Assembly (NCBI GenBank): GCA_017437755.1 | Contig: JAFRXI010000029.1 | Coordinates: forward strand, 1 to 49,012 | Direction of reading: 5' to 3' | Source: Bacteroidales bacterium | GTDB taxonomy: Bacteria; Bacteroidota; Bacteroidia; Bacteroidales; UBA932 | DNA: 49,012 nucleotides | Part shown: piece by piece, positions 1 through 49,012 of the stretch | Position numbering within the stretch: position 1 is the stretch's first letter | Layout of the letters: each line of letters begins with the position of its first letter | Notes under the pieces: model-generated | What the model was told of the DNA's origin: nothing | What the model saw: the letters and a program-made list of their open reading frames with translations, nothing else | The model's database searches: none | Program-made: the position numbers and the translations under genes

Positions 1-769
1 CGTCGTCATCATCATCGTCGTGATGGTGACCATGCTCCAGTTCCGATATCCAGGCGGCGGAAGAAGCCACCTTTTCAAAGTCGAAGAGACCGGTATCGAG
101 GATGCTGTCCAGTTCTACGTCGCCGTAATCGCACTGCAGTATCCTGGCTCCGGGATTGAGGGCGCGGACAACTGCACGCACCCTTTCCAGTTCATCGGGA
201 GCCACATCCGAAGCCTTGTTCAGCAGCACCATGTTGCAGAACTCAATCTGCTCAATCACAAGCCTTTCCAGATCCTCGTCGCCTATATCCCCGCGGGTAA
301 GGGCGTCACCGCAGGCAAATTCATCCTTCATCCTGAGGGCGTCCACCACGGTGACTATGCAGTCGAGCCGGGCTTCCACGAACGGGGAGTCGAACTCGGG
401 TCCCAGCGTGGGGATGGAGCAGATGGTCTGGGCGATGGGGGCCGGTTCGCAGATTCCGCTGGCCTCGATCACTATGTAGTCGAACCGGTTCATCCGGATA
501 AGGTCGTTCACCTGGCGGGCCAGGTCCATCTTGAGGGTGCAGCAGATGCATCCGTTCTGGAGCGCCACCAGCGAATCGTCGCCCTGTCCCACGACGCCTC
601 CCTTCTGGATAAGGGCAGAATCTATGTTGACCTCACCTATATCATTGACTATCACCGCAAACTTGATTCCCCTGCGGTTTGCCAGTATCCTGTTCAGGAG
701 GGTCGTCTTGCCGCTTCCCAGATAACCGGTCAGCAAAAGCACCGGCACATATTTCTTTTCAAGGACCAT
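1..769 (-). CDS. CobW/COG0523-type GTPase, C-terminus beyond window edge
   Basis: This reading frame runs open to the left edge (256 codons, no stop), so the protein is partial. It is a G3E-family P-loop GTPase: Walker A GYLGSGKT at residues 15-22, the metal-binding CICC motif at 74-77 that defines COG0523 proteins, an IEASG segment near 101 and NKAS at 184-187. The last visible residues are HGHHH followed by a run of Asp, a typical metal-binding stretch between the two domains of this family. Such proteins deliver or handle Zn, Co, Ni or Fe in the cytosol; the metal cannot be told from sequence. The start is the ATG at 767-769, with a TAnnTTTG box at 807-814 upstream, overlapping the region that serves the divergent rlmD. 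Confidence 0.9.
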   Translation of the reverse strand, partial: MVLEKKYVPVLLLTGYLGSGKTTLLNRILANRRGIKFAVIVNDIGEVNIDSALIQKGGVVGQGDDSLVALQNGCICCTLKMDLARQVNDLIRMNRFDYIVIEASGICEPAPIAQTICSIPTLGPEFDSPFVEARLDCIVTVVDALRMKDEFACGDALTRGDIGDEDLERLVIEQIEFCNMVLLNKASDVAPDELERVRAVVRALNPGARILQCDYGDVELDSILDTGLFDFEKVASSAAWISELEHGHHHDDDDDD

Positions 770-806
770 ATTGCAATTCCTGTGTAAAAATCATTTAAAT
801 AATTTA

Positions 807-825
807 CAAAAATAGTATAAATTTG
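807..825. promoter_or_regulatory. Divergent -7 boxes for the CobW-type gene and rlmD
   Basis: On the minus strand TATTTTTG lies at 807-814, facing the CobW-type gene. On the plus strand TAAATTTG lies at 818-825, facing rlmD, with TTTA 20 bases upstream (794-797) as a near match to the -33 TTTG. Both fit the Bacteroidota TAnnTTTG consensus. Only the -7 boxes are strong. Confidence 0.6.
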
Positions 826-842
826 CGAGAAAACTCAGCGAG

Positions 843-2267
843 ATGGCACGAAAGAAACTGGATATGGTCTTGGAGAATGTCACCATCGAATCCGTGGCGG
901 CCGAGGGAAAGGCAGTTGCGCACGTGGATTCCATGGTGCTGTTCGTGGAATTCGCAGTTCCGGGAGACATTGTGGATGTAAGGGTCACAAAGAAGAAGAG
1001 CAACTACATGGAGGGACGTGTGATCCGCCTGGTGAAGCCGTCGCCCCACAGGCTGGAGCCTTTCTGTCCCCATTTCGGAACCTGCGGGGGATGCCGCTGG
1101 CAGCCCCTCCCCTATCCGATGCAGCTCGAGGCAAAGAGGCGCCAGGTTTACGACCAGCTAGTGAGGATCGGACACCTGGAAGTCCCGGAAATAAGGCCCA
1201 CCCTTCCCTCGGAAAGGACGGAGTATTACCGTAACAAATTGGAATTCAGCGCTTCGAGTAAAAGGTGGATATTGACCGGAGAGGATCCCGAAACCATTCC
1301 TCCTGAGGACCTGCCCGGCCTTGGTTTCCATGTGGGAAAGTTTTTCGACAAGGTCCTGGACATAAAGGAGTGCCATCTCCAGAAGGAGCCCAGCAACGCT
1401 ATCCGGCTGATGGTCAAGCGGTTCTGCATCCAAAACGGATACGAATTCTTTGATATCAGGGAGAACCGGGGCTTTTTCAGGAACATGTTCGTGCGGACCA
1501 CTGAGAACGGAGGCCTTATGGTGATAATGTGCTTCTTCCATGAGGACAGGCCCCGCAGGGAAGCCCTCCTGGACGCCCTGGCCGCGGAGTTCCCGGAAAT
1601 CACTTCACTCTATTATGTCATAAACACAAAGCTGAACGACTCCATTTCCGACCAGGAATGCATCCTGTACAAGGGCAGCGGGGCCATATACGAGGAAATG
1701 GAGGGTCTTCGCTTCAAGATAGGGCCCAAGTCATTCTACCAGACCAACTCGCTCCAGGCCAGGAACCTTTACGGAGTGGCGAGGGACTTTGCGGCGCTGA
1801 CCGGGACAGAAACCGTATACGATCTTTACACCGGGACCGGGACAATCGCCCAGTTCGTATCGGGCAAGGCAGCCAAAGTAATTGGTATTGAATATGTTCC
1901 AGAGGCAATCATGGACGCCCGTGAAAACGCTGCCGCGAACGGGATCGGTAACTGCACCTTCTTTGCCGGAGACATGAAGGAAGTGCTTACCCCGGAGTTC
2001 ATAGCCCGTAACGGAAAGCCCGACGTGATAATACTGGACCCTCCCCGCGCCGGAATACACCCCGACGTGGCCAAGGTAATCCTGGACGCCTCTCCGGAAA
2101 GGATGGTATACGTAAGCTGCAACCCGGCCTCCCAGGCCAGGGACCTTGCAATACTGAGTTCAAAATACGAGATTACGGCAGTCCAGCCCGTGGACATGTT
2201 CCCCCACACTCAGCACGTGGAGAATGTCTGCGCCCTCCGGAGGAAGCCGCTAACGCCTGACGTATAG
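843..2267 (+). CDS. rlmD: 23S rRNA (uracil-5-)-methyltransferase, RlmD/TrmA family
   Basis: The 474-residue protein has an N-terminal TRAM RNA-binding domain (about 1-65), the cysteine cluster CPHFGTCGGC (C75, C81, C84) that together with a later Cys (ECHLQ region) binds a 4Fe-4S cluster, and a C-terminal SAM-dependent methyltransferase domain. The latter shows YDLYTGTGTI, LDPPRAGIHP and the catalytic-cysteine motif YVSCNPASQARDL. Family members methylate C5 of uracil in 23S rRNA (U1939 in E. coli RlmD). Bacteroidota often carry more than one homologue, so the exact target uridine is an inference. The ATG follows a TAAATTTG box by 17 bases. The 3' end overlaps the convergent NfeD gene by 18 bases. 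Confidence 0.88.
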   Translation: MARKKLDMVLENVTIESVAAEGKAVAHVDSMVLFVEFAVPGDIVDVRVTKKKSNYMEGRVIRLVKPSPHRLEPFCPHFGTCGGCRWQPLPYPMQLEAKRRQVYDQLVRIGHLEVPEIRPTLPSERTEYYRNKLEFSASSKRWILTGEDPETIPPEDLPGLGFHVGKFFDKVLDIKECHLQKEPSNAIRLMVKRFCIQNGYEFFDIRENRGFFRNMFVRTTENGGLMVIMCFFHEDRPRREALLDALAAEFPEITSLYYVINTKLNDSISDQECILYKGSGAIYEEMEGLRFKIGPKSFYQTNSLQARNLYGVARDFAALTGTETVYDLYTGTGTIAQFVSGKAAKVIGIEYVPEAIMDARENAAANGIGNCTFFAGDMKEVLTPEFIARNGKPDVIILDPPRAGIHPDVAKVILDASPERMVYVSCNPASQARDLAILSSKYEITAVQPVDMFPHTQHVENVCALRRKPLTPDV

Positions 2268-3548
2268 CCTGCCCTGTTCGGCCTTTTCAACCTTGACAAC
2301 CGTACCCCTGGCGGCGTATCCATGGTCGAGAGTCGCCTCCACCACCTTACCCGACGCGGTCTTCACCTTTCCTGCAGGCTTGAGGTCGGTAACCACTTCA
2401 ACTTCCTCTCCCACAAGCGATTCCAGTCCGGTCCTGACCCCCACGCAACCGTCTTCAGGAGCGAGCGACTCACGAAGCGCCACCGAGTCGAAAGCCTTGG
2501 TTGGATAGAGTTTCCTGACCAGGAACAATCCTCCGGCCACTGCCGCGCATGCCGAACATACCACTATGCTCACCGGCACCACCACGGGCTTGAGGTCCAG
2601 GGTGCCGTCAAAACGCAGCAACTCGGCATTGTCCACGGCGGCAAAGACCAGCGACACCAGTATGCATACTATACCGGAAATCCCGCAGACCCCGAATCCC
2701 GGAATCACGAAAAGTTCCAGCCCCAGCAGCACAAGTCCGGCCAGGAACAGCAGTATCTCCCAGTACCTGGCCACCGATTCTATATAAAGCGGAGAGAAGT
2801 ACAGGACCGCCCCCACAATGGCTATAACCAGCGGCAGGCCAATCCCCGGTGTCTTGAATTCGATGTAGATTCCACCCAGGATCATTATAAGGAATATAGC
2901 CTGCAGAAGTGGGTTCATCATGAAATGGGCCACCTTTTCCACAGCCGTAAGTTTCATATCCTCAATTACATACGGATCTCCTCCGGAAAGGGCTTCCGCA
3001 ACTTCCTCCACTGATTCGGCCACACCGTCGCAATATCCTTTTTCAATGGCTTCGGCAGGGGTCAGGCTTAGCACATGAGCCGTATCCACCATGGCCTCCG
3101 CCACGAGTGGATCCCTTCCCCTGGCCTCGGCCGTTGACCGCATCATCCCCCTCATGAAACTCTGGTACTTGTCGGGCATCACCCTGCCGGTCTGGTCCAC
3201 CACCGTGGCCGCCCCGATGGAACTGCCCGTCCTCATGTAGATGGAGTCGCATGCGATGGAGATCAGTGCCCCGGCCGAAGCTGCCTGAGGATTGACATAG
3301 GCCGCAACCGGGATCTCCGACCTGAGGAGCGATGTCCTCATCTTGTCGGCAGCGTCTACGGCTCCTCCATAGGTGTCAAGGTCCAGGATTATGAAGTCGG
3401 CCTTGGCCTCGGCTGCCTTTTCCAGGCCTTTTTCCAGATATCTGCGCGACTGGCGGTCGATGTCGCTCTCAATCCGGATATGATACATCAGCCTGGCCGA
3501 ATCCGGCGTGGCCATAAGGGTCAGAAGGGCAAACAGCAGAGTTTTCAT
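2250..3548 (-). CDS. NfeD-family membrane-bound serine protease, ClpP class
   Basis: This 432-residue protein has the long-form NfeD architecture: signal peptide (1-18), a ClpP-like protease domain to about residue 200 with the Ser nucleophile in QAASAGALIS and a probable Lys base in the DKYQSF segment, a hydrophobic region with four to five membrane spans (about 215-340), and a C-terminal OB-fold NfeD domain. Long NfeD proteins cleave membrane or membrane-associated substrates and are often paired with stomatin (SPFH) proteins. No SPFH gene is next to it here. A TATATTTG box at 3575-3582 on the minus strand is the likely promoter. Its stop lies inside the 3' end of rlmD. Confidence 0.85.
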   Translation of the reverse strand: MKTLLFALLTLMATPDSARLMYHIRIESDIDRQSRRYLEKGLEKAAEAKADFIILDLDTYGGAVDAADKMRTSLLRSEIPVAAYVNPQAASAGALISIACDSIYMRTGSSIGAATVVDQTGRVMPDKYQSFMRGMMRSTAEARGRDPLVAEAMVDTAHVLSLTPAEAIEKGYCDGVAESVEEVAEALSGGDPYVIEDMKLTAVEKVAHFMMNPLLQAIFLIMILGGIYIEFKTPGIGLPLVIAIVGAVLYFSPLYIESVARYWEILLFLAGLVLLGLELFVIPGFGVCGISGIVCILVSLVFAAVDNAELLRFDGTLDLKPVVVPVSIVVCSACAAVAGGLFLVRKLYPTKAFDSVALRESLAPEDGCVGVRTGLESLVGEEVEVVTDLKPAGKVKTASGKVVEATLDHGYAARGTVVKVEKAEQGRLYVRR

Positions 3549-3574
3549 GACGAATAACGTAAAACCTCGATTCG

Positions 3575-3611
3575 CAAATATAACTTATTTGCAGGAAAAT
3601 TGTTAATTTTG
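3575..3611. promoter_or_regulatory. Divergent -7 boxes for nfeD and the Na+/Ca2+ exchanger
   Basis: TATATTTG on the minus strand (3575-3582) faces the NfeD gene. TAATTTTG on the plus strand (3604-3611) faces the exchanger and ends only 7 bases before its ATG, so that mRNA would be leaderless or nearly so. No convincing -33 TTTG is seen for either. Confidence 0.55.
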
Positions 3612-3618
3612 CCATATT

Positions 3619-4572
3619 ATGTTAATTGACATCGTTCTGTTGATAACCGGCCTGGCCCTCATAGTATGGGGGGCCGATTTCCTGGTCGACGGAGCCTCGG
3701 CAGCAGCAAGGAAGGCCGGGGTCAGCGAATTCGTCATCGGACTGACCATTGTCGGGATGGGGACTTCCGCCCCGGAAATGGTGGTCAGCCTGATAGGCGC
3801 CTTCGAAGGAAATGCCGACGTGGCGGTTGGTAACGTAATGGGGTCCAATATTTTCAATACCCTTATGATCCTCGGGCTCACAGCCCTTATACTCCCCATC
3901 GGGATAACCCCGCTGAACCGCAGGAAGGACATTCCGGCCAACATCGCAGCCACGGTCCTGATGCTTCTCATCGGCTTGAGGGGTACCATCCTGGGGCTCG
4001 GGAACGATACTCTCGGAAGGGCCGGCGGCGCCGTTTTCCTGGTGCTTTTCGGCCTGTACCTCTTCTCCTGCTTCAAGTTCGACTCCAAGGAAGCTTCCCA
4101 GCCGGGCGAAAAGCCAGTGGGAACGTTCAAGGCCATACTCATGATCCTTGGCGGACTGGTTGGCCTGGTTGCAGGCGGAAGGCTCTTCGTGGACAATGCC
4201 ACGGCGCTGGCAAAACTGATGGGGGTCAGCGACAAATTCATTGCGGTGACAATTCTGGCCGGCGGGACTTCCCTTCCGGAACTTGCCACCTGCGTAGTCG
4301 CAGCGGCCAAGAAAAAAGGGCAGCTTGCGCTCGGAAACATCATTGGATCAAATATTTTCAACATACTGCTCATACTCGGGACCTCGGCGGTGGTGACTCC
4401 CCTCTCCTTCGGTGGAATCGACCTGGTGGACGCCGGGACGCTGTTTATCAGTTCCGTGGTTCTGCTGCTGTCGGCCTTCACCTTCGGGAAAGACCGGGTC
4501 GACAGGGGCGAAGGCGCTCTGCTCATTGCCATATGGGTGGCATATATGTCTTGGCTGATTATTAATGTATAA
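3619..4572 (+). CDS. Calcium/sodium antiporter, CaCA superfamily (YrbG-like)
   Basis: The 317-residue integral membrane protein has the two inverted alpha repeats of CaCA exchangers: GTSAPE (48-53) with GNVMGSNIFN (71-80), and GTSLPE (215-220) with GNIIGSNIFN (238-247). The acidic residues in the GTS.PE motifs bind the cation. About ten hydrophobic segments are visible, split by a short polar loop near 152-168. By family it exchanges Na+ for Ca2+ across the inner membrane. It is the first gene of a plus-strand operon; the next gene starts 6 bases after its stop. Confidence 0.9.
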   Translation: MLIDIVLLITGLALIVWGADFLVDGASAAARKAGVSEFVIGLTIVGMGTSAPEMVVSLIGAFEGNADVAVGNVMGSNIFNTLMILGLTALILPIGITPLNRRKDIPANIAATVLMLLIGLRGTILGLGNDTLGRAGGAVFLVLFGLYLFSCFKFDSKEASQPGEKPVGTFKAILMILGGLVGLVAGGRLFVDNATALAKLMGVSDKFIAVTILAGGTSLPELATCVVAAAKKKGQLALGNIIGSNIFNILLILGTSAVVTPLSFGGIDLVDAGTLFISSVVLLLSAFTFGKDRVDRGEGALLIAIWVAYMSWLIINV

Positions 4573-4578
4573 TATATT

Positions 4579-5871
4579 ATGAAGAGATTCACTCCCACCC
4601 GCTACAGGCTCATGAACGTAGCCACGGGAAGGATTTTTGAAGACAAGGGATGGTCGCTGACCGATCCCCTGGGAACCGCCCCTTCCCTGATCAGGGCGGT
4701 ATATGACAGCAAGCAGTTCACCCCGGACCCTGACTTTGAAGGCATATACAGGTATGCTTCATGGCTGCCGATCAAGAGGATACTGAAAAAGGGCCAGGGC
4801 CCGGTCACTTACAAGAGCACCGGTCTGGCCAGGGAACTCGGCCTTGAGAACCTCTACATCACCTTCACCGGATATGCACCCGAAATCGGGGCCGAAGTGG
4901 CTACCTGCTCGTTCAAGGCCACCGAAGCATATTCAGTATGCGCCAGGCTGCCCCGGAAGACCGACAAGGTCCTTGTGGTCCAGAGCGCCGGGAACACCGC
5001 AAGGGCCTTCGCCCAGGTATGTTCCGACAACGACATCCCCCTTGTGATATGCATCCCCAAGGACAACATAGGTGCACTGTGGTTCCACAAGAGACTGCGT
5101 CCATGCGTCAAGATAATCTCCTCCCCCAGGGGTTCCGACTATTTCGATGCCATCGCCCTTGGTGACAAGCTGTGCCTCGCCGACAGGTACATGGCGGAAG
5201 GCGGTGCAAAGAACGTGGCACGCCGCGACGGAATGGGTACCACCCTGCTCTCGGCGGTGGAAGCCATCGGGGAGCTTCCCGACGCATACTTCCAGGCTGT
5301 GGGGAGCGGCACCGGGGCCATTGCCGTATGGGAGAACAACCTCAGGCTCATAGCCGACGGCCGCTTCGGCAACAAGAAAACCCGGATCTACACTTCCCAG
5401 AACGCTCCTTTCACCCTGATGTACGACTCGTGGAAACTCCACCAGAGGGCCCTCGTTCCCATGACTCCCGAGGAATCCAGGGAGAAGTGCGCCGAGATCG
5501 ATGCCAAGGTCCTCTCCAACCGAAAACCGCCATACAGCCTTGCCGGAGGCCTTTTCGACGCACTTGAGGACACAGGAGGCGACATGTTCAAGGTCACCAA
5601 CGAAGAGCTCAACCTGTGGCAGAGGAAGTTCCTCGCCCTGGAAGGGATAGACATCTATTCGGCTGCCGCTGTTGCAGTGGCCTCCCTCTCCCAGGCGGTT
5701 GCCCAAGGAAAGGTCCGCAAAGACGAGATAATAATGCTGAACGTCACCGGCGGAGGCGAGGAGATGGCAAAGGCGGGAGGCTATTTCATGGCCACTCCCG
5801 ACCTGGTGCTGGATCCCGACCAGAACGAGGACGAAATCATTTCCAAGGTGGATTCACTGTTCGGTTTCTAG
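4579..5871 (+). CDS. Cysteate synthase-like PLP enzyme (threonine synthase fold)
   Basis: This 430-residue fold-type II PLP enzyme has the cofactor lysine K113 in TCSFKATEAY, the phosphate/substrate loop SAGNTARAF (136-144) and the glycine loop GSGTGA (242-247). The N-terminus (MNVATGRIFEDKGW), overall length and TCSFKATEAYSVC segment resemble the Bacteroidota proteins annotated as cysteate synthase rather than ordinary threonine synthase; that match is from memory, not from a search. Cysteate synthase makes L-cysteate from O-phosphoserine and sulfite. In this phylum cysteate is the head-group precursor of sulfonolipids. Threonine synthase is the main alternative. The gene sits in a tight operon between the exchanger and MscS. 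Confidence 0.68.
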   Translation: MKRFTPTRYRLMNVATGRIFEDKGWSLTDPLGTAPSLIRAVYDSKQFTPDPDFEGIYRYASWLPIKRILKKGQGPVTYKSTGLARELGLENLYITFTGYAPEIGAEVATCSFKATEAYSVCARLPRKTDKVLVVQSAGNTARAFAQVCSDNDIPLVICIPKDNIGALWFHKRLRPCVKIISSPRGSDYFDAIALGDKLCLADRYMAEGGAKNVARRDGMGTTLLSAVEAIGELPDAYFQAVGSGTGAIAVWENNLRLIADGRFGNKKTRIYTSQNAPFTLMYDSWKLHQRALVPMTPEESREKCAEIDAKVLSNRKPPYSLAGGLFDALEDTGGDMFKVTNEELNLWQRKFLALEGIDIYSAAAVAVASLSQAVAQGKVRKDEIIMLNVTGGGEEMAKAGGYFMATPDLVLDPDQNEDEIISKVDSLFGF

Positions 5872-5882
5872 TACCCTGAGCC

Positions 5883-6779
5883 ATGTTCTTATTCCCGCTG
5901 CAGACCGACACCCTCCAGACCCGTACTCAGGTCCTTCTGGAGAAGATCAAGACTACCTCCCCCGACGTCCTGTTCCAGGACTTCTTCCACGAAATCCTGA
6001 AATTCGGACTAAAGGTCATAGCAGCACTCCTGCTGTACCTGATAGGTGCCTGGATAATCCGCAAGATACGGAAGGCCGTAACCCGCGCCCTTGAGAAGAG
6101 GAAATCCGAACCCACCCTGGTGAGTTTCATCAACAGCATGGTGGGGATCATCCTATGGGTCCTCCTCATAATAATGATGATAAGCACCCTGGGAGTCAAT
6201 ACCACCTCGGTGGCCGCACTGCTGGCTGCCGGAGGAATGGCGATCGGCGTTGCCCTGGGCGGCACTGTCCAGAATTTTGCGGGCGGACTCATGCTCCTCA
6301 TTTTCAAGCCGTTCAAGGCAGGAGATTTCATAGATGCACAGGGCCATGCCGGAATCGTGACGTCGATCAACCTGGTGAGCACAAAGATCATTACCAGGGA
6401 CAACCGGGCAGTGACCATCCCCAACGGAGCGCTCGCAAACGGCAACATAAACAATTTCAACGCAATGCCGCTGCGGCGTGTTGACCTGGAGGTTGCCGTG
6501 TCGTACAGTTCCTCATGCCCCGAGGTCAAGAAGGTCCTGATGGAGGTGGTTTCGGCCGACTCCCGGATACTCGACTCATCCACCCCGGGAGCTTCCGATC
6601 CGTTTGTGGCACTTCTCGCGATGAAGGACAGCTGCGTCACCTTTGCAGTGAGGGTATGGGTACTGAGCCAGGACTACTGGGACGTATATTTCAGCCTGAA
6701 CGAGGCCATTTTCACCACCCTTCCAGAGAAGGGCATTTCATTCCCGTTCCCTCAGCTGGACGTGCACGTGAAGAGCTGA
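5883..6779 (+). CDS. Small-conductance mechanosensitive channel, MscS family
   Basis: The 298-residue protein has an amphipathic N-terminus, three membrane segments (about 40-60, 80-105 and 110-135) and the pore-lining MscS helix rich in Gly and Ala (AAGGMAIGVALGG), followed by the FKPFKAGDFI junction and a cytoplasmic beta/alpha vestibule. It releases osmolytes on hypo-osmotic shock. It starts 11 bases after the PLP enzyme and ends flush against the convergent acyltransferase, with no base between the two stop codons. Confidence 0.88.
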   Translation: MFLFPLQTDTLQTRTQVLLEKIKTTSPDVLFQDFFHEILKFGLKVIAALLLYLIGAWIIRKIRKAVTRALEKRKSEPTLVSFINSMVGIILWVLLIIMMISTLGVNTTSVAALLAAGGMAIGVALGGTVQNFAGGLMLLIFKPFKAGDFIDAQGHAGIVTSINLVSTKIITRDNRAVTIPNGALANGNINNFNAMPLRRVDLEVAVSYSSSCPEVKKVLMEVVSADSRILDSSTPGASDPFVALLAMKDSCVTFAVRVWVLSQDYWDVYFSLNEAIFTTLPEKGISFPFPQLDVHVKS

Positions 6780-7922
6780 TTAGTCCAGATTCTCCTTGGT
6801 CATCACGGGATTCCCGTAAATCCTGAGGAAAATATCCCTTAGATCGGCCCTGTTGAGGGTGGGTTCAACCTTGTCCAGCTGATGCTCGGTATACTCGGTG
6901 AAACTCTCCACCTCCTCGGGGGAATAGAGGTCGGCCCACTTATAGGAATGGTTGGCCAAATCGTAGGCTATATAATTGGTATTCCATAGTTTATAACCTG
7001 AAATCACGCGGCGGTCAACGGCATGCCTTATGGCCTTGTAGCGGTCGTTCTTGTCCGAGAATGAAGCCTCAGTCACCTCCTCCAGTGTCAGCGGGGTTCC
7101 GATGTTCAGGTGGACGTTGCCCTTTGGCTGCTTTATGCCCGTCATGATGCTCTGCAGGTCCTCGTTCTCCGACTTGACATATTTCTGCGTCCTTGAAATG
7201 AGCATTTCCCTGGCCTTGAGGATGTCACAGGGCTCGTACTCATACGAGATACTGAGCGGGACGATGTTCAACTCCATGAAATTCTCCACGAAACTGCCGG
7301 TGCCGCTCATGTCGATCATCTTGAGCAGGCCCTGTTCCGTTATGTCGATCCCGTCCTTAGTGCGCCCCTGACGCTGCGCGATCCAGACGGAACTCTTTCC
7401 GGTGGTTATGGCAGTGCGGATATAGCGCGAAAGCACCTGCGACGACAGGTACAGTTCCCTTGCCGAAATACCCCGGATGACCTTGATCATCCTGTTGGAC
7501 CGAATGAGATATTCTATCGCCTTGCTCTGAAGCAGATTGTCTCCAACGCAGACCTCGGTCAGGGGAATACCGTTCTGGAAGAGGACAAGTTGTGTGATGG
7601 CGGGGTCCAGGATGATGTCGCGATGGTTGGACATGGCCAGGAACTTGCCGTCTATTCCCTGGATGTTGGCGATTCCGTCGTAGGAGAAGTTATGCACAGA
7701 CGTGTCCAGCACCCATTTTATGGCCTGCCTCATCACCAGTTTCTGGAATTCATCTATACTGGTGATGCTCCTCAGGACATCGGCAAGGAATGTGTCGGGT
7801 TTATCGGGGAAAATGAACCTGGATATCCATGGCACGTTAGGGTGCTTGGCCAGCTTGCCAAGAGCCACAACCGCTTCTTCGTCGGTATACGGAGCTATGT
7901 TTTCAAGTTCGTAAAGGTCCAT
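6780..7922 (-). CDS. Glycerolipid-type acyltransferase (PlsC/PlsB-like)
   Basis: This 380-residue protein carries acyltransferase blocks: SNHRDIILDP (about residues 97-106) as block I and IAQRQGRTKDG as the counterpart of the block with the phosphate-binding Arg. The spacing in block I is H-x5-D, with an extra Asp at H+2, rather than the canonical H-x4-D. No signal peptide or clear membrane span is visible, so it is probably a peripheral inner-membrane enzyme. It may acylate glycerol-3-phosphate, lysophosphatidate or another lipid hydroxyl. A close promoter match lies at 7948-7979, between this gene and queA, so it can be transcribed separately. Confidence 0.72.
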   Translation of the reverse strand: MDLYELENIAPYTDEEAVVALGKLAKHPNVPWISRFIFPDKPDTFLADVLRSITSIDEFQKLVMRQAIKWVLDTSVHNFSYDGIANIQGIDGKFLAMSNHRDIILDPAITQLVLFQNGIPLTEVCVGDNLLQSKAIEYLIRSNRMIKVIRGISARELYLSSQVLSRYIRTAITTGKSSVWIAQRQGRTKDGIDITEQGLLKMIDMSGTGSFVENFMELNIVPLSISYEYEPCDILKAREMLISRTQKYVKSENEDLQSIMTGIKQPKGNVHLNIGTPLTLEEVTEASFSDKNDRYKAIRHAVDRRVISGYKLWNTNYIAYDLANHSYKWADLYSPEEVESFTEYTEHQLDKVEPTLNRADLRDIFLRIYGNPVMTKENLD

Positions 7923-7947
7923 TTTACATTCGGTTTTAGTACGATTA

Positions 7948-7979
7948 CAAATTTATAAAATCCCCTTGAAACCTCCAAA
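7948..7979 (-). promoter_or_regulatory. Consensus promoter of the acyltransferase gene
   Basis: On the minus strand TTTG (7976-7979), 20 bases and TAAATTTG (7948-7955) match the Bacteroidota consensus fully. The start codon follows 25 bases after the -7 box. The site lies in the 63-base gap behind queA. Confidence 0.8.
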
Positions 7980-7985
7980 TGAAGC

Positions 7986-9197
7986 TCAAATACTTCTTTC
8001 AAGCAACGAACTGTCACCGTAGCTGAGGAAGCGGAAACCGTGGGAAAGGGCGTAATCGTAAATTGTACGCCAGTCGCCACCCACAAAGGCCGAAACCAGC
8101 AGGATAAGGGTGCTTTCCGGTTGATGGAAATTGGTAACCATTTGATCCACAAGGCGGAAGCGGAAGCCTGGCACGATGATGATCCGCGTGCCTGAAACCA
8201 GATGATCGACGGAATTCCGCTCGAGCCAGGCCACTATCGCCCCCAGGGCCTCAGCCGTGGAATAAGGATACTCCCTTATGTACGGTGCCCATTGTTCCAC
8301 CTCACAGGGTACACCGTTTTCAATGCATGAAACGCCTATATAGTACAGCGATTCCAGCGTCCTTACCGAGGTAGTTCCCACCGCGGTGAGGCTTTTACCA
8401 CCAGCCGCGAGTTTTTTCAGCAGTTCCAGTGAAACAGAAAACGGTTCCCGGTGCATCCTGTGGCCGGCCACGTCCCCTCCCTTGACAGGAAGGAAGGTTC
8501 CGGCACCCACGTGCAGGCATACGGACTCCCTGTCTATTCCCTTGGCATTCAAAGCATCAAGCACTCTTTGCGTAAAGTGCAGGCCGGCCGTTGGAGCAGC
8601 CACCGACCCCCTGATCCTGGCATAAAGGGTCTGATAACGGTCGCGGTCCACATCTTCCGATTCCCTGCCGAGATACGGAGGGATCGGAATGGTCCCGCAG
8701 AGTTCCATTACACGGCTGAACGGAGCCCCGTCATCCCACTGGAACCTGACAATACCGGTCTGTCCTTCCCTGGAAACCAGGGTAGCCCGGAGATTCATGG
8801 CCGATACCCGCGGATCGTCATCGGGATTCAGAAGCTCAAGGATATCGCCCTTCCAGCGTTTTGCATTGCCTATCACGCACTTCCAGGAGCAGGAAGAAGT
8901 GGTCTCGAACGATGTATTGTACTCGCACGGATCCACCGGCTCAAGGCAGAATATCTCAAGATGTGCACCGGTGGGCCTGCGGAAATGAAGCCTGGCAGGT
9001 ACCACCTTGGTCTCATTGAAGACCATCAGGGTATTCTCAGGGATGTACGACGGAAGATTCCTGAATACATCTTCTTTAACTATTCCATTCTTATAAAGCA
9101 GCAGCTTGGAGGAATCCCTCTCGGGCAGGGGATACCTTGCGATCCTCTCAGGCGGAAGAGGGTAGGTGAACTCCTTGATATCTATCAGAGGTATCAT
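7986..9197 (-). CDS. queA: tRNA preQ1(34) S-adenosylmethionine ribosyltransferase-isomerase
   Basis: The 403-residue protein has the QueA signature throughout: an N-terminal LPPERIARYPLPERDSSKLL, FNETKVVPARL, AAPTAGLHFT and the C-terminal MVTNFHQPESTLILLVSAF. QueA transfers and isomerises the ribosyl group of SAM onto preQ1 at the wobble base of tRNAs with a GUN anticodon, forming epoxyqueuosine. It works after Tgt, which is encoded in this window at 29041-30195. The region around 110-150 looks somewhat longer than in short QueA proteins. The upstream 500 bases are noncoding and AT-rich; no clear -7/-33 pair was found for this gene. Confidence 0.95.
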   Translation of the reverse strand: MIPLIDIKEFTYPLPPERIARYPLPERDSSKLLLYKNGIVKEDVFRNLPSYIPENTLMVFNETKVVPARLHFRRPTGAHLEIFCLEPVDPCEYNTSFETTSSCSWKCVIGNAKRWKGDILELLNPDDDPRVSAMNLRATLVSREGQTGIVRFQWDDGAPFSRVMELCGTIPIPPYLGRESEDVDRDRYQTLYARIRGSVAAPTAGLHFTQRVLDALNAKGIDRESVCLHVGAGTFLPVKGGDVAGHRMHREPFSVSLELLKKLAAGGKSLTAVGTTSVRTLESLYYIGVSCIENGVPCEVEQWAPYIREYPYSTAEALGAIVAWLERNSVDHLVSGTRIIIVPGFRFRLVDQMVTNFHQPESTLILLVSAFVGGDWRTIYDYALSHGFRFLSYGDSSLLERSI

Positions 9198-9653
9198 TGT
9201 GACATTTAAAAATTTGACGCGAAGTTACATATTAGTCGTGAAATATGGAAATCCTGAGGGATATGCCTGTAAGCGCGGAGCCCGGTTATTTTTGTAACAA
9301 TAAATACCGTTATTTCTTTAACGTGTCTATATACATTTGTAAATATCTATAAAGCGCACCCAAGTGAGCCATAAGGCAAACGAAATAAACACATAAGAAA
9401 TAATTATGAATAAAAATTTAATTATTTAAAATGCTGATAATCAGGTATAAATGTGCTTTTATATAAATCAACAGACGAAGCATTTTCGAGGCAACTGGGC
9501 AGGATTGAAGCATAAACTTCAATAATTGAATTTGATTAGCATGGTTAATATACTAATAATCAGATGTTTTACTATATTTATATTTATTGATACTTCAATA
9601 ATAGAAATACCACAATTTTACCTCACTTCCCTATTGACATTTCACCTGATGAT
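9198..9653. other. AT-rich intergenic region
   Basis: About 450 bases between queA and the XRE regulator carry no credible reading frame on either strand and are much richer in A+T than their surroundings. Two isolated plus-strand -7-like boxes are visible (TATTTTTG at 9287-9294 and TACATTTG at 9332-9339), neither with a TTTG at the right distance. No strong hairpin, tRNA, DnaA box (TTATCCACA) or repeat array was seen. It may hold a small RNA or regulator sites, but nothing specific can be supported. Confidence 0.5.
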
Positions 9654-9684
9654 TTTGATTATCAAATCCAATTATGTATATTTG
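9654..9684 (+). promoter_or_regulatory. Consensus promoter of the XRE regulator
   Basis: TTTG (9654-9657), 19 bases and TATATTTG (9677-9684) match the Bacteroidota promoter exactly. The ATG lies 18 bases after the -7 box, giving a leader of roughly 10-15 bases. Confidence 0.85.
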
Positions 9685-9702
9685 TAAAAATAATATTTGC
9701 AA

Positions 9703-10071
9703 ATGAACACCAGACTCCAGCAATTCATCTCCGCCGAGAATCTCACCCAGTCACAGTTTGCCGACTCCCTCGGCGTGGCCAGGGCGGGCATTTCACACGT
9801 CCTTTCCGGCAGGAACCGCCCGGGGTATGACTTTTTCCGCTCGATTGCCCTGAAGTACCCCAGACTGAACCTCGAATGGCTCATAACCGGCAAGGGCAAG
9901 ATGTACAAAGAGCCCGATATTTTCGCCCACCAGGACGTAATGGAGGCAAATTCCGCCCCCTCAGATGAAATAAATACTTTAAATAGTACGCCGCAATTAT
10001 TTGAAAATAAGAAAATAATTGAAAAAGTTCTAATATTTTACAGTGACGGAACTTTTACCGAGATAGCATAA
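9703..10071 (+). CDS. XRE-family helix-turn-helix protein
   Basis: This 122-residue protein has an N-terminal HTH_3 domain (about 4-58): QQFISAENLTQSQFADSLGV, ARAGISHVLSGRNRPG and a WLITGKG end typical of Bacteroidota XRE regulators. The C-terminal half is polar and unstructured-looking apart from a final KVLIFYSDGTFTEI strand, which may be a dimerisation or sensing element. The ATG at 9703 is preferred over an in-frame TTG two codons upstream because the -7 box at 9677-9684 would leave almost no leader for the latter. It ends 28 bases before pyrD and could be cotranscribed with it. The target is unknown; the AT-rich region upstream is a natural place for autoregulation. Confidence 0.85.
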   Translation: MNTRLQQFISAENLTQSQFADSLGVARAGISHVLSGRNRPGYDFFRSIALKYPRLNLEWLITGKGKMYKEPDIFAHQDVMEANSAPSDEINTLNSTPQLFENKKIIEKVLIFYSDGTFTEIA

Positions 10072-10099
10072 AATCGAGGATTATTGCTATCTTAGAGGC

Positions 10100-11155
10100 A
10101 TGAATTTGTACAAAGTTTTCCTCCGCCCCCTCCTGTTCCGCTTTGGAGGTGACGCGGCCCACAATATCACCATGGCCTTGATGCGGATTGCCGGATCGAT
10201 CCCCCTGGCAAGGCCTTTGATCAGGTTTTGGAACAAGGTTAATGCACCCTCGCTCCAGCGCGAGGTATTCGGGCTCAGCTTCCCAAATCCTGTGGGCCTT
10301 GCAGCCGGCCTGGACAAGAACTGCGAGCAGTACAACCTGCTCTCGGACTACGGCTTTGGATTCATAGAGGTAGGCTCCCTCACTCCGGAGCCCCAGCCCG
10401 GCAATCCCAAGCCCCGCATATTCCGGATTCCCAAGGACAAGGCCATAGTCAACCGCATGGGAATCAACAACAAAGGGGTCAGGCACGCCATTGCCAGGAT
10501 CCAGTCCGATCCCCCCTCATGCATTATCTCCGCAAGCATCGCCCGCAATACCAAAAGCACGTCAGACCAGGAGGTTATCAGGGACTACAGGACCGCATTT
10601 TCGCTGTTGTACGACTTTGTGGACATGATTACGGTCAACATCTCATGCCCCAACGTGGAGGGGATGAGCTCGCTGGAAGAAGTATCCTTCCTGTCGGAAG
10701 TGCTGGACGAACTCCTGTCCCTCAGGCTATGCTACGACAAATACAAGCCGGTGCTCGTAAAAGTCTCCCCGGACATCGAGCCCGAACAGCTGGACAACAT
10801 ATTGGATTACTGCATGATGTCGGGAATCGACGGAGTGGTGGCGACCAATACCACACGCAGTCGCGCAGGCCTTAGCGTCCACCCGCAGAAAATATCCGAT
10901 ATCGGCAACGGAGGCCTCTCCGGGGCACCTTTGTACAACAAGAGCATCCAGATGGTAAGGCACATAAAGGAGTATACCGGAGGGCGTCTCCCCATTGTCG
11001 GATGCGGCGGGATAATGACGCCGGAACAGGCGGCTGAAATGCTTGACGCCGGAGCGTCCCTGATCCAGGTCTATACCGGATTCATTTACGAGGGCCCTGC
11101 GCTTGTAAGGAAGATAAAAAGGCATCTTAGGAAACTGTCAACAGCCAAATCATGA
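10100..11155 (+). CDS. pyrD: Dihydroorotate dehydrogenase, class 2 (quinone type)
   Basis: The 351-residue protein has the class-2 layout: an N-terminal membrane-associating helix pair (1-45), then the FMN barrel with GLAAGLDKN, VGSLTPEPQPGNPKPR, NRMGINN, and ATNTT. It oxidises dihydroorotate with quinone in pyrimidine synthesis. The motif holding the catalytic base reads VNISCPN with Cys183, where E. coli class 2 has Ser (NISSPN); Cys is the class-1 residue. Its stop overlaps the start of cinA by four bases (ATGA), so the two are probably translationally coupled. Confidence 0.93.
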   Translation: MNLYKVFLRPLLFRFGGDAAHNITMALMRIAGSIPLARPLIRFWNKVNAPSLQREVFGLSFPNPVGLAAGLDKNCEQYNLLSDYGFGFIEVGSLTPEPQPGNPKPRIFRIPKDKAIVNRMGINNKGVRHAIARIQSDPPSCIISASIARNTKSTSDQEVIRDYRTAFSLLYDFVDMITVNISCPNVEGMSSLEEVSFLSEVLDELLSLRLCYDKYKPVLVKVSPDIEPEQLDNILDYCMMSGIDGVVATNTTRSRAGLSVHPQKISDIGNGGLSGAPLYNKSIQMVRHIKEYTGGRLPIVGCGGIMTPEQAAEMLDAGASLIQVYTGFIYEGPALVRKIKRHLRKLSTAKS

Positions 11156-12426
11156 TCACAGCATCAATCTGCACCATCGGCGACGAGATTCTGATAGGCC
11201 AGGTGGTGGACACCAATTCGGCCATGATATCCCGCCGGCTTGGTGAAACCGGGGTACGGACAAGCAGGATGATCTCCCTTCCCGACGACAGGGAGACAAT
11301 CATTTCAATCATCCGTAACCAACTGGAAAACAATAGTATAGTAATTACGACAGGGGGACTTGGCCCCACCAAGGACGACATAACCAAAGCCGCGCTCGCA
11401 GCCCTTTCCGGGAGCACGGGGTACGTCATGCACAAGGGGCAACTGGAAATAGTGCACAGGATATTGTCTTCAAGGGGGCTCGACGTACTGGACATCAACA
11501 GGGCGCAGGCCCTGGTACCGGACACTTGCGAGGTCATTCCCAACCAGCTTGGAACGGCTCCGGTGATGGTTTTCCGGTTCCCTGAAGGAAAATTCGGCCA
11601 CCCAGCCGTGCTCTATGCCCTTCCCGGTGTACCGCACGAGGCCGAAGGCGCCATGGACAAGGTCCTGGAAGACATCCGCAGCCATTTCAGCCTCAGAAGC
11701 ATAAGCCACAGGAACATAATGGTTTACGGAATGGCGGAATCGGCCCTTTCAAAACTGATCGCCCCATGGGAGGATTCGCTCCCCCCCGACATGCACCTTG
11801 CCTACCTTCCGGACACCCTCAAGGGCGTAAGGCTGAGGCTTTCCGTATATGATGGCGACAAGGACGACGAGGACAGCCGCCTGGAAGGGCAGATAAAGGC
11901 CCTCAAGGCCATTTTGGGCGACATGGTATATTCCGATACCGACGACACCCTGGAAAGCCGTATAGGGCAGCTTTTACGCCTTTCAGGAAAGACCCTGAGC
12001 GCAGCCGAATCCTGCACGGGCGGTGAAATAGCCCATCTGATCACGACCGTGGCGGGAGCCTCCGAGTATTTCCTCGGTTCCGTGACCTCCTATGCGGTTT
12101 CTGTAAAGGAGGAAGTCCTTGGAGTGCCGGATGATATCATAGCCACCCACGGAGTAGTGAGTGCCGAAGTGGCCGCCGCAATGGCCCGGGGGGTAAGGAA
12201 ACTGACCGGGAGCGACTATGCCGTGTCCACCACCGGACTGGCCGGACCGGACGGAGACGGAGTGAATCCAGGAGGTACGGTATGGATCGGAGTGGCCGGT
12301 CCCAACGGTACCATTACTGTCAAAAGGAGTTATAGAAACGACCGGAAAAGGAACATAGAGCGCTTTTCAGCCTCTGCCTTGGACGAATTGAGGAAAATGA
12401 TAGAGAAGGACCTTAACAATCGGTAG
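11152..12426 (+). CDS. cinA: CinA family protein, nicotinamide-nucleotide amidase
   Basis: This 424-residue two-domain protein has an N-terminal molybdopterin-binding-like COG1058 domain (IGDEILIGQVVDTNS, TTGGLGPTKDD) and a C-terminal CinA amidase domain (AAESCTGGEIA, STTGLAGPDGD). Full-length CinA proteins hydrolyse ADP-ribose and deamidate NMN, recycling NAD breakdown products in the cytosol. The length matches the usual 410-425 residues. It shares ATGA with the end of pyrD. A 43-base gap containing one copy of a 35-base palindromic element separates it from the convergent dipeptidase. Confidence 0.92.
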   Translation: MITASICTIGDEILIGQVVDTNSAMISRRLGETGVRTSRMISLPDDRETIISIIRNQLENNSIVITTGGLGPTKDDITKAALAALSGSTGYVMHKGQLEIVHRILSSRGLDVLDINRAQALVPDTCEVIPNQLGTAPVMVFRFPEGKFGHPAVLYALPGVPHEAEGAMDKVLEDIRSHFSLRSISHRNIMVYGMAESALSKLIAPWEDSLPPDMHLAYLPDTLKGVRLRLSVYDGDKDDEDSRLEGQIKALKAILGDMVYSDTDDTLESRIGQLLRLSGKTLSAAESCTGGEIAHLITTVAGASEYFLGSVTSYAVSVKEEVLGVPDDIIATHGVVSAEVAAAMARGVRKLTGSDYAVSTTGLAGPDGDGVNPGGTVWIGVAGPNGTITVKRSYRNDRKRNIERFSASALDELRKMIEKDLNNR

Positions 12427-12437
12427 CACAATAAGAG

Positions 12438-12472
12438 AAACAAAATAGTTATACGTTATAACATTTTTGTTA
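12438..12472 (+). repeat. 35-base palindromic element, left copy
   Basis: The element reads AAACAAA, 3 bases, GTTA, 3 bases, then GTTATAACATTTTTGTTA (12455-12472). A copy in the opposite orientation lies at 16886-16920 with 29 of 35 positions identical and the same internal spacing. It contains the palindrome GTTATAAC and the wider dyad GTTATA-CGT-TATAAC (12448-12462). Its inner end forms the complement of the dipeptidase stop codon. It may act as terminator, protein-binding site or recombination site. Confidence 0.7.
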
Positions 12473-13546
12473 AGCCCTTAAAGCCTCATTAAACACCCTG
12501 ATAAAGTTCAATCCGGCCACTTTTTCTATCTGGTCGTCGGAATATCCTCGAATTGTCATTTGGTCGAATAACCTGCCAATCATAGAAATGTCCTCCAAGC
12601 CCAGGGGAGGTACGTTTATCCCGTCAAAATCGGACCCGATTCCAACATGGTCTATACCCGCCACGTTTACTGCATGGTCTATGTGGTCAACTATTTCCTT
12701 CACTCCCGGACGGGGAAGCGCCTTCAGCTTATCCTGAGTTTTTTCCCAGGCACGGACCGCATCGGGGTCGGACGGTGATGCGATGAAAGCAGCCTCGGCC
12801 CTGTCGGCCTCCTCCTCGAGTCCGGACTGCGCAAGCGTATGGGCAAAGGAGTCTGAAAGGAAGAGCGGATAGAAATTGACCTGCACCACTCCCCCCTTGT
12901 CGGCAAGTGCACGGAGCATCGGATCCGAGAGGTTCCGCCTGTGCGATGCAAGCGCCCTGCAGCAGGAGTGCGTGGACACAATCGGCACTGATGAGGTTTC
13001 AAGACAGTCGTAGAAAGTCTTGTCGGAAGCGTGTGCAATGTCCACGAGCATTCCAAGCCGGTTCATTTCAGCGACCACTTCCCTTCCAAAACCGCTAAGA
13101 CCGCCCCATCGGGCGTTTCCCGCTGCGGAATCGCAGATTTCGTTGTCGCCGTTGTGGCAAAGGGTCATATACCTGACGCCCATACGGTGGAACAGCCGGA
13201 GAAGGGAGAGGTCGTGCTGGATGGGAAGGCCGTTTTCCATGCCCAGGAAGACCGATATAAGTCCGTCCTCCTTATTCCTGAAGGCATCATCCGGAGAGAA
13301 AGCCATGGCAGCCATGTCAGGGTTCTCCCCAACCGACTCGTATACGGCTTCCAGCATCTGCAGGGCGTACCTGGTCGCCGCGTCAGCCACCATGGTATTG
13401 GGAGTGAACAAGGCGAAGAAAACGGCGTCGACTCCCCCGCGACGCAGCTTGGGGAAGTCGACATGTGAATGCGATCCATCCTTGTCAAGCTTTCTCAAAC
13501 GAATTAACTGAGAAGGCGTATCGCAATGAGAATCAAGTATAAACAT
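12470..13546 (-). CDS. Membrane dipeptidase-like, peptidase family M19
   Basis: The 358-residue metallopeptidase shows the zinc ligands of renal dipeptidase: HCD in DSHCDTP (H7, D9), the Glu in LGMENG, and His in VSTHSCCRAL, with HVGIGSDFDG near the C-terminus. Family members hydrolyse dipeptides, including those with D-residues at the C-terminus. No signal peptide or anchor is visible, so it is probably cytoplasmic here, which is common in bacteria. It starts 3 bases after the DUF2807 gene and is the last gene of the minus-strand valS operon. Confidence 0.9.
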   Translation of the reverse strand: MFILDSHCDTPSQLIRLRKLDKDGSHSHVDFPKLRRGGVDAVFFALFTPNTMVADAATRYALQMLEAVYESVGENPDMAAMAFSPDDAFRNKEDGLISVFLGMENGLPIQHDLSLLRLFHRMGVRYMTLCHNGDNEICDSAAGNARWGGLSGFGREVVAEMNRLGMLVDIAHASDKTFYDCLETSSVPIVSTHSCCRALASHRRNLSDPMLRALADKGGVVQVNFYPLFLSDSFAHTLAQSGLEEEADRAEAAFIASPSDPDAVRAWEKTQDKLKALPRPGVKEIVDHIDHAVNVAGIDHVGIGSDFDGINVPPLGLEDISMIGRLFDQMTIRGYSDDQIEKVAGLNFIRVFNEALRA

Positions 13547-13549
13547 AAC

Positions 13550-14524
13550 CTATCTCATTGCCGATATCGGGGCGAGTGTGGAGCGGATTATCTTGTCAAT
13601 GACAAATTCAGGAGTACCGTTGTAGAAGAGCTCGCCACCGCCAACGAGGTTCACCTTGAGCTTGCCGTCGAGAGTGACTGCGGCCTTGCAAGAGGAAAGC
13701 TCGGCGGTAACGTCTACGAACGGCATTCCCGATGCGTCGAGGAAGGCGGAATTGGTACCCTTAACCTCCAGCGTCTCGGCGGAACCGGAAAGGTTCACCC
13801 TGGAGGAATTGGCCATGTTCACCTTTACATTAAGGGGACTGGCTACCACGCCCACCTGCGAGGAACCGCCGGAGTTCACATCCAGGTTGTTCTCCACCTC
13901 GCCCGAGAACGATATGCCGGACGAGCCGCTCGAAGAGGTCCTCAGGTCATGCGCACCGCCGGTGATATTCAGGGAAGAAGAGCCCTCGGTGGTCAGTGAA
14001 ATTTCGCCGGTGGCATTGATCCCCAGCGAAGCCGATGCTTTCTTGCGAAGCTTGACCTCGGCAACGTTTGTATTGACCCTGAGCACTTTGACCTTTGCCG
14101 CATCGGACAGGGAAAGCTCGAAATTCTGCATATCATAATCGTCGGTGGCGGTAAGCGAAGCCGATCCGGAAAGGGTCACGGCCTCCAGTTCCGGAGTGTA
14201 GACCATGGCGCGCATCACGGGGGCGGGAGCCTTCCGTCCCTTATACATCTTCTTTATGTCGGCGGGCAGGGATTTCTGGTCCAGGGTTATGTACAGCGAC
14301 TTTCCCTTCACGTAGGTCTGGACATAAGGGGCCAGGGGTGCGTCCACCAGGATCTTGACGCCATATTCGCCCTTGGAGAGGGTCACCTCGAATGAACTGG
14401 CTACGTCCAGGGAACGGAACTCGGAGAAATCATGGACCAGTTCCTTGGTCTGGGCCGATGCCGCAAACCCCATGGCAAAGAGTCCGGCAACAACGCCTAA
14501 AACCTTGTAAAACAAGTGTTTCAT
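13550..14524 (-). CDS. Secreted head-GIN domain protein (DUF2807)
   Basis: A signal peptide (about 1-24, ending FAASAQ) is followed by a repetitive beta-rich protein of 324 residues. The DUF2807 head-GIN hallmarks are clear: FRSLDVASSFEVTLSKG near the N-terminus, then alternating hydrophobic strands with many Ser, Gly and Asn (LSGSASLTA, TTEGSSSLNI, GGSSQVGVV), consistent with a right-handed beta-helix. These proteins are common in Bacteroidota as secreted or outer-membrane-facing proteins of unknown function. A run of prolines and lysines at about 80-100 interrupts the repeat. The gene lies 11 bases after the ABC-F gene. Confidence 0.85.
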   Translation of the reverse strand: MKHLFYKVLGVVAGLFAMGFAASAQTKELVHDFSEFRSLDVASSFEVTLSKGEYGVKILVDAPLAPYVQTYVKGKSLYITLDQKSLPADIKKMYKGRKAPAPVMRAMVYTPELEAVTLSGSASLTATDDYDMQNFELSLSDAAKVKVLRVNTNVAEVKLRKKASASLGINATGEISLTTEGSSSLNITGGAHDLRTSSSGSSGISFSGEVENNLDVNSGGSSQVGVVASPLNVKVNMANSSRVNLSGSAETLEVKGTNSAFLDASGMPFVDVTAELSSCKAAVTLDGKLKVNLVGGGELFYNGTPEFVIDKIIRSTLAPISAMR

Positions 14525-14535
14525 ATTGCAGAATT

Positions 14536-16470
14536 TTAATTGTCAATACTCTCGGAAAGCTCGCTCCACTCAAGGGTCCAGTCATCCACGTCCCTCTTGG
14601 CGTTGAGGTATTCCCGAGTCAGGTCCAAAATATCGTCATTTGGAAGCGGATTCGCAAGGATTTTTTCAATTTCATGCATCCTTTCCTCGTTTTTCCCTAT
14701 CATGTCCTCCAGCCAGGCTATTCGGTTCCTCACCTTACGGTCTTCCCTGGAACGGGCCTTTATCTTATCGTATCGCATTCCGGCCTGGACCTTTTCCTGA
14801 GACTTAACTTCCTTATGCTCAATTGGTTCCTTGAACCTTTGCTCCAATTCCTTCAGGTTCTCGATCTTTCTGGATTCCAGGAATTCATCCACGGATCCGA
14901 GGAACTCCCTTACCTTACCGTCGCGGAACTCGTACATCTTGTCCACCAGCCCTTCCAGGAAATCACGGTCATGGGATACTACCACAAGCGTTCCATCGTA
15001 TCTGGCCAGGGCCTGCTTCAACACATCCTTGGACCTGATGTCCATGTGGTTGGTGGGTTCGTCCAGGGCCAGGAGATTGAAAGGCTGGAGCATCAGCTTG
15101 GCCATTCCCAGGCGGGCCCTCTCCCCTCCGCTCAATACGCACACTTTCTTGTCGATATCCTCTCCCCTGAACAGGAAAGCTCCGAGAATATCCCTCAGTC
15201 GCATCCGCACATCGCCCACGGCTATCTTCTCAAGCGTTCCGTACACCGTATCGTTCCCGTCCAGGATATCTTCCTGATTCTGGGCATAATAGCCTATGTT
15301 CACATTATGCCCCAGCCGGGCCTCGCCTGCAGATGGCTCCAACTGGCCGGTTATCAGCTTCATGAGCGTGGTTTTGCCCTCCCCGTTCCGTCCCACCAGA
15401 GCCACTTTCTCGCCGCGGCGTATCTCGATGTCGGCATGGGTGAATACGGTTTTCCCGGGGTACGCAGCAGTGAGGTCCCTGCCCATGAACGGGACATCGC
15501 CGGAACGCGGGGCCTTGGGGAAACGGAGGGTGAGCGCAGAATTGTCCGTCTGGTCTATCTCTATGATTTCCAGCTTCTCAAGCGCCTTGATCCTGGACTG
15601 GACCTGGTTTGATTTTGTGGGCTTGTACCGGAAACGGTTTATGAACTCCTCGGTCTTCTCTATCATCCTGCGCTGATTCTCGTAGGCGGCATTCTGGCTG
15701 GCCATCCGTTCCTCGCGGAGGGAAAGGTACCTGGTGTACGGCACCTTGTAATCATATATGTGCCCCAGCATGATCTCCACAGTCCTGGATGTAACCCTGT
15801 CCAGGAAGCGGCGGTCGTGCGATACCAGAAGCACGGCGCCCCTGAACGCCTTGAGGTAGTCCTCGAACCAGGCGATGGACTCAATGTCAAGGTGATTGGT
15901 GGGTTCGTCGAGCAAGAGGACGTCCGGCGACGAAAGAAGTATCTTGGCCAGTTCTATCCTCATGTTCCACCCCTGGCTGAAAGTCTCGGTGGGACGTCCG
16001 AAATCCTCCTCCCTGAAACCGAGCCCGAAAAGCGTCTTGGCTGCCCTCACCTCAGGAGCTTCTCCACCTTCCAGCGAAAGACGGTCGTTAAGGGTGTTGA
16101 AGCGGTTTATAAGTGCCTCATATTCACTTGATTCATAATCGGTCCTGGAGGCCAGGGCGGAACTTACGGACTCAATTTCGGCCTCCATCCGGTGAATATG
16201 CGAAAAGGCGGTGAGGGCTTCTTCCATCACCGTCTTTCCCCTTGAATGCATCATTATCTGGGGCAGATAGCCGATGGAAATGTCCGACGGCATCTCTATG
16301 TGCCCCGACGACGGCTGCTGTTCGCCCACGATCAGTTTCATAAGGGTGGACTTTCCCGCCCCGTTCTTGCCCACAAGCCCGATCTTGTCGTTCTCCCCTA
16401 TGTGGAAACTGATATTGTCAAGGAGGCTGGTCCCCCCGAACGAAACGGTAACGCCGCCTATGGAGATCAT
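14536..16470 (-). CDS. ABC-F family ATPase, translation factor or antibiotic-resistance type
   Basis: The 644-residue protein has two ABC domains and no membrane domain. Domain 1: Walker A VGKNGAGKST, Walker B LLLDEPTNHLD, signature FSQGWNMR in place of LSGGQ. Domain 2: VGRNGEGKTT, LSGGERARLG, ALDEPTNHMD. Between them is the charged interdomain linker (QNQRRMIEKTEEFINRFR region), and the last 110 residues form a likely coiled coil. ABC-F proteins bind the ribosomal E site. Layout is closest to YheS/Uup types; no specific resistance role can be claimed. Its ATG overlaps the thioesterase stop (TAATG). Confidence 0.9.
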   Translation of the reverse strand: MISIGGVTVSFGGTSLLDNISFHIGENDKIGLVGKNGAGKSTLMKLIVGEQQPSSGHIEMPSDISIGYLPQIMMHSRGKTVMEEALTAFSHIHRMEAEIESVSSALASRTDYESSEYEALINRFNTLNDRLSLEGGEAPEVRAAKTLFGLGFREEDFGRPTETFSQGWNMRIELAKILLSSPDVLLLDEPTNHLDIESIAWFEDYLKAFRGAVLLVSHDRRFLDRVTSRTVEIMLGHIYDYKVPYTRYLSLREERMASQNAAYENQRRMIEKTEEFINRFRYKPTKSNQVQSRIKALEKLEIIEIDQTDNSALTLRFPKAPRSGDVPFMGRDLTAAYPGKTVFTHADIEIRRGEKVALVGRNGEGKTTLMKLITGQLEPSAGEARLGHNVNIGYYAQNQEDILDGNDTVYGTLEKIAVGDVRMRLRDILGAFLFRGEDIDKKVCVLSGGERARLGMAKLMLQPFNLLALDEPTNHMDIRSKDVLKQALARYDGTLVVVSHDRDFLEGLVDKMYEFRDGKVREFLGSVDEFLESRKIENLKELEQRFKEPIEHKEVKSQEKVQAGMRYDKIKARSREDRKVRNRIAWLEDMIGKNEERMHEIEKILANPLPNDDILDLTREYLNAKRDVDDWTLEWSELSESIDN

Positions 16471-16886
16471 TACCTGTCCCCCATCCGGCTCTCGATGAGC
16501 CTCTGAATCTTCTCAGGGCAGGCTACCGGACGGAATGTCCTGGAATTTATGAACCCGAGGGTGACCGACCCTTCGGCGCAGACATTGCCGTCCTGGTTGA
16601 CCACGCTCTGCCTGATGACCAGCTTTGCCATAGGCACCTTCTCGATGGCGGCGGTGGCGGTAAGGATGTCCCCCATCCTGGCCGGATACCTGAAGCGGCA
16701 TTCCACCGAGACGATGGGAGTCATCACGGAATCCTCGCTTTCCAGTTTTTCTATGGGCAGACCTGCATCGGCCATCATGGCGTTCCGGGCAATTTCAAAA
16801 TACCGGATGTAATTTGAATGATGCACCACCGCCATCTGGTCGGTTTCGTAGTACCGGACCGGGAATTTAACCTCAAAATACATCAT
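16470..16886 (-). CDS. YbgC/FadM-type acyl-CoA thioesterase
   Basis: This 138-residue hotdog-fold protein opens with FPVRYYETDQMAVVHHSNYIRYFE, in which the Asp is the catalytic residue of the 4HBT/YbgC family. The length matches the family (130-140). It hydrolyses acyl-CoA or acyl-ACP thioesters in the cytosol; some homologues associate with phospholipid synthesis. Two adjacent ATGs exist (16884-16886 and 16881-16883). The first overlaps the last base of the 35-base palindromic element. It follows valS by 36 bases and overlaps the ABC-F start by one base. Confidence 0.85.
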   Translation of the reverse strand: MMYFEVKFPVRYYETDQMAVVHHSNYIRYFEIARNAMMADAGLPIEKLESEDSVMTPIVSVECRFRYPARMGDILTATAAIEKVPMAKLVIRQSVVNQDGNVCAEGSVTLGFINSRTFRPVACPEKIQRLIESRMGDR

Positions 16887-16920
16887 AACAAAAATGTTAT
16901 AACTATTAACAACTTTGTTT
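16886..16920 (-). repeat. 35-base palindromic element, right copy (inverted)
   Basis: This copy runs on the minus strand and shares 29 of 35 positions with the copy at 12438-12472. The last 18 bases (16886-16903) are identical. It fills the whole gap between the valS stop and the thioesterase ATG. Together the two copies face inward around a 4.4 kb block of four complete genes. Confidence 0.7.
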
Positions 16921-16922
16921 TA

Positions 16923-19577
16923 TTATTTGTTTTTCAGCGAGTCCAGCTGCTTTTGAATAATTCCGATTCGAGAAAGGGCATCAGCCTCTTTTTTGCGTTC
17001 GTTGGCCACTACGGCCTCCGGAGCGTGGGCCGTGAAGGCCGCGTTGGAGAGCTTTTTGCGCACCCCTTCCAGGAATCGGAACTGGTATTCGAGGTCTTTC
17101 TGCAGCTTAGCGATCTCTTCTTCCTCATTCACCAGACCGGTGAGCGGAACGGTTATCTCGGTTGTCCTCACAAGGAAGGTCGCACCTGAAACCTTGGAGT
17201 CCCCGGAAACGAAATCGACCTTCCCAACGCCGGCCATCTTCTTCACGATGCCCTCCATACTCATGGGGAACCAGCCCTTTACTACCAGGCTGAGTTTCTC
17301 CTTTGGAGGAATGTTCTTCTGGTTGCGGACATTCCTGATTCCGTTCACTGCCTCTGACGCGAATGCAAACGCGTCGATGACTGAAGCGTCATAACCATTG
17401 GACACAGGGCTGGGGGCATACATTATGGTTTCCCCGTCCTTCCTCGGCGCCATGTTCTGCCATAGTTCCTCGGTGATGAATGGCATCACCGGATGGATCA
17501 TCTTCAGGAGGGATTCAAAGAACCCGAGTGTGGCCTCGTAGGTGGCCACGTCCATGGCTTCGCCGAACGAGGGTTTGACTATCTCAAGGTACCACGAGCA
17601 GAAATCGTCCCAGAAAAGACGATATGTGGTCATCAGGGCATCGGAAATGCGGAACTTGGAATAGTGGTCCTCCACGGTCTCAACCGCGAGTGAAAGTCTG
17701 TTTGCGAACCACTTCACCGCCATGGCCGAAGCCTCGGGCTGAGCAATGGAAGCATCTGTATTCCAACCCTTTATCAGCCTGTAGGAATTCCATATCTTGT
17801 TGCAGAAATTCCTTCCCTGCTCCACCTGGGTCTCATCATAGAAAATGTCGTTCCCGGCCGACGAGCACAGGAGCATGCCGATACGGACCGCGTCGGCGCC
17901 GTAGGTCTTGATAAGGTCGAGCGGATCCGGGGAGTTCCCGAGGGTCTTGCTCATCTTGCGGCCTATCTTGTCACGTACGATTCCGGTGAAATACACGTTG
18001 GAGAACGGCTGCCTGCCCATGAACTCGTTGCCGGCCATTATCATCCTCGCCACCCAGAAGAAGATAATGTCCGGGGCGGTAACGAGGTCGTTGGTGGGAT
18101 AATAGTAGGCCAGGTCGGCATTGGGCTTGTGGCCGGGATTTCCTGGCATATCCGGATCGAAAACCGATATGGGCCAAAGCCATGAGCTGAACCAGGTGTC
18201 CAGTACATCTTCATCCTGACGGAGGTCTTCCATCTTGATTCCGGGACAGATAGCGCGCGCTGCCTCAAGTGCCGCTTCAGGTGTGGATTCCACAACGTAG
18301 CGACCGTCAGGCAGGTAATATGCAGGTATCCTCTGGCCCCACCATAGCTGCCTGGAGATGCACCAGTCACGGGCATTCTCCATCCAATGGCGGTATGAAT
18401 TCATGTATTTTTCCGGGATGAACCGGGTACGCCCGCTCTCGACCGTCTCGAGGGCGACCTTGGCCAGGGTATCCATCTTGAGGAACCACTGTGCCGAGAG
18501 GCGCGGCTCGATTACCGCATTCGTCCTTTCCGAATACCCGACGGGAGATGTATACTCCTCAACCTTTTCCAGGTTTCCGGCCTCCTCGAGCATCTTGACT
18601 ATCTTCTTGCGGGCAACGAACCGGTCCTCGCCCACCAGTATCCTGGCCTTTTCATTCAGGCGTCCCCTCTCGTCTATTATGTCCAGTACCTCCAGGTTGT
18701 GACGGAGGCCTATTTCGTAGTCGTGGACGTCATGAGCCGGGGTAACCTTAAGGCAGCCGGTTCCGAAATCCATCTCCACATAATCGTCCTCGATCACGGG
18801 TATCTCCCTGTTGATGAGAGGTATAAGGACTTTCTTGCCGCGCAGCCAGCGATGCCTTTCATCCGCGGGATTGACGCAGATGGCGGCGTCGGCCATGATG
18901 GTCTCGGGCCTGGTGGTGGCAATCACCAGATACTTGCCGGTGGGATTCCCGGCGCCATCGGAAACATAGTAACGGAGATGATAGAAATGGCTCTGGGTGT
19001 CCTTGTGGACCACCTCGTCGTCGCTCACGGCGGTAAGCGCCTCCGGATCCCAGTTGACCATCCTCACACCCTTGTATATCCAGCCTTTCTTGTAGAAGTA
19101 CACGAAGGTGTTTATCACGGCCCTGGACAGGTCCGGCTCCATGGTAAAGCGGGTACGGTCCCAGTCGCAGGATGCGCCAAGCTTGCGTAACTGCTTGAGA
19201 ATGATGCCCCCGTGCTCCTCCTTCCACTGCCAGGCATGGGCCAGGAATTCCTCACGGGTGAGGTCCTCCTTTGAGATTCCCATAGCCTTCAGCTTTGCCA
19301 CCACCTTGTTTTCGGTGGCTATCGAGGCGTGGTCGGTCCCGGGAACCCAGCAGGCATTCTTGCCGTCCATGCGGGCCTTGCGGATGAGCACGTCGTTCAG
19401 GGTGTTGTTGAGCACATGCCCCATGTGGAGGATTCCGGTGACATTGGGCGGTGGGATGACTATGGTATATGGCTCCCTGGAGTCGGGCTCCGAATGGAAG
19501 AATTTATGCTCCAGCCAATAGGAGTACCACTTGTCTTCGGTCTCCGCGGGATTGTACTTTGCCGATAACATTTCCAT
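16923..19577 (-). CDS. valS: Valine--tRNA ligase
   Basis: This class-I aminoacyl-tRNA synthetase of about 884 residues has the HIGH motif as PPPNVTGILHMGH and KMSKS as KMSKTLGNSP, the editing domain between them (LVIATTRPETIMAD, EIPVIEDDYV), the anticodon-binding domain and a C-terminal coiled-coil tRNA arm ending in QLDSLKNK. The open frame extends 31 codons further upstream, but the start at 19577 (MEMLSAKYNPAETEDKW) or the second ATG at 19571 matches the family. A minus-strand TATCTTTG box at 19607-19614 lies 29 bases upstream of 19577. It is the first gene of a run with the thioesterase, ABC-F, DUF2807 and M19 genes. Confidence 0.96.
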   Translation of the reverse strand: MEMLSAKYNPAETEDKWYSYWLEHKFFHSEPDSREPYTIVIPPPNVTGILHMGHVLNNTLNDVLIRKARMDGKNACWVPGTDHASIATENKVVAKLKAMGISKEDLTREEFLAHAWQWKEEHGGIILKQLRKLGASCDWDRTRFTMEPDLSRAVINTFVYFYKKGWIYKGVRMVNWDPEALTAVSDDEVVHKDTQSHFYHLRYYVSDGAGNPTGKYLVIATTRPETIMADAAICVNPADERHRWLRGKKVLIPLINREIPVIEDDYVEMDFGTGCLKVTPAHDVHDYEIGLRHNLEVLDIIDERGRLNEKARILVGEDRFVARKKIVKMLEEAGNLEKVEEYTSPVGYSERTNAVIEPRLSAQWFLKMDTLAKVALETVESGRTRFIPEKYMNSYRHWMENARDWCISRQLWWGQRIPAYYLPDGRYVVESTPEAALEAARAICPGIKMEDLRQDEDVLDTWFSSWLWPISVFDPDMPGNPGHKPNADLAYYYPTNDLVTAPDIIFFWVARMIMAGNEFMGRQPFSNVYFTGIVRDKIGRKMSKTLGNSPDPLDLIKTYGADAVRIGMLLCSSAGNDIFYDETQVEQGRNFCNKIWNSYRLIKGWNTDASIAQPEASAMAVKWFANRLSLAVETVEDHYSKFRISDALMTTYRLFWDDFCSWYLEIVKPSFGEAMDVATYEATLGFFESLLKMIHPVMPFITEELWQNMAPRKDGETIMYAPSPVSNGYDASVIDAFAFASEAVNGIRNVRNQKNIPPKEKLSLVVKGWFPMSMEGIVKKMAGVGKVDFVSGDSKVSGATFLVRTTEITVPLTGLVNEEEEIAKLQKDLEYQFRFLEGVRKKLSNAAFTAHAPEAVVANERKKEADALSRIGIIQKQLDSLKNK

Positions 19578-19606
19578 GTTCTGTATCCGATTATTCAAAT
19601 ATCTCG

Positions 19607-19635
19607 CAAAGATACTTATTTTTTGCTTATTTTTG
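19607..19635. promoter_or_regulatory. Divergent -7 boxes for valS and the DUF3467 gene
   Basis: TATCTTTG on the minus strand (19607-19614) faces valS. TATTTTTG on the plus strand (19628-19635) faces the DUF3467 gene. The boxes are 13 bases apart, so polymerase binding at one probably excludes the other. Neither has a clear -33 TTTG. Confidence 0.5.
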
Positions 19636-19656
19636 TAATCACAAACATTACGCGTC

Positions 19657-19974
19657 ATGGAAGACAACAAAAACCAGCTCAGTATCGAACTCCGGCCGGA
19701 CCTGGTCCCCGGCTATTCCAATCTTGCCATCATATCCCACTCCAGGAGCGAATTCGTGATAGATTTTGCATCAATGCTGCCCGGTCACCCCAAGCCGCAG
19801 GTGGGAAACCGCATCATAATGACCCCGGAGCACGCCAAGAGGCTGATGAACGCCCTCGTTGACAATATCCAGAAATACGAGTCTCAGTTTGGCCAGATAT
19901 CCCTTGGAAACGTTCCCAAGGGCACTTTCAACCTGGAGGATTTCGGCCCGCTCGGAGGCGGGGCAAAGTCCTGA
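19657..19974 (+). CDS. DUF3467 domain protein
   Basis: This 105-residue protein matches the small Bacteroidota DUF3467 family: ELRPDLVPGYSNLAIISHSR, SEFVIDFASMLPG, then IIMTPEHAKRLMNALVDNIQKYE. No signal peptide or membrane span is present, so it is cytoplasmic. Function is unknown. It starts 21 bases after a TATTTTTG box and ends 3 bases before kdsC, so it leads a three-gene operon with kdsC and maf. Confidence 0.85.
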   Translation: MEDNKNQLSIELRPDLVPGYSNLAIISHSRSEFVIDFASMLPGHPKPQVGNRIIMTPEHAKRLMNALVDNIQKYESQFGQISLGNVPKGTFNLEDFGPLGGGAKS

Positions 19975-19977
19975 GGC

Positions 19978-20505
19978 ATGGAGCATGATTTCAGCAGGAT
20001 AAAGGCATTCGCCTTTGACGTGGACGGGGTGATGACCGACGGGGGCATCCTCTGCGACCTCGAGGGAGAGCTTTACCGGACCTTTGACTCAAAGGACGGA
20101 TTCGCCATCAGGATGGCGGCAATGAACGGCTACCTCCTTTCCATCATTACCGGCGGAAGGTCGGCAAGCATCCGCGCAAGGGCTCACAGCCTGCTCATTC
20201 CGGATGCCGACGTCTACCTTTCTTCCCGGAGGAAGGCGGAAGACTTTGACGACTTCTGCAAGCGTCATTCCCTCGACCCTTCGGAGGTCATGTTCTTTGG
20301 CGACGACGTTCCTGACATCGAGGTGTTCCGGCGCTGCGGTATCGGGGTATGCCCCTCCGACGGAGCCCCCGACGCCATTGCGGCCGCCCACATAGTATCG
20401 GATTTTCCGGGCGGCAGGGGCTGCGTCAGGGATATGCTTGAAAAGGTGATGAAACAGCAGGGCAGGTGGATATTCGACAGCATGCTCTATTCAAGGATGT
20501 ATTGA
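19978..20505 (+). CDS. kdsC: 3-deoxy-D-manno-octulosonate-8-phosphate phosphatase-like HAD protein
   Basis: The 175-residue HAD phosphatase has the C0-type KdsC pattern: FDVDGVMTDGG with nucleophile D14 and D16, ITGGRSASIRARA (motif 2), and FFGDDVPDIEVF (motif 4). KdsC removes the phosphate of KDO-8-P in lipopolysaccharide core synthesis. The C-terminus (QQGRWIFDSML) is slightly longer than in E. coli KdsC. The related N-acylneuraminate-9-phosphatase fold is a weaker alternative. One base separates its stop from the maf ATG. Confidence 0.85.
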   Translation: MEHDFSRIKAFAFDVDGVMTDGGILCDLEGELYRTFDSKDGFAIRMAAMNGYLLSIITGGRSASIRARAHSLLIPDADVYLSSRRKAEDFDDFCKRHSLDPSEVMFFGDDVPDIEVFRRCGIGVCPSDGAPDAIAAAHIVSDFPGGRGCVRDMLEKVMKQQGRWIFDSMLYSRMY

Positions 20506-20506
20506 A

Positions 20507-21085
20507 ATGGATCTTGGCGGAAAGCGCATAATCCTTGCCAGCAACTCTCCAAGAAGGCAGGAGATAATGAAAGGGCTGCGCATTGATTTTACGATAGATA
20601 CGGAAAACAACTTCAAGGAATACTTTAAGGAAGGTACTCCTTTTGCCGAGGTTCCCGTCCTCATGTCCGAGGGAAAATCCATGGGCTTTCACCGCCCGCT
20701 CGATGACGACGAGATCCTTGTCACGGCCGACACCATGGTCATACTCGACGACAAGATCCTCGGGAAACCATCGTCGAGGGAAGATGCGGCCGGCATGCTG
20801 CGCGAACTTTCCGGAAACATCCATCACGTGCTGACCGCGGTGACCATCCGCAGCAACTCCAGGATGACCACCTTTACGGACACCACAGAGGTTGAATTCA
20901 ATCCCCTGTCGGACCGGGACATAGATTATTACCTCGACAATTACGCCCCTTACGACAAGGCCGGCGCATACGGGGTACAGGAATGGATAGGTTACGTGGG
21001 AATAAAAAGGATAGACGGGTCATTCTACAATGTAGTAGGATTCCCCGTCCACCGTTTCTGGGAAGAACTGAAAACTTTCCTCTAG
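20507..21085 (+). CDS. maf: Maf-family nucleoside triphosphate pyrophosphatase
   Basis: The 192-residue protein has the Maf signature ILASNSPRRQEIMKGL at residues 9-24, the catalytic Asp in TADTMVI, KPSSREDA and YDKAGAYGVQEW. Maf proteins hydrolyse dTTP/UTP or modified nucleotides to monophosphates and restrain septum formation in some bacteria. Its TAG stop overlaps the TAG stop of the convergent kbl gene in the shared CTAG at 21082-21085. Confidence 0.92.
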   Translation: MDLGGKRIILASNSPRRQEIMKGLRIDFTIDTENNFKEYFKEGTPFAEVPVLMSEGKSMGFHRPLDDDEILVTADTMVILDDKILGKPSSREDAAGMLRELSGNIHHVLTAVTIRSNSRMTTFTDTTEVEFNPLSDRDIDYYLDNYAPYDKAGAYGVQEWIGYVGIKRIDGSFYNVVGFPVHRFWEELKTFL

Positions 21086-22272
21086 GAAATCACCCCGAGT
21101 TCCTTTCCGACTTTGATGAACGCCTCAACAGCCCTGTCGAGGTGTTCTTTTTTATGTGCAGCCGACAGCTGTACCCTGATGCGAGCCTGCCCCTTGGGTA
21201 CCACCGGATAATAGAAACCGGTCACGAAAATGCCCTCCTGAGCCATCCTGGCAGCGAATTTCTGCGACAGGAAGGCGTCGTACAGCATCACGGCGCAGAT
21301 AGCCGACTGGGTGGGTTTGATGTCGAAGCCCGCGGAGAGCATCTTCTCCCGGAAGTACTCCACGTTATCCTGGAGCCTGTCATGAAGGGCATCGCTCTCC
21401 GACAGCATCCTGAACATCTCGATACCGGCCCCAACGATTGCCGGAGGAAGCGAATTGGAGAAAAGATAGGGGCGGGAGCGCTGGCGCAGCATGTCGATAA
21501 TCTCCTGGCGGCCGGTGGTGAAACCACCCACGGCACCGCCGAATGCCTTTCCGAGGGTTCCCGTGACGATGTCGATGCGGCCGTAAACCCCAAACTGCTC
21601 GGCCACTCCCCTTCCGGTCCTGCCGACCACTCCGGCCGAATGGCTCTCGTCCACCATCACAAGGGCGTCGTACTTCTCGGCGAGGTTGCAAATCTTGTCC
21701 ATGGGGGCCACGTTGCCGTCCATTGAGAACACCCCGTCGGTGGCTATGATCCTGAAACGGCATCCCTGGGCCTCCTTGAGGCAGCGCTCGAGGTCGGCCA
21801 TGTCGGCATTGGCATAACGGAACCGCTGAGCCTTGCACAGACGCACCCCGTCGATGATGGAGGCGTGGTTGAGGGAATCGGAAATGATGGCGTCCTCAGC
21901 GGTGAAAAGAGGCTCGAAAACGCCTCCGTTGGCGTCGAAGCAGGCGGCATATAGGATAGCATCCTCGGTATGGAAATAGTCGGCAATTGCCTTCTCGAGG
22001 GTCTTGTGAAGGTCCTGCGTCCCGCAGATGAACCTCACAGAGGACATTCCGTAACCACGTGATTCCATGGCCTTTGCGGCAGCCTCGGCAAGACGCGGCG
22101 AACCGGCCAGGCCAAGGTAGTTGTTGGCGCAGAAGTTAAGGGCCCTGGAACCGTCTTCAAGGGTGATCTCCGCCCCTTGGGCGGAAGCGATTATCCTTTC
22201 ATTCTTGTATAGTCCGGCCGCCTCGATGCCGGAGAGTTCGTCTTTGAGATATTGTTGGAATTTACCGTACAT
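21082..22272 (-). CDS. kbl: Glycine C-acetyltransferase (2-amino-3-ketobutyrate CoA ligase)
   Basis: The 396-residue member of the alpha-oxoamine synthase family has the PLP lysine in GTLGKAFGGAVGG, the SLNHASIIDG and VDESHSAGVVG motifs, and RGYGMSSVRFICGTQDLH, which favours Kbl over 8-amino-7-oxononanoate synthase. It splits 2-amino-3-oxobutyrate with CoA into glycine and acetyl-CoA. The next gene, transcribed divergently, encodes the threonine dehydrogenase that makes this substrate, which strongly supports the call. A minus-strand TAACTTTG box lies at 22301-22308. Confidence 0.93.
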   Translation of the reverse strand: MYGKFQQYLKDELSGIEAAGLYKNERIIASAQGAEITLEDGSRALNFCANNYLGLAGSPRLAEAAAKAMESRGYGMSSVRFICGTQDLHKTLEKAIADYFHTEDAILYAACFDANGGVFEPLFTAEDAIISDSLNHASIIDGVRLCKAQRFRYANADMADLERCLKEAQGCRFRIIATDGVFSMDGNVAPMDKICNLAEKYDALVMVDESHSAGVVGRTGRGVAEQFGVYGRIDIVTGTLGKAFGGAVGGFTTGRQEIIDMLRQRSRPYLFSNSLPPAIVGAGIEMFRMLSESDALHDRLQDNVEYFREKMLSAGFDIKPTQSAICAVMLYDAFLSQKFAARMAQEGIFVTGFYYPVVPKGQARIRVQLSAAHKKEHLDRAVEAFIKVGKELGVIS

Positions 22273-22300
22273 AGTGAATAAATGTTACTAAATGCGTTTT

Positions 22301-22336
22301 CAAAGTTAATAATTAATCGGGATTATTGTATATTTG
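22301..22336. promoter_or_regulatory. Divergent promoter region of kbl and tdh
   Basis: TAACTTTG on the minus strand (22301-22308) faces kbl and TATATTTG on the plus strand (22329-22336) faces tdh. Only 20 bases lie between the two boxes, so both genes of the threonine pathway could be controlled by one regulator bound here. Confidence 0.6.
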
Positions 22337-22358
22337 TATTGCTAAAATCGATAGCCAA

Positions 22359-23321
22359 GTGAAAAATGTTCTCATCATAGGCTCCACCGGGCAGATCGGG
22401 TCCGAGCTCACCATGAAACTCAGGAACGATATCCCCGAAGGCAGCATCGTAGCGGGATTCATAAAGGGCGCCGAGCCCAAGGGAGAGCTTCTGGAAAGCG
22501 GTCCTGCCGAGGAGGTTGACGTCAGGGACGGTGCCAGGATCGCCTGGATAGTGGACCGGTACCGGATTGACACCATCTATAACCTTGCCGCCCTGCTCTC
22601 GGCCGTAGCGGAACGTAAACCGCTGGCTGCCTGGGACATACAGATGAACGGCCTGCTGAGCATACTGGAAGTGGCCAGGGAGAAGGGATGCGCCGTATTC
22701 ACGCCCAGTTCCATCGGGTCCTTCGGTCCACTCACCCCTCACGACGGCACTCCCCAGGACACCATCCAGCGGCCCCTGTCGATGTACGGGGTAACAAAGG
22801 TTGCGACCGAACTCCTGAGCGACTACTATTTCCATAAATACGGTGTAGACACCCGCGCAGTGCGTTTTCCCGGGCTTATTTCATACGAAACCCTGCCGGG
22901 AGGAGGCACCACGGATTACGCCGTGGAAATCTTTTACGCCGCGGTAAAGGGCGAGGAATTCGTCTGCCCCATCGGCGCCGGGACTTTCATGGACATGATG
23001 TATATGAGCGACGCCCTCAAGGCCGCCACCGACATAATGAATGCCGACCCGTCCCGCCTGGTGCACCGCAACGCATTCAACGTCACAGCAATGAGTTTCG
23101 ATCCGGAAATCCTGTATCACAAGATCCGGGAGCGGATACCCGGCTTCAGGATGCGCTATGAGGTGGATCCGGTTCGCCAGGCCATAGCCAACTCCTGGCC
23201 GGACAGGATGGACGACAGCTGCGCCCGGGAGGAATGGGGATGGAAACCGTCGTTCGGGCTGGACGAAATGGTCGATGATATGATCCTTAAGCTGAGGCTT
23301 AAATTTGGTTACAAAATGTAA
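22359..23321 (+). CDS. L-threonine 3-dehydrogenase, short-chain (SDR) type
   Basis: With the GTG at 22359 as start, the product is 320 residues and begins MKNVLIIGSTGQIGSEL, as usual for SDR-type threonine dehydrogenases. A TTG 11 codons upstream is in frame, but the TATATTTG box at 22329-22336 overlaps that stretch, so it is not coding. The NAD site is GSTGQIG, the catalytic pair is Tyr and Lys in SMYGVTK, and SSIGSFGP holds the active-site Ser. It oxidises threonine to 2-amino-3-oxobutyrate, the Kbl substrate. This type is unrelated to the zinc-dependent E. coli Tdh. Confidence 0.92.
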   Translation: MKNVLIIGSTGQIGSELTMKLRNDIPEGSIVAGFIKGAEPKGELLESGPAEEVDVRDGARIAWIVDRYRIDTIYNLAALLSAVAERKPLAAWDIQMNGLLSILEVAREKGCAVFTPSSIGSFGPLTPHDGTPQDTIQRPLSMYGVTKVATELLSDYYFHKYGVDTRAVRFPGLISYETLPGGGTTDYAVEIFYAAVKGEEFVCPIGAGTFMDMMYMSDALKAATDIMNADPSRLVHRNAFNVTAMSFDPEILYHKIRERIPGFRMRYEVDPVRQAIANSWPDRMDDSCAREEWGWKPSFGLDEMVDDMILKLRLKFGYKM

Positions 23322-23486
23322 GCACTACTTATTTTTTTGATTACGGCATATCAGTTTAACGGGCCATACTCATACAACAAACGCTACCCTGAAGGATAAT
23401 ATTAGATTTTTCAAATGCGTAAACAGCTTTAAATCAGCCTTTTAGAAAAATTATTAAAAAATATTCAAAAAAATCTTTTGAAAAAA
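23322..23486. other. AT-rich intergenic stretch behind tdh
   Basis: The 165 bases contain no gene. A small dyad TTACA-AAA-TGTAA covers the tdh stop and is followed by a T-run, a weak terminator at best. The rest is A-rich DNA of the kind that often lies upstream of strong promoters as an UP-like region. Confidence 0.4.
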
Positions 23487-23517
23487 TTTGCAAATCAAAA
23501 TAATTGCACTACCTTTG
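23487..23517 (+). promoter_or_regulatory. Consensus promoter of the short transcript upstream of the lytic transglycosylase
   Basis: TTTG (23487-23490), 19 bases and TACCTTTG (23510-23517) match the Bacteroidota consensus exactly, preceded by A-tracts. Transcription should begin close to 23524. No other -7 box is visible before the lytic transglycosylase ATG at 23661. Confidence 0.85.
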
Positions 23518-23523
23518 TAACCG

Positions 23524-23642
23524 GATTGAGCCAATGGGGTTCTCTCAGTAAACTCAATCTATTGGTTATTAGTTTTAGTGTTATTAATTATGTGGTTAGT
23601 ATGAGTGGTCCACGCGGGATGCGTCGACGACTCATTTTTTTT
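23524..23642 (+). ncRNA. Candidate leader RNA or sRNA, about 119 bases
   Basis: The transcript expected between the consensus promoter and the intrinsic terminator has no reading frame of note. At its 5' end GATTGAG (23524-23530) can pair with CTCAATC (23553-23559), while CCAAT in the loop (23531-23535) can pair with ATTGG just behind the stem (23561-23565), a possible H-type pseudoknot. The 3' end is the terminator hairpin. It does not match the SRP RNA core, tmRNA or a riboswitch I can recall. It is either an independent sRNA or a terminating leader that controls the lytic transglycosylase. Confidence 0.6.
23601..23642 (+). terminator. Intrinsic terminator in the lytic transglycosylase leader
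   Basis: ATGAGTGGTC (23601-23610) pairs with GACGACTCAT (23626-23635) with one G-G mismatch, the inner ACGC/GCGT extends the stem, and eight T residues follow. It ends only 18 bases before the ATG at 23661. Its loop contains GCGGGA (23614-23619), the exact complement of TCCCGC at 23654-23659, next to the start codon. Confidence 0.85.
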
Positions 23643-23660
23643 GTATAAACCAGTCCCGCC

Positions 23661-24539
23661 ATGAAAAAGATCCTCTGCCTGCTGCCACTGATTATCATCT
23701 GCACCGGAGCCTCCGCCCAGTGGTCTCCCCTCCCCGGTCCGATGCACACCAAGGCCCCTTCAGTGCCCGCCTATGCCGTATTCGCCGGAGATACCGTGAG
23801 GTTTGACCGGCAGGACTACCGGGAACGTATGGACCGCGAACTGCTGTCGTTCACCAACATGCACACCAATTCCACGCTGATGCTCAAGCGCTCCAGGCGG
23901 TTTTTCAGTATCGTTGAGCCCATACTCCGCAAGTGGGGAATCCCCGACGACCTCAAATACCTGATGGCAATCGAGAGCAACCTGGACCCGTCGGCGGTAT
24001 CACGCACCGGGGCGACCGGCCTGTGGCAGTTCACCAAAGCCACCGCGCAGACTTATTCGCTGGAGGTCAATGCCGAGGTGGACGAAAGGTACAACATTGA
24101 GAAAGAGACGGTTGCCGCCTGCAGATTCTTGAAGGACGCACGCCGGAAATACGCCGACTGGATGACCGTCGCCGCCAGCTACAATGCCGGCCAGGGAGGC
24201 ATCTCCAGAAGGCTTGAGCATCAGAGGCAGAGAAGCGCCATGGAACTATGGCTCCCGGAGGAGACCGCACGCTACATGTTCCGGCTGCTCACCGCCAAGA
24301 TTTTCTTCGAGAACCCCTCCGCCTTTGGCTTTGACATCGCTCCTGAGGATTATTATCCGCCCCTTAAGGTAAAGAGGACGGTCACGGTATCGGAAGCAAT
24401 CCCCGACCTGGTGGAGTTCGCCATCTCGAACAAGACCACGTACGCCGCCATCAAGGAAGCAAACCTCTGGCTCCGTGACGACCACCTCACCAACAAGTCC
24501 GGAAAGACCTACACCATAATCATTCCGGAAAAGCTGTAA
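23661..24539 (+). CDS. Secreted lytic transglycosylase (SLT/MltD-like)
   Basis: After a signal peptide (1-19, ending GASAQ) the 292-residue protein carries a family-1 lytic transglycosylase domain (about 85-210): catalytic Glu in AIESNLDPSAVS, TGLWQFTKATA and AASYNAGQGG. It cleaves peptidoglycan glycan strands, leaving 1,6-anhydro-muramic ends. Unlike many MltD proteins it lacks a recognisable LysM repeat; the C-terminal 70 residues (VKRTVTVSEAIPDLVEFA onward) may be a degenerate one. It appears to depend on read-through of the terminator at 23601-23642. Confidence 0.9.
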   Translation: MKKILCLLPLIIICTGASAQWSPLPGPMHTKAPSVPAYAVFAGDTVRFDRQDYRERMDRELLSFTNMHTNSTLMLKRSRRFFSIVEPILRKWGIPDDLKYLMAIESNLDPSAVSRTGATGLWQFTKATAQTYSLEVNAEVDERYNIEKETVAACRFLKDARRKYADWMTVAASYNAGQGGISRRLEHQRQRSAMELWLPEETARYMFRLLTAKIFFENPSAFGFDIAPEDYYPPLKVKRTVTVSEAIPDLVEFAISNKTTYAAIKEANLWLRDDHLTNKSGKTYTIIIPEKL

Positions 24540-24588
24540 TTTCAGGAAGCCACTGCCCAATACAAAGTACCCCGTCCCCCCTTCCGCT

Positions 24589-24620
24589 TTTGGCAAGTAA
24601 TTGAAAAATACGTACCTTTG
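24589..24620 (+). promoter_or_regulatory. Consensus promoter of obg
   Basis: TTTG (24589-24592), 20 bases and TACCTTTG (24613-24620) match the consensus fully. The ATG lies only 7 bases behind the -7 box, so the mRNA should begin at or next to the start codon. Confidence 0.85.
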
Positions 24621-24627
24621 TGAGGTT

Positions 24628-25632
24628 ATGGCAGAGAGTAACTTCATAGACTACGTAAAGATTTTCTGTGCCTCGGGGCACGGAGGGGCCGGCTCTGCAC
24701 ATCTTCACAGGGCCAAGTACGTTCCCAAGGGCGGACCTGACGGAGGCGACGGCGGCCGCGGAGGGCATATCATCCTCAGGGCAAATCCCCAGCTGTGGAC
24801 GCTAATCCACCTGAGATTCAGGAACGTGGTGAGGGCCGAGAACGGCGCCCCCGGAAGTTTCAACCTCAGGAAGGGCAAGAACGGGGCCGACATAGTCCTG
24901 GAGGTGCCCGTGGGCACAACCGTCAAGGATGGCGAGACCGGGGAAACCATCTTTGAAATGCTTACCCCCGACGAGGAGCGGATACTTTGCAAGGGTGGCC
25001 GCGGCGGCCTGGGAAACAACAACTTCAAGACCGCGACCCAGCAGACGCCTCGGTTTGCCCAGCCGGGCGAGGAAGGCATCGAAGGCTGGTTCGTCATGGA
25101 ACTGAAGGTCCTTGCCGACGTGGGGCTCGTGGGTTTCCCGAATGCCGGAAAGTCCACCCTGCTGTCAGCCATCACATCAGCCAAACCCAAGATAGCCGAC
25201 TATGCCTTCACCACCCTGGAGCCGAACCTGGGAATCGTCCGCTACCGTGGCGACCGTTCCTTCGTCATGGCCGACATCCCCGGTATCATCGAGGGAGCCC
25301 ATGAAGGAAAGGGAATAGGCCTGAGGTTCCTGCGCCATATAGAACGCAATTCAGTGCTGCTTTTCATGGTTTCGGCGGAAGAGAAGAACGTGTCAAAGGG
25401 CTACGAAATCCTCCTCAACGAGCTCAAGATGTACAATCCCGAACTTCTTGTAAAAGACCGCATCCTTGCCGTAACCAAGTGTGACATAATAGATTCCAGG
25501 AAAGCAGCGCGCATTGAAGCCTCGCTTCCTCCGGATATTCCGCATGTCATGATATCGTCGGTAAGCGGAACCGGACTGGATGCCCTCAAGGACGAACTCT
25601 GGAAAGCCCTCCAAAAGCCTTCAGATGAGTGA
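24628..25632 (+). CDS. obg: GTPase Obg/CgtA
   Basis: The 334-residue protein has the glycine-rich Obg fold (about 1-158: SGHGGAGSAHLHRAKYVP, GGPDGGDGGRGG) and a G domain with GFPNAGKST, DIPGIIEGAHEGKGIG, TKCD and SSVSG. Obg is an essential 50S-subunit assembly GTPase linked to the stringent response. The variable C-terminal OCT domain is missing, as in many Bacteroidota. The start at 24628 (MAESNFIDYVKI) is chosen because the promoter covers the sequence upstream. It overlaps the PAP2 gene by 8 bases. Confidence 0.95.
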   Translation: MAESNFIDYVKIFCASGHGGAGSAHLHRAKYVPKGGPDGGDGGRGGHIILRANPQLWTLIHLRFRNVVRAENGAPGSFNLRKGKNGADIVLEVPVGTTVKDGETGETIFEMLTPDEERILCKGGRGGLGNNNFKTATQQTPRFAQPGEEGIEGWFVMELKVLADVGLVGFPNAGKSTLLSAITSAKPKIADYAFTTLEPNLGIVRYRGDRSFVMADIPGIIEGAHEGKGIGLRFLRHIERNSVLLFMVSAEEKNVSKGYEILLNELKMYNPELLVKDRILAVTKCDIIDSRKAARIEASLPPDIPHVMISSVSGTGLDALKDELWKALQKPSDE

Positions 25633-26218
25633 GTCCATCATAGAACTCGACCGCGCCGCCACCCTGGCCATAAACGGTTTGAACTCCCCCGTTTCCGACC
25701 AGTTCTGGGCGCTTGTCTCCGACACCAGCCTCTGGTTCCCCGCCTATGCTGCTGTGGCCGTTTTCATATTCTGGCGGCTCGGATGGAAAAGGGCGCTGAT
25801 AGTAATCGCTTCGCTGGCTCTCACCATCGTTGCCTGCGACCAGATAACCAACCTGGTAAAGCATTCGGTGGGCCGTCTGCGTCCCATCTACGACGCCCAG
25901 ATGATGGAGAGGGGGATTCACTGGATCCAAAGCCGGGGCGGTGGTCTATACGGCTTCTTTTCCGCACATGCCGCAAACGCCTTTGGCTTTGTAACGTGTT
26001 CACTCATAGGGTTAAGGAGCGACGGCATACATAAATATAAAGGCTACGCCGCCGCAGGCTTCATCTGGGCGGCGCTAGTATCCATCAGCCGGATCATGCT
26101 GGCCAAGCACTTCCTGGGCGACATCCTGGTTGGGGCGCTGGCCGGCATCCTGGTGGGCTTCCTCCTGGGGAAAGCTGCCGCATGGATTACAGGCAGGGCA
26201 GGACTTTCTCCATCCTGA
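25625..26218 (+). CDS. PAP2-family membrane phosphatase
   Basis: This 197-residue membrane protein has the three PAP2 motifs: KHSVGRLRP (K-x6-RP), FFSAHAANAF in place of PSGH, and SRIMLAKHFLGD (SR-x5-H-x3-D). About five to six hydrophobic spans surround them, placing the active site on the periplasmic face. Candidate substrates are undecaprenyl pyrophosphate, phosphatidylglycerol phosphate or lipid A phosphates; the sequence does not decide. The ATG at 25625 lies inside the obg end (ATGAGTGA), implying translational coupling. Its 3' end overlaps convergent murF by 32 bases. Confidence 0.87.
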   Translation: MSESIIELDRAATLAINGLNSPVSDQFWALVSDTSLWFPAYAAVAVFIFWRLGWKRALIVIASLALTIVACDQITNLVKHSVGRLRPIYDAQMMERGIHWIQSRGGGLYGFFSAHAANAFGFVTCSLIGLRSDGIHKYKGYAAAGFIWAALVSISRIMLAKHFLGDILVGALAGILVGFLLGKAAAWITGRAGLSPS

Positions 26219-27500
26219 TTCCCCTGGACCCCTTTACCAGTACCTGGGCTCCATCCAAATGGTTTTCCGAAAGGAATGCCGCAAGTTCGTCAGACGTTGC
26301 GAAATGCTTGATGTTCAAGGGATTTCCAAGTTCACGGAGGGCTTTTCCAAACTCTTCACCCACAAGGCAGCACATCCAAAGGCCCATTCCCGACACACGT
26401 CCCGCAACCTTTACATGCTCCGCCAGCGAATCTTCTCCAAGTTCCCTCATGTCACCCAGCAAGGCCACCTTCCTGGCTCCCTGCATAAGTGAAAAATTAT
26501 CCAGGGCCGCCGCCATGCTCGAAGGATTTGCATTGTAGGCATCCTCTATCACCAGGTTATGGTCGGTCCGGGACATCTGCGACCTGTTGTTCGACGGTAC
26601 ATACCCTCCGATTGCCTGGGCGGCCTCCGCGAAGGTTATCCCGAATTCCTTGCCAACCGCCATGGCGGCAAGGACGTTGGCTGCGTTGTACGCCCCCACT
26701 AGACGGGTGTTTACCTGAATTCCCGACACCACCATGCGGAGGAACGGTTCCTCCGGCGAAGTGGGAAGTATCCGGGCGTCAAACTCCTTGAGCCCGTAAG
26801 GGATTCCCACGAGTCCCCTCTCCGAGGCCATCCCGCAGAGGACGGGATCGTCGGTGTTGAGGAAAATCCTTCCCCCGGTGCCGGCGATGTAATCATACAG
26901 CCGGCCCTTGGCGTGCTTAACCCCCTCGAAACTCCCGAATCCGAGGAGATGCGCCTTTCCCACGTTGGTGATAAGGCCGTAATCCGGCCTGCTGACCGGG
27001 ACCAGGACCGAGATGTCCTCGGGATGGCTGGCGCCCATCTCTATCACGGCGATATCCGTATCGGGAGTGATCTTCAGCACCGAAAGCGGGACACCTATGT
27101 CGTTGTTGAGGTTTCCTTCCGTGGCAACCACCCGGTACCTTGCCGAGAGTACGGTCCTTATCAGTTCCTTGGTGGTGGTCTTGCCGTTTGTCCCGGTTAG
27201 GCCTATTACCCTTACCCTGGGCTCCTGCACATGTTCACGGTGCCAAGCTGCCAGTTCCTTGAGGGTGGCAAGGGTATCCTCTACGGGGATTATCCTCGGA
27301 TCACCGCTTGAGGCTGCCTCCGACGAAGCGTCCACAACAGCATACGACGCACCCTTTGAAAGGGTGTCCATCGCATAAGCGTTACCGTCGAAATTCTCGC
27401 CCTTAAGGGCAAAGAACAACTCCCCGTCCGCTATTTTCCGGCTGTCGGTCGACACACCGGCGGATTCCCGGAAAATCTTGTATAACCTGCTGATTTCCAT
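26187..27500 (-). CDS. murF: UDP-N-acetylmuramoyl-tripeptide--D-alanyl-D-alanine ligase
   Basis: The 437-residue Mur ligase shows STDSRKIADGELFFALKG (N-terminal UDP-binding domain), the ATP site GLTGTNGKTTTK, IEMGASHPEDI, NVGKAHLLGFGSFEG and NPSSMAAALD in the C-terminal domain. It adds D-Ala-D-Ala to the UDP-MurNAc tripeptide in the cytosol. The ATG at 27500 is chosen because dut ends two bases before it and a GGGAGG ribosome site stands at 27505-27510; the open frame continues 20 codons into dut. It is the last gene of the tgt-lptG-dut-murF operon. Confidence 0.94.
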   Translation of the reverse strand: MEISRLYKIFRESAGVSTDSRKIADGELFFALKGENFDGNAYAMDTLSKGASYAVVDASSEAASSGDPRIIPVEDTLATLKELAAWHREHVQEPRVRVIGLTGTNGKTTTKELIRTVLSARYRVVATEGNLNNDIGVPLSVLKITPDTDIAVIEMGASHPEDISVLVPVSRPDYGLITNVGKAHLLGFGSFEGVKHAKGRLYDYIAGTGGRIFLNTDDPVLCGMASERGLVGIPYGLKEFDARILPTSPEEPFLRMVVSGIQVNTRLVGAYNAANVLAAMAVGKEFGITFAEAAQAIGGYVPSNNRSQMSRTDHNLVIEDAYNANPSSMAAALDNFSLMQGARKVALLGDMRELGEDSLAEHVKVAGRVSGMGLWMCCLVGEEFGKALRELGNPLNIKHFATSDELAAFLSENHLDGAQVLVKGSRGIRMEKVLPCL

Positions 27501-27501
27501 G

Positions 27502-27933
27502 TTACCTCCCTGTACTTCCAAAACCTCCCTGGCCCCTCTGCGTGGAATCCAGGACGTCAACCTGCTCCCACTCGACGACCTCGTGCCTTGCCACTACCAT
27601 CTGGGCTATCCTCTCCCCGGGGTTTATTACGAAGGGAGTATTGGAAAGGTTCACCAGGATAACCTTGATCTCGCCGCGATAGTCCGCGTCGATGGTTCCG
27701 GGGGTATTGAGCACGGTTATCCCGAATTTGGCGGCAAGTCCGCTGCGGGGCCTCACCTGGGCCTCGTATCCCTGGGGCAGGGCGATGAACAGTCCGGTGG
27801 GGACCATCGTCCTTTCAAGCGGGCCGATGGTGACGGGGGCGTCAAGGACGGCCTTCAAATCCATTCCGGCCGACAGTGCGGTGGAGTATTCCGGCAGTGG
27901 ATAAGGCGAATTGCTGATTATCTTTACTTTCAT
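27502..27933 (-). CDS. dut: dUTP diphosphatase
   Basis: The 143-residue trimeric dUTPase shows all five motifs: AGMDLKA (I), RPRSGLA (II), [11 protein letters not shown] (III), [12 protein letters not shown] (IV) and the C-terminal [11 protein letters not shown] (V). It converts dUTP to dUMP, keeping uracil out of DNA and feeding dTMP synthesis. One base separates it from murF and 12 bases from the upstream LptG-like gene. Confidence 0.96.
27505..27510 (-). promoter_or_regulatory. Shine-Dalgarno site deciding the murF start
   Basis: GGGAGG stands 4 bases before the murF ATG and lies within the last codons of dut. Strong Shine-Dalgarno sites are otherwise rare in this window, so it supports the chosen start and reinitiation after dut. 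Confidence 0.6.
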
Positions 27934-27945
27934 GGAAATAATTGA

Positions 27946-29034
27946 TTACTTGGGAGCTATGATGTACATCACTGCCGCAACCACAGCAAACAGCAGGTTG
28001 GGAAGCCAGATGGCTATCCCGGGCGGCAGGGTATCGGTGTACACGAACATCTCGCTGAACTTCATGAACAGGATGTAGGAGAAACTCAGGGCAATGCCTA
28101 TGGCGATATTCCATCCTATCCCTCCCCTTCTCTTCTTGGTTGAGAGCGACACGCCCATGATGGTAAGTATGAATGCCGAAAACGGCAGCGAGAAACGGTT
28201 GTTCTTCTCGATGAGCGCGTACATCACGTTGGCGTCGCCCCTCGACTTCTGGGTTTCGATGAGGGCGTCCAGGTCGTCATATGAGAGTTGTTCCACCGTC
28301 TTCCGGGTGCGGTAGAAGTCCTCGACTGTCAGGCTTATGACGGTATCCAGCTGCTTGCCGGTGGTCACCTTGTCCTGCAGGCCGTCGCCGTATTCCCTCA
28401 TGAACCAGTTCTTAAGCCTCCATGAAGAGGTGGTGCTGTCCCACTTTGCCGACTCGGCGGAGAGTTTGCTCACCAGTTTGTCGTCCTCCATGTCTTCCAG
28501 GGTGAAGTTGTAAGCCGTATTGTTCCATGTGCTGAAGGACTCCACGTAGACGAACCTGCCTTCGTCAAGCTTGTAGTGGATATCCCGTTCGTTGGTTCGG
28601 TTGCGGTCCTTGATATACTGCTTCTCGAACTTGAGGCGTGTCACGTTCGCCCTGGGGATCACCCAGAGGTTCAGCGACAGGGAGAACATGGCGATGAGTG
28701 CGGCCGAAACCATGTACGGCACCATCATCCGGTGATAGCTCACACCGCAGGAGAGTATGGCGATGACTTCCGAATTGGCCGTCATCCTGGACGTGAAGAA
28801 AATAACCGTAATGAACACGAACAGGGGGCTGAACATGTTCATGAAATACGGGACGAAGTTCACGTAGTAGTCGAATACTATGGCCTTTAAAGGGGCCTCG
28901 CGCGACACGAAGTCGTCTATCTTCTCGCTGATATCGAAGATTATGACAATGCCGATTATCAGGAGAATGGCGCCGAAGAAGGTCAGTATGAACTTCTTCA
29001 TTATATAGTAGTCGAGTTTCTTGAGTCCCAGCAT
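27946..29034 (-). CDS. LptF/LptG-family LPS export permease
   Basis: This 362-residue YjgP/YjgQ-type permease has an N-terminal amphipathic start (LKKLDYYIMKKFILTFFGA), membrane spans near 10-35, 55-80 and 98-120, a periplasmic beta-jellyroll region (about 130-270) and three C-terminal spans. LptF and LptG form the inner-membrane part of the Lpt machine that extracts lipopolysaccharide. Bacteroidota often place single copies next to tgt, as here. Sequence alone does not tell LptF from LptG. The gene follows tgt by 6 bases. Confidence 0.88.
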   Translation of the reverse strand: MLGLKKLDYYIMKKFILTFFGAILLIIGIVIIFDISEKIDDFVSREAPLKAIVFDYYVNFVPYFMNMFSPLFVFITVIFFTSRMTANSEVIAILSCGVSYHRMMVPYMVSAALIAMFSLSLNLWVIPRANVTRLKFEKQYIKDRNRTNERDIHYKLDEGRFVYVESFSTWNNTAYNFTLEDMEDDKLVSKLSAESAKWDSTTSSWRLKNWFMREYGDGLQDKVTTGKQLDTVISLTVEDFYRTRKTVEQLSYDDLDALIETQKSRGDANVMYALIEKNNRFSLPFSAFILTIMGVSLSTKKRRGGIGWNIAIGIALSFSYILFMKFSEMFVYTDTLPPGIAIWLPNLLFAVVAAVMYIIAPK

Positions 29035-29040
29035 CTTGGT

Positions 29041-30195
29041 CTACAGTCTTTGCATGAGTTTCCCGACAGTGGCGTTCTTCCATTGGGTGAAATCACCCGC
29101 GGCGATATGCTCCCTGGCGGTCCTGACAAGGTCGAGGTAAAAGGCAAGGTTGTGCTGGGTGGCGACCATGGCGGCGAACATCTCGCCGGCGATGAAAAGG
29201 TGCCTCAGGTAAGCCTTGCTGTAGGCATGGTCTACAAAAGAAGTGCCCTGTGGGTCGATGCAGGTGAAGTCGCCGGCCCATTTTGCATTCCTCATGTTCA
29301 TTATCCCGTCCCAGGTGAACAGCATCCCGTTGCGGGCGTTGCGGGTGGGCATCACGCAGTCGAACATGTCTATCCCACGGGCGATCCCTTCCAGTATGTT
29401 GGCCGGGGTTCCCACGCCCATCAGGTACCGCGGTTTTTCCTTAGGAAGTATGGGGCATACGACCTCCAGCATCTCGTACATCTTCTCTGTTGGCTCCCCC
29501 ACGGCCAGGCCGCCCACGGCATAACCTCCCCTGTTCGGGGAATCCATTCCCAGGGCATGCTCCACGGCGTTTTTCCTGAGGTCCGGATACACGCAGCCCT
29601 GGATTATGGGGAACATTGTCTGGGGATAGCCGTACAGCGGTTCGGTGGCGTCGAAGTGCCTCGCATACCGATCCAGCCACCCCTGGGTGAGCTTCAGCGA
29701 TTTTTCCGCATAGCCGTAAGGGGCGTCACCGGGACAGCACTCATCCAGCGCCATTATGATATCGGCACCTATAACCCTTTGGGTATCGACGTTGTTCTCC
29801 GGGGTGAAGGTGTGCCTTGAGCCGTCGATATGGGAGGCGAAGGTGCAGCCTTCCGGGGTGAGCTTGCGGATGGGGGCCAGGGAAAACACCTGGAAGCCAC
29901 CGCTGTCGGTGAGTATTGGACGGTCCCAGCCCTCAAAACGGTGCAGGCCGCCGGCGCGTCGGAGAGTGTCCAGACCGGGACGGAGATACAGGTGATAGGT
30001 GTTCCCCAGGATGATCTCCGCACCGATGTCCTCTTTCAGGTCCCTGTGATACACTCCCTTGACCGAGCCCACCGTACCCACAGGCATGAAGATGGGGGTA
30101 TGTATCTCGCCGTGGGGCGTTGAGAACACCCCGCAGCGGGCCATTGAACCGGGATCGGAAGCGGTCAGGGTAAAATCGAACATCCGTCTTGACAT
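29041..30195 (-). CDS. tgt: tRNA-guanine(34) transglycosylase
   Basis: The 384-residue TIM-barrel enzyme has the substrate and catalytic motifs TDSGGFQVFSL, the GYAVGGLAVGEP loop and DCVMPTRNARNG with the nucleophilic Asp in the DCVMPTR region. It exchanges G34 for preQ1 in tRNAs; QueA (7986-9197) then modifies it. The zinc site is lost: where E. coli has CDCYTC before YSRAYLHH, this protein has GTSFVD before YSKAYLRH, though the downstream His (TQHNL) is kept. It is the first gene of the operon with the LptG-like, dut and murF genes. Confidence 0.94.
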   Translation of the reverse strand: MSRRMFDFTLTASDPGSMARCGVFSTPHGEIHTPIFMPVGTVGSVKGVYHRDLKEDIGAEIILGNTYHLYLRPGLDTLRRAGGLHRFEGWDRPILTDSGGFQVFSLAPIRKLTPEGCTFASHIDGSRHTFTPENNVDTQRVIGADIIMALDECCPGDAPYGYAEKSLKLTQGWLDRYARHFDATEPLYGYPQTMFPIIQGCVYPDLRKNAVEHALGMDSPNRGGYAVGGLAVGEPTEKMYEMLEVVCPILPKEKPRYLMGVGTPANILEGIARGIDMFDCVMPTRNARNGMLFTWDGIMNMRNAKWAGDFTCIDPQGTSFVDHAYSKAYLRHLFIAGEMFAAMVATQHNLAFYLDLVRTAREHIAAGDFTQWKNATVGKLMQRL

Positions 30196-30233
30196 TAATC
30201 ATGCGAAGATAGCCAATTTTTCAGAATTTTCCC

Positions 30234-30241
30234 TACATTTG
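30234..30241 (+). promoter_or_regulatory. -7 box of the nucleoside transporter gene
   Basis: TACATTTG matches TAnnTTTG. No TTTG is seen 19-20 bases upstream. The ATG follows after 39 bases. Confidence 0.5.
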
Positions 30242-30280
30242 TATGTTACGCATGCAATAACCAACAAACATCATTTCCAG

Positions 30281-31555
30281 ATGAAAAACAAACAACTCAC
30301 TTTCAAGCTGATACTGATGAACTTCCTGGAGTTCGCCGTCTGGGGGGCATATCTCACTTCGCTTGGCCGTTACCTCGGGAACGTGGGCCTAGGTCCGCAG
30401 ATCAAATGGTTCTTCGCCATGCAGGGAATCGTGTCGCTGTTCATGCCGACCCTCATGGGCATCGTTGCCGACAGGCATATCCAGGCCCAGAAAGTACTTT
30501 CACTCTGCCATGCCCTGGCCGGACTGTTCATGATCGCCGCCGGTGTGTACTGCATGCAGGCGGGTGATGCGATCGGCTTTGCTCCGCTGTTCGTGCTGTA
30601 CAGCATCAGCGTAGCCTTCTTCATGCCCACTATCGCAATTGCCAATTCAGTGGCCTACAATGCTTTGGGCAAGGCCGGCATGGATCCCGTAAAGGACTTT
30701 CCCCCCATCAGGGTATTCGGTACCGTGGGCTTCATCTGCAGCATGCTCGTCACCAATTTCCTCAAGATAGGCGGGGTCGCCATGCAGGATTCCTTCACGC
30801 AGCTGATCTCGTCCGGCGTGCTCTCGCTGGTCCTTTGCGGCTACGCCCTGACCATGCCCGCATGCGAGACAAACAAATCCGCAGGGAACGCCTCCCTCGC
30901 CGACGCTTTCGGCCTCAAGGCATTCACCCTGTTCAAGGATCCCCAGTTCGCAGTCTTCTTCATATTCTCGATGCTGCTTGGGGCCTCGCTCCAGATCACA
31001 AACGGATACGCCAATACGTTCCTGGGCTCGTTCGCCTCGGATCCCGCCCTGGCCGACACCTTTGCCGTCAAGAATTCCAACGCGCTGATTTCCATATCGC
31101 AGGCTTCGGAGACCCTATGCATCCTCCTTATCCCGTTCTTCATGAAGAGGTTCGGCATCAAGAAGGTGATGCTCATAGCCATGTTCGCATGGGTATTCCG
31201 CTTCGGGTTCTTCGGCCTCGGCAGCCCTGATTTCCCCGGCGTGCTGCTGTTCATCCTCAGCTGCCTGGTATACGGTGTTGCATTTGATTTCTTCAACATT
31301 TCCGGCTCGCTTTACGTGGAACAGAACGCCTCAACCGAGATACGTTCCAGTGCCCAGGGCCTGTTCATGCTGATGACCAACGGCCTCGGCGCCACTATCG
31401 GGACCCTCGCCGCCGGAGCAGTGGTGGATGCCACCGTCTACAATGCAGCCAATCCCTCCTGGGCCAACGCCTGGTACATTTTTGCCGGATACGCCCTTGT
31501 GGTTGGAGTGCTGTTCGCCATCCTGTTCAAGGATCCGCAGAAAAAGACAGCCTGA
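30281..31555 (+). CDS. MFS transporter, NupG-type nucleoside permease family
   Basis: The 424-residue integral membrane protein has about 12 hydrophobic spans. It opens with LKLILMNFLEFAVWGAYLTSLG-like residues (LILMNFLEFAVWGAY) and contains FMPTLMGIVADRHI, PPIRVFGTVGFI and, near the C-terminus, QGLFMLMTNGLGATIGTLAAG, all features of the nucleoside:H+ symporter branch of MFS. Import of nucleosides is the likely role. The ATG at 30281 is used although the frame is open further upstream, because the -7 box at 30234-30241 and the tgt promoter region occupy that stretch. Confidence 0.85.
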   Translation: MKNKQLTFKLILMNFLEFAVWGAYLTSLGRYLGNVGLGPQIKWFFAMQGIVSLFMPTLMGIVADRHIQAQKVLSLCHALAGLFMIAAGVYCMQAGDAIGFAPLFVLYSISVAFFMPTIAIANSVAYNALGKAGMDPVKDFPPIRVFGTVGFICSMLVTNFLKIGGVAMQDSFTQLISSGVLSLVLCGYALTMPACETNKSAGNASLADAFGLKAFTLFKDPQFAVFFIFSMLLGASLQITNGYANTFLGSFASDPALADTFAVKNSNALISISQASETLCILLIPFFMKRFGIKKVMLIAMFAWVFRFGFFGLGSPDFPGVLLFILSCLVYGVAFDFFNISGSLYVEQNASTEIRSSAQGLFMLMTNGLGATIGTLAAGAVVDATVYNAANPSWANAWYIFAGYALVVGVLFAILFKDPQKKTA

Positions 31556-31572
31556 CGCTAGGCAGCGACCGG

Positions 31573-31983
31573 TCATTTCTTACGGCCGACCCATTCCGGG
31601 CCGGCTTTTTTCAACCTGAAAATCCGGCTTGACGACATCAGGTATGAAAGGTCGAAGCACCGCAGTTCAAGGTGGCACCCGCAACGGGCGCATGACGAAC
31701 AGCTGGACGGATTGAATCCCGCCGCCTCCAGTTCGGTGAGCGAGGCCGATGAAACCCCGCAGGCAAGCATTGCAGTTAGGATTCCGTAATTCTTTTCGAT
31801 GGCGTTCAAAGCCTTGATCCTTGCCGAGGAAACCGGATTGTTTCGCCGGTTATGATATCTGTTCCGGCACTTGTCGGAACAGAACTTCCGGTCCGGCCTT
31901 CCGTACCCTATTTCATCCCCGCACTCCAGGCAATGTACCTGAGGGCGCTCTCCGTCGTTGTATTCCATGCCGCAAAAATGCAT
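31573..31983 (-). CDS. Small Zn-ribbon protein (DUF2116-like)
   Basis: The 136-residue protein starts with a zinc ribbon, CLECGDEI and FCSDKCRNRYHNR, followed by a helical segment (IKALNAIEKNYGILTAML), SLTELEAAGFNPS, a second Cys pair (SCARCGC) and a short beta-rich tail. This order is typical of small Bacteroidota proteins annotated as DUF2116 Zn-ribbon proteins; function is unknown, nucleic-acid binding is plausible. An ATG at 31966-31968 is an alternative start. The MFS stop is 17 bases away, convergent. Confidence 0.72.
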   Translation of the reverse strand: MHFCGMEYNDGERPQVHCLECGDEIGYGRPDRKFCSDKCRNRYHNRRNNPVSSARIKALNAIEKNYGILTAMLACGVSSASLTELEAAGFNPSSCSSCARCGCHLELRCFDLSYLMSSSRIFRLKKAGPEWVGRKK

Positions 31984-32257
31984 GGATATAATTATAAATC
32001 AAAGGATTCCAAAGAAATAACCGAAAATATTTACGTTTCTTATGAAACCACGGAAAAGACCATTCCAAAGATTATTCTTTTCCTGCCGCCACATTTTTTA
32101 TCAACCATCCCGCGGAAACTTAAATAATACCGTGGTTTCATAAAAATCCGCCCCCCCTACAGTCCCTGATGCGGTGAGGTATCCACGTTATTACGTTATT
32201 TGCATCGGCTCCGGAGCGCGCCCAGGGCCGGATCATTACACATTAAAATATTTGAAG
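31984..32257. other. Intergenic region with a large inverted-repeat structure
   Basis: This 274-base gap between the divergent Zn-ribbon and ssb genes holds a 14-base perfect inverted repeat (see 32040-32143), a C7 run at 32150-32156 and an imperfect -7 box AATATTTG at 32247-32254 before ssb. No open frame or tRNA was seen in it. Confidence 0.6.
32040..32143. repeat. Perfect 14-base inverted repeat spanning 104 bases
   Basis: TTATGAAACCACGG (32040-32053) returns as its exact reverse complement at 32130-32143. Inside, GGAAAAG (32052-32058) can pair with CTTTTCC (32076-32082), partly competing with the outer arm. It could be a structured RNA, an operator pair or a tiny MITE-like insertion; no clear target-site duplication flanks it. 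Confidence 0.75.
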
Positions 32258-32605
32258 ATGGAACAGCAAATTAACAGAATCGAGTTGAGGGGAAACGTGG
32301 GAATCGTCCATCTCAACCAAGTGGGGGAAAACCGGGTGGTACGCTTCTCCCTGGCCACGAATTATGTCTACAAGGGAAGGGACGGCCAGGGCGTGGTGGA
32401 AACCACATGGCACAACATCACCGCATGGGAAGGACGCGGGATGCCCGATTTTGAAAAGATTACCAAAGGTAAGGGCGTACACGTCTGGGGACGGGTACGC
32501 AACAGCAAGTACACCGGACAGGACGGATTGGAAAAGAGCATCAACGAAGTGATTGCCAGCAACCTTGAAATCGAGGATTCGTCGTATTCTGTACCCCAGT
32601 CCTGA
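32258..32605 (+). CDS. ssb: Single-stranded DNA-binding protein
   Basis: The 115-residue OB-fold protein begins MEQQINRIELRGNVGIVHLN and has VVRFSLATN, TTWHNITAWEG and KGKGVHVWGRVRNSKY, the DNA-binding strands of bacterial SSB. It lacks the usual acidic C-terminal tip for partner proteins and ends SVPQS, as in the short SSB copies of Bacteroidota. A longer housekeeping SSB may therefore exist elsewhere. The start at 32258 is chosen because upstream in-frame codons give no SSB-like sequence. One base separates it from the lipoprotein gene. Confidence 0.9.
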   Translation: MEQQINRIELRGNVGIVHLNQVGENRVVRFSLATNYVYKGRDGQGVVETTWHNITAWEGRGMPDFEKITKGKGVHVWGRVRNSKYTGQDGLEKSINEVIASNLEIEDSSYSVPQS

Positions 32606-32606
32606 G

Positions 32607-34466
32607 ATGCGCTTACATTGCGTCATACCGGCCGTTGCCTTGATCGCACTCCTCCCCGGGGGATGTTCTCCCCTTGGGAGGATATCCTCAGGAAAGGCGG
32701 CAGGCCCGGAAATTTCGGTGGCGGATGACCGCCAGAGTGTCCCGGACTTGCAGGAAACGCCCATGGAAGCGCCTGATACCCTGATGGTTGAGGGCGAAAA
32801 CGGACGTAAGGTATTCCTTATGAAGGCCCTCAAGGATGAAAACGGGGAAATGGTGGCAACGGACGTGATAGAGGCGGCAACCGTCACCGCCCGCTTCAGG
32901 AACGTGGCCGAAAGGCACGGAATGGTCGACCTGCGCTTTTTGATAACGGTCCCCCGCACCCTTATGGACGATAACTGGCAGCTGCGCTTCTCTCCTGTCC
33001 TCACGGCTCAGGGAAAGACCACGAGGCTGGATTCCATCCTCATAACCGGAAAGGGCTACCGGAAGGCACAACTGCTTGGCTATCAGCGTTACCGCCGTTA
33101 TGTAGAGTCAATCATAACCGATCCTGAAATGCTGATAGACCGCTTCCAGCTGGAGAACTTCATCAGGAGGAACATCCCCGAACTATACCGGTTCAAGACC
33201 GATTCCACCGAAGTGAGCGAAAGGGAATTCCTGTCGGCATTCGGGGTAAGCGGACAGGATGCGGTGGACCATTATACCATAGGATGGCTGGTCAGGCGCA
33301 ATAACCGCAGGCTCTCCAGGAAAGACCTGATGTTCCGCAAGCTGGTCAGGGCACCCATAATCACCGAGGGGGTGAGGCTCGACACTGTAATGGCCACATC
33401 ATCAGGAGGCATGGTATACCAGTACGTGCATACCCTCAAGACAGGGCCCGGCCTCAGGAAGGCCGAAATATCCCTCAGCGGCAGCATAATGAAGCAGGAC
33501 CGCCTTCTGTACAAGATTCCCCGGACACGGCCGATCACCTACTACATAAGCAGTCTCAGCGGCCTCGCAGACAACAGGGAACGGTTCATTACCAGGACGA
33601 TAAGCCGTATGGTCAGGGAAGATGCCTCATACTGGATAGAATTCGAGAAAGGCGGCTCGAGGGTATTGGAAACCCTGGGGAACAACGCTTCGGAACTGGA
33701 GAGGATAAGCGGGAACCTGCTCCGTGTCGATTCCGATCCGGCCTACACCCTAGACTCCATAACAGTCACGGCCTCATGCTCCCCGGAAGGATCCTGGAAG
33801 GATAACAGGAGGCTTTCGCAGGACCGGTCCAGGTCAGTGTCGGACTACTTCATGGGCCGTACCAAGGCCACTTTCATCACCAGGAGCAACCCCGAGAACT
33901 GGGCTGGGCTCGACGCACTCGTCCGCTCCGACACCGTATTGACAAAGGCCCAAAAAAAGGAGTACTTCGCCCTGTCGGCGGAGAATAATCCGGATGTAAG
34001 GGAGGCTATGCTGCAGTGCACCGGGGGCTACAGAAGGATCAGGGAAAGCCTTTATCCGCGCCTCAGGACCGTCCGTTTCGACTTTTTCCTTCACCGGAAG
34101 GGCCAGACAAAGGATACGGTCCATACCACGGAGCCGGACACGGTTTATCTAGCCGGCGTGAATGCCCTGAAAGACATGGACTATGAAAAAGCCGTCACCC
34201 TGCTCCGGCCGTACCGCGACTATAACGCAGCCCTCGCCTGCGCCGCGATGGACTACAACGCAACGGCCCTGGACATCATTTCCGGACTGGAAATGACTCC
34301 CCGGGTAAACTATCTCCTTGCCATAATCCACAGCCGCAGGGGCGAATACAACGAGGCGGTAAAATGTTACCTGGATGCCTGCAGGGCCGACGGCAGCTTT
34401 GTCCACCGCGGCAACCTCGACCCGGAGATATCGGAATTGATAAGGAAATACGGGCTCACGCCCTAG
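32607..34466 (+). CDS. Large outer-membrane lipoprotein with OmpA-like domain and C-terminal TPR-like repeat
   Basis: The 619-residue protein begins with a lipoprotein signal (LLPGGC, Cys near residue 20). The N-terminal part (about 50-380) is a beta-rich region I do not recognise, resembling domains seen in Bacteroidota cell-surface proteins. An OmpA-like peptidoglycan-binding segment follows: SITVTASCSPEGSWKDN, then LSQDRSRSVSDYFMGR. The last 110 residues look like TPR-type helices (YNAALACAAMDYNATALDI, HSRRGEYNEAVKCYLDAC). It may bridge outer membrane and peptidoglycan. It follows ssb directly and ends 4 bases from the convergent Hdr operon. Confidence 0.75.
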   Translation: MRLHCVIPAVALIALLPGGCSPLGRISSGKAAGPEISVADDRQSVPDLQETPMEAPDTLMVEGENGRKVFLMKALKDENGEMVATDVIEAATVTARFRNVAERHGMVDLRFLITVPRTLMDDNWQLRFSPVLTAQGKTTRLDSILITGKGYRKAQLLGYQRYRRYVESIITDPEMLIDRFQLENFIRRNIPELYRFKTDSTEVSEREFLSAFGVSGQDAVDHYTIGWLVRRNNRRLSRKDLMFRKLVRAPIITEGVRLDTVMATSSGGMVYQYVHTLKTGPGLRKAEISLSGSIMKQDRLLYKIPRTRPITYYISSLSGLADNRERFITRTISRMVREDASYWIEFEKGGSRVLETLGNNASELERISGNLLRVDSDPAYTLDSITVTASCSPEGSWKDNRRLSQDRSRSVSDYFMGRTKATFITRSNPENWAGLDALVRSDTVLTKAQKKEYFALSAENNPDVREAMLQCTGGYRRIRESLYPRLRTVRFDFFLHRKGQTKDTVHTTEPDTVYLAGVNALKDMDYEKAVTLLRPYRDYNAALACAAMDYNATALDIISGLEMTPRVNYLLAIIHSRRGEYNEAVKCYLDACRADGSFVHRGNLDPEISELIRKYGLTP

Positions 34467-34470
34467 GAGG

Positions 34471-36276
34471 TCAGGACTTTGAGTCCAGAAGTTCCGCGAT
34501 GTCCTTCACGGGGATGTCGGAATAATGGCCGAAAGTGCTGCTGCAGAGCGGACAGGCGGTTATTATCGCATCCGGAGAGCCGGCCTTCATGTTCATCAGT
34601 GATTTGAGGGTGATGTCACGCCGCTTTTCGTAGCTGAGAGTGATGCTCCCCAGACTGCCGCCGCAGCAGATGCTCTCCTCACGGTTCTTCTCCCCTTCCA
34701 CGAGGACTCCCGCCGCAGAGACGGCCTCACGAGGCTCATCATAGATACCGCAGCCGCGTCCCAGTTCACAGGGGTCGTGGTAGGCGAGCCTCAATTCCGG
34801 ATCCCGCTTTACGGCGAGCCTCCCCTGGCGGGAAAGCTCATTGAAAAAGACGCTGTGATGCACAACCCTGATTCCGTCCAGCCTGTATTTCTGGGCAAAG
34901 ATACGGTAGCAGATGGGGCAGCTCAAAAGCAGGGTGTCGCAGCCGGAAGCCTTGATGATGGACGTATTGAGCCTTATCAGCTCCCGGGTCTGTTCCCACC
35001 GCCCTGCCATCATCATGGGACGTCCGCAGCAAAGACCTCCGTCGGGATCCATCACGGAATACCTGACTCCGGCCTTGTCCAGTACCGACAGCACCGATTT
35101 CTTGATCCCCGGGGTAAGATGGGTCATGCATCCGGCAAAATACAGCACCTTGGCCGAGCCGAGCGCACCTATATATCCCTCAGGGTCGATTATGTTGTAA
35201 TGCTGGTTTATGCCGTACTTACGCATGCTCCGCTGGGCAAGCCTCAAAGCGGGTCCGTCCACACCGACCTGGCATACTTCGGTACACTTCCCGCAGAGGA
35301 GGCACTTGTCGCTTATCTCCTCTATCCGCGGCTCGTTCCCCCTCCTGATCTGCCGGTTGAGATATACGGTGCAGTCCTTCAGGTTCTCTTTCCTGGCGCT
35401 CATGGGACAGGCGTCGATGCAGACACCGCAGCCGGGGCACGACAGCACCTGGACCCTGGCGAAACCCTTTCTGGGATGCATAATCCTGAGCCCTGCGTTC
35501 CTCATGGGGATGAGCATCATCTCGGCCGGGATATGCATGTAACGGGTAAATGGCAGTACCGCCATGAAAATGCCCAGGGCGATGGAATAGGCCCACCATG
35601 TTGGAAGGTAATACAGGTCGTTCCCCAGGAACTGCCGGAATATCCAGTTCATCGGGACCGTAAGGAAACTGCCGCCGCTGATATGGGCGGTAAAGCTCTC
35701 GCTGAGCAGCCTCAGGGGGAAGATCGCCCACAGCGAATACAGTCCCACCGTATCCAGGAAGCTGGCCCTTGTGGTCCGCCTCATCCCGAATATCCTTGAC
35801 CGGACCCTCTTGACCATGGCCAGGACTATGCCGGTCAATATTACCAGAAGGAAGAAATCCATCAGGAAGAAAAGCACGGCTCCCCCTATGGTGGACTCGG
35901 TTTCGGCCACAAAGAAGTTGAAGAAAATGGGATAGTACAGCAGATGGACCCTGTCTGGAAGGAAGAGCATCACCTCGACGTGCCCCAGTACGATTATCAT
36001 GAACCATCCGAAGGCGATGCTCGAGTGCATGAATCCGAGCATCCTGTTCCTCTTCCATAACTTCACGTGCAGCAGGCAGTTAAGGAAGATATCCTTGATA
36101 TTCTTCCAGGCCGTGGAGGGCTTGATCAGGGAAAGGAGGAACCGTCTCCTCTCATCCCTTGTAAGCTGCACCAGTATCTTTACGATCCCGTAGAGGCAGT
36201 AGATGAGGACAAATGACATTCCTATCAGGAACGGCAGCACAAACGGATGGAAAGGGAACGACATCCTCTCGATCAT
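34471..36276 (-). CDS. HdrE/HdrD-like fusion: cytochrome-b-type membrane domain plus ferredoxin plus two CCG domains
   Basis: In the 601-residue protein the first 250 residues are a NarI/HdrE-like membrane domain with about five spans and several His residues (FMHSSIAFGW, MIIVLGHVE, FTAHISGG) that could bind haem b. Next come two 4Fe-4S motifs (CPGCGVCIDACP, CLLCGKCTEVCQ), then two complete CCG domains (FAGCM, GLCCGRP, CPIC; HDPCELGRGC, ICCGG, CPLC) as in HdrD and GlcF. The layout matches menaquinone-linked Fe-S oxidoreductases. It probably passes electrons between the Hdr-like soluble subunits and quinone. It overlaps the preceding gene by 4 bases. Confidence 0.82.
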   Translation of the reverse strand: MIERMSFPFHPFVLPFLIGMSFVLIYCLYGIVKILVQLTRDERRRFLLSLIKPSTAWKNIKDIFLNCLLHVKLWKRNRMLGFMHSSIAFGWFMIIVLGHVEVMLFLPDRVHLLYYPIFFNFFVAETESTIGGAVLFFLMDFFLLVILTGIVLAMVKRVRSRIFGMRRTTRASFLDTVGLYSLWAIFPLRLLSESFTAHISGGSFLTVPMNWIFRQFLGNDLYYLPTWWAYSIALGIFMAVLPFTRYMHIPAEMMLIPMRNAGLRIMHPRKGFARVQVLSCPGCGVCIDACPMSARKENLKDCTVYLNRQIRRGNEPRIEEISDKCLLCGKCTEVCQVGVDGPALRLAQRSMRKYGINQHYNIIDPEGYIGALGSAKVLYFAGCMTHLTPGIKKSVLSVLDKAGVRYSVMDPDGGLCCGRPMMMAGRWEQTRELIRLNTSIIKASGCDTLLLSCPICYRIFAQKYRLDGIRVVHHSVFFNELSRQGRLAVKRDPELRLAYHDPCELGRGCGIYDEPREAVSAAGVLVEGEKNREESICCGGSLGSITLSYEKRRDITLKSLMNMKAGSPDAIITACPLCSSTFGHYSDIPVKDIAELLDSKS

Positions 36277-36611
36277 ATCCTTCCCTCCACGTTTTCATAC
36301 AGGCGGCAAACGGTCAGGATTATCCTGCGGGTATTGATTCCCCGGGGACAGACCATGGTGCATTTTCCGCACAGCATGCAGCAGGTAAGCATTTTCTCAA
36401 CGTCGCGCATCTTTCCTCTCTGGAGGCTCAGAAGCAGTTTTCTCACGCTCATTCCGGAGTGTTCCGATGCCGTGCAGGTGGCGGAACAGCTTCCGCACCC
36501 GATGCACGTCCTGGCTCCAGGTTCAATGCGGCACAATTCCCTGAACAGGGATGTGTCCACCTTGTCCAGTTCCACGGCCGAACTCGGCGAGAGATTGAAT
36601 CCAAAGTCCAT
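36273..36611 (-). CDS. HdrC-like ferredoxin subunit, short
   Basis: This 112-residue protein has two 4Fe-4S motifs, CIGCGSCSATC (about 36-46) and CCMLCGKCTMVCP (about 77-89), joined by a helical linker, as in HdrC. No membrane span is present. It overlaps the flavoprotein stop by one base (TAATG) and the HdrE/D fusion start by four (ATGA), so all three are translationally coupled. It is the second HdrC-like protein of the operon and probably wires the flavin subunit to the membrane fusion. Confidence 0.85.
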   Translation of the reverse strand: MDFGFNLSPSSAVELDKVDTSLFRELCRIEPGARTCIGCGSCSATCTASEHSGMSVRKLLLSLQRGKMRDVEKMLTCCMLCGKCTMVCPRGINTRRIILTVCRLYENVEGRI

Positions 36612-37633
36612 TACTTCTTACCCTTGAGATAGTTATAGACACCCAGAGCCGCACCCCTGGCCTCGGAGAGCGTTTCAGGGATGGTCTTGGGACCGGTGCA
36701 CGTTCCGGCGAAGAAAACTCCGGGACGGTCGGATTCCGTTACGGAGAATATGTTGTCGCGGCTGCGCAGGAAACCGTCTTCGTCCAGCGGAACCGACAAT
36801 TCAGATGCCAGATGATTATTGGCGGGATTGCAGACTATCCCGGACATCAGAACCAGGAGGTCCAGTTTGACCTTCACCGGCCTTCCGGAAAGGGTGTCCT
36901 CCGCCTTTACCTGCACCCTGCCGTCGATAAGTTCGGCCACTTCCGATACCCTGCCCCTTATGAAATGGATTCCACAGTCACGCTGTGCATTGATGTAGAA
37001 GTCCTCATACTTTTTCCCGAACAGCCTCAGGTCCATGTAGAAACAGTAGACCTCGGCCTGGGGGAAGCGTTCCTTCACCTCGATTGCCTGCTTGATGGCA
37101 GTGATGCAGCATACCTTGGAACACTGCTGATTCCCGGCCTTGATATCCCTGGAACCCACGCAGTGGACAAAGCCCACGGCCGACGGCCTGTCGGGGACAC
37201 GCCCGTCCTCACCGGTATTGAACCAGTTTTCCAGATCCTTGTTGGTAATTACCCTGTCATATATCCCGTAACCGTACTCCTCCTTCTTACGGGCCTCGAA
37301 AAGCTTGAATCCGGTTGCGATGATAATCGCCGGACACTTTATGACACGTCCCCTGGTCAGCACCACAGTATACTCCCTCTGGCTGCGGCTTACCGATTCC
37401 ACGGTGGTATCGAGCAGGACTTCAACCCCTTCCAGCGAGGAGGTAAGCGGGTCCAGCACCTTGCGGACGGGCGTCATGTCAGGGAAAAGACGGTTCCAGG
37501 AAGCCACATGTCCTCCCAGAGCGGGGCCCTTTTCCACCAGTATAGGTTTGAAACCCAGCGATTTAAGTTGACGTGCAGCCTCCATTCCGGCCACACCGCC
37601 CCCGATTACAAGTATCTGGTCTTTATTCTCCAT
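36611..37633 (-). CDS. HdrA-like FAD-dependent iron-sulfur flavoprotein, short form
   Basis: The 340-residue protein has the FAD site VIGGGVAGMEAARQLK, KGPALGGHVASW and the HdrA cluster motif HCVGSRD with CSKVCCITAIKQA, which holds the atypical 4Fe-4S site next to FAD. Methanogen HdrA is about 650 residues; this form lacks the N-terminal ferredoxin part and the C-terminal ferredoxin domains. HdrA is the site of flavin-based electron bifurcation in methanogens. Whether this reduced form bifurcates cannot be told. It lies 4 bases after the HdrB-like gene. Confidence 0.88.
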   Translation of the reverse strand: MENKDQILVIGGGVAGMEAARQLKSLGFKPILVEKGPALGGHVASWNRLFPDMTPVRKVLDPLTSSLEGVEVLLDTTVESVSRSQREYTVVLTRGRVIKCPAIIIATGFKLFEARKKEEYGYGIYDRVITNKDLENWFNTGEDGRVPDRPSAVGFVHCVGSRDIKAGNQQCSKVCCITAIKQAIEVKERFPQAEVYCFYMDLRLFGKKYEDFYINAQRDCGIHFIRGRVSEVAELIDGRVQVKAEDTLSGRPVKVKLDLLVLMSGIVCNPANNHLASELSVPLDEDGFLRSRDNIFSVTESDRPGVFFAGTCTGPKTIPETLSEARGAALGVYNYLKGKK

Positions 37634-37637
37634 GGCA

Positions 37638-38708
37638 TCAGCAGCATTTAAGGACCGCAGGCAGTCCCGGTGTCATAAGCTTCTTCCTGTCCAGCCCGTT
37701 GTACTTGGCAGACGGGTCGTAAGGGATACCCATCTTGTCCAGAAGGGGTTCCGGCCCCACCTGGTGTACCTGGAGACCGAGGTCCCACGGATCGAAGCCA
37801 AGCACCAGGCCGGCAAGTTCCTCGTAGGTAAGCACGGGTATCCCGTGTCCGTCAGGTCCGTAGGTCTTGCCCTCCTGCTCGGAAATAACATACTGCCACC
37901 TGTCCAGGAAGAACGGACAGCCGGGACAGTTCGTGATTATCACGTCGGGGTGGTATGGTTCCATGGACTCGAACTTCTTGTAGGTGTTGGACATGGAATA
38001 GCCCCTGTTGGCCTTGACAAGGTATTGCCTGAAACCGAATCCGCAGCAATGCCTGCGCTCGGGATAGTCTATCACCTTCCCGCCCCAGGCCTCGGCCATT
38101 CCGCTGAGGACGCAGGGATATTCGGCACCGCCCACCCCCTTGTGGGGGAACATCTTGGAATAGTGGCAGCCTATGTGCTCCACAATCTTCAGGGGTTCTC
38201 CGGTTTCCTTGTCAACCAGGCTGAACCTGGCCCTTGCCGCGATTTCATCGCGGAGCTTGTATACAAGGTCACTGGCGTGAGCAAGGTAAACCGGCTTGCG
38301 GAACTCCCTGCGGCAGGATTTCCAGAGATGCTCCCTTACCCTTGCCTCCAGCTCCGGGAATTCCCTCCAGGTCTCAAGTATCTCAGTATAGTTTCCGAAC
38401 GAGGTGATGCAGGAGGTTACAAGGTTCTCATAACCCGCCTCCGTCATGAGTGCGAACTGGCGGGCTACTATAGTCATAGCCGTCTCCTGGGGTATGGTAT
38501 CGCAGTGATAGGCGATTCCGCCACAGGTGGTATGATGCGCCGATTCGTAGATGTCCCTGTCCAGGAGGTCGCGGCATATCTTCAGGAAATAGTGCTCCGA
38601 AGCCGGAAAAAAACTCTGCCTGATGCAACTCCTGACGTAAAACCAGTGATTGTCGGGAATCTCTTTCTGGTAATCCGACCAGATCTTCTGTTTACCCTGG
38701 TATATCAT
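37638..38708 (-). CDS. HdrB-like CCG-domain subunit
   Basis: This 356-residue protein has two CCG modules. The C-terminal one is complete: IGCHYSKMFP, RRHCCGFGF and TNCPGCPFF, so it can hold a noncubane 4Fe-4S cluster. The N-terminal one is degenerate: RSCIRQ, TTCGGIAYH (TCG in place of CCG) and SCITSFG (second Cys of CxxC missing). HdrB reduces the CoM-CoB disulfide in methanogens; here the substrate is unknown and may be another thiol or an electron-transfer partner. It follows the ferredoxin subunit gene by 3 bases. The C-terminus ends KCC. Confidence 0.82.
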   Translation of the reverse strand: MIYQGKQKIWSDYQKEIPDNHWFYVRSCIRQSFFPASEHYFLKICRDLLDRDIYESAHHTTCGGIAYHCDTIPQETAMTIVARQFALMTEAGYENLVTSCITSFGNYTEILETWREFPELEARVREHLWKSCRREFRKPVYLAHASDLVYKLRDEIAARARFSLVDKETGEPLKIVEHIGCHYSKMFPHKGVGGAEYPCVLSGMAEAWGGKVIDYPERRHCCGFGFRQYLVKANRGYSMSNTYKKFESMEPYHPDVIITNCPGCPFFLDRWQYVISEQEGKTYGPDGHGIPVLTYEELAGLVLGFDPWDLGLQVHQVGPEPLLDKMGIPYDPSAKYNGLDRKKLMTPGLPAVLKCC

Positions 38709-38711
38709 CTC

Positions 38712-39410
38712 CTATTCATCGTTGAAATGTCCCCTGGAACAGTGTTCGAAGGTATATTTGCCATATTCCTCCATGGTCATTCCCATCTCCCGGGCCTTCT
38801 GCTCAGAACACTTTTCCACAAAATCTATCCTCTCAGTGGCACCGGTTTCATCGAAAATGGCCTGGAGTTCATCTAGGTCCTCCTTGGGAATAACCCGCAG
38901 GGCACCGGTTCCCTGCCTCCCGTAATTGGCACCCAGGCGGCCATAGACCTCTTCCTTGTTATCAAGCACCCACTTGAAGACCGGCCCGGACTCGGGATGG
39001 TCTTCATATTTATAGGTATCGGGATGTACGCAGTAACCGAGTTTCAGGATGTTGCCGGTCAGCACCTTGGTGAGGGGATAGAGCTGGCGGCCCTTTTCCG
39101 AACAGGTGAAATAACCGAGCTTGGCCGAGAGGTTCCTGAGGGCCATTATGACGAGTCCCGCGGCGTTCTTGCGCGGGCAGCGGGTCATGCAGGACATGCA
39201 TTCCCCGCAGTACCAGATGGTTTCGCTCTTCAGAAGCGCCAGTATCTCATCGTCGTCCTTGCGCTGGACTATATCCAGGATTTTACGGGGATCGTACTTG
39301 TAGAACTCCGCGGCGGGACAGATGGCAGTGCAGGTTCCGCAGTTGATGCAGGTCTTGAACCCCTCCTTGAAACGGTAGTCCTTGCTTAATTCGTCAAACA
39401 ATTTTCCCAT
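38712..39410 (-). CDS. HdrC-like ferredoxin subunit, long
   Basis: With the ATG at 39410 (MGKLFDELSKDYRFKEG) the protein has 232 residues and two 4Fe-4S motifs, CINCGTCTAICP (about 22-33) and CGECMSCMTRCP (about 68-79), followed by a helical C-terminal half. An open frame runs 30 codons further upstream, but the TATATTTG box at 39417-39424 shows that stretch is promoter. It is the first gene of the Hdr operon, followed by HdrB-, HdrA-, HdrC- and HdrE/D-like genes. Confidence 0.85.
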   Translation of the reverse strand: MGKLFDELSKDYRFKEGFKTCINCGTCTAICPAAEFYKYDPRKILDIVQRKDDDEILALLKSETIWYCGECMSCMTRCPRKNAAGLVIMALRNLSAKLGYFTCSEKGRQLYPLTKVLTGNILKLGYCVHPDTYKYEDHPESGPVFKWVLDNKEEVYGRLGANYGRQGTGALRVIPKEDLDELQAIFDETGATERIDFVEKCSEQKAREMGMTMEEYGKYTFEHCSRGHFNDE

Positions 39411-39416
39411 ATTCAG

Positions 39417-39447
39417 CAAATATAACACTTTTTTTTCCATGGCGCAG
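39417..39447 (-). promoter_or_regulatory. Promoter of the Hdr-like operon
   Basis: On the minus strand TCTG (39444-39447), 19 bases and TATATTTG (39417-39424) fit the consensus with one -33 mismatch. Only 6 bases separate the -7 box from the ATG, again a near-leaderless arrangement. Confidence 0.7.
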
Positions 39448-39465
39448 AATTTGATAATAAATGAG

Positions 39466-39473
39466 TAACTTTG
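39466..39473 (+). promoter_or_regulatory. -7 box of the NlpC/P60 gene pair
   Basis: TAACTTTG matches TAnnTTTG. It overlaps the first possible TTG of the open frame and therefore argues for the TTG at 39480 as start. No -33 TTTG is seen at the right spacing. Confidence 0.5.
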
Positions 39474-39479
39474 AAAGTT

Positions 39480-40136
39480 TTGACAGGTAGAATCATACAT
39501 ATCCTGCTTGTGGCCGTACTCTCAGCGATATGGCCCCCTTTTTTACGTCCTGAACCGTCGCCATTCCCCGATTCCGTTCGGAACCCCGTCTCCCGTGAAA
39601 CGGTCCAGAAGGCCATGGATTCCCTCCAGATGAGCCTTAGTACCGATTTCTACTACACTGAAGCGCCGCTTTCCGATACAATACCCCACATCCGCCTGAT
39701 AAGTCCGGCCGAAAGCCTTGCCGACAGCCTGATAAGCATCGGGAAGCAGTATATCGGCCGCCGTTACAAATACGGGGCATCCGGACCCGAACGGTTCGAC
39801 TGCACCGGTTTCACCGGATACGTATACCGGAAACTGGGATTCCATCTCCAGCGGTCGGCCAGGACCCAGTCGACCGACGGCCGTCCCGTGCGCAGCATCA
39901 GGGAGCTCCAGAAAGGCGACCTGGTCTTCTTCGGGGCCAGGCACAACCCCTCGGTAATAGGACATGCCGGAATCGTGGTCGAGCCCCAGCCGGAAATGGG
40001 GGCCTTCCTGTTCATCCATTCCGGGGTAACCCACGGAGTGGAAATCCAGTCCTCGCAGATGAGTTATTACCGTAACAGGTATATCTGTGCCAGGAGGATA
40101 CTTCCGGACTTTGGAAAAACAACTGAAAGCGAATGA
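39480..40136 (+). CDS. NlpC/P60 peptidoglycan hydrolase, first of a tandem pair
   Basis: The 218-residue protein starts with a hydrophobic signal or anchor (about 4-20). The NlpC/P60 domain (about 85-205) has the catalytic Cys in FDCTGFTGYVY, His in IGHAGIVVE and the third residue in IHSGVTHGVE. Such enzymes cut the D-Glu-diamino acid bond of peptidoglycan peptides. There is no ATG in the N-terminal region; TTG at 39480 fits best with the -7 box, GTG codons further in are alternatives. It overlaps the next gene by ATGA. Confidence 0.82.
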   Translation: MTGRIIHILLVAVLSAIWPPFLRPEPSPFPDSVRNPVSRETVQKAMDSLQMSLSTDFYYTEAPLSDTIPHIRLISPAESLADSLISIGKQYIGRRYKYGASGPERFDCTGFTGYVYRKLGFHLQRSARTQSTDGRPVRSIRELQKGDLVFFGARHNPSVIGHAGIVVEPQPEMGAFLFIHSGVTHGVEIQSSQMSYYRNRYICARRILPDFGKTTESE

Positions 40137-40633
40137 AAAGGCTGGTCATATTGTTCATGCTGCTGTGCTGCCCCCTGCTGAATGCCCAGGACAGGGACAG
40201 CACCGTGACTGTTCCGGACCTTACCCCGTCACAGCTGGCCGACTCCCTGATTGCATCCGCACGCACGATGTTCGGCAAGCCATACAGCCTTGGATCGGCC
40301 GGACCTGACAAATACGACTGTTCCAGCTTTGTGATGAGGTCCTATGAACTCATCGGCATAAAGATTCCCCGCAACACCTGGACGCAGATAGAAGCGGGGA
40401 GGGAAATATCTGATATCCAGGAGCTTCAAAGGGGCGACCTGGTCTTTTTCGGGAAGCGGAAGGGAGTCCGGGACATTGGACACATAGGGATTGTGGTGGA
40501 CGTGGACCTCCAGGGCTGCAACTTCACATTCATCCACTGCGGGGTAACACACGGGGTGGAATACCAGAAGTTCTCCCACCCCTATTTCCTCATGCGTTAC
40601 ATAACCGCCAGGCGTATCCTGCCGGACCTATAG
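40133..40633 (+). CDS. NlpC/P60 peptidoglycan hydrolase, second of a tandem pair
   Basis: After a signal peptide (1-18, ending LLNAQ) the 166-residue protein is a single NlpC/P60 domain: YDCSSFVMRSY, IGHIGIVVDV and IHCGVTHGVEY. It aligns along its full length with the preceding protein (shared GDLVFFG, FIHxGVTHGVE, RRILPD), so the pair arose by tandem duplication, but this copy lacks the first one's N-terminal extension. Its 3' end overlaps the convergent nuclease gene by 6 bases. Confidence 0.88.
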   Translation: MKRLVILFMLLCCPLLNAQDRDSTVTVPDLTPSQLADSLIASARTMFGKPYSLGSAGPDKYDCSSFVMRSYELIGIKIPRNTWTQIEAGREISDIQELQRGDLVFFGKRKGVRDIGHIGIVVDVDLQGCNFTFIHCGVTHGVEYQKFSHPYFLMRYITARRILPDL

Positions 40634-42004
40634 TCCCCAATCCGAAGCATTACAGGTATTCTTCGGGGCATTGGGAACATTGGTGAAGTAAGTGAATCCG
40701 GTAAGCTTCTCGAGGTCAGATATGGACATCATCTCCCTGGACGACACCTCCCTCTTGTAGTTACCCTGGGAATGCGCCCTCACGAAAGCGGCGCACATCA
40801 GTTCACTGCTGCTGCAGTTCCTGACCGACTTGCCCGAATTACCCTTCCTTGTGCGCAACAAGGCGTAGTACATCATCGTGGGGAACTGCACTCCGGTGGT
40901 TCCCAGAAACGATTCACCTATTATCGATCTTGTAGCCACATTCCCGTAACCATCCTTATAATCCTCAAAGTAACAGCCAATTACGATATAAAGAGTATCA
41001 CTGCAGACCTTCTTGTCCACCCAGTCTTCAAGCGTATTCCAGCCTCCCGATCCGGTATTGAACCAGGATGCGTTCTGCGGGGCGATGTTAGTGATGTAAT
41101 TGACCTGCCGGAAAGCCGACGTACGGCCGCTGCGCTCGGCGGCGCCCAGCATGTGTCCCCTGTTGTAGGTTCCACTGCCGGAAGTGGCGTTGTACTGGAC
41201 TTCACGGGGCATGTCGGGATTGAACACATAATTGCGGTTGCCGCTCGATCCACCCTCGTACCACTCATGCCTGGGAGCGGCCACCCATACAGGGCACTTG
41301 TAAGCCGCACTCCAGCAGCATGTATAATTGCGGTGATAGTGTCCGTCGGAGTACTTCTCATCGGTAATATGATGGGTATAGTACAGGGAATTTGCCTCAT
41401 ACAGGCCACCGTGGGTCGAGTTGTCTATGTAATAATTGCCCGGGTTGCCGTAATGGGTATAGTCCAGGACGGGAAGTTCCGCCCATACCGGTATGCCGGT
41501 AAGATCCGGATCGGCAGTTGGTGGCGGACCTGGATCGGGATCGTCGGGATTGTCGGGATCGTCAGGGGCATCAGGGTCGCCCTGATCGACGGGAACCCCT
41601 TCCGTCTTGAACGAGAGGACCTCGCCGGAAACGCCCCTGTAGCGCATCTTGTCGGGGTCCCAAACGCTCATGGAAGCCCTGAAATAATAGGTGCAACCCG
41701 GCGAAAGGTCGCTGAGCCTGGCCGAGAATGTCCCGGATTCGGTTTCCACAAGCTCTTCCGCCGACACTGTCCCGTCAAGGTTGTCGGAAGACTTGCCGTA
41801 CCTGAAAATGACATTCTGGGGCGCCACCAGGGTACTTGCGCCGGAGTACCTGGCATGCAGCACGGCCCCGTGGGTGCTCAGGTCCGTTGCAGGCAATGTG
41901 ACCACAGCCGCCTCTCCCTGGGGAGTTTCCGGTCCTTTTTCTCCGCAGCCGGGAAACAACATGGATGCGAGAGCTATCCAAATGGCTGTCAATAATCGTT
42001 TCAT
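40628..42004 (-). CDS. Lipoprotein DNA/RNA non-specific endonuclease (NUC1) with Fn3-like domain
   Basis: The 458-residue protein has a lipobox (LFPGC, Cys20), a fibronectin-III-like domain (about 32-133: SDLSPGCTYYFRASM), an acidic Asp-Pro linker (about 139-165) and a C-terminal NUC1 nuclease domain. The catalytic motif is YNRGHML, with Asn in the first position of the usual DRGH, and TNIAPQNASWFN with the metal-binding Asn. It probably degrades extracellular nucleic acid at the cell surface, for nutrition or defence. The last residues (KNTCNASDWGL) may include a disulfide. Confidence 0.85.
   Translation of the reverse strand: MKRLLTAIWIALASMLFPGCGEKGPETPQGEAAVVTLPATDLSTHGAVLHARYSGASTLVAPQNVIFRYGKSSDNLDGTVSAEELVETESGTFSARLSDLSPGCTYYFRASMSVWDPDKMRYRGVSGEVLSFKTEGVPVDQGDPDAPDDPDNPDDPDPGPPPTADPDLTGIPVWAELPVLDYTHYGNPGNYYIDNSTHGGLYEANSLYYTHHITDEKYSDGHYHRNYTCCWSAAYKCPVWVAAPRHEWYEGGSSGNRNYVFNPDMPREVQYNATSGSGTYNRGHMLGAAERSGRTSAFRQVNYITNIAPQNASWFNTGSGGWNTLEDWVDKKVCSDTLYIVIGCYFEDYKDGYGNVATRSIIGESFLGTTGVQFPTMMYYALLRTRKGNSGKSVRNCSSSELMCAAFVRAHSQGNYKREVSSREMMSISDLEKLTGFTYFTNVPNAPKNTCNASDWGL
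41499..41581 (-). repeat. Coding repeat of the Asp-Pro linker
   Basis: Short repeats of GATCCCGAC-like units encode DPDAPDDPDNPDDPDPGPPP. The stretch separates the Fn3-like and nuclease domains and could vary in length by slippage. Confidence 0.6.
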
Positions 42005-42028
42005 AAATGCAAATATTGCAATTGTAAG

Positions 42029-42481
42029 CTACAAATACAAGTCATTGTCGGAGGCCCGGCGGAAAAGCGCCAGTATTCCCCAGGTAAGGAGCATCACTGC
42101 AAGTCCGGCCAGGACGGCCACTATGCAGGAACCCACCAGATATTCCACCATACTGCTCCCAAGGTCCTTCAGGCTTATGCTTCCGAGCGAGAAAAGCAGC
42201 TGGTGCCCCATGACCTTGCACCCTGTCCAGTAACAGCCGAAAACGATGAAAGGGACAAACGGAGGAAGGCTGATAAGGCTCCCGACAAACGCCACTATCT
42301 TATTGAGTCTCAGCAGATGAGAGGTACCCAGTGTAATCACCGTCTGGTACCCCCAGAGGGGGATTATCCCCCACATCACCCCGTAACCCAGAGATGTAGC
42401 CAGCTTGAAATTGGTATCACCTCCACGGAACGACTCCACGGACTTGTCCCAGACGTCCTTGCACCACTCCCTGAATGTCAT
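42029..42481 (-). CDS. DUF2062 membrane protein
   Basis: This 150-residue protein matches the DUF2062 family: LATSLGYGVMWGIIPLWGYQT, then hydrophobic spans with SLPPFVPFIVFG. Three to four membrane helices are visible. In several lineages DUF2062 is fused or adjacent to glycosyltransferases; here it stands behind the alpha-galactosidase gene by 4 bases and function is unknown. Confidence 0.82.
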   Translation of the reverse strand: MTFREWCKDVWDKSVESFRGGDTNFKLATSLGYGVMWGIIPLWGYQTVITLGTSHLLRLNKIVAFVGSLISLPPFVPFIVFGCYWTGCKVMGHQLLFSLGSISLKDLGSSMVEYLVGSCIVAVLAGLAVMLLTWGILALFRRASDNDLYL

Positions 42482-42485
42482 CGCC

Positions 42486-44729
42486 CTACTTGGCCTCCAG
42501 ATAGAATACCGAACTCTCGTAAAGTTTGAACATCCGGGGATTGAATCCGCCTTCCATGAGGAAATCCCCGCTGAAGGCCTTTCCGCTCCCCCACCAGCAA
42601 GACTTGTCCACGTTCAGCTCCGTCACAGTGTACTTCTTCCCGGAATCAAGGCCGCGCAGCCGCATGACCACTCCGCCGATATCCCGGTTGGTATACTTAA
42701 GGTTGAACGAGAACACCACTGCCCTGGACTTGTCCTTGGAAACGTACATGAAAGAATACAGGGGATCGTCATACGGCGACGAAAGCCTGTACAGGTCGCC
42801 GCCGAACACAATGTCGCGGTACTTTTCATAGGAGGCTATGGCCGCCGAGGCGAATTCCCTCTCCTGCGGAGTGAGGTTCTTGGGCTGGAGCTCCATTCCC
42901 AGCCTTCCGGAACACGCCATGTCAAAGCGCATCTTGATGGGGGTGACGTTGGCGGTCTGGTGGTTGGGCACCGCAGAAACATGCGATCCGGTAACGCAGG
43001 CGGGATATATCATGTTGGTTCCATACTGGATGAAGGCCCTGGCCAGGGCGTCGGTATCGTCGCTTGTCCAGACCTCATTGAAATACCGGAGAGCCCCGTA
43101 ATCAACCCTGGAACCACCTGAGGAACAGCACTGTACAATCGTATCGGGGTACTTTTCACGCACCCTGCGCATGACCGAATAAAGACCCTGGACATACTCC
43201 AGGTAAAAACGGTTCTGCTCCTCTCCCAGGTACTCCGACCCCATTCCGGCCACATAACGGTTGCAATCCCATTTTATATAGTCGATATTGGAAGAAAGCT
43301 GCATGGTCCTGTCAAAAACTCCGAATACAAAGTCCTGCACATCGGGATTGGTGAGGTCCAGCAGCCACTGGTTGCGCTGCGTGGGGACCGACCTTTCCGG
43401 AGAGCGCACCACCCATCCGGGATGAGCAGCGGCAAGGTTGCTCCTCGGGTTCACCATCTCCGGCTCTATCCAGATACCGAATTTAATACCCTTGGAATGT
43501 GCGTAACGGGCCACGAAATCAATCCCTTCCGGAATCTTGGCCGAATTGAGTTCCCAGTCGCCAAGCCCCTGCTTGTCATTGTCCCTGGGGAAATCGCTCC
43601 CGAACCATCCGTCATCCAGCACGAACATTTCCAGTCCCATCCCCGCAGCATCGTCGATCATCCTCAGAAGGGTTTCGGTGGTGAAAGTGAAATATGCGCC
43701 CTCCCAGCTGTTCAGCAGCGTGGGATTGATCTTTCCGCCTCCGTATATGCACCAGTTGCGGGCCCAGTCGTGAAGGTTCCGCGACGCCTTACCGGCGCCT
43801 TCCGCGGAATAGGTCCAGACCATTCCCGGCGTCTGGAACGAGGCCCCGGGAAGCAGTTTGTATTCCGACGAGCGGGAGTTGATCCCGGAGACGATCCCAA
43901 GCCTGCCGGAATTGTCCATGTTGAACGAAATCCTGAAATTGCCGCTCCACTGCAGGGCGCCGGCAATCACCTCTCCGGCATTCTCGTCAAACCGGTCGGT
44001 TCCCAGGCTCAGGAGGAACGAAGGATTGGTGTTCTGGGTGGCCATTGTCCCCCGGAACGACTCCAGCGTCTTGATCCCGTGGGTGAGGACAGTCCTGTCG
44101 ACGTTCATTTCCGAAGCCCATGAGCCCCAGAAGTGCGTAAGCAGGGCCTTCCTGACGGGCATCACCATCGACGACGATGCATAGTCGTAAAGCATGACCG
44201 GGGTCTTGGACGGATTGGTGATTTCCGAATGGGCCACTATTACGTCTTCGTCCTGATAGGCCTCATAGACAAGGGCTACCTCCAGGGAGGTGACGTAGTC
44301 CTTGAGGCGGACCGTAGTGGTGACGACGCCGTTGCCGGCCGAGCTGTCGTGCGACACATAATACAGTTCCGTGTTACGGGAACCGTCGGCGTACACTGCG
44401 CTCAGGGCGGGGGTACCGAGGAAAGAACCGCCCTGGGTGGGGAAAGCCATCTCGCGGTTTCCGTAGGCCGAACCCTGATGAGAGTTGAATTCCATGAACT
44501 CGTCAGGCGAAAGGACCTTCTTTCCATAGTGCGCCATGGTAACCACGCCGTTCTTATGGACGATGAGGACCAGTCCGGTATGCGCGGTCTGCACCGCAAT
44601 CACCTTCTTTTCCACCTCAGGGACAGGCTTTTCCGCCCTTCTGTCAACCTGCTTTACCTTCCTTGCCGCCACCGGGACCGATGCCGCGGACAGCAACAGA
44701 AACAACATCAGAATTATCTTCCTGGACAT
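42486..44729 (-). CDS. Secreted alpha-galactosidase, glycoside hydrolase family 36
   Basis: The 747-residue protein has a signal peptide (about 1-22), an N-terminal beta-supersandwich and a GH36 barrel. Diagnostic motifs are LDDGWFGSDFPRDND, WIEPEMVNPRSNL, the nucleophile Asp in YIKWDCNR and the acid/base Asp in WTSDDTDALAR, with CSSGGSRVDYGALRYF between. GH36 enzymes release terminal alpha-galactose from raffinose-type sugars or galactomannan side chains. It lies alone with a DUF2062 gene, with no SusC/SusD pair or regulator nearby. The signal peptide points to the periplasm or the cell surface. Confidence 0.93.
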   Translation of the reverse strand: MSRKIILMLFLLLSAASVPVAARKVKQVDRRAEKPVPEVEKKVIAVQTAHTGLVLIVHKNGVVTMAHYGKKVLSPDEFMEFNSHQGSAYGNREMAFPTQGGSFLGTPALSAVYADGSRNTELYYVSHDSSAGNGVVTTTVRLKDYVTSLEVALVYEAYQDEDVIVAHSEITNPSKTPVMLYDYASSSMVMPVRKALLTHFWGSWASEMNVDRTVLTHGIKTLESFRGTMATQNTNPSFLLSLGTDRFDENAGEVIAGALQWSGNFRISFNMDNSGRLGIVSGINSRSSEYKLLPGASFQTPGMVWTYSAEGAGKASRNLHDWARNWCIYGGGKINPTLLNSWEGAYFTFTTETLLRMIDDAAGMGLEMFVLDDGWFGSDFPRDNDKQGLGDWELNSAKIPEGIDFVARYAHSKGIKFGIWIEPEMVNPRSNLAAAHPGWVVRSPERSVPTQRNQWLLDLTNPDVQDFVFGVFDRTMQLSSNIDYIKWDCNRYVAGMGSEYLGEEQNRFYLEYVQGLYSVMRRVREKYPDTIVQCCSSGGSRVDYGALRYFNEVWTSDDTDALARAFIQYGTNMIYPACVTGSHVSAVPNHQTANVTPIKMRFDMACSGRLGMELQPKNLTPQEREFASAAIASYEKYRDIVFGGDLYRLSSPYDDPLYSFMYVSKDKSRAVVFSFNLKYTNRDIGGVVMRLRGLDSGKKYTVTELNVDKSCWWGSGKAFSGDFLMEGGFNPRMFKLYESSVFYLEAK

Positions 44730-44779
44730 ATTTTTTTATATTTACGTGCCAATATAGCAAAAAATACGTAGTTTTTTTT

Positions 44780-44810
44780 ATTGTCTTTTTGGGATAAATG
44801 AATATTTTTG
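44780..44810 (+). promoter_or_regulatory. Promoter of the TMEM43-family gene
   Basis: ATTG (44780-44783), 19 bases and TATTTTTG (44803-44810) fit the consensus with one -33 mismatch. A leader of about 45 bases with an A- and T-rich end follows. The gene's biased codon use suggests the promoter is strong. Confidence 0.65.
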
Positions 44811-44860
44811 CAAACAGAATGTATTTAAACCGGAACTAAACCTTTTTTATCTAAACCATT

Positions 44861-46090
44861 ATGGCATACCAAACAGTTACCACCACTTCGTATGGAAACC
44901 GCCTCAAGAACGCCTTCAAGGGTGTTGGCACTGGTTTCCTCATGCTTATCGCCGGTGTCGTCCTCCTCTTCTGGAACGAGGGCCGTACCGTAAAGACCAC
45001 CAGGATGCTCAAGGGCGCACAGAAGGAATGCGTACACATCGATGATGTTTCCACCGTCGCTGCCGAGAACGAAGGCAAGACCGTCCACGCAACCGCCTTC
45101 GCCGGCACCGAGGAGATCCTTACCGATGACTGGTTCGGACAGAGCGCGAATGCTATCAAGCTCCAGAGGAAGGTAGAGTACTACCAGTGGACCGAGCAGA
45201 GCCACTCCGAGACTCGCGACAAGGTTGGCGGCGGCCAGGAGACCATCACCACCTATACCTACAGCAAGGCTTGGGTCGGTGCTCCCGTCAACTCCTCCAA
45301 CTTCCAGGATCCTGACTACAAGAACTCCAACTCGATCATCGTGGAAATCCCCAACCAGAGCCTCCAGGCAAAGGACGTCAGCTTTGGCGCCTACAAGCTT
45401 CCCGAGCGCCTCGTGGGCCAGATGAGCGACTGGGTAAACCATGACGTGGAGCTTGACCAGAGCATCATCGCCGACTACAACAAGCAGATCGCGGCCATCA
45501 AGCCCGCCGGTGCAAACCAGGAATACTGCCATGTGAGCGGCAACACCATCTATCTTGGTGCCAGCACCAACACCCCTCAGATCGGTGACGTCAGGATTAC
45601 CTTCACAAAGGTCCTTCCTTCAGACGTTTCCATCATCGCCAAGATCCAGGGCAACACCTTCGTTCCCTTCGTACACAAGAATGGTTACGACCTCTGCACC
45701 CTCCGTACCGGCACCGTCGGCATGGACCAGATGTTCGAGCAGGAGCACGCCTCCAACAAGACCATGTCCTGGATTCTCCGTATCCTCGGATTCCTCCTCC
45801 TGTACTGGGGCTTCAAGAACATATTCAACGTACTCACCGCACTTCTCAAGGTGCTCCCGTTCCTCGGAACCATCATGGGCTATGGCGTGAACATCTGCGC
45901 GGCAATCCTCGCATTCGTGCTTGGCATCATCGTGATCGCCCTAGGCTGGATCTGGTACAGGCCGGTAATGGGTATCCTGTTGCTGGCCGTTGCATGCGGT
46001 ACCATCTGGTTCTTCACCAAGAAGGGTAAGAATAAAGCCCCCGCAGCCGAACCGGCAGCAGAGGCTCCTCAGGAAGTCAAGCCCGAATAA
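44861..46090 (+). CDS. TMEM43-family membrane protein
   Basis: The 409-residue protein matches bacterial TMEM43/DUF1625 proteins: an N-terminal span (about 24-40, GTGFLMLIAGVVLLFWNEGR), a large extracytoplasmic region (about 45-300) and three to four C-terminal spans (about 305-395), then a polar tail rich in Ala, Glu and Pro. The human homologue is a nuclear-envelope protein; the bacterial function is unsettled. Arginine is coded by CGT/CGC and leucine by CTC more often than in neighbouring genes, the pattern of a highly expressed protein. It ends 5 bases from the convergent lipoprotein gene. Confidence 0.8.
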   Translation: MAYQTVTTTSYGNRLKNAFKGVGTGFLMLIAGVVLLFWNEGRTVKTTRMLKGAQKECVHIDDVSTVAAENEGKTVHATAFAGTEEILTDDWFGQSANAIKLQRKVEYYQWTEQSHSETRDKVGGGQETITTYTYSKAWVGAPVNSSNFQDPDYKNSNSIIVEIPNQSLQAKDVSFGAYKLPERLVGQMSDWVNHDVELDQSIIADYNKQIAAIKPAGANQEYCHVSGNTIYLGASTNTPQIGDVRITFTKVLPSDVSIIAKIQGNTFVPFVHKNGYDLCTLRTGTVGMDQMFEQEHASNKTMSWILRILGFLLLYWGFKNIFNVLTALLKVLPFLGTIMGYGVNICAAILAFVLGIIVIALGWIWYRPVMGILLLAVACGTIWFFTKKGKNKAPAAEPAAEAPQEVKPE

Positions 46091-46095
46091 CGCTG

Positions 46096-47763
46096 TTATC
46101 CAACGGCTATAGGCCTGAAAACCAATTTACTGACCCTGGCGTCCTTACTTATGGCGTCAGGGTTTTCTGTACAGAAGAACGCCTCGTATGAACCCGAAGG
46201 ATAGGTCACATGGATTGCGGTGGTACCGTCTTCCATCTTGACTACCTCCTTGAACAATTCGCCGTCATCGTAACCGAAGACATTTGCTCCGTCGGCCCAG
46301 ATGTCGGATGTACTTGAACCCACTCCGAATCCCGTGGGGGTCCTGAACATCGGAGAGTATACCTCTATCTCCATTATCTTCTGTTTCTCGCCATCGTTGC
46401 TGTAAGGGAATGGGATAAGGCGGATGAAGGTCTTTCCGTCCTTGCAGATGTCATAGGCCGACGCCATCTGCCCGAACCGTGTCACGGAAGACTGTACATA
46501 CTGATATCCAGGCAACTGCCATGCTTCCGGCATTTCATTGCCCACCAGGAACTCCGCTACTCCCATAGGGCCGTAAATGGTGCCGAGCCCCAGATCCGCA
46601 GGCACCTTCACAAAGCGCCCGCCGTTCCATTTATAATTGAGCTCAAGGGCCATGGAACAATACATCCAGTTGAATTCCCCCTTGGAAGGATAGAGGAAGA
46701 AACCGTCGGGCGAAGGATGAAAGGTCACGTCAATGCTGCCATCCAGGAAGTACTCCGACTTCTCGCCATAGGCATTCACCACCTTGACGGCGGCATGGGG
46801 ATAGGCCAGCAGCGGCTCGTCAAAGTCCTTCTTGGACCAGGGATCCATCTTCAGCTCCGTTTCGGTGAAGTTTCCGGATCCCTTGTCATAGTCGAATGCC
46901 TTCAACACGACCTTGGTATATGCATCCCCTACTCCCTGGTTGCCGGTCCACAGGACAAGGAGACGCTTGCCGTCGGAATAAGGATAGTATGCCAGCGAAC
47001 CGAACAGCGACACGGGATCCATGTTCACATATACTCCAAGCCGGTCAAAGCTCCTGTAAAGGCTTGCATTCTGCGAATCCTCGTTTCCACCCTCCTCGTA
47101 TTCGTGATTCTTCAGTAGGTCTTCACGCTTCTGTTTGGGCAACAGGCAACCGTATTCCGCGGGGAAGCAACTGTCCGGAAGGTTCAGGAAGATGTTGGCC
47201 AGATGGTCGGGCTCCTTGGTAAATCCGTTTCCATTCCAGAAGAAAGACTCAAATAACCTGTCGTAGCCGTCGGAACGGGTGATCCTATCCTCCTTTACGG
47301 TATAATAGAAACTGTCGCCGCCAGCGGGGGTCTCGCTGAGGAAAGACGGAGCGCTTACGGGTGAAAGCACGTCGGAATTGATGTCAAAGTCGTAGAAGCG
47401 GACATTGTCCCCGGTAGAGAAGAAATTCCCGCAGTAACCGTTCACGAGGAACACCAGCAGTTTCTTCCCTCCTGTATAGGGATAGGCGAAAAAGGTGCAG
47501 GCCGACCACGGCTCCTCGCTCAAGCGGGCGAGTGAATTGTCGGGAAGCGGTTCTTCGTCTCCGATGACATCAACCTTGAACGGGACGTCCTTGAGAGTGG
47601 CGCGGAAAGCAGGATCGGCCAGTTTACCGTCAAGATCCGATGACGGCACAGCCATGAATGCCTTCCAAAGCAGTTCATCGGATACAGCGCTTTTGCCGCC
47701 TCCGGTACATGACATCAGGACAGATACCCCCAATGCGATGAGAATTGCAGTTCTTGGTTTCAT
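46096..47763 (-). CDS. Hypothetical lipoprotein with internal duplication
   Basis: The 555-residue protein starts with a lipobox (LMSC, Cys19). I do not recognise the family. Two stretches resemble each other: about 89-130 (FFAYPYTGGKKLLVFLVNG, VRFYDFDINS) and about 257-296 (LAYYPYSDGKRLLVLWTGN, LKAFDYDKGS), each followed by a segment with a W-N-G-x-x-F motif. The pattern suggests two beta-rich repeats, perhaps blades or jelly-roll domains. It starts 10 bases after the response regulator gene and may be cotranscribed with it. Envelope location follows from the lipobox; a regulatory or sensing link is only inference. Confidence 0.7.
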   Translation of the reverse strand: MKPRTAILIALGVSVLMSCTGGGKSAVSDELLWKAFMAVPSSDLDGKLADPAFRATLKDVPFKVDVIGDEEPLPDNSLARLSEEPWSACTFFAYPYTGGKKLLVFLVNGYCGNFFSTGDNVRFYDFDINSDVLSPVSAPSFLSETPAGGDSFYYTVKEDRITRSDGYDRLFESFFWNGNGFTKEPDHLANIFLNLPDSCFPAEYGCLLPKQKREDLLKNHEYEEGGNEDSQNASLYRSFDRLGVYVNMDPVSLFGSLAYYPYSDGKRLLVLWTGNQGVGDAYTKVVLKAFDYDKGSGNFTETELKMDPWSKKDFDEPLLAYPHAAVKVVNAYGEKSEYFLDGSIDVTFHPSPDGFFLYPSKGEFNWMYCSMALELNYKWNGGRFVKVPADLGLGTIYGPMGVAEFLVGNEMPEAWQLPGYQYVQSSVTRFGQMASAYDICKDGKTFIRLIPFPYSNDGEKQKIMEIEVYSPMFRTPTGFGVGSSTSDIWADGANVFGYDDGELFKEVVKMEDGTTAIHVTYPSGSYEAFFCTENPDAISKDARVSKLVFRPIAVG

Positions 47764-47773
47764 TGCTATAGGA

Positions 47774-48418
47774 TTAGAGATTGATTATTCCATGTTTGAT
47801 GGCATACCTTGCCAGTCCCACTGAGGAATTGATACCCAACTTCTTGAAAATGTTGTTCTTATGGGTGTTGACGGTTGCAATGTTTATAGAGAGACGCTCC
47901 GATATCTCCTTGGCCGACAGACCTTCGGCACAAAGCCGGATGACCTCGTTCTCCCTTGGGGTGAAAACGGCTTCTTCCTCCTCTTTCCTGTTTACCCTCA
48001 CATAATGGATCAGCGAGGCGATGTCCCTGCCGTAGTATTCCGCGCCCTCGGCCACATATTCCACGGCCCGGAAGAGTTCGTCAACAGGTACAGCCTTGCT
48101 TACAAACCCTTCCAGTCCCACTTTGAGGAACCGTGCAACCGTTTCCTCGTCGGTTTCCGACGACATCACCAGTATTTTCAGCGAAGGACGCTGTTCCCTG
48201 ACCATTACTGCGACGTCCAGTCCGTTCCGGTCCGGAAGCATAATGTCCAGAATCACCACGTCGGCATCGAGCGTCGGAAGATGTTCCAGCAGTTCAGCAC
48301 CGCTTGCAGCCTCGCCCGTCACCATAAAGCGGTCACCTGAATCGGAAAGCGCACTTTTGAGTCCCATCCGGAAAAGGAGATGGTCATCCACAAGAAAAAC
48401 TTTGATTGGGTTTCCCAT
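47774..48418 (-). CDS. NarL/LuxR-type response regulator
   Basis: The 214-residue protein has a receiver domain (about 5-122) with acidic pair D11/D12, phosphoacceptor D58 in ILDIMLPD and a Lys in FVSKAV, and a C-terminal GerE/LuxR HTH (about 150-208) with FTPRENEVIRLCAEGLSAKEI and TVNTHKNNIFKKLGI. No histidine kinase is adjacent, so it is an orphan in this window. It precedes the duplicated lipoprotein gene by 10 bases. Confidence 0.92.
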   Translation of the reverse strand: MGNPIKVFLVDDHLLFRMGLKSALSDSGDRFMVTGEAASGAELLEHLPTLDADVVILDIMLPDRNGLDVAVMVREQRPSLKILVMSSETDEETVARFLKVGLEGFVSKAVPVDELFRAVEYVAEGAEYYGRDIASLIHYVRVNRKEEEEAVFTPRENEVIRLCAEGLSAKEISERLSINIATVNTHKNNIFKKLGINSSVGLARYAIKHGIINL

Positions 48419-48435
48419 GACAAGAATTGTTTACT

Positions 48436-48467
48436 CAAAAATATCAATTACTTTATTCAGGAACAAG
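48436..48467 (-). promoter_or_regulatory. Promoter of the response regulator gene
   Basis: On the minus strand CTTG (48464-48467), 20 bases and TATTTTTG (48436-48443) fit the consensus with one -33 mismatch. The ATG follows 17 bases downstream. A dyad of two TACGTA half-sites (48493-48498 and 48503-48508) sits 26 bases upstream of the -33 box and could be an activator site. Confidence 0.65.
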
Positions 48468-48539
48468 TCATAATAATTATTTAGATAACATCTACGTACA
48501 ATTACGTATCTCCCGTCTTCAGGTGTTCAATCAGGTCGG

Positions 48540-48860
48540 CCATGACGCTACGCCCGACACGACACCCGAGATGACCTGCCGCCGGGCATCTCGCACACCC
48601 TGCTGCGTTCCACAAGGGCAGCAGATAAATTGCAGTAAATCAATGATTAACGAGTTTCCCTGGTGGCCTGCCATACCACCAGGAAATTGCATAATCAATT
48701 GTGAATCAGCAAGTTTGGTGCTGCGTCACAAATAGCGTTCTCCGGTTTATATCCACGTTCGGAGGCCGCCAGGCCGACAGAAGGGGTCTGGGGAATGCTT
48801 TCCCCAGTGATCGGACATGGCAGCTGGCGGTCTTCGGTTTATAGCCGCCAGGCCATAAAC
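48540..48860. other. Hairpin-rich noncoding region behind the 5S gene
   Basis: No gene is visible. At least five hairpins follow one another: CGAGATG/CATCTCG (48567-48593); CTGCTGC/GCAGCAG (48600-48624); an 11-pair stem with one bulge at 48655-48686, extendable to about 48641-48701; CTGGGGAA/TTCCCCAG (48788-48807); and a 10-base stem with one mismatch (48837-48860). CGGTTTATA (48743-48751 and 48835-48843) and GCCGCCAGGCC (48765-48775 and 48844-48854) occur twice in the same order, a duplicated module. Read from the rRNA side it is the distal part or trailer of the operon, or an array of small palindromic repeats. Confidence 0.65.
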
Positions 48861-48895
48861 GAAAGTCCCCGGCCAGATCTCTCTGGTCGGGGACT
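48857..48895 (-). terminator. Intrinsic terminator behind the 5S rRNA gene
   Basis: On the minus strand AGTCCCCGACCAG pairs with CTGGCCGGGGACT (stem arms 48883-48895 and 48864-48876, one wobble) around a six-base loop, followed by a T-rich tail. It lies a few bases behind the 5S gene and should end the rRNA operon. Confidence 0.8.
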
Positions 48896-48900
48896 CGAAG

Positions 48901-49011
<111 letters not shown>

Positions 49012-49012
49012 A

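Follow-up and report, generated by a model that had tools for sequence, protein, structure and literature searches.

Two small RNAs of Bacteroides thetaiotaomicron are the closest described systems to the locus considered here. FopS, a family of 14 sRNAs, is described as blocking susC start regions with its seed, an action that is opposed by the protein RbpB (PMC11697453). GibS, as the accessible text of its report has it, is about 145 nt long with a seed within the first 30-50 nt (PMC7366714).

We studied a locus on a 49,012-nucleotide stretch of Bacteroidales DNA, hereafter the window, which is an entire contig and carries a 5S rRNA at its very end (48900-49012, - strand). The locus is a conserved stand-alone RNA gene. 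The core is invariant, the 5' stem covaries, and the promoters differ from copy to copy. Its parts and neighbours are the following.

22338..23321, + strand: NAD-dependent epimerase/dehydratase gene (PF01370), the upstream neighbour, outside the RNA (protein domain, flank clusters)
23487..23517, + strand: sigma-ABfr-type promoter of Bacteroidetes, TTTG-N19-TACCTTTG (sequence, and spacing in homologous copies)
23523..23560, + strand: 5' hairpin with stem 23523-23530/23553-23560, inner stem 23535-23538/23544-23547 and TTCT in the arm (fold and covariation)
23564..23599, + strand: invariant 36-base core, the proposed seed (alignment, genome pattern counts, susC complementarity)
23601..23642, + strand: intrinsic terminator, a hairpin with a GNRA-type loop followed by eight T (sequence, fold)
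23661..24539, + strand: lytic transglycosylase gene (PF01464), the downstream neighbour, outside the system (domain, tblastn)

The promoter proposed by an earlier note on this DNA is present in all its parts, with TTTG at 23487, TACCTTTG at 23510-23517 and a spacing of 19 bases, which is kept in 104 of the 132 homologous copies having a TAnnTTTG box near the core. Boxes of this kind are by themselves not rare in the window, where five fits were found (three on the + strand, two on the -). The predicted 121-base transcript has a folding energy of -32 kcal/mol (z -2.5; 2/200 shuffles equal or better), and its fold contains the expected stem between GATTGAG at 23524 and CTCAATC at 23553. The pseudoknot that had been suggested between CCAAT and ATTGG falls away, as CCAAT lies within the 5' arm of 1/121 homologous copies, the sole one being the window's own. 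The terminator was recovered as described, with a hairpin at 23601-23635 and eight T ending 18 bases upstream of the ATG at 23661; a simple terminator scan did not pick up 23601-23642, probably due to internal mismatches. The core at 23564-23599 is absent from that sequence-only note. It is unpaired in the centroid fold and weakly paired in the minimum-energy fold; the segment between 5' hairpin and terminator is AU-rich. The comparison with Rfam that the note had proposed (Rfam 15) gave no family at the gathering threshold on the RNA, and the two matches below gathering scores (E up to 5) do not lie on the core.

Set beside the available text on FopS, the candidate RNA shares the character of multicopy paralogous sRNAs (1-4 copies per core-positive genome, one in the window's own, against 12-15 for FopS), sigma-ABfr promoters, a conserved seed with a terminator after it, and probably the direction of that seed at susC translation-start regions, here by predicted complementarity. 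A further likeness is that one FopS member is 3'-UTR derived and one phage copy is reported (PMC11697453). The two differ, as far as that text goes, in that the core here usually lies behind a 5' hairpin (121/163 copies) and directly behind the promoter in 12/163, and in that sigma-54-type promoters and tRNA-Cys neighbours occur too. They also differ in the partner protein: an RRM_1 (RbpB-type) protein was found in 0/5 genomes of the core-bearing genus (G000, G016, G041, G531, G548), whose inferred name is probably Ca. Cryptobacteroides, and in 2/3 genomes of sister genera. We do not file the RNA as FopS because no RRM_1 protein was found in these five genomes and because FopS was compared by description, not by seed letters. 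The likeness to GibS, within the accessible part of its report, consists in a trans-encoded RNA with a long unstructured seed, which in GibS pairs at start codons; GibS differs in its length of about 145 nt, its other targets and its seed in the first 30-50 nt (PMC7366714).

A blastn search with 23470-23660 gave matches in 26 of 41 genomes, several of them covering the promoter alone and one antisense (G027); 21 of the 25 genus genomes in that set are core-positive at up to three mismatches. When the homologues are aligned, the 36-base core is the same in nearly every row and both hairpins vary. At the same tolerance the core is present in 162/200 genus genomes and in 72/79 good ones, and the matches among those listed are exact except for 11. 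An order-wide sample contained it in 2/295 genomes, both genus members. Within the family, a 26-base piece of the core was found in 11/149 genomes, every one of the 11 in the genus, and in none of the 138 that represent 24 other genera; with the pattern reversed as a control, 2/149 matched. Searches of phage and plasmid collections gave no match. Among the records listed (at least 80), many come from ruminants or horse. No paper title reporting this RNA was among the matches listed by a literature search. The core could serve as a clean marker of the genus.

For the anatomy of the element we gathered 163 distinct copies by an exact 31-base core match, so sameness of the core is built into this set and is no separate evidence. 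They include three viral copies and the two of a doubtful inverted pair (L011:1501-1750, at a contig end, where an assembly artefact is possible). The order TAnnTTTG, 5' arm, core is found in 121 of the 163, a promoter with the core straight after it in 12, and the core directly 3' of a tRNA gene in nine; 13 are without a TAnnTTTG box and eight lie at contig edges. The preceding tRNA is tRNA-Cys(GCA) in 9/9 cases (ARAGORN; L029, L032, L069, L072, L299, L302, L325, L355, L387). At these loci the sRNA resembles a trailer, and some of the contig records stop within the hairpin. The sequence TGGCAC-N5-TTG, which we take to be a sigma-54 promoter form, occurs 16 or 53-55 bases upstream of the core in 9 of the 13 box-less copies (L023, L063, L066, L306, L308, L335, L371, L377, L397) and is absent from all the rest (146) of the 155 copies that were classified. 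RpoN was found in 7/7 genomes tested.

The 5' arm contains TTCT in 102 of the 121 copies that have it. Compensatory changes occur at all six alignment pairs of the 5' stem among 61 sequences; the doubly changed cells number 37, where shuffles give 11.7 (0/500). Pairing stands at 84 %, and a one-base shift of the partner lowers it to 48 % or 35 %. These values come from 61 of 68 sequences, four having been omitted for odd terminators (L014, L019, L311, L353) and three for a short or different 5' arm (L005, L015, L301); the omissions favour clean stems, and the tested stem was derived from the same sequences. Terminator hairpins of at least seven pairs were counted in 155/155 copies examined, without a shuffle control; 10/155 terminator regions have no T run by the pattern used, and the pair types vary among copies. 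Terminator pairs were counted by script from individual folds, and both terminator counts are biased towards pairing by construction. RNAalifold placed a weak fold within the invariant core, and a covariance model on that fold was not used.

The idea of susC as a target arose when the ORF starts in 400 kb of G016 were scanned and two SusC-like genes stood among the six best. We scored susC genes (TIGR04056) from -50 to +15 against the core and its dinucleotide shuffles, with start codons chosen by a signal-peptide rule under which some rows may be wrong; related susC genes are non-independent samples. The discovery set (n=30, five genomes, six of the genes from G000 and shared with the own-genome set below) has a mean of -16.2 compared to -12.5 for shuffles (z -5.8, 0/200). 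A further set from four genomes (n=56 of 58; L223 and L231 have no usable start codon) gives z -5.3 with 0/200 shuffles. The first G016 sample had already contained one susC of the discovery set and three of the 58 in the further set, and a held-out set of 52, from which those three and one near-duplicate were removed, gives z -4.3 (0/500). One susC from each further core-positive genome (n=29 of 30 other genomes; L447 was dropped for want of a usable start codon) gives z -3.4 (0/200); the mean is shifted in this set, yet no site reaches -20 kcal/mol.

The signal has a clear position. When 80 susC genes from four genomes were scored in 16 windows, -40..0 alone stood out (z -4.8, 0/100); the next, -20..+20, has z -1.7, and the other 14 show nothing. 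Exact 8-mers of the core complement in susC starts number 87 against 20.0 expected from shuffles (0/1000). The matches are scattered across most of the core, although the GTGGTTAG end is hardly used despite being equally invariant. The longest uninterrupted match is 13 bases, and most predicted pairings are interrupted.

Statistical complementarity is limited to susC start regions in genus genomes. In sister genera without the core, 29 susC from six genomes give z -1.1. The mean over 301 ORFs of all kinds in the G016 sample is not enriched (z -0.8); the tail at or below -22 of these same ORFs is, with 4 against 0.8 (0/60). Scanning all positions of 400 kb of G016 gave 134 sites at or below -20 kcal/mol against 125, 86 and 94 in three shuffles, and 39 at or below -22 (two of which are the sRNA's own copy) against 26, 18 and 18; there is no clear general excess. 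The complementarity to susC starts is seen in four genomes and in the 29-genome set and is not significant in the window's own genome, where 40 susC (67 candidates, 44 scored, 40 fetched) give z -1.4, a value reached by 39/500 shuffles. The 8-mer count there is 6 against 4.9 and the 7-mer count 26 against 15.5, reached by 53/1000 shuffles, and 262 start regions in a 400-kb sample of that genome show no excess complementarity. Either the window's species has few susC targets or the core has another duty.

Outside the family, the hpf start region of G027 (L057, ~1360-1391) agrees with the complement of the core at about 25 of 26 positions; hpf encodes a ribosome hibernation factor, and the match may be chance or a shared start-region motif. 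As a target within the genus, hpf was rejected, since the match is missing from every hpf locus of the genus that was examined.

We propose, with a probability of about 0.6, that the locus is the gene of a trans-acting sRNA that silences susC translation by pairing of its core with the start region. We infer transcription, the actual base-pairing, the repressive outcome and the inducing signals from the sequences. An RNA of about 120 bases would act in trans, its 36-base core serving as a long seed that would pair with A-rich sequence in the 40 bases upstream of start codons, in mRNAs of many SusC-type outer-membrane transporters (sugar importers). Pairing would block ribosome loading, as with the FopS sRNAs in Bacteroides. 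Separate mRNAs appear to match separate parts of the core, and the core would be mostly frozen because different mRNAs would use different parts. The paralogues would place one seed under various promoters, such that several signals could silence one set of importers.

Three of the four matches on viral contigs (IMG/VR) are true core copies, each with a hairpin and a T run.

L055:5567-5598, + strand: directly after a gene for a phage-type NAD-dependent DNA ligase, with an integrase gene following, on a contig that also has a Mu-type portal gene
L056:809-840, + strand: likewise directly after a gene for a phage-type NAD-dependent DNA ligase, with an integrase gene following
L054:6140-6171, - strand: about 40 bases 3' of an integrase gene

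A match in L452, added by a shorter viral pattern, was set aside as a chance match with other flanks.

The earlier note had favoured a cis-acting attenuator or riboswitch, an RNA that would sense something and accordingly either terminate transcription or let it run on into the lytic transglycosylase gene. The 18 bases from terminator to start codon speak for it, as does the complementarity between terminator loop and start-codon region in the window's genome; TCCCGC does stand next to the start codon, but its complementarity to the loop involves a gene that was not found next to any of the other copies. Of 162 loci that bear a copy, some with short flanks, tblastn (E up to 1e-10) places the transglycosylase at a single one, that of the window. 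The nearest downstream ORF is on the opposite strand at 90 of 142 copies and on the same strand at 52, and the largest flanking-protein cluster is that of the window's upstream epimerase/dehydratase, found at 26 copies, always upstream and on the same strand (12 copies in the flank analysis overlapped a called ORF). Conservation lies in the core sequence and not in a gene downstream. We reject the attenuator because of the single locus with the transglycosylase, the opposite-strand downstream ORFs and the conservation in the core; the near-absence of the pseudoknot partner and the lack of an Rfam family also argue against it, and we consider it the most improbable of the readings weighed here. 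Read-through into the transglycosylase may occur in the window's genome alone, since only 18 bases separate terminator and ATG. The independent sRNA, which the note had given as its alternative, is supported. A mobile or phage-derived repeat spreading in the genus without a regulatory role would account for up to four copies per genome, for contigs that terminate in copies and for the presence on three viral contigs. However, the 5' stem has diverged with pairing retained and the core has not, so the element is old and selected; most copies retain promoter and terminator, and none of the nine largest flanking-protein clusters shown looks transposase-like by eye. We regard such a repeat as very improbable.

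More serious, though still unlikely, is the reading that the RNA acts in trans mainly on something other than susC. The core would then be frozen by a single invariant partner, either a protein binding U-rich single strands or another RNA, and use of susC would be minor or lineage-specific. In its favour, the window's genome keeps the core intact despite the non-significant susC complementarity there, the GTGGTTAG end is invariant while hardly used by susC, and a seed is seldom as long as 36 invariant bases. Against this, complementarity is limited to start regions and to the core-bearing genus, and neither the 400-kb G016 sample nor the ORF starts of the G000 sample offer another clear partner.

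SusC-type proteins can be phage receptors. It is conceivable, as a long shot built on the silencing of susC proposed above, that one frozen seed is a common antisense signal against SusC importers for the genus and its phages. Hosts would express it from sigma-ABfr, sigma-54 and tRNA-Cys promoters. Phages carrying the seed behind DNA ligase or integrase genes would use it to close down surface transporters once they have infected a cell, and perhaps to keep out rival phages. No RbpB-type protein would take part.

If silencing of susC by this RNA is true, the silencing of glycan importers by sRNAs that Bacteroides is known for would extend to an uncultured rumen and gut genus, where it would operate with different promoters and apparently without an RbpB-type protein. 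The invariant seed of 36 bases would be unusually long, and its presence on viral contigs as well as 3' of a tRNA gene prompts the question of who controls SusC levels.
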